Source of the DNA: a virus
Strand: one strand, 5' to 3'
IMG/VR virus record: IMGVR_UViG_3300037258_000216
Span: 1 to 42,904 of that record
Length of the DNA stretch: 42,904 nt
Positions 1-42,904 of the stretch are shown here, in pieces. The translations under genes were made by a program, and so were the position numbers. Under the pieces are notes generated by a model that was not told the origin of the DNA, searched no databases, and saw only the letters and a list, made by a program, of their open reading frames with translations. The stretch's first letter is position 1, and every line of letters starts with the position of its first letter.

Positions 1-120
1 ACTGACATGTCGCATACTGTAAAAGGTAGGCGCGACCGATAAAAGACGCACAGCGGCAATACGTTATGTTGGGAAAACCGCCATCAACACTCAACCACTC
101 TTAGGGGGGGGGATTAACAA
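1..120 (+). promoter_or_regulatory. Leader of first gene with poly-G ribosome-binding tract
   Basis: Non-coding leader. It ends in a run of nine Gs at 104-112, followed by 8 bases and the ATG at 121. The run occupies the Shine-Dalgarno position and could pair with the CCUCC of 16S rRNA using one G-U wobble. The same arrangement (AACCACT, CTAG, nine Gs, 8 bases, ATG) precedes the gene at 3390. A weak host-type promoter is possible just upstream across the join (TTGGTG at about 42671, TACTGT 19 bases later), but the spacing is long and I would not rely on it. Confidence 0.6.
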
Positions 121-222
121 ATGTCATTTGATAGAGAACTGGCAACCCAAAAGGAAATAAAATACCTTGAAGAACAAGCCAAAGTAATTGAAAAGGCAAA
201 AGCTGAAGCAGAAGAAAAAACT
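1..222. repeat. Terminal redundancy, left copy
   Basis: This stretch is identical to 42682-42904 except for one base: the G run before the first gene has 9 Gs here (104-112) and 10 in the right copy (42785-42794). It holds the leader and first 34 codons of the first gene. It is either a true direct terminal repeat or the overlap left by assembling a circular or circularly permuted genome. The second reading is favoured because the + transcription unit continues sensibly across the join. Confidence 0.95.
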
Positions 223-417
223 GTACAGCAAGATGCTATTTACAAAAAGCTGGAAGACAAAGCGGTTGAATTATTCCTTGGAATATTCAAGCAACTTGTC
301 GAAGGCGGAGTACCTGATACTGAAGCCGCCACTACTGCACGCATAATCTTGTTCTACAAGAATGTGAACAGTACGGGCTACGACATGCCTGCTGGCGTGC
401 CTGTGAGGTTTCGCTAA
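121..417 (+). CDS. Small helical protein, unknown function
   Basis: Protein of 98 residues, not recognised. Residues 1-45 are rich in Glu, Lys and Ala and look like a coiled coil. The second half (about 46-98) is a compact mixed region ending in a basic residue. The start is set by the nine-G tract 8 bases upstream. It is the first gene after the leader and probably belongs to the same unit as the helicase gene ending at 42666 if the genome is circular. The first 34 codons are duplicated at the window end. Confidence 0.8.
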   Translation: MSFDRELATQKEIKYLEEQAKVIEKAKAEAEEKTVQQDAIYKKLEDKAVELFLGIFKQLVEGGVPDTEAATTARIILFYKNVNSTGYDMPAGVPVRFR

Positions 418-458
418 GCTACTTAGGTAGGTGAAATTGGACGCACCTTTTCCTCATG

Positions 459-471
459 CACGCTGGCTCTG
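459..471 (+). repeat. 13-bp leader repeat, copy 1
   Basis: CACGCTGGCTCTG occurs here and at 3319-3331, in both cases in a non-coding stretch of the + strand unit. In copy 2 it lies upstream of a poly-G start; here it lies upstream of the tRNA-like RNA. It could be a processing or regulatory signal; its function is unknown. Confidence 0.5.
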
Positions 472-568
472 CATCCTAAGGGAAACCGGCATTAAGCCCT
501 GTGGTGTATAGAGTAGTCACGCCCGGTTTAGCGCGGGGAGGACGGTGCGATTCCGTAAGGGGCATTTT

Positions 569-689
569 GGTATGTAGGCGCAGTCGGTTCTGCGCAATTC
601 GGTTAGTGGCAGGTTAGGAATATCTCGAAGAGGCTAACTAATTAGGGCTAACGACACTCAAGGGACGTGGTTCGACTCCACAACATACC
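569..689 (+). ncRNA. tRNA-like RNA with an enlarged middle arm
   Basis: The sequence shows a perfect 7-bp acceptor stem (569-575 with 683-689), a canonical D-arm (578-581 with 592-595, loop 582-591 with A14 and the GG pair), and a T-arm (667-670 with 678-681, loop TTCGACT) with a C-A mismatch at its base. Total length is about 121 nt, against 73-95 for normal tRNAs. Between the D- and T-arms no 5+7+5 anticodon arm can be drawn. Instead there are nested stems: 602-606 with 648-652, 613-617 with 634-638, and 624-626 with 630-632 closed by GAA. It lies in a 309-base gap between two small genes. It could be a degraded tRNA, a tRNA with an insertion, or a tRNA mimic. A 3' CCA is not encoded (CAG follows). 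Confidence 0.6.
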
Positions 690-726
690 CAGTTAGGGAA
701 TACAAACAACGGAGATTATAGAAATC

Positions 727-1065
727 ATGATTGAAACAGATACAATAACATATACACCGCCGGATACCAGCGCGCAAACCGCAATGCCCGAATGGAATTG
801 GAGCGAATTTTGCTCTACAAAACCTACTAAGTTAGAAGAGGCGAGGCCCGCCGTTATTCATAACATCAACAAGCTGTTTGACTACGCACCTTATAATGAA
901 AGTCAAATCACGGCAAGCAGGATAGTGATAAATGCATTAAAGGGAGCGTTCCAAGCAATTCTGCTTAACTGCCCACCGTCATCTAATAGAACAACTGCAT
1001 TGCAGCACTTAATTGACGCACGTATGCGCGCCAATGCTGCAATTACTCATGGAGGTCGATTCTAA
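727..1065 (+). CDS. Putative Acb2/Tad1-like cyclic-nucleotide sponge
   Basis: Protein of 112 residues. The C-terminal half (about 60-112) is two predicted helices joined by a CPPSSNRTTAL turn and followed by LxxARMRANAAI. I know this pattern (NCP-S--RT-AL--L-EA-M-ANA-I) from small phage proteins classed in the Acb2/Tad1 hairpin family, which bind the signalling nucleotides of CBASS or Thoeris defence. The first 45 residues are an acidic, Trp-containing extension of unknown role. The start has GGAG 12 bases upstream. It lies directly after the tRNA-like RNA and 2 bases before the next gene. The family call is from memory of the motif, so treat the anti-defence role as inference. Confidence 0.5.
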   Translation: MIETDTITYTPPDTSAQTAMPEWNWSEFCSTKPTKLEEARPAVIHNINKLFDYAPYNESQITASRIVINALKGAFQAILLNCPPSSNRTTALQHLIDARMRANAAITHGGRF

Positions 1066-1067
1066 TC

Positions 1068-1316
1068 ATGGCTAGCACAGAAACAGGACGCTTTTTTATA
1101 GGCAAGTTCAAAAAGAACAATGAAAACGAAATCAAATTGACTGAGGTCAAAGGCGCTTTTGTTTTAGTTGCGCTCGATGAAGGGGAAGACCAAGTTACAG
1201 TAGTCTATAGCAACACTGACCTCAAGAAAAATGCTAAGTGTAGCTATTTTGAAAACCAACTTGCTCCTGCCACAGAACGTATGGCATACGTTAATAAGCC
1301 TAGAAAAGGTAAGTAA
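1068..1316 (+). CDS. Small hypothetical protein
   Basis: Protein of 82 residues, not recognised. It looks like a small beta-rich domain (alternating hydrophobic strands at about 8-13, 28-36 and 42-47) with a basic tail PRKGK. GGAGG lies 11 bases before the ATG, inside the end of the preceding gene, so the two are probably translated together. It sits just before the DUF2800 nuclease and DUF2815 ssDNA-binding genes. Confidence 0.8.
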   Translation: MASTETGRFFIGKFKKNNENEIKLTEVKGAFVLVALDEGEDQVTVVYSNTDLKKNAKCSYFENQLAPATERMAYVNKPRKGK

Positions 1317-1387
1317 GCCTTCTTCGGATGCTGGAAATCCGAAAGAAGAAAACCAGCATCAATTACCTACGTAAGGGCAAATCAGCA

Positions 1388-2575
1388 ATGGCAACACAAC
1401 ATGATGAACTAGGCGGCAGCGTTATTGAACGCGTATGGAATTGTCCCGGTTCTCTTGAGTTAATTAAACAAGCACCGAAATCTAAACCCTCATTCTATTC
1501 TGCGCAAGGTACTGTCGCACATGCTATTGCTGCAAACAGAATCTTAAATAGAAATTTTACCCCCATTGGCACCGTTATAAAGCAAGACGGTTTCGATGTT
1601 ACGTTTGACGATGAAATGGCAGAGCACGTGATGACGTATGTGAGTTACGTACGCGGCATCGAGACTAAGTATCGCGTTAAGCCAAAAGTTGAAGTACCTG
1701 TACTAATTCCCAACCCTTATAGAGACCCATTAAAAGGTACTGCCGATGTCGCGTTTGTTCTGCCGTATATTAAGCTCGTAGTTATTGATTTTAAATACGG
1801 TGCCGGCACTAAGGTGAATGTGGAATGGAACAAGCAGCTTTTGTTTTACGCGCTCGGTGTCTTCTTAGGTTTAAGTAAAGAAGAGCAAGACTTAATACCA
1901 AAAATAGAAATTGTTGTCGTACAGCCGCGTGGTGTAGGAAGCGGTATTGTTTCTTACGCTATAACTAGAAGGGAACTTCTAAATTGGCGCACGGAATTAC
2001 TCTTAGCGGTTAAAGAGGTAGTGCAAGATAAGAGTACAAAAATACATGCCGGTTCATGGTGCAAATTTTGTCCCGCATTAGCTATCTGTCCGGCTCAACG
2101 TCAACAAGCAAAAGAACTAACGCGCTTAGCGTTTGATGGCGTCAGTGATGATATTGCACCTGTAAGCCTGCCTTCTATAGAAAAGTTACCTCTGAAGGTA
2201 TTAGTGCAAGTATTAGACAAAGCAGATGACATGCGTAACTGGCTTAACGCTTGTGAGCAGTACGCATTAGGGTTAGCCGAACAAAATAAGGAAGTGCCGA
2301 GTTATTGTTTGGTGCCGAAAATTGGCAATAGACGATGGAAAGACACAAAAGGGGCTGAAAAACATTTATTAGACATTCTTGAGCCGTATGAGTGCTACAC
2401 CGAACCAAAACTCATTAGTCCCACTCAAGCCATAGAGCTAATTAAAAGACAGAACATAGATACAAATCTTTCTGTATTAATAGAAAGACCAGATAAAGGA
2501 TATTCATTGGTGAAAGCTGATGGTAACAGGAAAAGCGTAAAACCCGTAAACGCTTTTGCTGGTGTTAAAGACTGA
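1388..2575 (+). CDS. DUF2800 protein, Cas4/RecB-like nuclease
   Basis: Protein of 395 residues. Residues 14-45 carry the family start (WNCPGS, then YSAQGTVAHA). Residues about 118-155 hold the PD-(D/E)XK core: GTADVAF, then VVIDFKYG, then NKQLLFYALG. A cysteine cluster WCKFCPALAICPA at about 225-237 completes a Cas4-like iron-sulphur pattern. The family is thought to act as a phage nuclease next to a DUF2815 ssDNA-binding protein, as here. An in-frame ATG at 1328 would add 20 basic residues; 1388 is preferred because the conserved region begins soon after it. Whether it is active in recombination, replication or host DNA breakdown cannot be told from sequence. Confidence 0.85.
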   Translation: MATQHDELGGSVIERVWNCPGSLELIKQAPKSKPSFYSAQGTVAHAIAANRILNRNFTPIGTVIKQDGFDVTFDDEMAEHVMTYVSYVRGIETKYRVKPKVEVPVLIPNPYRDPLKGTADVAFVLPYIKLVVIDFKYGAGTKVNVEWNKQLLFYALGVFLGLSKEEQDLIPKIEIVVVQPRGVGSGIVSYAITRRELLNWRTELLLAVKEVVQDKSTKIHAGSWCKFCPALAICPAQRQQAKELTRLAFDGVSDDIAPVSLPSIEKLPLKVLVQVLDKADDMRNWLNACEQYALGLAEQNKEVPSYCLVPKIGNRRWKDTKGAEKHLLDILEPYECYTEPKLISPTQAIELIKRQNIDTNLSVLIERPDKGYSLVKADGNRKSVKPVNAFAGVKD

Positions 2576-2605
2576 CGGGTTTACCTACGATAAGGAATAC
2601 ACATA

Positions 2606-3259
2606 ATGCCAAAACAACAACAGGAACAAGAAAGAAGTTACCTGATTACTCCAATCGGTAGACTTAGTTACGCTAACATCTGGACACCGCGCAAAAAGAA
2701 AAAGGAAACTGACGCGCTTGTCTATGATGCTGTTTTGATATTCGACCAGCCTGAAGGTATGGAGGAATCAGAACGTTTAAAGTTTGATGCACTTAAAAAA
2801 GCTGCAGCTAAAGCACGCTCAGATAAATGGCCCGAACTTACATCTGCTGTACAAGGACCATTTCGTACAACTATTGGCTATCAAAGTAAAACGTTTTGGA
2901 GTAAGCCGTTAGATGGTATAAAAAATCCTGAGTACAAGGGCAATATTATTATCTCTGCAAAAAGTTATGGTCGCTCTGTTGAAGTAAGGCGTAGTGACAA
3001 TACTGAAATGATGAACAAAGAAGAATTATATTCTGGTTGTTATGTTCGTTTCTGGGTTAACTGCTTTGCCTATGAAAATAGTGGCAGCATGGGAGTTAGC
3101 TTTAGTTTGCAAGGTATACGAAAAGCGCGCGACGGGGCGCCGTTAGTTAATAGACCTAATGCCGAAGCTGCGTTCGGTTCTATTCCAGTAGACGAACCTG
3201 GTGACTATGCAGAAGGTGGCGTTTCTTTTTATGGAGACGATGACCTAAGCGACATTTAG
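2606..3259 (+). CDS. Single-strand DNA-binding protein (DUF2815 family)
   Basis: Protein of 217 residues. Its overall pattern fits DUF2815/Enc34-type phage ssDNA-binding proteins: N-terminal GRLSYANIWTPR, a central KNPEYKGNIIISAKS region, GCYVRFWVNCFAYEN, and an acidic tail ending DDDLSDI. Such proteins coat single strands during replication. The tail would be the docking site for partner enzymes, as in other SSBs. AAGGA lies 9 bases before ATG. Tails ending in a related acidic motif occur on several other proteins of this genome. Confidence 0.85.
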   Translation: MPKQQQEQERSYLITPIGRLSYANIWTPRKKKKETDALVYDAVLIFDQPEGMEESERLKFDALKKAAAKARSDKWPELTSAVQGPFRTTIGYQSKTFWSKPLDGIKNPEYKGNIIISAKSYGRSVEVRRSDNTEMMNKEELYSGCYVRFWVNCFAYENSGSMGVSFSLQGIRKARDGAPLVNRPNAEAAFGSIPVDEPGDYAEGGVSFYGDDDLSDI

Positions 3260-3389
3260 GTAAAAGTGTCGGTAAGCAAACTGCACAGGGATAACGGCAG
3301 TTTGTGATTCCCCAAGCACACGCTGGCTCTGTGTGGCAGATAAAAACCAGCTTTATAACCACTTTACCTCTAGGGGGGGGGATAAAGAA
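3260..3389 (+). promoter_or_regulatory. Structured leader with poly-G ribosome-binding tract
   Basis: A perfect 8-bp hairpin (3277-3284 with 3297-3304), not followed by a T run, then a second possible hairpin around CACAC/GTGTG that contains the 13-bp repeat. Nine Gs stand at 3373-3381, 8 bases before the ATG at 3390. The last 20 bases closely match the leader at 100-120, so the two genes probably share a mode of translational control. Confidence 0.6.
3319..3331 (+). repeat. 13-bp leader repeat, copy 2
   Basis: Same 13 bases as 459-471. Here they form part of a small hairpin in the leader of the HTH gene at 3390. Confidence 0.5.
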
Positions 3390-3782
3390 ATGAGTCAAGT
3401 ATTAACCGTAGCCCAGACAGCAAAGATATTGGATGTTGGCGTGAATAGAGTTTTAGATTTGCTAAAGAGGAAACAACTGAAGGGACAGCATCCTAGTCCA
3501 CGCGTAATCATATTCATGCGTGAAGATGTTGAAGCGTTCAAAAATAAATATGGTAGCGGGCACTCTTTACGCCTTAGACGTGAAGGGGGCTTTCGTCCTA
3601 ATGCTAACGTAATAGGGCATTTGCGGATGGAGATAGCCAAATTGCGTAATCGTGTTACTTACTTAGAAAATAGTCTGGGGGTTACACCGCACGTTAAACC
3701 GGAATCTTCATTATGCGCAGAGGACGACGAAGATTTTACTGAGTTTGATAGCAAGTATGAAAAAGAACTAGAAGACGCATAG
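3390..3782 (+). CDS. Helix-turn-helix DNA-binding protein
   Basis: Protein of 130 residues. Residues 1-45 form an excisionase/MerR-type winged helix-turn-helix (TVAQTAKILDVGVNRVLDLL, then RVIIFMREDVEAFK). Residues about 75-95 are a short coiled coil (MEIAKLRNRVTYLENS) that may dimerise. The tail is very acidic and ends YEKELEDA. An upstream in-frame start at 3333 would read through the poly-G leader; the tract itself points to 3390. Its stop overlaps the polymerase start by one base. It could recruit replication proteins to DNA or act as a regulator. Confidence 0.8.
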   Translation: MSQVLTVAQTAKILDVGVNRVLDLLKRKQLKGQHPSPRVIIFMREDVEAFKNKYGSGHSLRLRREGGFRPNANVIGHLRMEIAKLRNRVTYLENSLGVTPHVKPESSLCAEDDEDFTEFDSKYEKELEDA

Positions 3783-5848
3783 TGATTAGAAATCATCTTG
3801 ACTTTGAAACATTCGGGCGCGTCGATTTAACAAAAGTCGGCGCACCCCTTTACGCTAAACATCCTGATACGGGAATACATTGCGTTTCGTTTCACTGTCA
3901 AAATGCAGTTAAAAAACTATATAAAGGTAATCCCGAAAATTGGGGATTCGGTGAGCCTATTAGGAAAATAGGATTCGCTAATACTTTAGTAAAAATGGCA
4001 ACAGACCCCGAAATTATTTTTGTCGCACATGGTGCTATGTTTGAACAAAGTATTTGGCAGTATATTTTAGTTGAAGTGTTTGGTTATCCGCCTATCCCCA
4101 TAGAGAGGTGGCGTTGCACTATGGCTAAATGTTTGGCATGGGGATTGCCCGCTAGTTTAAAAGACGCAGCTAAGGTGCTGCAACTGCCGGCACAGAAAGA
4201 TATGGAAGGACGCGATACCATGTTGCGTTTAGCTAGACCACGTAAGAATGGCGACTTTTGGACACCTAAGGATAAGCCGATAGAGTTTCAACAACTGTAC
4301 AGCTATTGCGACCAAGATGTTGAGTGTGAAAGACAATTAGATATTGTACTGCCCGACTTAACACCCGATGAACAGGAAGTATGGTTCGCCGACCAGCATA
4401 TAAATCAACAAGGAATTTATCTCGATATACCTGCAGTACGCAAAGCAATGGAGTTTAACAAACAATATGACAAAGAACAGCAAAAGCGATTCGTTGCAAT
4501 TACAGGAGGCATACCAAGCGTTTCACGACAACGAACAAAAATACAACAATGGCTGCATAAGCAAGGCGTCATGGTTAGCAACACGCAACGCAGTACTCTA
4601 CAAGCTGAACTTTATAGCGAGCGTATTATATCGCCAGACGTGCGAACAGTTATGGAAGTGTGCATTTCTTCCGGCAGAACGTCGACCTCGAAATACGAGA
4701 AAATGATACAGCGTACCGATGAAGATAATTGCACAAGGGAATTGCTGCAATATCACGGTGCGCATACTGGCAGATGGAGCGGACGCGGAATACAAATTCA
4801 AAACTTGTTGCGCCCAACGGTTAACCCTAATGTAGCGCTTAAAGTGCTGCAGGAGTACGACTATGAGTTTTTTAAGTTCATGTACCCAGACGTTGCGGAT
4901 GCGCTTGCATCGTGCCTTAGACGAGTTATCGTTTCACCGCCTGGCTGTACGCTTATTGGTGCAGACTTTTCCCAGATTGAGGCGCGTGTATTGGCGTGGC
5001 TTGCCGGAGAATCCAAAGTGCTTGACGCTTTTAGAGCAGGTGAAGATTTATACTGTAAGCAGGCATCAACAATTTACGGCTTCTACGTCTCCGAAGACGA
5101 TAAGGAACGACGCGCACTCGGTAAGGTTGCTGTGCTTGCTCTTGGTTATCAGGGTGGTATCGGAGCTTTTGTTACTATGTCAAGGAATACAGGCGTCAGC
5201 ATTGCACCTGTGCATCGCGGCTTGTGGAGCATGGCTACCGACAGTGAGCGAGAAAAAGCCGAATACGCCTTGTCTGAGTATTACCGACGCACTCACAATC
5301 CTATACCCAGAGAAGTTGGACTTACCGCAGATTTAATCAAACAACGGTGGCGCAATGCAAACCCAAATATTGTTAATTACTGGCACCGAACTGAAGCCGC
5401 TGTTAAAGAAGTTATTTCTACCGGCAAAAGTCAAAGAGTTAATGATGTTGTTTGGCACCTGTATACGCGCCAACAAAGAACTTGGCTTGTATGTAGACTT
5501 CCCTCCGGGCGTCCCATGGTTTTTTATAATCCGCGAATTACCCATAACGGTGAAATCTCTTACGTATCACCCAAGTATGGAAGAACGACCACGTATGGCG
5601 GCGAGCTTGTTGAAAATATTGTCCAAGCAGTGGCGCGTGACGTTATGAAAGAAGCCATGTTTAGGGTGGCACCTATTGCAACCCTTTACTTTACTGTGCA
5701 TGATGAACTAATATGCTACGTAAGAACGTGCTACTACGATGAAGAGTACCAGCAATTGTTTGATACCTTAATAGCTAAGTCACCTACATTTGCACAGGAC
5801 TTACCTGTAGCTATGGAATCCTGGTCGGGGGTTATATACAGCAAATGA
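3782..5848 (+). CDS. DNA polymerase, family A, with 3'-5' exonuclease
   Basis: Protein of 688 residues with GTG start overlapping the previous stop (TAGTG). Exonuclease motifs are Exo I LDFETFG (residues 6-12), Exo II VAHGAMFEQ (about 82-90) and Exo III YCDQDVE (about 178-184). Polymerase motifs are A (ADFSQIEARVLAWL, about 399-412), B (helix with KVAVLALGYQGG, about 448-459) and C (VHDE, about 639-642). The length is typical of phage replicative Pol I-type enzymes. It would copy the genome together with the prim-pol, the VapE-type helicase and the DUF2815 protein. All catalytic residues I looked for are present. Confidence 0.95.
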   Translation: MIRNHLDFETFGRVDLTKVGAPLYAKHPDTGIHCVSFHCQNAVKKLYKGNPENWGFGEPIRKIGFANTLVKMATDPEIIFVAHGAMFEQSIWQYILVEVFGYPPIPIERWRCTMAKCLAWGLPASLKDAAKVLQLPAQKDMEGRDTMLRLARPRKNGDFWTPKDKPIEFQQLYSYCDQDVECERQLDIVLPDLTPDEQEVWFADQHINQQGIYLDIPAVRKAMEFNKQYDKEQQKRFVAITGGIPSVSRQRTKIQQWLHKQGVMVSNTQRSTLQAELYSERIISPDVRTVMEVCISSGRTSTSKYEKMIQRTDEDNCTRELLQYHGAHTGRWSGRGIQIQNLLRPTVNPNVALKVLQEYDYEFFKFMYPDVADALASCLRRVIVSPPGCTLIGADFSQIEARVLAWLAGESKVLDAFRAGEDLYCKQASTIYGFYVSEDDKERRALGKVAVLALGYQGGIGAFVTMSRNTGVSIAPVHRGLWSMATDSEREKAEYALSEYYRRTHNPIPREVGLTADLIKQRWRNANPNIVNYWHRTEAAVKEVISTGKSQRVNDVVWHLYTRQQRTWLVCRLPSGRPMVFYNPRITHNGEISYVSPKYGRTTTYGGELVENIVQAVARDVMKEAMFRVAPIATLYFTVHDELICYVRTCYYDEEYQQLFDTLIAKSPTFAQDLPVAMESWSGVIYSK

Positions 5849-6015
5849 ATCTTCTTATTGCTATTGTGCTATTTATTGCTATTGTGGTATCAACTTTGTT
5901 TTGGGTATTAGGTTTAGCCAATGGTTATAGAAATGCGGAACAGGATTACAACTTTGATCACGCGTATTTTGAAAAACAAATAGCACGTGATACATCACTA
6001 GGGTATTTAAAATGA
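5845..6015 (+). CDS. Small single-pass membrane protein
   Basis: Protein of 56 residues starting at ATG 5845, which overlaps the polymerase stop (ATGA) and itself ends in ATGA with the next gene. Residues 3-25 are one strong transmembrane helix (LLIAIVLFIAIVVSTLFWVL). The rest is a short polar tail. Function unknown; the tight coupling on both sides supports a real gene. Confidence 0.75.
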   Translation: MNLLIAIVLFIAIVVSTLFWVLGLANGYRNAEQDYNFDHAYFEKQIARDTSLGYLK

Positions 6016-6239
6016 AATTTATAACGGTACAAGCATTAGGACGTGACGGTCATATACGCAGTGTTTTGGTCAACCCACGACATGTAAGCTTTATAGAAGA
6101 GTTGAATCGCGAATTACTATCTAAGACAGAACTAGCTTGGCTTGCCTCTGATATAGCTTATGTGAATTTGTGCATGGTTAAAGGAACCAATATTTTAGCG
6201 ATAGGTACTGTTGCGGGTATGGAGAGAATCCTAAAATGA
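6012..6239 (+). CDS. Small hypothetical protein
   Basis: Protein of 75 residues, not recognised. It looks globular, with alternating strands (FITVQAL, SVLVNPRHVSFIEEL, TNILAIGTVAGM). It starts at an ATGA overlap and ends at another ATGA overlap, in a chain of small genes between polymerase and resolvase. Confidence 0.75.
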   Translation: MKFITVQALGRDGHIRSVLVNPRHVSFIEELNRELLSKTELAWLASDIAYVNLCMVKGTNILAIGTVAGMERILK

Positions 6240-6577
6240 GTGAATTAATACTGCCGCGAGGCACAAGAGGTAGCGGACTATCTGCAACCGAAACAAAGTT
6301 AACCGTATCCGCTATTATGTGCGCGTCTTATGCACGCATGTTATGGCTTGGACAAAAAGGTGCGCATGTATCGTTAACCTCTGAAGAGGAACGCGATTTA
6401 AAACGTCTTATGGGTTGGTACAACAATCTTGGCACTGATATGAAAGACAAAATGGAAGATTGGATTTACCAGTTCTCGCGTGACACGCATGATGTTAGTG
6501 AGCGTTCCGGTCGTAAGGTAGGCGAAGCCAATCAAAAAGCATTGAAGCGTGTTACTAAATGGAATACGGCGCAATGA
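6236..6577 (+). CDS. Hypothetical helical protein
   Basis: Protein of 113 residues, not recognised. It is mostly predicted helix, with neutral to basic charge, and has a Met-rich segment at about 27-36 (SAIMCASYARML). Both ends overlap neighbours by four bases (ATGA). No enzymatic motif is visible. Confidence 0.75.
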   Translation: MSELILPRGTRGSGLSATETKLTVSAIMCASYARMLWLGQKGAHVSLTSEEERDLKRLMGWYNNLGTDMKDKMEDWIYQFSRDTHDVSERSGRKVGEANQKALKRVTKWNTAQ

Positions 6578-6831
6578 TAAAAATGACCCGGGCACAAGCC
6601 AGATTCTTGTGGAAAGAGATTCGTGGAAAAGACTTTTTCCAGTATATCGTTGGTGGCATATACGGTGACGAAGAACTTAAAAGGCTTTTCGTACCTGGAT
6701 GGAGTGACGTTAAAACGCTTGACCAAAGTGTTCATGCTTTAGGGGAAACTTTCTTGCGGGAATGGGCAGACGCTATGAACGGAAAACACGAACTAAAGCC
6801 GAAAAGGAAAAAATTTGATGGCACATTATAA
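6574..6831 (+). CDS. Small hypothetical protein
   Basis: Protein of 85 residues. Start chosen at ATG 6574, which overlaps the previous stop; an upstream ATG at 6559 would overlap more. It has several Trp residues, a helical N-terminus (MTRAQARFLWKEIRGK) and a basic C-terminus (KPKRKK). Not recognised. It overlaps the next small gene by 14 bases. Confidence 0.75.
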   Translation: MIKMTRAQARFLWKEIRGKDFFQYIVGGIYGDEELKRLFVPGWSDVKTLDQSVHALGETFLREWADAMNGKHELKPKRKKFDGTL

Positions 6832-6970
6832 ACGTAAAAAATCCAGACGTAATATAAGATGTGCTTTTTGTACGGATGCTCGCTTAGGTAATAGCAAAAA
6901 GCAAGAAGGTAGAGGCAGCCAATTACGCTTAGAGGAAAAAATAAAACATGGGAAGAATGATTACCCCTGA
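6818..6970 (+). CDS. Very small basic protein with one CxxC
   Basis: Protein of 50 residues, missed by usual length cut-offs. It begins at ATG 6818 inside the end of the preceding gene. It is strongly basic at residues 5-14 and has CAFC at 15-18, then polar sequence. One CxxC alone could bind metal only as a dimer. Codon use resembles the neighbours. Function unknown. Confidence 0.55.
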   Translation: MAHYKRKKSRRNIRCAFCTDARLGNSKKQEGRGSQLRLEEKIKHGKNDYP

Positions 6971-7259
6971 TGACCGTTATAGTTGGGCAAACATAGAAGA
7001 TGCTTTTCGTATGCGTAACTACTGGGTGGCTGTAGTAGAAACTGAAGTAAGAGGACAATTGTGTGAGCAGAGCATACTTGACGAACAAGAAAATAAAGAA
7101 GGTACAAAAACAGATAGCGGAGTTTTGCCAAAAGAATCATGTAACGAACATAGATGCGGTCCCTACAGAATTGCGTCGAAGATTTTTCAGATGGTTGCCT
7201 GCTATGCGTTTCGACTTAGACAAACAGCATGCGCGTGGTTTAGTAACAAGATTGGGTAA
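6948..7259 (+). CDS. Hypothetical protein, frame conflict with next gene
   Basis: Open frame of 103 codons. The first part (about 1-40, with MITPDDRYSWANIEDAF) looks like normal protein. From about residue 39 on it overlaps another plausible frame (7063-7272) for nearly 200 bases, and its composition becomes irregular with scattered Cys. Either two genes overlap heavily or a single-base indel split one gene: the N-terminal part of this frame joined to the second frame would give a natural product of about 108 residues. Confidence 0.45.
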   Translation: MGRMITPDDRYSWANIEDAFRMRNYWVAVVETEVRGQLCEQSILDEQENKEGTKTDSGVLPKESCNEHRCGPYRIASKIFQMVACYAFRLRQTACAWFSNKIG

Positions 7260-7272
7260 AGCTAGTGGGTAA
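7063..7272 (+). CDS. Small basic protein, possible GTG start
   Basis: Protein of 69 residues from GTG 7063, with AGAGGA 8 bases upstream. It is rich in Lys and Arg (KKIKKVQKQ, then ELRRRFFRW) and looks like a real helical, possibly nucleic-acid-binding protein. It runs into the resolvase region. It overlaps the frame starting at 6948 almost completely; see that entry for the frameshift alternative. Confidence 0.55.
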   Translation: MSRAYLTNKKIKKVQKQIAEFCQKNHVTNIDAVPTELRRRFFRWLPAMRFDLDKQHARGLVTRLGKASG

Positions 7273-7291
7273 AGACAATCTGCTAACAGGT

Positions 7292-7846
7292 ATGATTATA
7301 GGCATTGACCCTGGTAGCCGGGGTGCCGCAGTAGCTATTAATAGAGAACGGGATTACATAAGTGAATGTCGTTTTACTAAAGACATAAGCCAGTTTTATC
7401 AATGGTTGCGTCATGAAGTCGAATATCATTTTTCCTGGGAAACCATTTTCTATTTTGAAGATGTCCATTCATTTAGCAAAGATGCTAAATCAACTGCATT
7501 TACTTTCGGACGCAATACAGGTTTTATAGAAGGACAAATACAAGTTCACTATAGTAAAGAAGATATAGCGTACGTACAACCTCAAACCTGGCAACGAGAG
7601 TTTAACCTAGGCGCTAAATTCTCTAATCAAGCAGCACGCAAACGGGCACACTTAATAAAAGCTAAGTTGCTATTTCCGAAAGCGCATATTACCTTAGACA
7701 CGTGTGACGCCTACTTGATAGCAGAATATGGCTACCGAAAAACTTTTAATAGCACTCTACCTGACGTTAAGCCTAAGCGTATTATCGGTGCAGGCAGAAA
7801 CCCTGCCGTTCCAAGCAATACCGACAAGGCAAAGCGCTGCCACTGA
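7292..7846 (+). CDS. RuvC-like Holliday junction resolvase
   Basis: Protein of 184 residues. It has the RNase H-fold signature: first strand IGIDPGSRGAAVA (catalytic Asp), second acidic residue in YFEDVHSF (about residue 58), and C-terminal DTCDAYLIAEYG with paired Asp residues near 139-142. This pattern is that of phage RuvC-type resolvases, which cut branched DNA before packaging. ATG 7292 starts right at the first strand; a GTG at 7265 would add nine residues. The last 119 bases overlap the next gene. Confidence 0.85.
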   Translation: MIIGIDPGSRGAAVAINRERDYISECRFTKDISQFYQWLRHEVEYHFSWETIFYFEDVHSFSKDAKSTAFTFGRNTGFIEGQIQVHYSKEDIAYVQPQTWQREFNLGAKFSNQAARKRAHLIKAKLLFPKAHITLDTCDAYLIAEYGYRKTFNSTLPDVKPKRIIGAGRNPAVPSNTDKAKRCH

Positions 7847-8180
7847 ACAGGAACCTGAAAAGAAAGTAGACTCGCCGATAGCAGGGCATATAAACGTCTA
7901 TCCTGAAATACAATCTCTAGTTAAATGTGATAGACGCCCGCGTAAATGGAAGTATTTAAAGCTGGTGCCCGGCACTATTTACCGTTATTACTATGATTGG
8001 GTAATGTGTGACGGTTCGGTTGTTAGGAAAATCGAAGGGCACCAACTTAAAGGTATCCAGGATGATAGACCGTTTAGCCAATCTCACCCGAATATGTATA
8101 TTGGGTACATGTTCAGTTCTAGTTTCGGTGGTCTTGCTGCTGGTGCTGCTGGTGCTACTCTTAGTGGATTTCACATGTGA
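7728..8180 (+). CDS. Secreted protein with signal peptide
   Basis: Protein of 150 residues. Residues 1-23 form a signal peptide (Lys-5, hydrophobic LLIALYLTLSLSVLSV, then VQA before Glu-24). The mature part has two Cys (KCDRR, MCDGS) in a beta-like segment with many Tyr residues, and ends in a Gly/Ala-rich stretch encoded by a GCTGCTGGT repeat. It overlaps the resolvase gene by 119 bases in another frame. An exported early phage protein might act in superinfection exclusion or envelope change, but nothing identifies it. Confidence 0.65.
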   Translation: MATEKLLIALYLTLSLSVLSVQAETLPFQAIPTRQSAATEQEPEKKVDSPIAGHINVYPEIQSLVKCDRRPRKWKYLKLVPGTIYRYYYDWVMCDGSVVRKIEGHQLKGIQDDRPFSQSHPNMYIGYMFSSSFGGLAAGAAGATLSGFHM

Positions 8181-8202
8181 TGGCTTGCGAAGAGTGCTGT
8201 GA
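8062..8202 (+). CDS. Possible nested small membrane protein
   Basis: An out-of-frame reading inside the end of the secreted-protein gene: ATG 8062, with AAAGG about 10 bases upstream, gives 46 residues with a very hydrophobic stretch SVVLLLVLLVLLLVDF. The same bases read GLAAGAAGATLSG in the outer frame because the DNA is a repeat of GCTGCTGGT, so the helix may be an accident of low complexity. Low confidence. Confidence 0.3.
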   Translation: MIDRLANLTRICILGTCSVLVSVVLLLVLLVLLLVDFTCDGLRRVL

Positions 8203-8419
8203 GTTTTCTACGCCAAAGAGCAATGAGTTTTGCACCTGTAATTGCCATGAACTATGCCGAGCGGCTTTTAACGTGAATGATGCTTTTTGCTATGTAGGAT
8301 TCGATAGAAAGAAAAAGGGGCTATTGCCCCTTTTTAGTTTTGCGTCTTCGCCGTTTGGCGATGCGGCTAGTAGTGGAGACAAGTTGTCTCATACGTTGGC
8401 GCATCCTGTGGCGGCGTGA
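8180..8419 (+). CDS. Cysteine-rich small protein read across a terminator
   Basis: Open frame of 79 codons from ATG 8180 (TGATG overlap with the previous stop). The first 40 residues contain nine Cys (CEECCEF, CTCNCHELC and a later AFCYV), which suggests zinc binding. The second part is encoded by the bidirectional terminator at 8312-8335 and the bases behind it. If that terminator works, the transcript ends before the stop codon. The gene may be a real zinc protein with an altered end, or only its first half may matter. Confidence 0.4.
   Translation: MACEECCEFSTPKSNEFCTCNCHELCRAAFNVNDAFCYVGFDRKKKGLLPLFSFASSPFGDAASSGDKLSHTLAHPVAA
8312..8335. terminator. Bidirectional intrinsic terminator between the two blocks
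   Basis: Perfect 10-bp stem AAAAAGGGGC / GCCCCTTTTT with loop TATT. It gives a T run on both strands. It stands where the rightward block (ending about 8.4 kb) meets the leftward block (ending at 8428), so it can end transcription of both. Confidence 0.9.
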
Positions 8420-8427
8420 TTTGTTGC

Positions 8428-8655
8428 TCATACCACATCGAACCTTGCATTGTTATTTAACACTCGGTCAAAGCGGTCTTCTTGGCACTTGCGGCATCCG
8501 ATTGATTCCACTTCTTGCAGAGTAGCGTTAAACTCGCGGCTGCATTTTTCGTGATACCAAACAGTTATGCCGGTAATGCTGAGAGGCGTCAAGCCAATCC
8601 ACTGGATAGACTTGGTTTGCCCTGCGCTTCGCAGTTGCCGTGCTGTTACCGTCAT
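8428..8655 (-). CDS. Small zinc-finger-like protein
   Basis: Protein of 75 residues with two cysteine pairs, HEKCSREF and GCRKC, spaced about 20 residues apart, which suits one zinc site. AAAGGA lies about 8 bases before the ATG. It is the last gene of the leftward block, or is expressed divergently from the ribbon-helix-helix gene on the other strand. The 3' end faces the terminator at 8312-8335. Function unknown; DNA binding or a DksA-like role is conceivable but unproven. Confidence 0.7.
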   Translation of the reverse strand: MTVTARQLRSAGQTKSIQWIGLTPLSITGITVWYHEKCSREFNATLQEVESIGCRKCQEDRFDRVLNNNARFDVV

Positions 8656-8864
8656 TGCATTTCCTTTCGGAGTAAAACGATATGCACCTTATGGATAGCC
8701 TATATCCTGAGTCACCTCACTTAGTTGTTAATGGAAAAATAAAAGAGGATTCCAGTATATTAAGAAAACAAGGCTACCTGCAATTGCTGTTAACGGATAT
8801 TATTTTCACTATGGGAAAGCAGTCGTCTGGATATCACAAAAATCTCTATAAGGAATCGACTGTT

Positions 8865-9050
8865 ATGCCAAAAAAAGTATTGATAGCGCTGCCGCCTGCC
8901 ATGTTGGAACAGGCAGACCACGTGGCTCATTGCGAACACCGCACCCGTTCAGACTTGATACGTGAAGCCTTACGCCGTTACCTGCACAACTTTAAGATAG
9001 AAAACCAAGCGCCTCTATCGCAGCTTGTATCAGCCCCGCCATCCGATTAA
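8865..9050 (+). CDS. Ribbon-helix-helix (CopG/Arc-type) regulator
   Basis: Protein of 61 residues: a beta strand KKVLIALPP, helix MLEQADHVAHCE, then the helix RTRSDLIREALRRYL typical of ribbon-helix-helix repressors, which bind DNA as dimers. AAGGAA lies about 11 bases before ATG 8865; a longer frame from 8682 has no such support. It is on the + strand within the leftward block, in a 336-base space between the zinc protein and the endolysin. Its 3' end overlaps the endolysin gene by 59 bases on the opposite strand, so its transcript is antisense to it. Confidence 0.8.
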   Translation: MPKKVLIALPPAMLEQADHVAHCEHRTRSDLIREALRRYLHNFKIENQAPLSQLVSAPPSD

Positions 9051-9528
9051 TCCAACCTGCGGCAAATAGCCACTGTGCGGTATTCTTTAGAATGGCAGCG
9101 TAGTAGTGTAGCCTGACGGCTATAAACGTAAACGTGATTAGCGTAGGCTGCGCGTCGTTTGCAGCCATTACGGTCCGGGAGCCTAGTATTCCATCCTCAT
9201 GGAGCCTTAAAGCTCGCTGTAGAAGGATTACGGCTTGTCTTACGCCATGTTGCACTCCGGCATCTATCAACTGTTCGACAAGGGCAGTATTGTGTATTTG
9301 ATTCCAGCCCGGATGCACTATATACATTTGCATATATATTTTGGCTGCATCTTCTTTGGTTAGTGCCTGCAGTTGGGACACGGGCACGTTAACACGTAAA
9401 AAAGTACGGTAAGTATTTAACGTAATACCGTACTTAGTTGGACCGCCTTTATCATTAGGCTGGTTAGTAAAGTCTGGACCTTCACGATTAAGTATGTCGT
9501 CTACCAGTTGCTCAATGCTTTTCATCAA
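8992..9528 (-). CDS. Endolysin, GH108-type N-acetylmuramidase
   Basis: Protein of 178 residues. The N-terminus DILNREGPDF, then NDKGGPTKYGIT, matches glycoside hydrolase family 108, where the Glu of the REG segment is catalytic. A second region VQHGVRQAVILLQRAL and DGILGSRT corresponds to the peptidoglycan-binding part usual in this family. It cuts the cell-wall sugar backbone at the end of infection. No signal peptide is seen, so it needs the holin encoded just upstream, whose gene overlaps it by 17 bases. Confidence 0.9.
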   Translation of the reverse strand: MMKSIEQLVDDILNREGPDFTNQPNDKGGPTKYGITLNTYRTFLRVNVPVSQLQALTKEDAAKIYMQMYIVHPGWNQIHNTALVEQLIDAGVQHGVRQAVILLQRALRLHEDGILGSRTVMAANDAQPTLITFTFIAVRLHYYAAILKNTAQWLFAAGWINRMAGLIQAAIEALGFLS

Positions 9529-9907
9529 TACGACTTGCGTTAGTAGGTTCCACCTTAATAATGGTGGATGAAGTTACGGTAGGGGAAGTCACAGCAATTG
9601 TGTGCTGTTTACGTCGCATTAATAGTTCTACACCTTTACGCCCATAGATGGTGATAAGCACCATTACCCCACTGCCTAAGCAGGTAAGTATTTGTTTTGC
9701 TTCATCAACATGTCCATCTGCCGCTATGTCAATTAGATGGTAAACGCAAGTACACAAACCAACGGCAAGAGACACAACGCCGAGTATTAATGCAGCCGCG
9801 CTGATTGATAACCAGAAAGCTTCTCGAAAACCCAGGTAATCCCCAGTAACAGGGAGCCCGCCATCGTCGATGTTAGTTGAGTTTCCCATGTGTGCCAGAA
9901 GTTCCAT
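9512..9907 (-). CDS. Probable holin, two transmembrane helices
   Basis: Protein of 131 residues. Two hydrophobic helices at about 31-55 (FWLSISAAALILGVVSLAVG) and 72-88 (ILTCLGSGVMVLITIYG) are followed by a long polar tail with a basic start (RRKQH). Position directly before the endolysin, with gene overlap, supports a holin that lets the lysin through the membrane. Two starts are possible, ATG 9907 or ATG 9889. It overlaps a second well-started frame at 9787-9924. Confidence 0.75.
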   Translation of the reverse strand: MELLAHMGNSTNIDDGGLPVTGDYLGFREAFWLSISAAALILGVVSLAVGLCTCVYHLIDIAADGHVDEAKQILTCLGSGVMVLITIYGRKGVELLMRRKQHTIAVTSPTVTSSTIIKVEPTNASRIDEKH

Positions 9908-9924
9908 AGCTCGGTAAAGGTCAT
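9787..9924 (-). CDS. Small frame overlapping the holin start
   Basis: ATG 9924 is preceded by AAGAGGT with ideal spacing, better than either holin start. It encodes 45 residues with five Trp/Phe-rich positions near the start (TELWNFWHTWE) and a moderately hydrophobic middle (GSLLLGITWVF). It covers the first 120 bases of the holin gene in another frame. It may be a second lysis-control peptide, or a translated leader that couples ribosomes into the holin. Confidence 0.5.
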   Translation of the reverse strand: MTFTELWNFWHTWETQLTSTMAGSLLLGITWVFEKLSGYQSARLH

Positions 9925-9953
9925 TGCGATTTACCTCTTGAAGGAAAAGGTCT

Positions 9954-10244
9954 TTAAGCTAATTCTGTTTTTATGGATTCGAGCTTGGCTTCCACTTTAG
10001 CTAAGGTTGCCGGCAGATTAGCTAACACTGTTGACACTTCCGTCATAACTTCAGCAGGTATTTTTGCTGCTAATGGTGCGGGCAGCAATGCTAAAACTGC
10101 TTCAACATCTGCAGGAGTTACGTAAGACATGAACTGTCCGAACACTGTAAGTCCGTGTTCAAGTTCAGCAATTTCGTTAGGCAGGTCAGCGTCAACTTTT
10201 AGAATTTCAGCTTTTGCTATCGCAACCGGATTAAGACTAAACAT
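9954..10244 (-). CDS. Small hypothetical alpha-helical protein
   Basis: Protein of 96 residues, rich in Ala, Leu and Glu, almost all predicted helix, with a C-terminal coiled-coil-like stretch (ANLPATLAKVEAKLESIK). No motif recognised. It lies between the Tad2-like gene and the holin in the leftward block. Confidence 0.75.
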   Translation of the reverse strand: MFSLNPVAIAKAEILKVDADLPNEIAELEHGLTVFGQFMSYVTPADVEAVLALLPAPLAAKIPAEVMTEVSTVLANLPATLAKVEAKLESIKTELA

Positions 10245-10257
10245 TGGTGGTTCCTTT

Positions 10258-10335
10258 TTAGAGGTACTGCCTACAAGGCACTTGCTGTAAATATTGCGCT
10301 AAGGCGTTTGGGTCGATAATTCCGGTATTATGCAC
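10258..10335 (-). CDS. Possible tiny ORF
   Basis: GTG 10335 gives 25 residues (GIIDPNALAQYLQQV in the middle), which look protein-like. In the same frame the reading continues upstream to an ATT at 10356 that overlaps the TGA stop of the Tad2-like gene and is preceded by AAGG. No ATG exists in the frame. It could be a remnant or a real gene with a non-standard start. Low confidence. Confidence 0.25.
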   Translation of the reverse strand: MHNTGIIDPNALAQYLQQVPCRQYL

Positions 10336-10351
10336 TACGGAATAGCGAGCG

Positions 10352-10780
10352 TCAATCCTTCAATATAAACCAATCAGTAGCTAATATATCTGTTTGACTT
10401 GCTAACCAAGGACAGCACAAACCTTTAGGTGCATTAACATGCCCTGCTGGATATTCGATGTAAATGTAGGGCTCTGTCATTTTTGAATGTGCATCCGGTA
10501 CTTGCAGCTTCAGCCAAAAATCCTTACCGTTCCAATTTGTGCGCGCTATGCGTTTACCGTTTTGAAGTTCTTTAAGAGCTTTCCCAAAAGACATGAAATG
10601 TCCATTGTATTTTTCATCGCAAGTATGCCAATCGTCTACTACCATGCGTAATAATTCCCAAGCTCTAAGTATGGCTGGGGGTTGTACAAAAGAGTAAAGC
10701 GTTTTTTGAAACACTACCATTGCGGCTGACATTTCTTTTTTATAGAGAAGTTCACCACTAACTTTAATCGGTTCTTCCAT
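10352..10780 (-). CDS. Tad2-like (DUF2829) anti-Thoeris protein
   Basis: Protein of 142 residues. Residues about 63-142 match the DUF2829 domain very well: SFGKALKELQNGKRIARTNWNGK, then YIYIEYPAG, then WLASQTDILATDWFI. This family includes Tad2, which binds the cADPR-type signal of Thoeris defence and so blocks it. Residues 1-60 are an extra N-terminal part not seen in the short family members (about 80-90 residues), with a Trp-rich helix near 41-52. It lies among late genes, upstream of the holin. Confidence 0.85.
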   Translation of the reverse strand: MEEPIKVSGELLYKKEMSAAMVVFQKTLYSFVQPPAILRAWELLRMVVDDWHTCDEKYNGHFMSFGKALKELQNGKRIARTNWNGKDFWLKLQVPDAHSKMTEPYIYIEYPAGHVNAPKGLCCPWLASQTDILATDWFILKD

Positions 10781-10796
10781 TATTTTGGTTCCTTTT

Positions 10797-11015
10797 TCAT
10801 TTAGGTTCTTGTAATTCTTCCAACTTCATAACGTTGCGTATCTCCACCGGAGCATCGTCAATGAATTTTTGGGCTTTCTGCTTACTGTCAAATTCCTTCC
10901 ACATAGGGGTATAGATTTTCGTTGTTGGATAATCTCCGGTGTAAGGGTCCATATGGTCACTACTAAAATGGGTAAGAGTTGAAGCATTTATCCAAATAAC
11001 TAAAATGTGTGTCAT
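10797..11015 (-). CDS. Small hypothetical protein
   Basis: Protein of 72 residues, not recognised. It has a short beta-like start (THILVIWINAS) and a region KEFDSKQKAQKFIDDAP that looks helical. The start overlaps the previous stop (ATGA), which supports the frame. It lies between the XkdW-like protein and the Tad2-like protein. Confidence 0.75.
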   Translation of the reverse strand: MTHILVIWINASTLTHFSSDHMDPYTGDYPTTKIYTPMWKEFDSKQKAQKFIDDAPVEIRNVMKLEELQEPK

Positions 11016-11443
11016 GCGTGTATAGGTATGTCGTATTGGCTTGCGTAATCCAGCACTTTAGTTTGCACTGCTGAAGTTAACCACGAACTACCATAGGTTG
11101 CAACAGCATCGTCCCAATCTTGTTGTGCTGCAATTGAGTTAGAAACATCCATTTGAAGAAGTCCTAGTAATCCCGCAAGACCTATACGAATCTCAGAGGT
11201 AAAAGTCGGTTCAGCGCGAATAGCAGTAATGAAACTGGAAACGCTTGGCGGTTGCATGTTCCAATTAAAACTAGAAATAGCAGCGTTGCCCTGAGTAATT
11301 TGGTCTTGTGTTGCAGATTCCTGGTAGCGAATAGTTATGTCACTTGGAATATTTGTAGGCGGGTCGTTTTGAAGTGATACTCCAGAGATAGGAATTCCAT
11401 CTGCTATAAGTTGCTGCGTAAATTGTTGAAGCGCGTAACTCAT
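11012..11443 (-). CDS. XkdW-like tail-associated protein
   Basis: Protein of 143 residues starting at ATG 11443, which overlaps the tail-fibre stop (ATGA). The first 60 residues (LIADGIPISGVSL, then ITIRYQESATQDQ, then ISSFNW) resemble the short XkdW-type proteins encoded after tail fibres in several phages. The remainder is helical with EIRIGLAGLL. It may be a fibre chaperone or a minor tail part; the resemblance is modest. Confidence 0.6.
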   Translation of the reverse strand: MSYALQQFTQQLIADGIPISGVSLQNDPPTNIPSDITIRYQESATQDQITQGNAAISSFNWNMQPPSVSSFITAIRAEPTFTSEIRIGLAGLLGLLQMDVSNSIAAQQDWDDAVATYGSSWLTSAVQTKVLDYASQYDIPIHA

Positions 11444-12993
11444 ACCCAAACCTCGCCTTCTAAGTAACTATTGCCGAATGTAGCTCCAGGGGTCGAATGA
11501 GTGCCATAGTAAATTGCATTATTAGAGGTAACACCCGATTCCAACATTTGCAATACATGATGCCCTGCTGTAAGACTACTAGGGATAAAATCTACCATGT
11601 GGGAACCTCTAGCATCAGTAGCAGTACTATAAGAACCTGCCCAACTATTATCGTAAGCAGCGGATGTACTGTCTAACCCAATAGCTGCAAGTGCTTGTAA
11701 GCTATCGCTTTGGAATGATTGTTTAAATTTTGCTTTCGCTAAATTAGCATAACTACCTTGAACAATAGAAACTGAACCTTGCCCAACTGTTGTGTTGCCA
11801 TCACTAGCGCTCCATACACCTGTCGATGAGGTTAATGTCCAAGTTGCAGTTGGGTCTTGTGCTCTAACAAATTTTCTTCGTTGATTATAGACATTGGCAA
11901 GTTCTCGTAAGCCGCCGTAATAATCATATATTTTTCCGCTTGTGCTGCAATAAGGTTCTGCTACTAATAATTGGTCTGTTGCACCGCTTTTACAAGGTCT
12001 TCCCGCTGCATCTGTTCCACGTGATGGTGGTGTAGTGGTATTAGACCATGCACTGCTAAACGACGCTACCCATGAGCCAGTTATATTGGACAAGTACAAA
12101 TCATACATGTGTCCTGAGGTAAGTGCTGAAGTTGAAACCGACACTTCAGTAAGTATTTTTGATGCAAGAACGCTACTGCCGTTATCCCATGTTAGTAAAT
12201 CACCTGCACCTGGCGGTCCAATATAAACAGTAGTGTTGCCGGAGCTAGAACCATCTGCATTTGGTGAACCTGAAACAAGATAGGCTCGTACATTATTTAT
12301 AACTGAAGTGCCAGAAGGAAGTGTTATTGTGCCACCCGAGCCATCTGTTGTATAGACTTTAGCTAAAGGAATTCCAGGGTCTTTTAGTAAAGTACCCGTC
12401 ACGTTATTAAAAGCCGCGAGATTATTAACGGTTGACGTTGTAGGTCCGATTACATTGCCTAACCCTGCACCGGGAACACTAGCTATGATTTCTGCAGGCG
12501 TTATGTTTACCAGATTATTGGTAGCGCCAGTGGGGTCCCACTGCAGTATGCTTCCTGCTGTTACTGCCGGCAAAGTAATTCCAGTAACAGTGGAAGTAAT
12601 CGGTAACTGCAAACATAAGGAAAGCTGGTCCGCTAACTGCTGAACCATCATGGTGACTTTATCTAGTGCAGTTTCAAAAACGGTTTCTGCTATAGATTCT
12701 TCTACTTCAAATTCCACTTCTTGTTCTAAATCTGTTTCGCGTAGTATTACGCCGTTAGGAACAGTGGGGTCCGCATCTGCTGCAGGCGCACTAATAAAAA
12801 CGATACTGCCACCGACACAAGGGAATTCACCGCCAGTAGGAGAAACAGTGTAATCGGAACCTTGAGTTTGCAGTACGGTGTTTACATAGACTTCAACATC
12901 AGAAGCTTGTAGTAGAGTAAAGGTAAAAGGAAAAGAGAGGGTGCTACCGTCGGTAGTAAAATAGTTTCTTACGTTAGTTGTGCCGACTGTCAT
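11440..12993 (-). CDS. Tail fibre with T7-type N-terminus
   Basis: Protein of 517 residues. The first 130 residues (NYFTTDGSTLSFPFTFTL, ASDVEVYVN, DYTVSPTGGEF, ETVFETALDKVTMM) match the T7 tail-fibre N-terminal domain that plugs the fibre into the tail. The middle is Gly/Ser/Thr-rich beta sequence. The last 150 residues look like a distinct receptor-facing domain. Such fibres bind the host surface. It follows a small secreted-protein gene, with which it overlaps by 20 bases. Confidence 0.85.
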   Translation of the reverse strand: MTVGTTNVRNYFTTDGSTLSFPFTFTLLQASDVEVYVNTVLQTQGSDYTVSPTGGEFPCVGGSIVFISAPAADADPTVPNGVILRETDLEQEVEFEVEESIAETVFETALDKVTMMVQQLADQLSLCLQLPITSTVTGITLPAVTAGSILQWDPTGATNNLVNITPAEIIASVPGAGLGNVIGPTTSTVNNLAAFNNVTGTLLKDPGIPLAKVYTTDGSGGTITLPSGTSVINNVRAYLVSGSPNADGSSSGNTTVYIGPPGAGDLLTWDNGSSVLASKILTEVSVSTSALTSGHMYDLYLSNITGSWVASFSSAWSNTTTPPSRGTDAAGRPCKSGATDQLLVAEPYCSTSGKIYDYYGGLRELANVYNQRRKFVRAQDPTATWTLTSSTGVWSASDGNTTVGQGSVSIVQGSYANLAKAKFKQSFQSDSLQALAAIGLDSTSAAYDNSWAGSYSTATDARGSHMVDFIPSSLTAGHHVLQMLESGVTSNNAIYYGTHSTPGATFGNSYLEGEVWV

Positions 12994-13240
12994 TTAGGGT
13001 TACGTAATATCCGTTTTCGTCGGTGTGTTGCATCATCGAAGCTGGGGGTTTCCAGCCAAGGTATTTTATTCTAGCCCAAATAGGATGTTTTTTATAGTCA
13101 GCAACACACTTACACACATCGAATGTGTTAGGCATTAAATTGGCACCAGTAACCATAATAGCCATAGCGGTATCGTCGTCAGCTAATACCGGACATGCGC
13201 AAAATATAGAAATCATCAAACTAGCAATTAACGTTTTCAT
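12974..13240 (-). CDS. Small secreted protein
   Basis: Protein of 88 residues with a clear signal peptide (KTLIASLMISIFCACPVLA, cut before Asp-21). The mature part has a Cys pair in DVCKCVADYKKH and a WARIKYLGW segment. Function unknown. It stands between the largest ejection protein and the tail fibre. A periplasmic protein made late could alter the host envelope or protect against re-infection; this is inference. Confidence 0.75.
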   Translation of the reverse strand: MKTLIASLMISIFCACPVLADDDTAMAIMVTGANLMPNTFDVCKCVADYKKHPIWARIKYLGWKPPASMMQHTDENGYYVTLNDSRHN

Positions 13241-13277
13241 GGTTATAACTCCATAAGGGATATGCTTATAATATACC

Positions 13278-16200
13278 CTACAGCGTTAAAGGGTCGCTAG
13301 TTTGGTGTTCTAAATAGCGATTGAGGAAGTCTAGTGGTGATTTAAACGGACTGCCGACCTTCCAGCCTGCCAGGTTATGCATATCAATTATCAGCCGTAA
13401 CACGTGCGCCTGCGCCCAATCAGGGTCTTTCAGGGCTTTTATGTAGTCATCGGTAAGGCGAGTAGCGTATTGCCCCAATGAGCCCAATATAGAGCTTGCT
13501 TCAGGCGTTCTGAATTTTTGGTCGAAGGCAGCATCTACGCCTTTAGTTATGGCGTACTTGGCGGCTTCTCTGATTAACGGATAATTTATAATTGGTATCA
13601 TAGCTACGCCTACGCCCAGGGAACCTTCATACAAGGCTTCTGCGCGCTGGTCGTCATCTTGTGCCATTGCATAGTGATAAGCAGCGTTGACGCCTTCAAA
13701 GATACCAGTACTGATACCACTAATGATTGAAGTCTTAATAGCTAATTGGAAGTTTTCACGACTAGGTAAAGCTAAGGCTCTGTCCCATGCTAATACGGAT
13801 TCTTGTGCCAAGGTAGTAATTTGTCCCTGGAACATGGTTACGTATTGACCCCATTGCGAACGCGCAAGGTTTGATGTTATATCAGTTGCAGCGGATACTT
13901 GCGTTTCGTGCAACACTTCACCCGCACGCGTCATAGCTTCACTTGCACTCATGCCTTTACTTAAATAATACCTACGCGCGGCGTAGAGAATAGACATGTC
14001 TGTTGTCTTGATACCGTATACGGTGGGTGACATCGACCAGTGATAGAGCATGTCTATAAATGGAGTATGGCGTTCCTCCGGTATTTGCGTAGAAGCTGCA
14101 GTGCTTATGTCGCTGCCGGCATGACGTGTTGAGTATTCAGGTGATGCCACCATTTCTTTGCCGTTTTTAATTGGGTTTTTGTAAAACTCTAACAACCCAT
14201 CAGCTAAATCCTTAACTGGTATTTTGTTAGCCGCCGTAACTACTGCCATAGTGTGTTTGATAAACATTAAGGGTTTGCTAGACAACATAAAAATAGGCGT
14301 GTTCTTCAAGAACATTTCATTTAGGAAATCACCTGCAGCAGTCTTCTTGTCTGAGTTACCGTAAACAATATCGTTCAGGTCTTCTTGCATACCCTTGTAC
14401 AGTCCTTGACCGTACTTGCGAATTATAATTCTGCGTATCTCAGGGTTACGAATAAGTGGACCGAGAACATTAGAACTTATTTCGCGCATACCTATCCAAT
14501 GTTCTGATTGTCGGTTGTAGCGTAAAAACTTAGCGTGTATGTCTTCATAGGTAAGTGCGGACTTATCACCTGTACGCGCTTTAACTTGTACTGGTTTAGC
14601 TGCAGTACCGCTCTTATATAAACTGCGTTGATTGCGCATTTGCAATTCAAAGTCTTCTTGACCTAGCGATGCTCTGTCATGTACTAGACGTCCTGAGTAG
14701 TTTGGATTGTTAGGTAGCTCTTCACCGTAAGCCGCTTTAAATTCTTTAGCAAGGCGCGGATACAATTGCTTATAGGTTTTCAGATAGCCTTTGTATAGAT
14801 TGACGTAAGCCGGGTCCTCTTCACCTAACTGTCTTACTATTTGTTCTTCTACTAATTCAGGGTCAATGCCATTGCCTTGAACAAAAGCTTCACGCGCTTC
14901 TGGGTCATGAAGCTGTGCAAGTTTATCCATTGCTTGATTAATAGTTATCTTTGATTCTCTGCCGTTAGCGGTTATGGTAATTTTCTTTTTAGCACCTAAG
15001 CGTAATAACTCATTGATTTGCGCTTTGTTCTTTCCTGTGGCTTCCGCTAAATTGTCGTACAGTAGTTTGGTATTCTCTTGTACTTGGTGGTCAACTTTGT
15101 TTACATGTTCGCGCACTCGCAGCTTGTCTATAATCGCATCACGATTAACAGCTTTGCGCAAAGCTAATTTCCATTTACCTAAATAGCTGCCAAAAAAGTT
15201 AAGCGCGTATGGAGCAACTACTTTAGCGACTTTGCTGTCTTCTTTTGTTTTGCCGCTAGGTGGGTTAACATCTGACTCTATAGGTTCGGATGCTTGTAAG
15301 CCTTCAGTTACTTCGGCTATTAATTTAAAACGATGTTCTGCTTGGTCGGCTAATTGTTGTAGCCTGCCCTTACGTCCTTCTTGATAAACTAGTTCAATGT
15401 CATTACGTAAAGCACGTATGTCTTTTGAAGGTTTATTTTTTATGTCGCCTACCAAATTAGCAGCATCATATTCGTTCTGCATTTTTTCGGAAATATCGTC
15501 GCCATTAGCTAATGCGGTGTTATAGCTTTCAATTACTTGTGCAGTAGCTTTAGGGTCTTTGACGTAATGACGCACACGGTTAAGCACTTGTTGAATATCA
15601 GTGCCACGCTCCATGCGACTGTTTGGTACTCCCGATTGTTTTGGCGATAGCGTTTTATTTACCGTAGTCATAAGGCGACCTAGTTCTGTCGCTTGATGCG
15701 CTTTTTCTACTTGTTGCTGATTAGTAGTGATATCTTCATAGGCTTTCTTCCATTCAGATACTTCACCTTCTAAACGTACCTTATCATTTTGTGCGGTTTT
15801 TCTTTCGCCTTTGTACTGCTCTAGTAAGTCTTTAACTACAACAGATTCGTATTCTGAATTTTTCAGCATAGCGATGCTGGCATCGAGGTCGCGTATTTTT
15901 CTAACGGTTTCTTTTAAAACCTTTTGCGCTTTATCTAGCTTATCGCCTATACGCGCAACCTCTTTAGCTAAATCGGTTCGTGCTTCATCGCGTTTCATTT
16001 CCGCCTTAGAACGGGATTCGTGTTTAACTGTAGGTTCCGATTCGCTAGTATCTTCTTTAGGTTCCTCTTTTTTAAGGGGGAACATTATTTCTTGTGCGCG
16101 TTTAGCACGGGCTCCCGGCGATAACACTACGCCGGTAACAGTCTCTTCCTCTTTGATTTGATTCTTAACTTGTTCGGGTAAACCTTGCTCTACAAACTTT

Positions 16201-17300
16201 GCATGGTTTTCCGTTTTAAGTCTTACCGCTTTGCTGATACCCGCTTTTAGAAATTCAGTTGCAACACCAGTACCGCCGCCAAGTACAGCGCCAGCCATTA
16301 CATTTTGAATCATACCCTCAGCCACTTCGGCAGGCGTGACTACTCCATTAGTGTGACTTACTAATCCAGCAAATGCTTTAGTAGTAGATTCGGTAAAACT
16401 ATTAAGTGAACCAAATGCAGCACCGATACCAGCTTGTTCTAGTATTCTGCCGCCAAATGTTTTAAGCGTAGCTTGTCCCGCATCACCGGCAAATAATGTC
16501 GCTATTCCTTCGATACCTCTACCGGCTACAGCCCCCACGCCTGCCATCTGTGCTAGTCCCATAGCTAAGCCGCCAATCGTTGCTGCAGGTTTAGCAACGT
16601 CTGCCGGTACGCCTCTATCAAGCATATCCATAACAAGAGCACCGCGTCCCATTTCGTAAGCGCTATCTAGTATGCCCACGTCCATTCCCATTGAGCCGCC
16701 GGCTATGCCCATAAGAGCAGCGCCGAGCGGATTACCGGCGGTCATAACTCCGCCGATAACCGCACCTTCAGTAGCCCCTATAGCTGCGCCGGTAGCACCA
16801 CTAGCTGCGTATTCGCGCATAGTTGGCACTGCCGCCATTATCGGTCCCATCACTTGTTGCAGTGCTGGAAAATGCGTAGCGTTTTCTAAAGGGCTGACAT
16901 TACTTTGTTTCCATACATCCATCGCTTGATGCCCAAACTCTTGCACTGCTTCATCTGGTGTTTTACTGCCATCAATGACTTGCGTGCCAGCTACGGCTCT
17001 AGCTAATTGATGCTCACCATAACCCATATAAGCGGCTGCAGTTTTTGTCTGTGCTCTATATTCAGCAAATAAATCAAATGAATTAGGTACTGCTTGCACC
17101 TGATTGTTTTCTTTATTTAGCAATACGTCTTTAGGGTCAACGGCAGGGTCTATGCCTCTAAGGATTCCGTCAGGCGAACTTTCAATAGAAGTATCTGATA
17201 CGCCATGTCGTGTTTGTAGCATAGGCGCGACAGACGGGTCTATATTAGTTAAATCCGGTATATCATACTGCTGCGGTGGGGCGTTAGCATCGTCAGCCAT
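13278..17300 (-). CDS. Large internal virion (ejection) protein
   Basis: Protein of 1340 residues, the largest in the genome, in the position of T7 gp16. Residues about 160-350 are Gly/Ala-rich with several hydrophobic helices (for example around GAAIGATEGAVIGGVM) that could insert into membrane. Residues about 430-560 are a long charged coiled coil. The C-terminal 500 residues are helical with further hydrophobic stretches. No lysozyme or transglycosylase signature was found. It probably leaves the capsid with the DNA and helps form the channel across the envelope. Its start overlaps the upstream stop by one base. Confidence 0.8.
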   Translation of the reverse strand: MADDANAPPQQYDIPDLTNIDPSVAPMLQTRHGVSDTSIESSPDGILRGIDPAVDPKDVLLNKENNQVQAVPNSFDLFAEYRAQTKTAAAYMGYGEHQLARAVAGTQVIDGSKTPDEAVQEFGHQAMDVWKQSNVSPLENATHFPALQQVMGPIMAAVPTMREYAASGATGAAIGATEGAVIGGVMTAGNPLGAALMGIAGGSMGMDVGILDSAYEMGRGALVMDMLDRGVPADVAKPAATIGGLAMGLAQMAGVGAVAGRGIEGIATLFAGDAGQATLKTFGGRILEQAGIGAAFGSLNSFTESTTKAFAGLVSHTNGVVTPAEVAEGMIQNVMAGAVLGGGTGVATEFLKAGISKAVRLKTENHAKFVEQGLPEQVKNQIKEEETVTGVVLSPGARAKRAQEIMFPLKKEEPKEDTSESEPTVKHESRSKAEMKRDEARTDLAKEVARIGDKLDKAQKVLKETVRKIRDLDASIAMLKNSEYESVVVKDLLEQYKGERKTAQNDKVRLEGEVSEWKKAYEDITTNQQQVEKAHQATELGRLMTTVNKTLSPKQSGVPNSRMERGTDIQQVLNRVRHYVKDPKATAQVIESYNTALANGDDISEKMQNEYDAANLVGDIKNKPSKDIRALRNDIELVYQEGRKGRLQQLADQAEHRFKLIAEVTEGLQASEPIESDVNPPSGKTKEDSKVAKVVAPYALNFFGSYLGKWKLALRKAVNRDAIIDKLRVREHVNKVDHQVQENTKLLYDNLAEATGKNKAQINELLRLGAKKKITITANGRESKITINQAMDKLAQLHDPEAREAFVQGNGIDPELVEEQIVRQLGEEDPAYVNLYKGYLKTYKQLYPRLAKEFKAAYGEELPNNPNYSGRLVHDRASLGQEDFELQMRNQRSLYKSGTAAKPVQVKARTGDKSALTYEDIHAKFLRYNRQSEHWIGMREISSNVLGPLIRNPEIRRIIIRKYGQGLYKGMQEDLNDIVYGNSDKKTAAGDFLNEMFLKNTPIFMLSSKPLMFIKHTMAVVTAANKIPVKDLADGLLEFYKNPIKNGKEMVASPEYSTRHAGSDISTAASTQIPEERHTPFIDMLYHWSMSPTVYGIKTTDMSILYAARRYYLSKGMSASEAMTRAGEVLHETQVSAATDITSNLARSQWGQYVTMFQGQITTLAQESVLAWDRALALPSRENFQLAIKTSIISGISTGIFEGVNAAYHYAMAQDDDQRAEALYEGSLGVGVAMIPIINYPLIREAAKYAITKGVDAAFDQKFRTPEASSILGSLGQYATRLTDDYIKALKDPDWAQAHVLRLIIDMHNLAGWKVGSPFKSPLDFLNRYLEHQTSDPLTL

Positions 17301-19237
17301 TATTGTGTTGGTTCCATTAGCACTGCTGGCGGTGGCGGCACTAATCTGTAAGGATTAGCTTTCATCGGCATTGCCTGTTTTTGCGGTGGCGCATACGGCA
17401 AATGCGGTACGCTAATCCATTTGCGCATTATTTTTGCTTCCGCCATCTTACGTAATTTATCGGCGCTAAAATTCAAACCCCTGTTTTCAGGTGCGTTCTT
17501 AATTTCATCCATCAAAGTAGGTAAGCGTTTGTTTATAGCTGCAAGAGAAGCTTTGCCCCCGGGACTATTAATATCATGCACAAACAAGGATGCCCAATCA
17601 GCATCAACAGGTTTTGCTTTGTTCCAGCTATAAAGTAAATCTGGGAACGCATCTGGATTAGGATTCTTCTTATTAATGGGCAATGCAGTATCGGCAATAT
17701 GAGTTAGAGTGTCGGAATAACCAGCATATTGTTCTCTAGTTAATTGACCACTTTGCCATGCCTTTTCTAAAGCCCCACGTGTTGCTCTAACATCATCAGC
17801 GGTAACACCCGATTCTTTCTGGTAACCATTATATTTTATGCTGTCATTATGCACCGCTTTAGCCGCTGTAAGTTTATCAGTCATGGTTTTTATATTTGCG
17901 CCTAAGCTTGCGTAAGCTTGTGCTGCTGCATCGGATTGTTTTAGCGCTGCTTGCTGCATATTGATATTTTCATTACTTGCAGAAATATTAGAAGCGTTAC
18001 GCGCTTGTTCCGCGCCTGCCATAGTCACATTGACATTAATGCTATGATTAATGTAACCGTTCAAAACTTTGGTAGCTTCATAGCCTATATGTTTGTCTTC
18101 TTGAGGCATTTGTGCGGTTAGTTGCGTAACTTGTGAATGTAGCTGCACCATTTTCTGCTGTGCTTGTTGACGCACATTAGGGTCAGATGATTGCAGATTT
18201 AAACCTACGGTAGAAGCTGCAGCTTCAATTTTAGCAGCGTTATTACTAAACCCTTCGCGCACTGCGCTTTTAGCTTTATCGACTATGCTTTCTTGTGCCG
18301 ATATAGCGCCTTTCAAAGTCTCGCCATCGAGCGAAGCAAAAATAGGGTTTTGCGCTGTTAATGCTTTTTGATAAGTTTGCGCATCAGCTAAACGTTGTTG
18401 ATTGCCTTTAAGATAATCACCGTCTGCAGCATCCACATACGCATCTGCGTTCTGAAATTTAGATTGCGCACCTGCAATATTTGCTTTAACTATATTAGTA
18501 TAGTCTTCATGAAACTTACTTGATGGCACTCCTGAGGTAGCTGCCATAGTAGCGGTAGCCCTATTATTGAAATTCGATAGTTCCTGCTTTAACGTACCTA
18601 AATCACCAGAACTCGCGGCTCTAGTCATATCGTTAACTGAATCAGAATATTGATTCTTAGCTATTAAGTCGCGTGAAGATTCTTTAGTGGTATTCCATTT
18701 TTCGTTTTGCGATGTTCTAAAAACGTTCATAGCTTCATCGTAAGTAGCTAAACCATGAGGTGCACCGGATTCCCCTTGCAGTTGTTGTTGCAATGCCGCA
18801 CGATTATCAGCTATAGTTTTATCTATAGAACCAGTGAAATCGTTATAACCCTTATCGCTAAAATCGGCAGTTAATGGATTTTGTAATTGCTGGGAAGAAT
18901 AATTTTGTCCCGCCATCTTAGCTTTATTAATGTAAGAACTAGCGGTACTATTGCTACTTAAAACAGATGCCGCTTGTGCCGCGTTATTTTTGCGACGTTG
19001 TGCTTGCGTATAAGCCATACCGACACCGACGGCATCGCCGGCAATGTTAGACCATGTTTTGCCCACAAGATTTTCAGTGTTAACAACATTGCTCGCGGAT
19101 TGCGCAGCGTCTTGTAACGCACCTTCAGTTAATTCTTTTTGTCCGCTATCCGCAAAATGTGGTGCGCTAATAGGACCAGGTGAGTTACCGGGTATGAAGG
19201 GCTGCACTTTCGTATCGTAGTATCCGACTTTAGGCAT
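17300..19237 (-). CDS. Internal virion protein
   Basis: Protein of 645 residues, rich in Ala, Gln, Asn and Ser and almost entirely helical, without enzyme motifs. Position between the gp14-like and gp16-like genes fits the T7 gp15 role as part of the internal core ejected into the host. The C-terminus is Pro/Met-rich (LPYAPPQKQAMPM). Confidence 0.75.
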   Translation of the reverse strand: MPKVGYYDTKVQPFIPGNSPGPISAPHFADSGQKELTEGALQDAAQSASNVVNTENLVGKTWSNIAGDAVGVGMAYTQAQRRKNNAAQAASVLSSNSTASSYINKAKMAGQNYSSQQLQNPLTADFSDKGYNDFTGSIDKTIADNRAALQQQLQGESGAPHGLATYDEAMNVFRTSQNEKWNTTKESSRDLIAKNQYSDSVNDMTRAASSGDLGTLKQELSNFNNRATATMAATSGVPSSKFHEDYTNIVKANIAGAQSKFQNADAYVDAADGDYLKGNQQRLADAQTYQKALTAQNPIFASLDGETLKGAISAQESIVDKAKSAVREGFSNNAAKIEAAASTVGLNLQSSDPNVRQQAQQKMVQLHSQVTQLTAQMPQEDKHIGYEATKVLNGYINHSINVNVTMAGAEQARNASNISASNENINMQQAALKQSDAAAQAYASLGANIKTMTDKLTAAKAVHNDSIKYNGYQKESGVTADDVRATRGALEKAWQSGQLTREQYAGYSDTLTHIADTALPINKKNPNPDAFPDLLYSWNKAKPVDADWASLFVHDINSPGGKASLAAINKRLPTLMDEIKNAPENRGLNFSADKLRKMAEAKIMRKWISVPHLPYAPPQKQAMPMKANPYRLVPPPPAVLMEPTQ

Positions 19238-19240
19238 ACA

Positions 19241-19756
19241 TCACGGTCCTTGCATAGCTGCAAGCTGCAAACCTTTTTCTACATTATTGCCTATTTCGTT
19301 TAAATCATTAGCTCCAACATTTTCCTGTTCGATGTTTGCATTTTCTTGACCTTGCAGTTCTTGGTTCATAGTACCTAGCATCGCTGCACGACCACTATTG
19401 ATAGTCTGATTGGCATTAGTGTCTTCAAGCTGAGCTTGCATAAGTCCTTGATTTTGTATCTGGCTAACCTGCGCCGAGGCAAGCTGGCGCGTCTGTTCAA
19501 GCTGCGCAAGGGGACTGCCTTGCAATAAGACTCCGCTGGCATTGTAGTCCTCCGCTTGATTCTCTCTAGTTAAGTGACCTTCTAACGCCGCTAAGCCGGA
19601 ATTATAGCCGGCAACTTGCATTTCATTGCCGGCTTGCTCTTCTTGTGCACCGGCTTGTATTCCTACATTTTGGGCAGATGACGCCATGCCCGCAGCCATG
19701 CCCGGCTGCTGTGCGGCATACACGCTTCCGGCGTTCATTCCAAATAGACTACCCAT
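19241..19756 (-). CDS. Small internal virion protein, gp14-like
   Basis: Protein of 171 residues beginning MGSLFGMNAG. ATG 19756 is preferred over ATG 19786 because it leaves an 8-base overlap with the upstream gene and because two other proteins of this genome begin MGNLFG. The sequence is Gln/Ala/Asn-rich and helical. Order next to the two larger internal proteins fits T7 gp14. Confidence 0.7.
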   Translation of the reverse strand: MGSLFGMNAGSVYAAQQPGMAAGMASSAQNVGIQAGAQEEQAGNEMQVAGYNSGLAALEGHLTRENQAEDYNASGVLLQGSPLAQLEQTRQLASAQVSQIQNQGLMQAQLEDTNANQTINSGRAAMLGTMNQELQGQENANIEQENVGANDLNEIGNNVEKGLQLAAMQGP

Positions 19757-20183
19757 TTCGTATCCAGCCCCACATGCAATAATCATGCTTATCGCTACTG
19801 TATTGTCGCATTGTACCTTCTAATTTAAAACCCCAATACTCCATAAAGCGCGAACGCGTTGGGTCATCTAAACAAGCACTTTCGATTCTATGAATAGATA
19901 TATCGGCTGTAACTTCGTCATACATGTTTTGTGTTTCTTTTAAAACCGCTATCGGATATTTAGTGAAGTGAACGCTAGGAACTATATATAGTTCTACTAC
20001 GCCCTTCCATTTTTCATAATAGCCACCTATAGCTATCAATGCGCCTTTATGAATAAAACTGTAAGTGGTTGCAGCCGTACCAGTAGCTACTTGCAAAAAC
20101 CCTTGGGCATTGAACATTTCTTTCTCGTGAGGCTGCAGTTCAATTTCATCTAGGTGTTTAGGTTCAAATGGGATTCTATTCAT
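19749..20183 (-). CDS. GNAT-like protein of the virion module
   Basis: Protein of 144 residues. It has the general outline of a GNAT acetyltransferase fold: a central VVELYIVPS strand, a helix, then a C-terminal MEYWGFKLEGTMRQY segment like that of the GNAT end. Similar proteins occupy the gp13 position in T7-like phages. The usual acetyl-CoA loop (R/QxxGxG/A) is not evident, so it may be structural. It overlaps both neighbours. Confidence 0.65.
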   Translation of the reverse strand: MNRIPFEPKHLDEIELQPHEKEMFNAQGFLQVATGTAATTYSFIHKGALIAIGGYYEKWKGVVELYIVPSVHFTKYPIAVLKETQNMYDEVTADISIHRIESACLDDPTRSRFMEYWGFKLEGTMRQYSSDKHDYCMWGWIRNG

Positions 20184-22779
20184 CGGTAGTCATCATAAAG
20201 TGGTCGATACCAAGTACGGTGCAAGGAAGTGGAAGACTCTGAATTAGCACCACTATCTTTTGCGGGTCGTCATTCTGGTCTGTCCATTCATCGCTGTAAG
20301 GCACGCTTTTAATTCCGGTAAAAGGTGGGGTAGGTCTGTCAGTTAAAAAGTTAGATTTACGAAATGATATTTGGTCTAAGCTATAGTAATCAGTTCCGAA
20401 TTTTATACCAAGCGAATTTAAAAACCTAATAGCTGCGCGAATCAGTATACGTGGTTTTGCTTCGGCACTTCCTAGCTTGCCCCCAGTATCTATATTCAAC
20501 GTTTCTATGGTGCCAGTATACGGATACCCAATCATGGCTACAGTAACCGGACCAGAAAGCGTAACGCTTCCATTAGCAACAATAGCGGTGCCGGCAGGTC
20601 CGCCATCTGTCACTACTGTTACTGTTTCACCGTTGAGATATTCCAAGCCGGTTAATGAGGTTGCAGTTAAATACCAAGCACCTGGTTGCATTGCATTAGT
20701 ATTATCAAAAGCCACAGTAGTCTTAACGGTCACATGCTGTGAATCAGTATAAGCCGTTATCTGTGCTCTACCGCCGCCATTACCATTGATGTCGTACTTC
20801 TTATGTATTTCTTGACCTACCATACTTGCAGTAAAGACAGCTTCACTAGAAGAAATCGTAACGCTTGTACCGGAAACGGCTGAAGGTGTAAGCGCTGCAT
20901 TTGCATTAGTTCCAAGTGCACTGCCGTCATAGACATTTGCCATATCAAGATATACAGCGTGTTTTTGTACTTCGTAAAGGGCATTGGCGAATTTAATAGG
21001 GTCGTTGACTGAATCTCCCGTATAAAAATCACGTTCAGCCGGATACTGTTCATAGTCAGCCAGATACTCTACCGAACAAACAGTATTACCTTGTATAGTG
21101 CGTTGCACTGCAAACCATACTTGGTCTGCAGTAGTATTGCGTGGAGCAACCGCCATCGAAGTTACTTTAGCGTAAGGACGTAAAATACTATTAGAATCAA
21201 TGTAAGCGCCGCCAAGATAGTGCCTATGCCAAGCTGCATAATTGTCTTGCTCCGGTCGTGAATAAGTAAAACCCAAAAATCTGCCATCACTACGTACTGC
21301 CCACATTATGTCGGGAAAGCCGCGCTGCTGAACTATTTGCTGTATGCCTATTTGCGTTAAATGGTCGGATACGACTGTTTGGTCTTTGGTGGTGTAGCCG
21401 CTTATATAGAAATCGTATTCCAAACTTCTAATACGCTGACCCGCACGTTGTATGTAAAACGTAGAATCACCATTAGCTACTGCAAGAGCAAAACTTGCAC
21501 CTATGACATTAGCCGGCTGCGATGTAACTGCAGTCGGTGTAACAGGTGTTCCAATTGTAGTGCCCCACAAAGTACGAACCGAACCATAACAGCCAATAAC
21601 CATGAATTGATTGGTGTTGGTGATAAATTCAATGTAGTCAACCTTGCCGCTAAATAGCGGGGCAAGCGTAAACGAAACAGAATTAGTTGCAGCTGTACCT
21701 GTTGTGAAATCGTCATATGCGGTATTACCTGCAGAAGGTGCTGAACTGCCCCAAATGGTTTGCGGATTATTTAGTGTACCGCCATACCAAAGTCTACCGG
21801 CAGAATCAAAAGATACACTACGCGGATAATTACCAGCACTGCCGAATGGGTCAGTTCCGGTTCGGCTGAAAGTAGTCATACTCCAATCGGCATCAAAGGT
21901 ACGCACTAATTTGTATGGCGCGTAATTTTGATGTACTACGTACATAGTATCCGCGCTTTGCGCATACTGCAAATTGAAAATGTCCGCAACTGCATAAGGC
22001 GTCGTTACTTCATAAATACAGGCAGCCGTACCGCCGGACACGTAAGTTCCCATACCTATTGTGTTAATTGGATTACCTAATAAATCGGCTAATTCAAAGG
22101 TATTCGTAGTAACGTTAGTTACTTCAAACTGTTGATTTTGTAGACCATTAATACCGACTACGCCGGAAATGAATACATATTGTCCGTTACTGAGTCCGTG
22201 GTTAGTCGCAGTTATCACTCCAGGACTAGCAGTAGTTATGCCGCTTATATTCAGTATTTTGGTTGCTTTACCACTTGCGGTGTAAGTTCCGTAAGCAGTG
22301 CTGTCTACCCCTATAGTGTAGGTATTAGTGCCCGTTTTAGTAACGGTATAAGTATTACCATTTAACTGAGTCATACCTTGAACGTCATTAATTTCAATAA
22401 CATCGCCCGTAGTATAACCATGCGCGGTATCTGTTATTGCGCAAGGATTAGCATTAGTGGCAGCACTTATAACTGTATCGGTTCCGGTAATTATGCCGTC
22501 GTCAGTATAGAAACGAAAATACCCAGGTGTTACTTCAACTATGTAAGCTTGTTGGTCGTTGAATTGCCACGGTATTAAAGCTGCGGGTTGATTCTGACGA
22601 GTATTAGTAACAAACACTGAACCGTTACGGTACACTGCGCCACCACGTGGGTCGCAAATAAAGTTTTCTATTTTGGCTGCAGATTTTGCATACAGCGGTA
22701 AATCAACGCGACCATGAGCTAAAGGTGTAACTTCACCGCCGGAAAAATTAGTCTGAATCTTATTTGTTCTATTGCCCAT
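20176..22779 (-). CDS. Tail tubular protein B (nozzle), gp12-like
   Basis: Protein of 867 residues. The start NKIQTNFSGGEVTPLAHGRVDLPLYAKS, followed by a segment with ENFICDPRGGAVYRNGS, is the usual beginning of podovirus tail nozzle proteins. The rest is beta-rich with repeated short domains. ATG 22779 is used because it overlaps the upstream stop (TAATG). With tail tubular protein A it forms the short tail tube. Confidence 0.85.
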   Translation of the reverse strand: MGNRTNKIQTNFSGGEVTPLAHGRVDLPLYAKSAAKIENFICDPRGGAVYRNGSVFVTNTRQNQPAALIPWQFNDQQAYIVEVTPGYFRFYTDDGIITGTDTVISAATNANPCAITDTAHGYTTGDVIEINDVQGMTQLNGNTYTVTKTGTNTYTIGVDSTAYGTYTASGKATKILNISGITTASPGVITATNHGLSNGQYVFISGVVGINGLQNQQFEVTNVTTNTFELADLLGNPINTIGMGTYVSGGTAACIYEVTTPYAVADIFNLQYAQSADTMYVVHQNYAPYKLVRTFDADWSMTTFSRTGTDPFGSAGNYPRSVSFDSAGRLWYGGTLNNPQTIWGSSAPSAGNTAYDDFTTGTAATNSVSFTLAPLFSGKVDYIEFITNTNQFMVIGCYGSVRTLWGTTIGTPVTPTAVTSQPANVIGASFALAVANGDSTFYIQRAGQRIRSLEYDFYISGYTTKDQTVVSDHLTQIGIQQIVQQRGFPDIMWAVRSDGRFLGFTYSRPEQDNYAAWHRHYLGGAYIDSNSILRPYAKVTSMAVAPRNTTADQVWFAVQRTIQGNTVCSVEYLADYEQYPAERDFYTGDSVNDPIKFANALYEVQKHAVYLDMANVYDGSALGTNANAALTPSAVSGTSVTISSSEAVFTASMVGQEIHKKYDINGNGGGRAQITAYTDSQHVTVKTTVAFDNTNAMQPGAWYLTATSLTGLEYLNGETVTVVTDGGPAGTAIVANGSVTLSGPVTVAMIGYPYTGTIETLNIDTGGKLGSAEAKPRILIRAAIRFLNSLGIKFGTDYYSLDQISFRKSNFLTDRPTPPFTGIKSVPYSDEWTDQNDDPQKIVVLIQSLPLPCTVLGIDHFMMTTDE

Positions 22780-23453
22780 TACGGTGTGAAAGTCCAAGGC
22801 GAAGCTACTAAGGCACCGCCTAATTGGAATCTGCGCCGATTTATAGCGCGACTTGTTTCGATGCGAATAGGAACATTCTCTTGTCCCGATACTGCATAAG
22901 CAGATGGTCTAAATTTATCAATTAGTTTTTCAAGACGTTCTACTACATCGTTTTGCTTTGTGATTTGATAGGCGATAGCGCTTGCGAGTTTCAATGCAAA
23001 AAGCTTTTTAGCATCTGATACCCAAATAGAAATATCGCTTACATCGTAAATGTAGCGTAATAGCACTGTAGCATTACCGCTTGCGGGTTGGAACGGATTA
23101 GGAATCAAGTTGTTTACGCAGACGGTATTGCCGAGTATTTTGTACTCGGTTTCTTGCCATTGTTCTACTTGTCCCTCAATTGAAAGAAAACGAATGAAAT
23201 CTGCAGGCAATTGATATTGGTCGGACCAGTCGCTTACCGGCGTACCTATGCGCGTTATGTACGCAAACTTAGTAGCAAAATGCCATGGATGCTCGCGCAA
23301 AACTTCTTGCCGGCACTGGTCGTAGTGAAGTGATACCAGTAGTGCAGTACTGTCGCCTGGCGTAGGCGGATTAATTGAGTTTATCTTTGGCGTTTGACCT
23401 ACGTAGGTCAATGCCAAGTTTGCTATTTGTACGCCTGCGGTTGGGGCTGCCAT
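22779..23453 (-). CDS. Tail tubular protein A (adaptor), gp11-like
   Basis: Protein of 224 residues. Features of the family are visible: an N-terminal IANLALTYVGQTPKI segment, CRQEVLREHPWHFA, then YQLPADFIRFL and a C-terminal LKLASAIAYQITK helix. It joins portal and nozzle. The order capsid, small protein, tail A, tail B is typical. Confidence 0.9.
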   Translation of the reverse strand: MAAPTAGVQIANLALTYVGQTPKINSINPPTPGDSTALLVSLHYDQCRQEVLREHPWHFATKFAYITRIGTPVSDWSDQYQLPADFIRFLSIEGQVEQWQETEYKILGNTVCVNNLIPNPFQPASGNATVLLRYIYDVSDISIWVSDAKKLFALKLASAIAYQITKQNDVVERLEKLIDKFRPSAYAVSGQENVPIRIETSRAINRRRFQLGGALVASPWTFTP

Positions 23454-23468
23454 ACCTGCCCCCTTCTA

Positions 23469-24065
23469 TTAACCGTCGTAATAGACCAGCATCATACCGA
23501 TTATGCCGGCAACGCTTGTAGCGGTCGTAACCTTCATACAAAGGTCATACTGACGCGGATTGCCTAAATACGGTGCAGCCGTACCAGAATCAACTAGCGA
23601 ATCGCCGGCTATTTCAAATAGCCGTTGGTCGCCATAGGTAGCAGGCGTTGGATTAGTAGTAGCCGAAGCCAAATTGCTCCAATACGTAACCATACCATCG
23701 TATGCGGTACCTTCGGAAAAGGATACCTTTGCGGAAGCAACAGAAGTTGCTGAAAGGAATACTGCCTGACCGCCAGATGCCGGTGCTGTAGTCAAAGACA
23801 AATTAGGTCTATACAGTCCAATACTCACGGCATGAGAAGTTTGCGCTGCCGTTTTCATAACTATGATTTTCAGCGGAACTACGTTGCCATCAAGGTTTTT
23901 AAAGAACCGATAAACAGAATTAACCGAGTCAGTTCCCGCGTCGTTATAGAACGCAACTGCAGTCTTAATCGGAGTACCGTTACGAATATTTCGGCTACGG
24001 TTTGCCAACGTTATGCCATCAGCATTAATGTTAGGGTCGACATAGAGATTTTGTAAAGTCGTCAT
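23469..24065 (-). CDS. Hypothetical capsid-associated protein
   Basis: Protein of 198 residues, rich in Thr, Ser and Ala with a beta-sheet pattern; not recognised. It lies directly downstream of the capsid gene and 15 bases before tail tubular protein A. A decoration or head-stabilising role is possible but inferred from position only. Confidence 0.7.
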   Translation of the reverse strand: MTTLQNLYVDPNINADGITLANRSRNIRNGTPIKTAVAFYNDAGTDSVNSVYRFFKNLDGNVVPLKIIVMKTAAQTSHAVSIGLYRPNLSLTTAPASGGQAVFLSATSVASAKVSFSEGTAYDGMVTYWSNLASATTNPTPATYGDQRLFEIAGDSLVDSGTAAPYLGNPRQYDLCMKVTTATSVAGIIGMMLVYYDG

Positions 24066-24076
24066 TTGTTTTCCCC

Positions 24077-24964
24077 TTAAACCGTAGTGTTAAGTTGCTG
24101 AATCAACTTACCTTCAGTTCGTACCGCACCCAACACGCCAACTATTTGAACTTGTTTGGTATCAACATAATCGGGTCTGTCTTTAATAGAGATATCCCAT
24201 TCACGTGACATGCCTACGCAAATTCCATTAGATGCCATTGCAAAACAAGCTCGTGTACCAGAAGATACCGCTAACACAGGATTGGTAACGTTATTACCAA
24301 ACTTGATTAGGTCCATATCCGCTACGCTACGCGCGACACCTTTTTCAAGTTGCAACTGTGTGGTGTACCGAGTCGATATGAATTGGTCAATTTGCAGTAA
24401 GGTTGTGTGTTCCTCACCAGAAATACCTATACATATGTCTACCGGCATATCGTTGCCGACTTCTCCGTCGATGTAGTTCTGCTTAATCTGCAGAATCTTA
24501 GCCAACGTCAAACCTGTGGTGGCATCTACCGTGGATACGCCATCGTTTGCAGCGGTAATAGGTGTCTGGAATGTTTGTCCCGTATTAACGGTGGCAAACA
24601 TGGCTTGGTAGCACACCAAGTCAAAGACACGTTCAAGAGCTTTTACGGAAGCTTCGGCGAACCGACCTTGTGGGTCAATAAGCATACCCTCAGTATCCAT
24701 CTTATCTATAGGTAGGGTGACTACGAATCTTCGACGTGTAATTTCACGACGATTGAATTCAATGTCATCAAAGACTGTTAAATTGAGACGTCCTGTAAGT
24801 TCTCTAGCTTCAACGGTGCCTAAGCCATCGTAGGCGTACACATCGCCGGTCATGCGCCGGATGTCTACATAAGGTCGAAGTCTTGCACGGGATTGCTGTG
24901 CGCGGATATGAATCATATCCGAGAACTGGGTAATTAGTGCCGACGTAATCGTCTCTAAAGCCAT
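24077..24964 (-). CDS. Major capsid protein
   Basis: Protein of 295 residues in the expected position after the scaffold gene and before the tail genes. It has a helical, basic N-terminal arm (AQQSRARLRPYVDI at 22-35), then EFNRREITRRRFVVTLPIDK (a region typical of HK97-type capsid proteins) and a spine-like helix around ASVKALERVFDLVC. GGGGA lies 11 bases before ATG, and a 155-base non-coding leader precedes it, which would suit separate strong expression. A 23-base stretch of its DNA recurs exactly in an early gene (38488-38510). Confidence 0.8.
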   Translation of the reverse strand: MALETITSALITQFSDMIHIRAQQSRARLRPYVDIRRMTGDVYAYDGLGTVEARELTGRLNLTVFDDIEFNRREITRRRFVVTLPIDKMDTEGMLIDPQGRFAEASVKALERVFDLVCYQAMFATVNTGQTFQTPITAANDGVSTVDATTGLTLAKILQIKQNYIDGEVGNDMPVDICIGISGEEHTTLLQIDQFISTRYTTQLQLEKGVARSVADMDLIKFGNNVTNPVLAVSSGTRACFAMASNGICVGMSREWDISIKDRPDYVDTKQVQIVGVLGAVRTEGKLIQQLNTTV

Positions 24965-25119
24965 TGTGGTGAATCCCCAAAAAGTGGAAGTACGAAACTG
25001 TTTTAATTGTTTCGCGCACTCCCCGCTCTTGCGGATGCACTTGCAGCCCTTACTGCCGTAGTCGGACTATTTAATTAGCTACCCGACATCATGGATGATA
25101 CCACGAATTATTCGCTTGT

Positions 25120-26193
25120 CTATAGGTAAGAAAGAGATTTTTCTAGTGCTGCAGGCGGTAAGTTTTGATATCCCTTATTCACCTTTGCCACCACTGCATC
25201 ATGGTCTGGATGCATAGCATTTGTATAAGCATCGGATTTCATAAGGTCGTTTAATGCTCTGCGCGCTGCCATCGGGTCTGGTGCCGAAGGTGAACTACCC
25301 GGACGTGTACTAAAACTATCTTCTCGTACATATTTACCGTTTACCCGCATCATGAGGTCGGCAAACAACATACGGTTAGTGTTATCTAACTGATTCCAAT
25401 AAACCATATCTTCAGGCGGCAACAACGCTGCAGCCATCTTGCCACTGAGCTCGATGACTTGATTCTTACGTTCGCCGTAACGAGTGTCGAACTTGGTATT
25501 GAAGTCCTGCTCGAAATCCGATTCTGTTTTAGCAGTTGCTATCCTTTGTTCTCTTAAATGTTTAACAGCAATGCGGTCATGCGCTTCCAACATTTTCTCA
25601 AACGTGGCTTTAGGTATGTTGTTTGCTAAGGCTGCCGCTTTAAGGTCTTCAATAAACGAAGCCGGACGAACATTAGCTATCTGTTCACCAAAAGGCTTTT
25701 CTTCTGGTGTCCATTCAATAGGTTTAGTCTCGTAGCCTTTAATGTCTTCTGGTACGCCTACAGCCTTACGAAAATTAGCTACTTGCTCCGGTGTTGCATT
25801 TTCGGGTAGCGCCGCTAACGGACGTTCACCTATTTTGGATTGAAGTCCTTCAAACTGCTTCAGCAGTTCTTCATGCGGATTTTCGGCATCTGCTAAACTC
25901 TTTGCCCAATTCTTGTCTCTATGTACTTCGGGCACCAAGTCCTCAAAGCTAAATTTCTTCGCTGCCGATTCGTTATCAACGAATGGGTTAAAAGACATTT
26001 CCGCTTGAGCATTGCGGACTTCAACTATCGGTTGTGTCTGTGCCGTTTGATTCGATTGTGATGTCGAGTTTTTTGAGTTCTCGTTGGATGAACTCTGCGG
26101 ATTCGCGTTCGATGTCGCGGCGTTTAAGTCTGCCGCTACTGCTTGTGCCGTCTGGCTCGGTGGTGTTGCCGTCGCTGTCGTTCCTTCGGTCAT
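25120..26193 (-). CDS. Scaffolding-like protein
   Basis: Protein of 357 residues. The first 65 are Asn/Ser/Thr/Gln-rich and disordered. The rest is charged and helical with FEDLVPEVHRDKNWAK, then an ENATPEQVANFRKAVGVPED segment, a pattern seen in scaffold-like proteins before capsid genes. It guides capsid assembly. ATG 26193 has AAGGA at good spacing although it overlaps the upstream gene by 173 bases; an alternative start at 25998 avoids overlap but lacks a site. Confidence 0.75.
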   Translation of the reverse strand: MTEGTTATATPPSQTAQAVAADLNAATSNANPQSSSNENSKNSTSQSNQTAQTQPIVEVRNAQAEMSFNPFVDNESAAKKFSFEDLVPEVHRDKNWAKSLADAENPHEELLKQFEGLQSKIGERPLAALPENATPEQVANFRKAVGVPEDIKGYETKPIEWTPEEKPFGEQIANVRPASFIEDLKAAALANNIPKATFEKMLEAHDRIAVKHLREQRIATAKTESDFEQDFNTKFDTRYGERKNQVIELSGKMAAALLPPEDMVYWNQLDNTNRMLFADLMMRVNGKYVREDSFSTRPGSSPSAPDPMAARRALNDLMKSDAYTNAMHPDHDAVVAKVNKGYQNLPPAALEKSLSYL

Positions 26194-26473
26194 GGAGTTC
26201 CTTGCCCTCGCGTTTCATAGTTTCTGTAATTTGCTGATTATGTTCTATAGCTACAAGATTATCAATCGGTATCAATTTACGCAACTGCATCCATATATCT
26301 AAACGTCCTAAATTATATGCAGTCATCGTAGAATTAATTTCATGAGTCTGCGGGTTAACCGTTCCCGGTGGCATATTCCACCCGCACTGTCCCATGAGAT
26401 AGTTCAGAATAATTCGTCCTGACTCAGTACCAGCGACTTGCGCCACATGCTGTTTAAAAATTTCGTCGTCCAT
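26021..26473 (-). CDS. Bbp19-like protein
   Basis: Protein of 150 residues. The first 70 (TESGRIILNYLMGQCGW, then NLGRLDIWMQLRKLI) resemble the small Bbp19 family found beside portal genes in podoviruses such as Bordetella phage BPP-1. The C-terminal half is charged, and its codons overlap the disordered start of the scaffold gene in another frame. Role unknown. The start overlaps the portal stop by one base. Confidence 0.65.
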   Translation of the reverse strand: MDDEIFKQHVAQVAGTESGRIILNYLMGQCGWNMPPGTVNPQTHEINSTMTAYNLGRLDIWMQLRKLIPIDNLVAIEHNQQITETMKREGKELHDRRNDSDGNTTEPDGTSSSGRLKRRDIERESAEFIQRELKKLDITIESNGTDTTDS

Positions 26474-28407
26474 TATGCTGCCTGTTGCTGTCCATCAAAA
26501 CCTAGTAAATCGCTAATCGGTATACCCGCTTTAGCTCCGGCATCAGCCGCTTGCCCTAAATGCTTAGCAGTCAATGCCCCTTGTTCTTTAGCCGCTGCCT
26601 GTTGTTGCTGTGCTTGCATCTGCTGACGCTGCGCTCGTATCTTATCGCGTACATCTGAACCGTTAAGTATGTCGCTTGGTGCGCCAGTAAGTTCTACTAT
26701 ATGGCGAACAGCAACATCGAAATCTATGTTATCCAGAATATCCGGCACTACATTAGCAAGATTAACTATGCCGGTAAGTGTTTGCTGTATACCGGCTAAT
26801 TCTTCAGAACGCATTGCACGCGCTGCCGGCGATAAGAATCTAATGCTATAGGCATCCGAGTTGCCTTGAATTAACTTAGCCACCGCATCTGGTATTATCC
26901 AAATATTCTGGACACCAGCATGTTTGAGCATGTAGTATTCCCATGAACCTTGCACTACACCGAGTCTGTTTTGTTTATGCAAAATATCAAAAGTTCGCTC
27001 TACTAGACGTGAAAACTGTTCGGCTATTTGTCTTGAATAAATTGTACCTAGAGACTGCTCGCGTAGTTTGTTGCGTATACTCGCTTCACCTAATGTTTGA
27101 CGTTGTGTATTGTTTAAATCAGTAAGCCTATCTAAGAAGAAATTGGTACGGATTATTTCTTGCAGTCTCTCAACTTCAAGCAACGTATCTTTTAATTCGC
27201 CAACAGTCACAATAGGCTCTAATGGTTTAATACCACTTTGCGCCATACGCCCCGAAAGATTGATAACGCTAAATGCACCCGCGCTTGTATTAACAACTTG
27301 ATTGCCTAATGAACCATCACTATATAAAGCAAGAGGCGGGTTCAATAGTTTTTCAACTGCAACTATAGTAGCCTCACGCAGTTCGTTAACTTCTAAAATG
27401 TCCGGCATCGCTTCCATAGCCGGCGAACGTCCGTACACTTCGTTCATCGTCTTCCAGAACCGTGTAATGAATATCGGCATCTTAGGATAACCAGACTCAC
27501 GTAATACGTGGTTGTTATTTATTTCTATATGTATAGAAGCGTAAGGGTAATTTTGATTGCCACCAAAACCACTAACTTCTATTTGATTATCAATACGCGG
27601 TTCGACCGCGTGTAAGACCATAATCTTTTCTTCTTGCCGACTTTGTTTAAATCCTTCCTGCACCACAGGGGAACAATTTTCTAAGCCGTATTCTTGCACC
27701 ACTTGCCGAAAAGTCATTTCCCTCTCTACATAGCAAGTGTCAACGAAACCATCTGCGCCTTCAGCTATAGAAATCTTCTTAGCATCAACTGCCATGTACT
27801 GAAGCGGGGTCTCGGCTCCCATTTCTTCATTTTCTTTGACGTAGATACCGCTGATACCAAAAGCGCCTTGGTCGTACATGTACTCTTCTAACGCTAAAGC
27901 CAATCCGCATTTAGGATTGTCCATAACTTCAACCATAGTTTTAGTTACGCGCGAATAGTATTCTTTGACTTCTTTAGTGTGCCTATCTTCCTCTGCCATA
28001 GAATGTGGTGGCTGGATATCAAAACTTCTGCCGGCATTGGGCCAAAGGGCACCAAGCAATGCCGACGCCATTAAGTGATTAGCATTAGGCGCGGTGCTGT
28101 CAAAAATCTTGCCGGTTAAAAACATACCCGGTGTAATATGAATTGTGAAATCCTGTTTGCGCGTCATCACAAACTCACCTATCAATTGATAGGTATACAA
28201 CCACGGTACTTTCAAAGTTTTAAGTTGACGATGCCGTTCTAAGACTTTTTGTACTCGCTCTTCGTATGACAGTCTACCCGTCATAGAACGGTTCATAGGG
28301 GTATCGTAGGGCTGCGAAATCGGGTCTACGCTCGTTAAGGGATTAGACCCTTCAGGCGTTGTCCCTGAACCTATCGCCATGCCTGGTCCAGCGGTTCCCG
28401 TAGCCAT
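26473..28407 (-). CDS. Portal protein (head-tail connector)
   Basis: Protein of 644 residues. Size, position after the terminase and small head genes, and sequence fit the T7-type portal: RLSYEERVQKVLERH at the start, an FDSTAPNANHLMASALLGALWP segment, a YGRSPAMEAMPDILEVNEL region, and a C-terminal Gln-rich helix (RAQRQQMQAQQQQ). Twelve copies would form the ring through which DNA enters and leaves. Confidence 0.9.
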   Translation of the reverse strand: MATGTAGPGMAIGSGTTPEGSNPLTSVDPISQPYDTPMNRSMTGRLSYEERVQKVLERHRQLKTLKVPWLYTYQLIGEFVMTRKQDFTIHITPGMFLTGKIFDSTAPNANHLMASALLGALWPNAGRSFDIQPPHSMAEEDRHTKEVKEYYSRVTKTMVEVMDNPKCGLALALEEYMYDQGAFGISGIYVKENEEMGAETPLQYMAVDAKKISIAEGADGFVDTCYVEREMTFRQVVQEYGLENCSPVVQEGFKQSRQEEKIMVLHAVEPRIDNQIEVSGFGGNQNYPYASIHIEINNNHVLRESGYPKMPIFITRFWKTMNEVYGRSPAMEAMPDILEVNELREATIVAVEKLLNPPLALYSDGSLGNQVVNTSAGAFSVINLSGRMAQSGIKPLEPIVTVGELKDTLLEVERLQEIIRTNFFLDRLTDLNNTQRQTLGEASIRNKLREQSLGTIYSRQIAEQFSRLVERTFDILHKQNRLGVVQGSWEYYMLKHAGVQNIWIIPDAVAKLIQGNSDAYSIRFLSPAARAMRSEELAGIQQTLTGIVNLANVVPDILDNIDFDVAVRHIVELTGAPSDILNGSDVRDKIRAQRQQMQAQQQQAAAKEQGALTAKHLGQAADAGAKAGIPISDLLGFDGQQQAA

Positions 28408-28408
28408 G

Positions 28409-28693
28409 CTAACCCCCTAGAACAGAGGCACTAGACGTGTTTAACGCGCTACCGCCAGGACTAGCGGCACCTGCATAAGCTCCAATAGATACTGGATTAG
28501 TTGCGGCTTGCTGTTCATCTTCAGCCGCTATTTGCTGCGTCTGTGCGCCATACTGTTGCGCTAATTGTTGTTCTTGCGCCTGCTGCTGCGCCTGCATAGT
28601 GCTCTGCTGTTGCTGAGAGAATATCTGTTCATTGACAGCATTATTAGCTTGCAGTGATGCAGACGGTCCGCCGCCACCAAACAGATTGCCCAT
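28409..28693 (-). CDS. Gln-rich small virion protein, MGNLFG type
   Basis: Protein of 94 residues. It begins MGNLFGGGG and has a Gln-rich coiled region (about 24-62), then a Gly/Ser tail ending SVLGG. It resembles the protein at 30433-30726 in length, composition and both ends. It is placed between a small basic protein and the portal, with TAAATG overlap. Function unknown; a head-associated part is likely. Confidence 0.7.
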   Translation of the reverse strand: MGNLFGGGGPSASLQANNAVNEQIFSQQQQSTMQAQQQAQEQQLAQQYGAQTQQIAAEDEQQAATNPVSIGAYAGAASPGGSALNTSSASVLGG

Positions 28694-28831
28694 TTACTTT
28701 CCCTTGCGTTTCTTTTCCCGTTGTTCGGAATAAGCAATAGCTACCGCTTGCTTTTGCGATTTGCCAGAAGCCATTTCCGTTTTAACGTTTTTAGAAAACG
28801 CCTTTTTACCTTTACCTTTATCTAGTGGCAT
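28694..28831 (-). CDS. Very small basic protein
   Basis: Protein of 45 residues, missed by usual length cut-offs: MPLDKGKGKKAF at the start, then ASGKSQKQAVAIAYSEQ and a basic end. I know this pattern as a recurring tiny protein of phage head modules and related elements. Its stop overlaps the start region of the next gene (TAAATG). A nucleic-acid or capsid-interior role is possible. Confidence 0.75.
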   Translation of the reverse strand: MPLDKGKGKKAFSKNVKTEMASGKSQKQAVAIAYSEQREKKRKGK

Positions 28832-28836
28832 ATTGT

Positions 28837-29301
28837 TTAACTCCCACAACGGCAGATAAGTTCTGCGCGTAATTCAGTTGCATTATCGTTAGTCTTCACA
28901 TTGAATACCAACGAACTGCCTGCTGGAATTATAGGTATGCCACTCACATTCAAGCTAGTAGCGAATCCTAATACTCCGCCTGTTGGTACTATAAGAGAAG
29001 CAAAAGTACCTGCAGTCGTACCCGGATAATTACTATTACAAATAGTATTAGATACCGTAGGCGGTGCGCTTGCTAAAAGTGTTTGCCAAATATCTATAGT
29101 GCAAGTTGCGCTAACATCAGTAAAAACTATCCAACCTAAAATCTCCATAGCTACAGGAACGTAGACATACATCTTTTTGCTAGTAGCAACTGCAGAGCCG
29201 CCACCGTCCCAAAACGCACCTACACTACGGATAGTAGAAGATTTAAACTCCCCGGACTTAAAAATATTTGTTCCAGATAAAACATCACTTGGCGCTGTCA
29301 T
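28837..29301 (-). CDS. Hypothetical structural protein
   Basis: Protein of 154 residues, beta-rich, with five Cys and hydrophobic strands (MYVYVPVAMEILGWIVF). Not recognised. Unlike its two upstream neighbours it has no signal peptide, yet its general style (a beta sandwich with an IPAGSSLVFNV segment) resembles decoration or fibre-like domains. Confidence 0.7.
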   Translation of the reverse strand: MTAPSDVLSGTNIFKSGEFKSSTIRSVGAFWDGGGSAVATSKKMYVYVPVAMEILGWIVFTDVSATCTIDIWQTLLASAPPTVSNTICNSNYPGTTAGTFASLIVPTGGVLGFATSLNVSGIPIIPAGSSLVFNVKTNDNATELRAELICRCGS

Positions 29302-29313
29302 GGTAGTTCCCCT

Positions 29314-29946
29314 TTATTGTTCGGTCCAATACACATTGAAAGCCAATAACGGGGTGCTTCCGCCCGGAATAGTACCCGCAAAATTTACACATACACATTC
29401 AGTCGCGCTATTCAAAATAAGTGGCTTACCGTACATAGTGGCATCAAAGAGAGTCTGAAGGGGAAATTGTATATCAGAAGCAACAACACCAGAAACGGAA
29501 GAACTTAAAGACGTAATAGCTACCTGTCCTACAGATGTTCCCAATCCTCCCGGATTAGCGGTATAGCATTTAACTACTGCAGTGCCGGCTGCATCACCTG
29601 AGTCAAATGGAATATCTGTCAGAGTAGTTGCCGTACCTGTGGTATCGAGCGTGCTTCGTTTTATCAAATATGTTGGTGCGATATTGCCTGCAGTAGAAGT
29701 TGTATAAACCGCTTCAATACGCAAAATGTGTATCTTCTTAGTAGAAGAGCCCGCTATCATCAACATATCCGTAGTCGATGCTACAGGCGTAGTTAATGCT
29801 GAAGACGCTGAATAAGTAGTTACTGTTGGAGTCGTAAGGCTGGATGAACCCCCACCACTAGCGCCACCAGGCACATGCTGTGCAAATACCGGCAATACCG
29901 TGCTTGTAAAAAGAGTTAAAAGTAAAAGACAAAGAAATTTTTTCAT
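29314..29946 (-). CDS. Secreted beta-rich protein in the head module
   Basis: Protein of 210 residues with a textbook signal peptide (KKFLCLLLLTLFTSTVLPVFA, cut before Gln-23). The mature part is Thr/Ser/Gly-rich and beta-like. Secreted proteins are not expected between terminase and portal. It may be exported to the periplasm or cell surface of the host to block re-infection or to bind released virions. Function unknown. Confidence 0.75.
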   Translation of the reverse strand: MKKFLCLLLLTLFTSTVLPVFAQHVPGGASGGGSSSLTTPTVTTYSASSALTTPVASTTDMLMIAGSSTKKIHILRIEAVYTTSTAGNIAPTYLIKRSTLDTTGTATTLTDIPFDSGDAAGTAVVKCYTANPGGLGTSVGQVAITSLSSSVSGVVASDIQFPLQTLFDATMYGKPLILNSATECVCVNFAGTIPGGSTPLLAFNVYWTEQ

Positions 29947-29948
29947 GT

Positions 29949-30314
29949 TTAGTACGCTAAGAAGTTGATAGTACCCGTGGTGCCGCCACCATAATAATTG
30001 ATTTGATTAGTTGCCGATGCATATCCTTGCAAACCGTAAGTTATAGAATCCCCACTACCTAATAAAGCATTAGAAGTAGTAGCTGCTACCGAATTAAAAG
30101 TTATATTTACCGGCGAAGAACCTGAACTCAGCCAAACCTGAATATGGGAAAAACTTCCTTTCAATCCACTGGCTCCATCAAGGTAAATGGTGTTAGCCCC
30201 CGAGGCTATAGAGGCTGTTCCGTCAACTTCTATAGGCGGTGCGGCATACGCAGATAGAGGCGCAAGTATCGCCAAAAGCAATGTAGAAATCAGCAAAGAA
30301 CATCGCTTTATCAT
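29949..30314 (-). CDS. Secreted small beta-rich protein
   Basis: Protein of 121 residues with a signal peptide (KRCSLLISTLLLAILAPLSAYA, cut before Ala-25). The mature part is a Gly/Ser/Asn-rich beta domain of about 97 residues. It ends two bases before the start of another secreted protein, so the two are probably made together. Not recognised. Confidence 0.75.
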   Translation of the reverse strand: MIKRCSLLISTLLLAILAPLSAYAAPPIEVDGTASIASGANTIYLDGASGLKGSFSHIQVWLSSGSSPVNITFNSVAATTSNALLGSGDSITYGLQGYASATNQINYYGGGTTGTINFLAY

Positions 30315-30318
30315 ATAC

Positions 30319-30426
30319 TTACGCCTTCACCTGTTGTGGTTGGTGTTCCAGAGGAAATAAGTTTTTGTCACTCGTTTCCGCGCAAAACATAACACAAAAA
30401 GTAAAAGATGCAAAGACTGCTAACAA
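30319..30426 (-). CDS. Possible tiny exported peptide, TTG start
   Basis: From TTG 30426 the frame gives 35 residues: a hydrophobic start (LAVFASFTFCVMFCA) followed by a polar tail with HQPQQVKA. It exactly fills the gap between the MGNLFG protein and the secreted protein at 30314, and its stop is four bases before that ATG. AGGT lies 13 bases upstream of the TTG. It looks like an exported peptide or a leader for coupling. Confidence 0.45.
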   Translation of the reverse strand: MLAVFASFTFCVMFCAETSDKNLFPLEHQPQQVKA

Positions 30427-30432
30427 ATATAT

Positions 30433-30726
30433 CTAGTTACCTAAAAGCTGTGACCGGCTGGTACTCGGTGTTGACTGGTCACCTAATTCTGACGTGGCGA
30501 TGGTGGCAAGTGGCACTAGCTGTTGCGGATTACTTACTGTAGGTCCAAGCTGTTGCTGCAGCGCTGCAGTACGTTGATTTACTAAGTCAGCCATTTGCGT
30601 TTGTTCTTGTTGCATAGCGGCGTTTTGTTGATTCTGCGCACTGGCAGACAAAAGCTCGTTAGTATTTTCTTGCTGCGAAGCTGCCGCTGCTTGTGCATTT
30701 TGCGAAGTGCCGAATAGATTACCCAT
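30433..30726 (-). CDS. Gln-rich small virion protein, MGNLFG type
   Basis: Protein of 97 residues beginning MGNLFGTS, Gln/Ala-rich in the middle and ending SQLLGN. It parallels the 94-residue protein at 28409-28693. The start overlaps the terminase gene by 8 bases. Probably a head or ejection component; function unknown. Confidence 0.7.
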   Translation of the reverse strand: MGNLFGTSQNAQAAAASQQENTNELLSASAQNQQNAAMQQEQTQMADLVNQRTAALQQQLGPTVSNPQQLVPLATIATSELGDQSTPSTSRSQLLGN

Positions 30727-32416
30727 TACTTACACCTGGACTATACGCTTCTCTACCCGACCGTTTGAAACTACTAGCTGACTTTACCGGCATCGTAGGC
30801 ATAGTGTAACCCGAATCATCGCCACTGCGAATACGTGCCAAGGTAGAAAGCTCGGATAAGCCACCACGTACATTACTTACATATCCATTATGATTTTCTT
30901 TTGCTATATCTTTAGGTCGAACCTTCTCGGCAAAACACAAAATGAACGAGTCAGCAATGTCTGGTGATTTGCCGCCATAGTTCTTACGTATATCTTCTTT
31001 TGAAGGAAATTTGATTTTGCCATTACTGGTTAATTCAAAATCTGGTATCGCTGCAAGGTCACCTGCAATATCCGGGTCATCTGGTATGCGCGCGCCTTCC
31101 TTCATCCAGTCACGCAGATTGAAATACATTTCTGCGCGTTTGTTTAAATACTGTGGGTCATACGGTGCTTGGCTGAAATGCACACCTTCTACAATGGCAC
31201 CGTAGCCGCGTTCGATTAGCCTATCTACCGTGCCGTAACCTAAGCCGTAATCTATAAAACATTTATCCACTTCGTATTCGTCGATAATGGAAGCAACAAT
31301 ACCTGCAAGTCGCATTTCATTCATGTTTTCATATCGCCACACTTTTTCCATACACCTACCATGACGTAAAGAAAGAACGGTGCGGTCACCACTGCGGGCT
31401 GGGTCAACACCTAGAATCCACGCGCCGTAGGTTTCTTCAAGCTTTGACTTTTGACACTTATCTACTAGCATCGGGTCAATAAATGATGAACCCGAAGCTT
31501 GGAACGCTTCTTGTAGCGTTGCAGGGTATTCTTGTTTAAACAGGCGTTCCGATTTTAGAAACTCTATTTTACGTCTGCGCCAGTATAATTGGTCGTTGGT
31601 TAAAGCACGCGGTTCTATTTGTTTAGTGTCGCGATTAAAGAACGTAGCTTGTGCAGATAAATCTTCCTCTTCGTCGGTACGTTCAAAAGTCTGTGGTGCT
31701 TTTTCACTGTACTTATCAGACCAAAACCAAGGAATAAAAATTACTTCGTATTCGTTCTTACCAGCTATTGCATCATCAACAAAGTCTTTAAACCAGTTGT
31801 AACCAAATGCAGTGCTTTCCCACCATATCTCTGTACCGGGTGCATCTGATACGCATTGAATTAGTCCGGTCTTAATACCTTCTGGATTTTTATATTGTGC
31901 CGCTTCAGACAAGTGAAGGAACTGAATAGTTTTCGAGCGCCCGGTGTTTTCGCTACCAGCAGTGCCGACAGAATAAGCAGACTCATTACTCCATTTCTTT
32001 TCGTACCTATTACCTGTTAACTCGCGCGGCTTTGTTCCTTCAGGCGCGTAGTTATAGTAGCGGTCAACTTTATCAAACAAAGTTGCAGTCGATGGCGCTT
32101 CATGTGAAAGTATGTAGGCGGTAGTTGCTGCACGTTGGGTGGTCTTCTTATATCCTCTACCGGAAACGTATTCACTGCATCCTTGCTGACGCGCTTTAAC
32201 TACAATAGCTCTAATGCGCCCAGTCTTGCGCATCATTTCATTAGCACGATAGTCTATGTAATCTTGCACCTGATTAAATTCAAAATCAATGATGCCGTAA
32301 TCGGTAAGTATCTTGAGCGTGTTGCGCGCAAAATACCTATACGATTTAGTTAGTAGGTTGTGATGGTCTACTGCGCTTAAACGCCCAGTAGCTTCACGCG
32401 ATGGCGATTCGATGAT
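30719..32416 (-). CDS. terL: Terminase large subunit (TerL), apparent ATC start
   Basis: The motor and nuclease that packages DNA. ATPase motifs are visible: Walker A-like VKARQQGCSEY and Walker B-like TIQFLHLSEAAQ. The nuclease part shows ILGVDPARSGDRTVLSL (first Asp), then CFIDYGLGYG and a later KSPDIADSFILC. The first GTG (32269) would give 516 residues, but the open frame continues 49 codons upstream as good protein (YFARNTLKILTDYG, then FNQVQDYIDYR), a region present in relatives. No ATG, GTG or TTG exists there. ATC at 32416 overlaps the TerS stop as TAATC, exactly where this genome elsewhere uses TAATG, so I place the start there (565 residues). Confidence 0.85.
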   Translation of the reverse strand: MIESPSREATGRLSAVDHHNLLTKSYRYFARNTLKILTDYGIIDFEFNQVQDYIDYRANEMMRKTGRIRAIVVKARQQGCSEYVSGRGYKKTTQRAATTAYILSHEAPSTATLFDKVDRYYNYAPEGTKPRELTGNRYEKKWSNESAYSVGTAGSENTGRSKTIQFLHLSEAAQYKNPEGIKTGLIQCVSDAPGTEIWWESTAFGYNWFKDFVDDAIAGKNEYEVIFIPWFWSDKYSEKAPQTFERTDEEEDLSAQATFFNRDTKQIEPRALTNDQLYWRRRKIEFLKSERLFKQEYPATLQEAFQASGSSFIDPMLVDKCQKSKLEETYGAWILGVDPARSGDRTVLSLRHGRCMEKVWRYENMNEMRLAGIVASIIDEYEVDKCFIDYGLGYGTVDRLIERGYGAIVEGVHFSQAPYDPQYLNKRAEMYFNLRDWMKEGARIPDDPDIAGDLAAIPDFELTSNGKIKFPSKEDIRKNYGGKSPDIADSFILCFAEKVRPKDIAKENHNGYVSNVRGGLSELSTLARIRSGDDSGYTMPTMPVKSASSFKRSGREAYSPGVSNG

Positions 32417-32925
32417 TAGATACCGTCAAGCTCTGCATACCTATTGTTTGTTGGGTTGCTGCTTTCTGGCTCTGTATCTTCTATCTCTAACTCGGTAATA
32501 GTAATGTCCGCTTCTGCTAATTCTTCAGCGGTAGGCGGCTTACACATTTTCAAAAAATCTTCGTAGGTGGCTGAAATGGTTAATGACTCTACTTGCTGTT
32601 TAGGTTTACCCAATACTCTGTCCATTGCCCATTCCAAAGTATCCTGGTCACCATGAGAAACGCGGTCTGCTGCGCGCTCCATTCCCACTTCAAGTTTAGA
32701 CTTACCGACATGTTTTTCTTCGTCAGGTAAAATCTCTCCGTTCGTGTTCTTAAGTGGTTCATATTCTAATTGCAGTGAGGTTACTAAAAGCTTATTGACA
32801 CTTTGTACCGTCACTGGTGGCGCGTATGCCGGACATGGCATACCGTCTTTCCATATTATGTACTTACCGGCAATAGGTGACTTGCGGGGTTTATAGTCTT
32901 CGGTAACGACAAGCTCTCTGGACAT
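32416..32925 (-). CDS. terS: Probable terminase small subunit
   Basis: Protein of 169 residues directly before TerL. It has a Lys/Arg-rich first third, a helical middle with EVGMERAADRVSHGDQDTLE and WAMDRVLGKPKQQ, and an acidic C-terminus ending YAELDGI. The middle resembles small terminase-like proteins of podoviruses. It would recognise the packaging start on the DNA. The C-terminal tail matches those of the VapE-type helicase and an HTH protein. Confidence 0.65.
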   Translation of the reverse strand: MSRELVVTEDYKPRKSPIAGKYIIWKDGMPCPAYAPPVTVQSVNKLLVTSLQLEYEPLKNTNGEILPDEEKHVGKSKLEVGMERAADRVSHGDQDTLEWAMDRVLGKPKQQVESLTISATYEDFLKMCKPPTAEELAEADITITELEIEDTEPESSNPTNNRYAELDGI

Positions 32926-32931
32926 AGCATT

Positions 32932-33591
32932 TTAGACGCCTGCCAGAACATCGTCGTCATCGCTATCGTCTTCGTCCTCTTCGTATCTCGTTGCGCTTCG
33001 CGCACGTAATTTCGTTTTTGATATCAGTTTATCTTTGGGTTTAGATTTCTTAGGCGCTAACACGCCCTCGATGAAATCCTCACCATATTCAGCAATTAGT
33101 TCGTCAGCATGGTCTTGCTTACGAAGTGCTGGACCTTTTCTTTGTTCAGCTACTTTTTGGTGCTTACGAAAACCGTCAGGGTCTTTTTCGTATAGCTCAA
33201 TTGCTGCACGCAATGCACCTGAGTCCTCATACAGCTTTTCTTCAATAGGCAATTCATTTTCTTCTATGAACTCAACTAACTGCTCCATGTTCATAAGCTT
33301 AACGTTGTTGCGTAAGTAGTAAGGATTTGAACATCGTGCCGGCTTGCCTAACTCATGAGTATACAGCCCTGAAAAATCAGGATACTTTTTAGGCATCATG
33401 CGGTGAGCGTAATAATGCCGAAACAAGGACAAAGCACCTTCGCGCTTATCTTCTAAGTCCTGACATGATATTGGGATATCAATGTCATAAGAACGAAGAT
33501 TGTCCCCTTTAGGTGCATGCGTTGTGTAGTAAAAACCGATTACGTTTACGACTACGTGGTCTTTACTCGTTGGCTTCGTCTTTACTGGCAT
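32932..33591 (-). CDS. Hypothetical protein, paralogue of next gene upstream
   Basis: Protein of 219 residues. Residues 14-80 (GFYYTTHAPKG, then LFRHYYAHRM, then YPDFSGLYTHEL) parallel the 116-residue protein encoded just upstream. The second half is charged and helical, and ends in a strong acidic run with DDDDVLAGV. Not recognised. It is co-oriented with TerS and probably early in the leftward block. Confidence 0.7.
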   Translation of the reverse strand: MPVKTKPTSKDHVVVNVIGFYYTTHAPKGDNLRSYDIDIPISCQDLEDKREGALSLFRHYYAHRMMPKKYPDFSGLYTHELGKPARCSNPYYLRNNVKLMNMEQLVEFIEENELPIEEKLYEDSGALRAAIELYEKDPDGFRKHQKVAEQRKGPALRKQDHADELIAEYGEDFIEGVLAPKKSKPKDKLISKTKLRARSATRYEEDEDDSDDDDVLAGV

Positions 33592-33913
33592 CGGTAGATT
33601 CCTTGTCGTCTATTATTGTGGGGCGCAATATGTGGGTATGCAGTCTTACAAAATCCGGGTAATCTTCCAGCATATAAGTACTGGGATTATGCTTAAAATG
33701 CGAAAGTATACCGTGCTGTCCTATTTCGGATTGAAGCACCTTGAGCTTAACAAGATACTTCTTTGTAGGCAACCTACCGGAAGCATCAGTATAATAGTCA
33801 CCTTGAATAGTAGCTTCTATGAATTGCTGCCCTTCTGGTGAGTCAGGCTGGTCTTCAGGCTGTACATATACATTTTTAGGTTCTTGTATATCTTTTGGTT
33901 GTTTATTAGCCAT
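33563..33913 (-). CDS. Hypothetical protein, shorter paralogue
   Basis: Protein of 116 residues. The core ATIQGDYYTDASGRLPTKKY, then ILSHFKHNPSTYM, then YPDFVRLHTHIL lines up with residues 14-80 of the downstream protein. The N-terminus is Pro/Gln/Asp-rich. It overlaps both neighbours by a few bases. The tandem pair looks like an old gene duplication. Confidence 0.7.
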   Translation of the reverse strand: MANKQPKDIQEPKNVYVQPEDQPDSPEGQQFIEATIQGDYYTDASGRLPTKKYLVKLKVLQSEIGQHGILSHFKHNPSTYMLEDYPDFVRLHTHILRPTIIDDKESTDASKDEANE

Positions 33914-34263
33914 TAACTTGCTTGTTCTAAGTTGTCTTCGGTAGGTTCGGACTGAATTTCCACACCTGGTTCAAGTTCAGACTCTACTTCTTTAGGTACT
34001 AAGGTGTCAATAGTCTTAGTTAAGACTCCCTGCAGTCCTACAGCGTCGCCTATCTCCATTTCAACAGCAGTACGGAAAGCTAAATCGGTATCAGGTGCTA
34101 CTTGCTCGGCAAATATAATTCGGATACGCGTACCGCCAATAGGTAATACCATTGCGCGATTAACACAAATAGTAGTGCCTTCCATAACTCTTCTAACTTG
34201 CGATTCGTCGTTGCGGTCACGGATGTTCAATACTTTACCGCCGCCAATATTTAAATCTCGCAT
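33913..34263 (-). CDS. Hypothetical protein, first gene of leftward block
   Basis: Protein of 116 residues. Residues 1-75 are a compact beta-rich domain (LNIGGGKVLNIRDR, then ICVNRAMVLPIGGTRIRIIF). The end is Glu-rich and probably disordered. Not recognised. It is the first gene of the leftward unit, so the late promoter should lie just to its right, in 34264-34500. Confidence 0.7.
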   Translation of the reverse strand: MRDLNIGGGKVLNIRDRNDESQVRRVMEGTTICVNRAMVLPIGGTRIRIIFAEQVAPDTDLAFRTAVEMEIGDAVGLQGVLTKTIDTLVPKEVESELEPGVEIQSEPTEDNLEQAS

Positions 34264-34521
34264 TGCTTGTTATTAGTACTCCGTAAAAATTGGGGCTGGG
34301 ATTACTGTCATTAACCCAAGCCAAGGAAAGAATACCACGTGTGCCATAAATTACTAGGTTGAAATATTTTGATTTTTTTGGTGGTAGAAAAGGCGTAGGT
34401 CGTCAAGCAGTCAGGAATTGGGGTGCGGCGCGTATGCTCCCCTTAGGCGAGGCGACGCGCGACACGTTTGGATGCTATGCCGGGTACCCCCACCCCCTTC
34501 AGGAGGGTGACACCAGCAGTA

Positions 34522-34553
34522 GTATCACATCATACTGCCACCACATGTGATAC
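34522..34553. promoter_or_regulatory. Palindromic operator-like site
   Basis: Perfect inverted repeat with 9-bp arms, GTATCACAT (34522-34530) and ATGTGATAC (34545-34553), separated by 14 bases. There is no T run on either side. It lies 260 bases before the leftward block start. It could be an operator for a phage or host regulator (TGTGA-type half sites resemble CRP sites, but the spacing is wrong for CRP), or a cruciform. Confidence 0.5.
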
Positions 34554-34801
34554 CACAGGGGCAAAGAGTGACATAATAGCCATTATCAGCCACTCGCATA
34601 GCCTGTATCGCCCAACTGGTGGCAATGCAGTCATACAGCCATAGGCTAGTGTGTAGTGACTAGCAATTCATAGTAATTCGTATACGACATACCTAACGCG
34701 GAGCGGGATTAGGTGTAATAGCACTGCATAAATAGCGTGAAAAATATCAAAAGGGTGAAAGAGAACCAGATAAACGGCTATTCAACCCCACAACCCAATA
34801 T

Positions 34802-35012
34802 GTTACCCTCGCCAATTAGTCAGGTAACAGTCAGGTAGCAGTAAGGTAACAAAGTTAGGTAACGCGTTTCTTCAAGCCTGTAGCCGTTTTCGGGAAAGTG
34901 TTACCCTTGTTACCCTCAAAAACGCCCCTTATACCCTTATTAGCCTGTATAAGCCCTATATACCTATATACCTAACTACTAAGTAGTCCTTTGTACTTAG
35001 GTAACAGGTAAC
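34802..35012. repeat. GGTAAC/GTTACC iteron-like cluster
   Basis: Sites read: GTTACC at 34802, 34900 and 34909; GGTAAC at 34823, 34845, 34858, 35000 and 35007; and one variant, GGTAGC, at 34834. The run 34823, 34834, 34845 has exact 11-base spacing, so the sites face the same side of the helix. The surrounding sequence is AT-rich. This pattern is typical of replication origins or multi-site operators. Candidate binders in this genome are the two HTH proteins and the ribbon-helix-helix protein. Confidence 0.6.
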
Positions 35013-35177
35013 AAACACCTGTAAATCAATCCTGGCTTCAATAATCGCGCTACCTAACTCTGCTACCCTTAATAGCAATTAACAACTATTCATAGCTATT
35101 CCTGTTACACTTTCACTTAATTCAACAATGAATTACCGTAAATCACTAAATGACATCTAGTAAAGGAAAATAACTCC

Positions 35178-35267
35178 ATGCAATACAGTGAATTAGCACT
35201 AATTATCATTTCAATGACCATCGAAGGCGTCAAACTCGCTTTCATATTTAAAGGAATATTCAAATAA
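35178..35267 (+). CDS. Tiny peptide, first rightward gene
   Basis: ATG 35178, with AAAGG upstream, gives 29 residues, amphipathic to hydrophobic (ELALIIISMTIEG, then LAFIFKGIFK). Its stop overlaps the next start (TAATG). It may be membrane-active or a coupling leader. It is the first frame after the control region. Confidence 0.5.
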   Translation: MQYSELALIIISMTIEGVKLAFIFKGIFK

Positions 35268-35389
35268 TGGGTACATTGGCACTTGTTCTTTTGGTAGTAA
35301 CAGTATTAGGGCTGGTTTTAATACCAGCCCAACACAATGAGGCAAACAACAATGAGACTAATTACAATGATTACGGTTTACTTGAATAG
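35267..35389 (+). CDS. Tiny single-pass membrane protein
   Basis: 40 residues from ATG 35267 (TAATG overlap). Residues 3-20 form one hydrophobic helix (TLALVLLVVTVLGLVLIP). The tail is Asn/Glu-rich and polar. The shape is that of small phage membrane toxins or anti-defence peptides, but nothing identifies it. Its 3' end overlaps the next small frame by 38 bases. Confidence 0.6.
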   Translation: MGTLALVLLVVTVLGLVLIPAQHNEANNNETNYNDYGLLE

Positions 35390-35486
35390 CCCTGACTTCG
35401 CTAATGGCATAATCAAGCCTTGGGAGTTAGTAGTAGCAATATTGGGAATAATCTACTTAGCGTTCACCGCTAATCATGGAGTGTAA
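35352..35486 (+). CDS. Tiny membrane protein overlapping the previous one
   Basis: 44 residues from ATG 35352: a short polar first half, then a membrane helix (WELVVAILGIIYLAFTA). It lies in another frame inside the end of the preceding gene and ends five bases before the next ATG (35491). Third of three consecutive membrane-directed peptides. Confidence 0.55.
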   Translation: MRLITMITVYLNSPDFANGIIKPWELVVAILGIIYLAFTANHGV

Positions 35487-35490
35487 AACA

Positions 35491-35766
35491 ATGAGTAAGA
35501 TAGTTTATAGAGCAGAAGCCCCAGGCACTACGTGGGATAAGCCATTAGTCTCACCTATGTGCGTATCACCAAGTGAAGCGCAAATGTGGTTCTTTGGGCA
35601 TTACCCTAATAAGCGTAGTTGCCTAATTGTTGGTTGCGTAGATAGCGGATTAGGTATTTGCTATTTTAAGTTTGGTTGCATCGTTTTTAAAAAAGTAACA
35701 CGCAAAACTAAATTTGAACAAGATATAAAAGAAAGTGGAACTGCTTATCATAGAATAGCTAATTAA
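35491..35766 (+). CDS. Small hypothetical early protein
   Basis: Protein of 91 residues. ATG 35491 is chosen because GGAG stands 9 bases upstream; ATG 35476 would add five residues. It looks globular, with aromatic residues and Cys (MWFFGHYPNKRSCLIVGCV). Not recognised. It is followed by two hairpins (35776-35819). Confidence 0.75.
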   Translation: MSKIVYRAEAPGTTWDKPLVSPMCVSPSEAQMWFFGHYPNKRSCLIVGCVDSGLGICYFKFGCIVFKKVTRKTKFEQDIKESGTAYHRIAN

Positions 35767-35775
35767 TTAGCCGAA

Positions 35776-35819
35776 ATGCCGCGCGTACCGCGGCATCGTG
35801 CAACAAGCGCAAATTGCAC
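35776..35819 (+). other. Double hairpin between early genes
   Basis: Stem ATGCCGCG/CGCGGCAT (35776-35783 with 35789-35796), followed at once by GTGCAA/TTGCAC (35798-35803 with 35814-35819). No T run follows, so this is more likely an mRNA-stabilising or processing site than a terminator. It lies between the genes ending at 35766 and starting at 35855. Confidence 0.6.
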
Positions 35820-35854
35820 CTGATGATGGCAGCGCACTATAAGAGGATAAAACA

Positions 35855-36229
35855 ATGCAAACTGCAGAGAGAAAAGCAAGCCGATTACCAGGCGGTATAG
35901 AAACAAGTGTTAAAGTTCAAGTGATGCGTGACGATGATGCGGATATGAGTTATTTAGAGCAAGAGGGATTTGAAAAACGCTTAGCTGCTTACGAAGCAGG
36001 TGACTTCACGTGTTATGGAATATGCGTTAAAGTTATTGTGCATAACTGGACAACGGGCTCTACTCAAACATTTGAAAGTTCAGGATTATGGGGAATAGAA
36101 TCGGATGCTTCAAGTCAGTATTTCTATGAAGTGGCAGGGGAGGAAATGGCTAAACTTAAAGCGGAGTATCCTCAACTAGCAAATTGTCCTGAAGTTACAA
36201 CTAAAGAGTTAGAATTTATAGAATACTAA
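35855..36229 (+). CDS. Hypothetical early protein
   Basis: Protein of 124 residues, acidic, with an alpha/beta look (KVQVMRDDDADMSYLEQEG, then GICVKVIVHNWTTGSTQTF). Not recognised. The ribosome site AAGAGGATAAA is shared with the gene at 36348, suggesting equal translation. It is flanked by hairpins on both sides. Confidence 0.75.
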   Translation: MQTAERKASRLPGGIETSVKVQVMRDDDADMSYLEQEGFEKRLAAYEAGDFTCYGICVKVIVHNWTTGSTQTFESSGLWGIESDASSQYFYEVAGEEMAKLKAEYPQLANCPEVTTKELEFIEY

Positions 36230-36267
36230 TAGCAATTCCTAGCAATTGCTGGTATATTATTAACCCA

Positions 36268-36309
36268 GTGCCTTAGTGTTACCTGTTTGCCAGCACTAAG
36301 GCACTTTTT
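36268..36309 (+). terminator. Intrinsic terminator
   Basis: Perfect 11-bp stem GTGCCTTAGTG/CACTAAGGCAC (36268-36278 with 36294-36304), followed by TTTTT. It lies between two early genes in the same direction, so it would lower the expression of downstream genes or be overcome later by antitermination. Confidence 0.9.
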
Positions 36310-36347
36310 ATAAGGCAAACAAGAGAAGAGATAAGAGGATAAACATC

Positions 36348-36728
36348 ATGGAAATGTCCGCCAAAATGTATGACAAGTTTTACACTGAGTTTAATAGCCC
36401 TAATAGCGGTAAGTTTGCTCAGGAACTATTCGGTATGATTTACACTTACTTTTCAAATAAAGAAGAGAAGGCTAGCACTTTGCTAAAAAAAATCATGATG
36501 ATAGACACACATAACCAGGGTTCTCTAGCTTTAAAAGTAGCGTTTCTGGATACCATTTTTCAGCATACCGTTTCTTCGCCAGATAATTATGCATTGGCTC
36601 AGATAGTAGCTGATGATTATTGCAGTGCTATTCATGATATTGCTGCTGAAGAGGGTAAGTGCGAGTGCGGACAGAATAAGCATAAGAAGCCGGTTAAAAC
36701 TAACGCCGATAAGCCGCATAACAGCTAG
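36348..36728 (+). CDS. Hypothetical early protein
   Basis: Protein of 126 residues, mainly helical. Near the end it has CECGQNKHKK, a possible small metal site with a basic tail. Not recognised. AAGAGGATAAA precedes the start. It is set between two terminators, so it may be separately transcribed. Confidence 0.75.
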   Translation: MEMSAKMYDKFYTEFNSPNSGKFAQELFGMIYTYFSNKEEKASTLLKKIMMIDTHNQGSLALKVAFLDTIFQHTVSSPDNYALAQIVADDYCSAIHDIAAEEGKCECGQNKHKKPVKTNADKPHNS

Positions 36729-36755
36729 TTTCTAAACTAAAGGTAGAATCACCCC

Positions 36756-36804
36756 GGCGGTTGTTAAAACTCTTCTCACAGGAGCGTACAACCGCCTAGT
36801 TTTT
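36756..36804 (+). terminator. Intrinsic terminator
   Basis: Stem GGCGGTTGT/ACAACCGCC (36756-36764 with 36788-36796) with a 23-base loop, followed by TAGTTTTT. The long loop makes it weaker than the one at 36268. It lies before the gene at 36822. Confidence 0.7.
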
Positions 36805-36821
36805 ATAAAAGAAGGTACAAA

Positions 36822-37061
36822 ATGCGTCCATTGCCACAAGAAGTATTAAAAGTAGGAAAGGTGGCTACTGACAATAAACCGGCTACCGCTTTATTGAATA
36901 TTGTTATAAGAAGACCCAACGGTAAAGAACCTGAAGATAAGCTAGAAATTTTTAGCTATTTATGCCAGAATAGAATAGAAGCCGATAGGGTTTTTAAACT
37001 ACGGCATAAAGTGTGGAGCGATATTATTGTATGGCACGGAGTAGTTTTCAATGAGCAATAA
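36822..37061 (+). CDS. Small hypothetical protein
   Basis: Protein of 79 residues, basic, not recognised. It has a globular pattern with NIVIRRPNGKEPEDK and a C-terminal SDIIVWHGVVF strand pair. It overlaps the next gene by 11 bases. AGAAGG precedes the start. Confidence 0.75.
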   Translation: MRPLPQEVLKVGKVATDNKPATALLNIVIRRPNGKEPEDKLEIFSYLCQNRIEADRVFKLRHKVWSDIIVWHGVVFNEQ

Positions 37062-37305
37062 ATGGTGGCAACGCGACCCTATGTATGAGTACGACAAGTA
37101 TTGTAGAGTACCTAACAAAATAGACGGTATTATCGAAGAGCTTTTGTTGGCTGCGGGTGCTATTGTGATAATTGTTGTAATGGCATTAGTATGGAAGGCA
37201 GTAGTTAGCATACCGCCTGAGTTTAAAGTTAAGACGCCGCCTAAAGCGGAAGCCTTACACTCAATGAGTCAATCCCCTTTAGGTAACTGGTACGCAAAAT
37301 GGTAG
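37051..37305 (+). CDS. Small membrane protein, one helix
   Basis: Protein of 84 residues. Residues about 32-51 form a transmembrane helix (LLLAAGAIVIIVVMALVWKA), flanked by an acidic N-terminal side and a basic, Pro-rich C-terminal side. Not recognised. It overlaps the Lar-like gene by 7 bases. Confidence 0.75.
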   Translation: MSNKWWQRDPMYEYDKYCRVPNKIDGIIEELLLAAGAIVIIVVMALVWKAVVSIPPEFKVKTPPKAEALHSMSQSPLGNWYAKW

Positions 37306-37625
37306 AAACAAGTGGTTTAAGAACGAAGAAAGAATTGCGGGAAAAGGCACAAAGTATTTTAGATTCAGGTCTAGGACGTCAGGACTTGATAGCCACTTGC
37401 TACAGTTTATTATTAGAGTTGATTAGTAGATTGCCGGATGACCCACTAGAAGCGTTATTGCCTTGTCCGTTTTGCGGAAGCTCGGCAAAACTTAGGAAGT
37501 TAGTTACTATTTCAGATATGTATGATGCCTGTTGCGAAAATAGGAATTGCGGCGTATCGGTAATGACTAAGGGCGGCAAATCTAAAGAACAAGTTATTGA
37601 GATTTGGAATACAAGGAAAAGTTAA
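37299..37625 (+). CDS. Lar-like restriction-alleviation zinc protein
   Basis: Protein of 108 residues. The second half has the pattern of the Lar family: LLPCPFCGSSAKL, then CCENRNCGVSV, then a final EQVIEIWNTR like the usual EAI-AWN-R. The four Cys make one zinc site. Lar proteins reduce cutting by type I restriction in some prophages; in other phages this domain occurs without a proven role. The first 50 residues are a helical extension not typical of Lar. Confidence 0.7.
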   Translation: MVETSGLRTKKELREKAQSILDSGLGRQDLIATCYSLLLELISRLPDDPLEALLPCPFCGSSAKLRKLVTISDMYDACCENRNCGVSVMTKGGKSKEQVIEIWNTRKS

Positions 37626-37626
37626 A

Positions 37627-37881
37627 ATGAAATATGCAAAGAAACGTACTTTCAATGCAACAGGTAAGCGTCTGCTTGATGTCATTCAATTGTCTAAAGA
37701 GTTGGGCATGACCGACGTATGGATTCGCACACTAGCACGTAGAGGAACAATACCGAGCTTGCGTGTTGGGTATAAGTATTGGTTTGATAAAGACCGAGTT
37801 TTGAGCGCATTAAGTACACGCACTGATTTACCAAGGCATACGGCTGATAATGTCACATACGCTGACCTCGAAGGCATTTAG
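37627..37881 (+). CDS. HTH (excisionase-like) DNA-binding protein
   Basis: Protein of 84 residues starting at ATG 37627, just after the previous stop. It has an HTH_17-type fold: VIQLSKELGMTDVWIRTLARRG, then TIPSLRVGYKYWFDKDRVL. The tail ends YADLEGI, closely like YEELEGI on the VapE-type helicase. Next to the primase it may bring the replication proteins to the origin. It overlaps the primase gene by 32 bases. Confidence 0.8.
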   Translation: MKYAKKRTFNATGKRLLDVIQLSKELGMTDVWIRTLARRGTIPSLRVGYKYWFDKDRVLSALSTRTDLPRHTADNVTYADLEGI

Positions 37882-38416
37882 CGAGGCAGCAGACCGCGAC
37901 GCTTATCGTTTTCGATGTATTGAACAATATATAGATGCCGGTTACGGCGTGTTTCCGGTTGTTGAATTAGCAACACCGCAAAGCACTAAGAAGCGAATTC
38001 GACCCGCTATGCCAGGTTGGAAAAATGCCAAAACGGATTTAAAATATATAGAACCGGAAGCATTAGGGCTAGCATTTGGGGTAGTGCTGACGGATAAAGA
38101 TGTAGTTTTAGACGTCGACCCCGGCAGATTTGTTAACGGCGTAAACCAGTTGACGGAATTATGGCGAGTGCTAGAATTGCCTAAGCAATTTGAAAACCTC
38201 ATAGTGAAGACGTGGAGCGGCGGATACCATTTGTATTTCCGCAAACCTAAGCATCTTCGATTTAAAAATGGTGGCTTGGTGTACAACGGTTTGGAATTTC
38301 CTGCTATCGACATAAAAACCAAAGGCGGTTTTGTTGTAGGTGCAGGTTCAATCATACGTGGCAAACAATATCGAATTGCACGCGGCGGTATCAATAACAT
38401 AACGGAGTTACCATAA
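37850..38416 (+). CDS. Prim-pol type primase (bifunctional primase/polymerase N domain)
   Basis: Protein of 188 residues. It shows the archaeo-eukaryotic primase pattern: GYGVFPV near the start, VVLDVDPGR (catalytic Asp pair at about 84-86), TWSGGYHLYF (about 122-131, with the His) and IDIKTKGGFVVGAGS (third acidic residue). It makes primers for the family A polymerase. Usually this domain is fused to a helicase; here a capsid-like broken gene separates it from the VapE-type helicase. Confidence 0.9.
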   Translation: MSHTLTSKAFSEAADRDAYRFRCIEQYIDAGYGVFPVVELATPQSTKKRIRPAMPGWKNAKTDLKYIEPEALGLAFGVVLTDKDVVLDVDPGRFVNGVNQLTELWRVLELPKQFENLIVKTWSGGYHLYFRKPKHLRFKNGGLVYNGLEFPAIDIKTKGGFVVGAGSIIRGKQYRIARGGINNITELP

Positions 38417-38995
38417 TGGAAGACCATGCAGTTACTGATATGAAGATACTGGCGGATGCTTTCTATATGCACGCACAACGAATTCAAGCAAGACTTCGAC
38501 CTTATGTAGATATGTCCTTCGCTAATTGGAAAATAGAAGTTGATACAAATACTATCCCGAATAGAAATTTAACAGGCAGGCGTTTTGAAAATACAGAAAA
38601 TACAGATAAACCAGAATAGAAATTTAACAGGTAGGCGTTTTGTGCAAAGTATGGATAAAGCCGAAAACCTTCGCACGTGCTACACATACAGTACGTCCTT
38701 TCGGTCAGTTTCGCAGAGATGGACTGGCACAACCGCGATATCTGCTGATTCGCGTATGAAGCGATACATTCACGAGCATATGGAGCTTACCAAACGTACT
38801 AAGTATAGCGTTGTGCAATGTAAAAATAACTATTACGTAGTACATCCTTTTACTAAGCCATTAGTTTTTAGTTGGGGATATCCTGAAACGCAAAGCGGAT
38901 GGATTAACGTAAAAGTATTAGAAAGCGAGGCAGAGTTACCTTTTCTCATAGCACCCACAAATTTAAAGGCTTCCGGGAATGAGTATTCTTGCTAA
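38416..38995 (+). pseudogene. Broken gene with capsid-like N-terminus
   Basis: Two open parts, 38416-38619 (67 residues) and a second frame up to 38995 (restart at ATG 38651, or TTG 38585 by frame). The first contains AQRIQARLRPYVDM, which matches AQQSRARLRPYVDI of the major capsid protein; 23 bases of DNA are identical. Both parts contain NRNLTGRRF because 29 bases are repeated at a distance of 55. Removing one 55-base unit fuses the parts into one frame of about 174 residues. The last 115 residues are unrelated to the capsid and not recognised. It sits between primase and helicase with TAATG coupling. Confidence 0.7.
38559..38642 (+). repeat. 55-bp tandem duplication
   Basis: 29 bases at 38559-38587 recur at 38614-38642 with one mismatch (C/T). 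The step of 55 is not a multiple of three, so the second copy brings a TAG into the first frame and shifts the rest. The 26 bases between are A-rich (AAAATACAG-type repeats), a likely place for slippage. Confidence 0.9.
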
Positions 38996-40634
38996 ATACC
39001 TTACTATCAATGATAACGATGAATATGACACTAGCCTAAGCGAACTGATAGACGATTCGCCTGGCGTAAAACAACGCTTTGTTAGTTACTTAATGCACAC
39101 GCACCCTGCAATAGAAGGCGAGCATGGTGACGATACAACATTCCATGCAGCGCGGGAAGGTAAACTTTACGGGCTGTCTCAAGATACAAATTATGAACTC
39201 ATGTGGAAATACTTCAATCCGCGTTGCATACCTGAATGGAGCGAACAAGAGTTACGTAAGAAAGTTGAAAGCGCATACACTTCAACAAGATTACCTATAG
39301 GTGCACTTAGTTCAAAACAGGCTTTTGGTAAACCCGAAGCTTTGACCGGCGATACGCTGCTTGCGGAAGAGGAAGCTAAAGGCATACTGTGGGAATTTGT
39401 TGACGCTAACCCCAACAAGGGTTACATGCGCACGCTAAATAACTTGCGTAACTATTGGCTGCTTTCAGTAAGGCGTGATTTAACAACCGATTTAGTAGTG
39501 CCTAATGAACTGTATAGGTTAATACGTTACAACGAATTTTCGCATCAAATAGAATTTACGCGCAAGGCGCCCTGGCATCGAGGCACAACACCTATTAAGT
39601 ATTGGCGCGACGCTGACGAAATAGAAGCTAAAGTATGGCTAGGTCACGTACAACATTTTCATCCTACTACTGCAATGATGCACGAAGCGGCTATTAGCAT
39701 TTCACATTTCTATTCTTATCATCCAGTGCGAGAGTGGCTTATGCAATTAGTTTGGGACGGTAAGGAAAGATTGGATACTTGGTTAACAAATTATTGTGAG
39801 GCAGCGCAAAGTGATTACGTATCAACGGTCGGAAAGTGTACTTTGGTTGCTGCTGTTGCTCGCGTTATGGAACCTGGCTGTCAGCACGATTCGATGCTTA
39901 TTCTTGAAGGTGAGCAAGGGACTGGCAAAACTTCAGCGGTAAGAGCATTGGGCGGTGCATGGTATGGCGATGTTATTTTAAATTTCCATGACAAAGACAC
40001 TGTGCAAAATATGCAGGGCTTATGGATATTGGAAGCAAGCGAAATGGAATTTACGCGACGCAGCGACGTTGCCGCAATGAAAAGGTTTTTGACACTTAAA
40101 GTAGATAATGTGAGGCTAGCATATGGAAGAAACAGCGAAGAATTACCACGACAATGCGTGTTCATCGGTACAGTTAACCCAGGAAAGAAGCCGTCTTATC
40201 TGTCAGATACAGATGGCAATAGGCGATTTTGGCCAGTGGCTACTAGGCGCATCCATCTGTCATCATTGCAAAAAGAAAGAGAGCAACTTTTTGCTGAAGC
40301 ATACCAAGCTTATATTAGAGGCGATAACTGGCATCTCAGTGACCCAGCAATAGCAGCACAAGCGTGTGCGGAAGCTATGATGCGTGTAGGTGAAGATGCA
40401 TGGCAGGAAGTAGTTAGAAGTTGGATTAGCGGAGGTGAAATACCAAAAAATCTCACCACTTCAAGAGTGGCGTATCAAGCACTTAACTTGCAACCTCGTG
40501 AATTGGACCGCTTCAATACGCAACGTATTGGTCGTGTTATGGAAGCCTTAGGGTATAAGCGTGCTAGACAACGCGAGGGTAAGGACACGATACATATTTG
40601 GGTAAAAAGTTACGAAGAGCTAGAAGGCATTTGA
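38979..40634 (+). CDS. VapE/D5-type replicative helicase ATPase
   Basis: Protein of 551 residues. The first 150 are a helical region like the linker behind primase domains. Residues about 300-430 hold the VapE (virulence-associated E) ATPase: LILEGEQGTGKTSAVRALGG (Walker A), then LWILEASEMEF (Walker B), then VFIGTVNP (sensor) and TDGNRRFWPV. These proteins unwind DNA at phage and island origins. It ends YEELEGI. Its start overlaps the broken gene by 17 bases, and its stop overlaps the next start (TGATG). Confidence 0.9.
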   Translation: MSILAKYLTINDNDEYDTSLSELIDDSPGVKQRFVSYLMHTHPAIEGEHGDDTTFHAAREGKLYGLSQDTNYELMWKYFNPRCIPEWSEQELRKKVESAYTSTRLPIGALSSKQAFGKPEALTGDTLLAEEEAKGILWEFVDANPNKGYMRTLNNLRNYWLLSVRRDLTTDLVVPNELYRLIRYNEFSHQIEFTRKAPWHRGTTPIKYWRDADEIEAKVWLGHVQHFHPTTAMMHEAAISISHFYSYHPVREWLMQLVWDGKERLDTWLTNYCEAAQSDYVSTVGKCTLVAAVARVMEPGCQHDSMLILEGEQGTGKTSAVRALGGAWYGDVILNFHDKDTVQNMQGLWILEASEMEFTRRSDVAAMKRFLTLKVDNVRLAYGRNSEELPRQCVFIGTVNPGKKPSYLSDTDGNRRFWPVATRRIHLSSLQKEREQLFAEAYQAYIRGDNWHLSDPAIAAQACAEAMMRVGEDAWQEVVRSWISGGEIPKNLTTSRVAYQALNLQPRELDRFNTQRIGRVMEALGYKRARQREGKDTIHIWVKSYEELEGI

Positions 40635-40855
40635 TGTACGACAAACCTAATCCGGGTCAACCTATGTACGTTAATTTAAAGAAACGGCATTTTGCACATC
40701 AAGGTAATTACAAAATGGCATGTTGCGATTGCAGTCTAGTTCACATAATGCGCTTTGAAATAGAAAAGAGTACAGGCAGATTGATAATTAGAGCATGGCG
40801 CGATAATCGCGCTACAGGTCAAATGAGACGTAAAAGAAAAAAGAAAAAAGGATAA
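40634..40855 (+). CDS. Small zinc-binding protein
   Basis: Protein of 73 residues from ATG 40634. A central MACCDCSLVHIM, a strand with STGRLIIRAWRDNRATG, and a very basic tail (RRKRKKKKG) form a pattern I know from tiny phage proteins next to replication genes. The Cys triplet and His suggest metal binding. Its stop overlaps the helicase start by one base. Confidence 0.75.
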   Translation: MYDKPNPGQPMYVNLKKRHFAHQGNYKMACCDCSLVHIMRFEIEKSTGRLIIRAWRDNRATGQMRRKRKKKKG

Positions 40856-42666
40856 TGACAAATCAGCTATTACCATTTCAACCGGCAGGGGTTGAATTTC
40901 TATTAGGTAAACTGCCTAAATCAAAAGCACCGCATCGTTTGCTTGCTGACGATATGGGGTTAGGTAAAACTATTCAAGTATGCGAAGCCATTCGCCGACT
41001 AAAAGAAAAGCACGTACAAGTTCCACTGTTGATTGTTTGTCCTCCCTTAATTAAAATGACGTGGAAACAAACACTAATCAATTGGAGTGGTATCAGTGCT
41101 AAAGATATTCAGATTATTACTTACGGCGCGCAGAAAGTTACAGGCTCCGTCGTTATCGTTAACTATGAACTGCTCCACAATAAAGCATTGCGCGTACAAC
41201 TTCTTAATCGTAAGTTTCTTGTGGGCGTATTTGATGAAGTTCACCGACTTAAAAGTTTGGATTCTAAAATCTCTGAAATCGTCTTAGGTAACACCGCGCA
41301 CTACAAACCCTTAATAGGACAGTGCTATTACAAATGGTGTTTGTCCGGCACATTCATACCTAATAGACCGGCTGAAGCTTATCTGCTACTCAAGACACTA
41401 GCACCTGAATGTATCGAGCCCTATTTAAGTTGGGACGCTTTTGCTAAATACTTTTGCGGGGGTTACTATGATGAATGTACCGGCAAGACTGTTGGTAAAG
41501 GCGGCAGCCATTTAGATGAACTAAAAGAGCGTATGGCTGGCTTTATGTTGCGCCGTACTGAAGATGAAGTAAATTTGCCGGATAAGCTAATCCAGCATGT
41601 TTATTGCCAAGTCAGTATGCCTCAGGTACAAAACCTGGCAAAAGAAATCTCAGTTATGAGCACCGAAAATACCCATTTGGCTACTTTACGTAAAGCGGTG
41701 GGAATTGCCAAGATTCCTTTTTGCATAGATTATCTGACTGATTGGCTTGAAAACCATCCAGAACAAAAGATAGTAGTGTTCGCTTACAGCCGGCAGGTAA
41801 TAGAGAGTATCGCCGATTCCGATAAACTAGCTAAATTCAATCCGGTATATGTTTACGGTGGCAGTTCGGCTAAAGACAAAGAATTTGCTTTGCGCTATTT
41901 TGCCGAAGACCCGGCTTGTCGTATGCTTGAACTGCAAATACTAAGTGGGGGTGAAGCTTTAGACGGGTTGCAGTATACGGCTAATAATGTGTTCTTTGCC
42001 GAACAAGAATGGTCGGCGGGAGTTTTCGACCAGGCATTAAAGCGCATACACAGGATAGGTCAGACTAAAGCCGTTCATGCGATGGTAGCAATAGCGCAGA
42101 ATGTGGATTTAGAAAATATCATCACTCAGACATACAAACGAAAAAAGAAGACTATACAAAAATTGCTAGACCCGTGCAATAATAAAACCGATATACTACA
42201 TACCCCTTCTATTAACAGAGGAAATCATATGACCATTGAAGACAAGTTAGACGCGATAATTCAATTGCTTGAAGTTATTGCTGCCAATACCCAAGTAGGC
42301 AGTCGTTCAACTGAAGCAGAAGATAGCGAGCCTGCACCAAAGCCTACGCGTGGACGCAAGCCGGCAGCAAAAAGCGAGGTTGAAAAACCCAGCTTAAAAA
42401 AATCGCAAAGCGCACCCCAGTTAGACGAAGAACAAGTGCGCGAAAAAATGTTAGAAGTGTACCAAGCACACGTCGAACAGTATCCGGGACCAAAAGCAAA
42501 GCTAGAAGCAAAAGCAGCCCTAAAAAGAATAGTAAAGCAAACGGGGTACGACAGCTTCGAGGAAATGGAACCAAGCGACTATCGGGAGTTCGTAAACGGA
42601 CTGGAACGGTTAAAAGGAACGTTCGTTCCCGACGCTGAGGAATCTGACGATTTAGAAGATATCTAA
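40855..42666 (+). CDS. SNF2/DEAD-type helicase fused to an acidic-tailed domain
   Basis: Protein of 603 residues. Helicase motifs: I LADDMGLGKTIQ (about 30-41), Ia LIVCPPLI, II DEVH, III LSGTFIPNR, V-like GGEALDGLQ, VI ALKRIHRIGQ. Residues 459-603 form a second part: a helix (DKLDAIIQLLEVIAAN), a Pro/Lys-rich linker, a helical domain with GYDSFEEMEPSDYREFV, and an acidic end DDLEDI. This second part has its own strong ribosome site and ATG (42229), so it is probably also made alone. The helicase may remodel forks or clear bound proteins. Confidence 0.9.
   Translation: MTNQLLPFQPAGVEFLLGKLPKSKAPHRLLADDMGLGKTIQVCEAIRRLKEKHVQVPLLIVCPPLIKMTWKQTLINWSGISAKDIQIITYGAQKVTGSVVIVNYELLHNKALRVQLLNRKFLVGVFDEVHRLKSLDSKISEIVLGNTAHYKPLIGQCYYKWCLSGTFIPNRPAEAYLLLKTLAPECIEPYLSWDAFAKYFCGGYYDECTGKTVGKGGSHLDELKERMAGFMLRRTEDEVNLPDKLIQHVYCQVSMPQVQNLAKEISVMSTENTHLATLRKAVGIAKIPFCIDYLTDWLENHPEQKIVVFAYSRQVIESIADSDKLAKFNPVYVYGGSSAKDKEFALRYFAEDPACRMLELQILSGGEALDGLQYTANNVFFAEQEWSAGVFDQALKRIHRIGQTKAVHAMVAIAQNVDLENIITQTYKRKKKTIQKLLDPCNNKTDILHTPSINRGNHMTIEDKLDAIIQLLEVIAANTQVGSRSTEAEDSEPAPKPTRGRKPAAKSEVEKPSLKKSQSAPQLDEEQVREKMLEVYQAHVEQYPGPKAKLEAKAALKRIVKQTGYDSFEEMEPSDYREFVNGLERLKGTFVPDAEESDDLEDI
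42229..42666 (+). CDS. Internal in-frame product of the helicase gene
   Basis: ATG 42229 is preceded by AGAGGAAA five bases away, in frame with the helicase. It would give 145 residues: helix MTIEDKLDAIIQLLEVIAAN, a basic linker, an HTH-like helical part and the acidic tail DDLEDI. Comparable stand-alone proteins occur in other phages, so this is either an older separate gene fused by loss of a stop or a deliberate second start. Confidence 0.55.
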   Translation: MTIEDKLDAIIQLLEVIAANTQVGSRSTEAEDSEPAPKPTRGRKPAAKSEVEKPSLKKSQSAPQLDEEQVREKMLEVYQAHVEQYPGPKAKLEAKAALKRIVKQTGYDSFEEMEPSDYREFVNGLERLKGTFVPDAEESDDLEDI

Positions 42667-42681
42667 ATCGTTGGTGCAAAG

Positions 42682-42904
42682 ACTGACATGTCGCATACTG
42701 TAAAAGGTAGGCGCGACCGATAAAAGACGCACAGCGGCAATACGTTATGTTGGGAAAACCGCCATCAACACTCAACCACTCTTAGGGGGGGGGGATTAAC
42801 AAATGTCATTTGATAGAGAACTGGCAACCCAAAAGGAAATAAAATACCTTGAAGAACAAGCCAAAGTAATTGAAAAGGCAAAAGCTGAAGCAGAAGAAAA
42901 AACT
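42682..42904. repeat. Terminal redundancy, right copy
   Basis: Repeats 1-222 with a single inserted G in the poly-G tract. It begins 15 bases after the stop codon of the helicase gene ending at 42666, so helicase, leader and first gene read as one + strand unit when the ends are joined. The unique genome length is then about 42,681 bp. Confidence 0.95.
42803..42904 (+). CDS. Second copy of first gene, cut by window end
   Basis: First 34 codons of the gene at 121-417, repeated in the right terminal copy and cut by the window end. Its leader has ten Gs (42785-42794) instead of nine. It is not an extra gene if the genome is circular. Confidence 0.9.
   Translation, partial: MSFDRELATQKEIKYLEEQAKVIEKAKAEAEEKT

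Follow-up and report, generated by a model that had tools for sequence, protein, structure and literature searches.

The role of phage-encoded tRNAs has been debated for decades. Some of them compensate for tRNA loss (PMC11555353), while some with anticodon-loop variants escape tRNA-cutting defences (PMC10264068). T4 rnaC, a small phage RNA, ends in a tRNA-like T-arm (PMC9697503). The open-licence literature yielded no description of a phage tRNA-like RNA without an anticodon, which is weak evidence that none has been published; in reports on KVP40, phi-pp2 and Aeh1, such genes appear merely as low-score or pseudo tRNAs (PMC3468402, PMC1524935).

The window analysed here is the whole 42,904-nt sequence of the IMG/VR record IMGVR_UViG_3300037258_000216, a podovirus. 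Its first approximately 225 bases recur at 42680-42904, indicating a circular contig that looks complete, and it encodes a head-tail connector, major head protein, terminase, DNA polymerase, primase/helicase and DUF2800 exonuclease. The window has no close relative among phage-collection records, and a DNA similarity search with 400-740 gave no match to phage records. The nearest relatives, with 63-67% portal identity, came from portal searches of IMG/VR; none came up when viral contigs were searched with the exonuclease alone or with the neighbouring 112-residue protein alone. Close to the start of the window lies an RNA with the following parts:

569-690, plus strand: tRNA-like RNA, 121 nt plus discriminator C at 690; CCA not encoded
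569-575, plus strand: 5' strand of the acceptor stem, GGTATGT, pairing with 683-689
578-595, plus strand: D-arm GCGC-AGTCGGTTCT-GCGC, with canonical A14/G15 and G18G19
596-665, plus strand: 70-nt region replacing the anticodon arm
602-607/647-652, 612-617/638-643 and 623-626/630-633, plus strand: insert stems predicted by RNAfold, the innermost with a GAA loop
666-682, plus strand: T-arm CGTGG-TTCGACT-CCACA, 4/5 pairs
683-689, plus strand: 3' strand of the acceptor stem, ACATACC, 7/7 Watson-Crick pairs

A tRNA-like body is indeed present at 569-689. The 7/7 acceptor stem, the D-arm with its GG pair and the TTCGACT T-loop of the original prediction are all in place, the D-loop is the canonical AGTCGGTT, and the T-stem has 4 of 5 pairs because of a C-A mismatch. 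The minimum free energy (MFE) fold from RNAfold includes the acceptor stem, D-arm and T-arm (z = -1.68 for the whole element). A strict scan demanding an acceptor stem, a canonical D-arm and a T-arm returned exactly one element in the 42.9-kb window; 60 dinucleotide shuffles, scanned on both strands, gave none. The body is that of a canonical tRNA, with its 7-bp acceptor, a GG-bearing D-arm and a T-arm matching TTCRANN, but the decoding part is not: where a 5-bp stem would carry a 7-nt anticodon loop with U33, the spacer between D- and T-arm measures 70 nt, matching the approximately 70 bases predicted. Since the anticodon loop is absent, the element could not read codons. Neither ARAGORN nor Rfam, both among the tools proposed for checking the prediction, reports the element, even for RF00005 at E<=10, and the RF00005 gathering threshold is not reached. 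Model R1, built for the family of structured-insert tRNAs described below, gives 27.9 bits with filters off, a score that ordinary tRNAs reach as well. No promoter or terminator above chance was found for the element.

The insert is less convincing than the body around it. Two nested stems built from two GTTAG and two CTAAC copies had been proposed, and regarded as unexpected in a simple decayed tRNA. The four copies are where they were described, but the inner stem, drawn as 613-617/634-638, is 612-617/638-643 (GGTTAG/CTAATT) in the MFE fold; the innermost hairpin is C-GAA-G. On its own the insert is no more stable than its shuffles, with a fold of -11.6 kcal/mol against an equal shuffle mean (p=0.47). 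Of 2000 shuffled inserts, 120 (6%) also contain nested perfect 5-bp stems, so that the nested-hairpin half of the observation is weak. Excision of the insert yields no canonical anticodon arm above chance: there is no perfect solution, and the best loose one is no better than those from shuffles. An archaeal-type or anticodon-loop intron was likewise rejected, with ARAGORN intron solutions as common in shuffled inserts (68-69 of 300, 23%). As no excision restores a canonical anticodon arm beyond chance, the element does not resemble an intron-containing tRNA, and the earlier idea of a tRNA with an inserted element, if that means a removable intron, gains no support.

We searched the relatives with the structured-insert family model and found a tRNA-like RNA in IMGVR_UViG_3300027545_000002 (G008, on L120). 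Exonuclease alignment then located L252 (G025) and L253 (G026), which are identical over this stretch, leaving two distinct relatives:

L120:8552-8621: tRNA-like RNA of G008, 70 nt, between the helicase-associated gene and the exonuclease
L253:3733-3808: tRNA-like RNA of L253, 75 nt, with arm CCC-GAAA-GGG

The G008 RNA passes the RF00005 threshold (34.3 bits versus a cut-off of 29), and its anticodon arm is CCCA-GAAA-TGGG, without an anticodon loop. ARAGORN calls the L253 RNA tRNA-Ser(CGA), a call that we rejected because the loop would put C at position 33 and there is no long variable arm; its cloverleaf folds at -18.4 kcal/mol with the tetraloop versus -6.6 with a 7-nt loop (11.8 better). 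Hence both distinct relatives cap the anticodon arm with a GAAA tetraloop rather than a 7-nt anticodon loop. The tetraloop is identical in the two, the hairpin differs by 1 inserted pair, and the D and T stems have changed on both sides; this comparison is the firmer one, since their leaders and first RNA bases are nearly identical. The window RNA occupies the same slot, from the helicase-associated gene to the DUF2800 exonuclease, but does not have the GAAA tetraloop. In the window, 40855-42666 is one 603-aa frame, a fusion of the helicase and the following gene of approximately 150 aa, which are separate in G008 and L253. The 603-aa protein is 43-44% identical to the relatives' helicase and 33-36% to the helicase neighbour, and the exonucleases are 36% identical. 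Exonuclease alignment against genome contigs gave 4 loci, and the strict scan finds a tRNA-like body in none of them. Another DUF2800 phage contig carries a 111-nt tRNA-Leu-like RNA with an extended middle (L278:6481-6591; 33 bits with R1).

Upstream of the RNA, the stretch 421-564 holds three further features:

421-452, plus strand: possible leader, ACTTAGG and hairpin GGTG...CACC followed by TTTTCC, by inspection and folding
459-490, plus strand: hairpin GCTGG...CCGGC starting with CACGCTGGCTCTG, a 13-mer common to L253
496-564, plus strand: possible second, degenerate tRNA-like stretch with T-arm ACGG-TGCGATT-CCGT (T-arm 4.5 bits in R1; alone not significant)

A highly conserved leader, ACTTAGGGCGAGGGGT...ACCCCTTCCATTT, lies directly 5' of the relatives' tRNA-like RNA (L120:8500-8551 and L253:3680-3732), and 421-455 is its possible counterpart in the window. 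The resemblance of 421-452 to the relatives' leader (ACTTAGGGCGAGGGGT...GACG...ACCCCTTCC) is a resemblance only, yet comparison with the relatives suggests that 421-480 is a leader hairpin. We had considered 421-480 as a tRNA-Leu remnant with D-arm GGTGAAATTGGACGCACC, an idea dropped when a pattern scan returned 4 non-tRNA matches, approximately the number expected by chance. The 13-base CACGCTGGCTCTG recurs in L253 at 3861-3873, within hairpin GCTGG...CCAGC; window and L253 share a 12-mer by chance in 4 of 1000 shuffles. A second tRNA at 496-564 appears solely with relaxed ARAGORN settings and is not claimed, given that these settings report many other sites too.

Three distinct sequences, namely the window element and the G008 and L253 RNAs, make up the whole comparison set for the body. 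Jointly, 45 of 48 base-pair cells are paired (93.8%) and 11 of 16 pairs have changed on both sides; none of 500 shuffles reaches any measure, and slid controls are 35-51% paired. For the covariation in related phages that had been proposed as a check, the body stems thus give a compensatory pattern; the insert gives no structural signal above chance. This compensatory pattern comes from three sequences, a count that cannot tell compensatory evolution from independently gained intact bodies, since the two strands of each tRNA stem match in any case; had each phage acquired its body separately, the paired acceptors would differ without any compensation, simply as parts of intact tRNA bodies. Outside the T-loop, the window RNA is not similar in sequence to either of the others, and it stands after the shared GCTGG hairpin while the relatives' RNA stands before it. 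For these two reasons the window RNA may not derive from the relatives' RNA.

Inserts in the anticodon arm also occur in other phages. When IMG/VR was scanned for D- and T-arms separated by 62-92 nt, a single genuine match emerged, the 116-nt RNA of Aeromonas phage LAh_8; most matches were due to chance or spanned neighbouring tRNAs, with a full acceptor in L185 only. From the LAh_8 RNA we traced a family by blastn and motif scan (alignment A2, model R1), with members in KVP40 ('tRNA-Pseudo-3/4/5'), nt-1, PX29 ('tRNA-Leu'), Aeh1 ('tRNA-Val'), phiAS5, Ah1, APT65, D479, K566, Synechococcus phage BUCT-ZZ01, a 735-kb uncultured phage and IMG/VR contigs. The class spans T4-like, Lahexavirus, Aquaneticvirus, cyanophage and huge-phage genomes at 109-126 nt (L221, L222, L225-L234, L185, L243), and is currently annotated as pseudo-tRNA, tRNA-OTHER or an arbitrary amino acid. 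The 31 aligned members have an invariant C-N-G-C-A and a covarying insert hairpin in the anticodon arm, and 22 of 23 consensus pairs show changes on both sides. In 13 of the 31 (0.19 expected by chance), an arm with all 5 stem pairs and a 7-nt loop carrying U33 is regained when the insert is excised within the 5' side of the anticodon stem, in most cases behind nt 28 or 29; the structured insert is possibly a new short tRNA intron. The window element has no CNGCA core and lacks the combination of C-N-G-C-A with a hairpin bearing a GNNA-like loop, its insert pairs are broken in the R1 model alignment, and no excision restores its arm. It was therefore kept out of this class.

Several observations concern these other phages in their own right. 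Gene 57B, annotated as RNA ligase (in phage 1.081.O as RNA ligase/cyclic nucleotide phosphodiesterase), lies just upstream of the structured-insert tRNA arrays in nt-1 and KVP40 (L222:332-787, L225:2440-2895) and is a candidate processing enzyme for structured-insert tRNAs. In related Vibrio phages, apparently corresponding members keep the stem CGATC/GATCG with anticodon loops AGG, TAG, TCT and TCA (L222:1459-1577, L222:1855-1974, L233:3059-3175, L233:3433-3552, L234:3039-3156), an odd arrangement for decoding tRNAs. Aeromonas T4-like phages have a second odd type of 116-117 nt, in which one acceptor stem encloses two T-arms (L221:2227-2343, L226:2235-2350, L227:2233-2348, L228:2233-2349).

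Two counter-defence genes of the window are a Tad2-like gene at 10352-10780 on the minus strand (PF11195, 3e-21) and a Lar restriction-alleviation-like gene at 37299-37625 on the plus strand (PF14354, 4e-10). The gene adjacent to the tRNA-like RNA is the following:

727-1065, plus strand: 112-aa protein with a weak match to the Acb2/Tad1 hairpin domain PF24729, under the curated cut-off; also PHROG 1454

The Acb2/Tad1 label stays weak, since this protein matches nothing in NCBIfam and nothing credibly in the PDB.

That two related viruses have a comparable RNA in the same slot makes a non-decoding tRNA mimic, rather than junk, possible. We tentatively favour, at somewhat less than an even chance, the reading that the window element is a non-decoding tRNA-like RNA in a slot shared within a podovirus clade, which would be processed and act as a tRNA-body decoy. 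In the clade this slot is occupied by such an RNA, with the arm a short GAAA hairpin in two relatives and a 70-nt extension in the window. The element keeps the acceptor stem, D-arm and T-arm elbow, the parts through which a tRNA is recognised by processing enzymes and tRNA-binding proteins. We infer that the RNA is transcribed, then trimmed by RNase P and 3' processing and completed by CCA addition, after which it would occupy a host factor that binds the tRNA body. The function we prefer is that of a decoy, directed at a host factor that binds or cuts tRNA. An anticodon-less decoy would be effective solely on factors that read the tRNA body and not the anticodon loop, for example a nuclease or modifying enzyme that reads the elbow or acceptor end. 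The Tad2-like and Lar-like genes, together with the weak Acb2/Tad1 hairpin match beside the RNA, would suit a counter-defence role. The tRNA mimic that had been suggested for this locus gains partial support from the compensatory stem changes and the syntenic relatives with GAAA-capped arms. More doubtful is a broader proposal, in which a phage RNA family kept the body and lost the anticodon under selection, leaving the arm free to vary between GAAA and a long extension, and serves as decoys against tRNA-targeting defences.

Phage tRNA genes often decay, which counts against the reading as a non-decoding tRNA-like RNA. The element could be a decayed tRNA gene whose anticodon arm was broken by insertion or duplication and whose function is gone, a possibility to which we give substantial weight, though well below even, and which, for the window element taken alone, is nearly as likely as a non-decoding RNA. 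An insert that folds like shuffled sequence, with nested stems at a chance frequency of 6%, speaks for decay; the C-A mismatch in the T-stem, the missing CCA and the lack of similar sequence in public phage records point the same way. Against this, the 7/7 acceptor and the D-arm are intact, both distinct syntenic relatives keep the body and a common GAAA tetraloop without an anticodon loop, and the D and T stems of these relatives have changed on both sides.

Membership of the structured-insert class, as a divergent or degenerated form with its core replaced, is improbable. Size (121 versus 109-126 nt) and insert position agree, and RNAs of that class are also found in small tandem arrays; however, the core motif is missing, the 27.9-bit R1 score is what the body alone gives ordinary tRNAs, and the nearest phage relatives have short tetraloop forms, not the core insert. 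We think it less probable still that removal of the insert yields a working tRNA, as it might in the C-N-G-C-A-core phage tRNAs. Such a class does exist, and excision restores 13 of its 31 members against 0.19 expected, but here the core is absent, the hairpin pairs are broken, and loose excisions and ARAGORN solutions stay at shuffle level. That the element is left over from a host tRNA gene, as an attachment site or through recombination, is the least probable of these readings, and a very improbable one: tRNA fragments often serve phages as attP sites, but both tRNA halves are present and paired, and no integrase was found among the window proteins scanned with Pfam or PHROGs (some small ORFs lay outside the scan).

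If the preferred reading of a non-decoding tRNA-like RNA kept in several phages is true, it would separate the 'decoy' from the 'replacement tRNA' role in a directly testable way, and would reveal a class of phage RNAs that tRNA gene finders discard as pseudogenes. Structured inserts with covariation, as found in the tRNA-like genes of many phages, also suggest that gene finders drop RNAs. Among known systems, tmRNA is likewise a tRNA-like RNA without an anticodon, but the window element is far shorter, has no tag reading frame and gives no match in the tmRNA mode of ARAGORN. T4 rnaC and rnaD (species 1 and 2 stable RNAs) are small phage RNAs beside tRNA genes; in contrast to the window element, no 7-bp acceptor or canonical D-arm was seen in them, and we found no sequence relation. 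With the 'pseudo-tRNAs' of KVP40, nt-1, PX29, Aeh1, LAh_8 and BUCT-ZZ01 (109-126 nt, sometimes arrayed) the element has an anticodon-arm insert in common, whereas their shared covarying hairpin with C-N-G-C-A, and the canonical arm that they often regain on excision, are both absent from it. Finally, the phage tRNAs that escape defences or compensate for tRNA loss decode and have a normal 7-nt anticodon loop, which the window RNA lacks, but like them it has a phage-encoded tRNA body, with counter-defence genes in the same genome.
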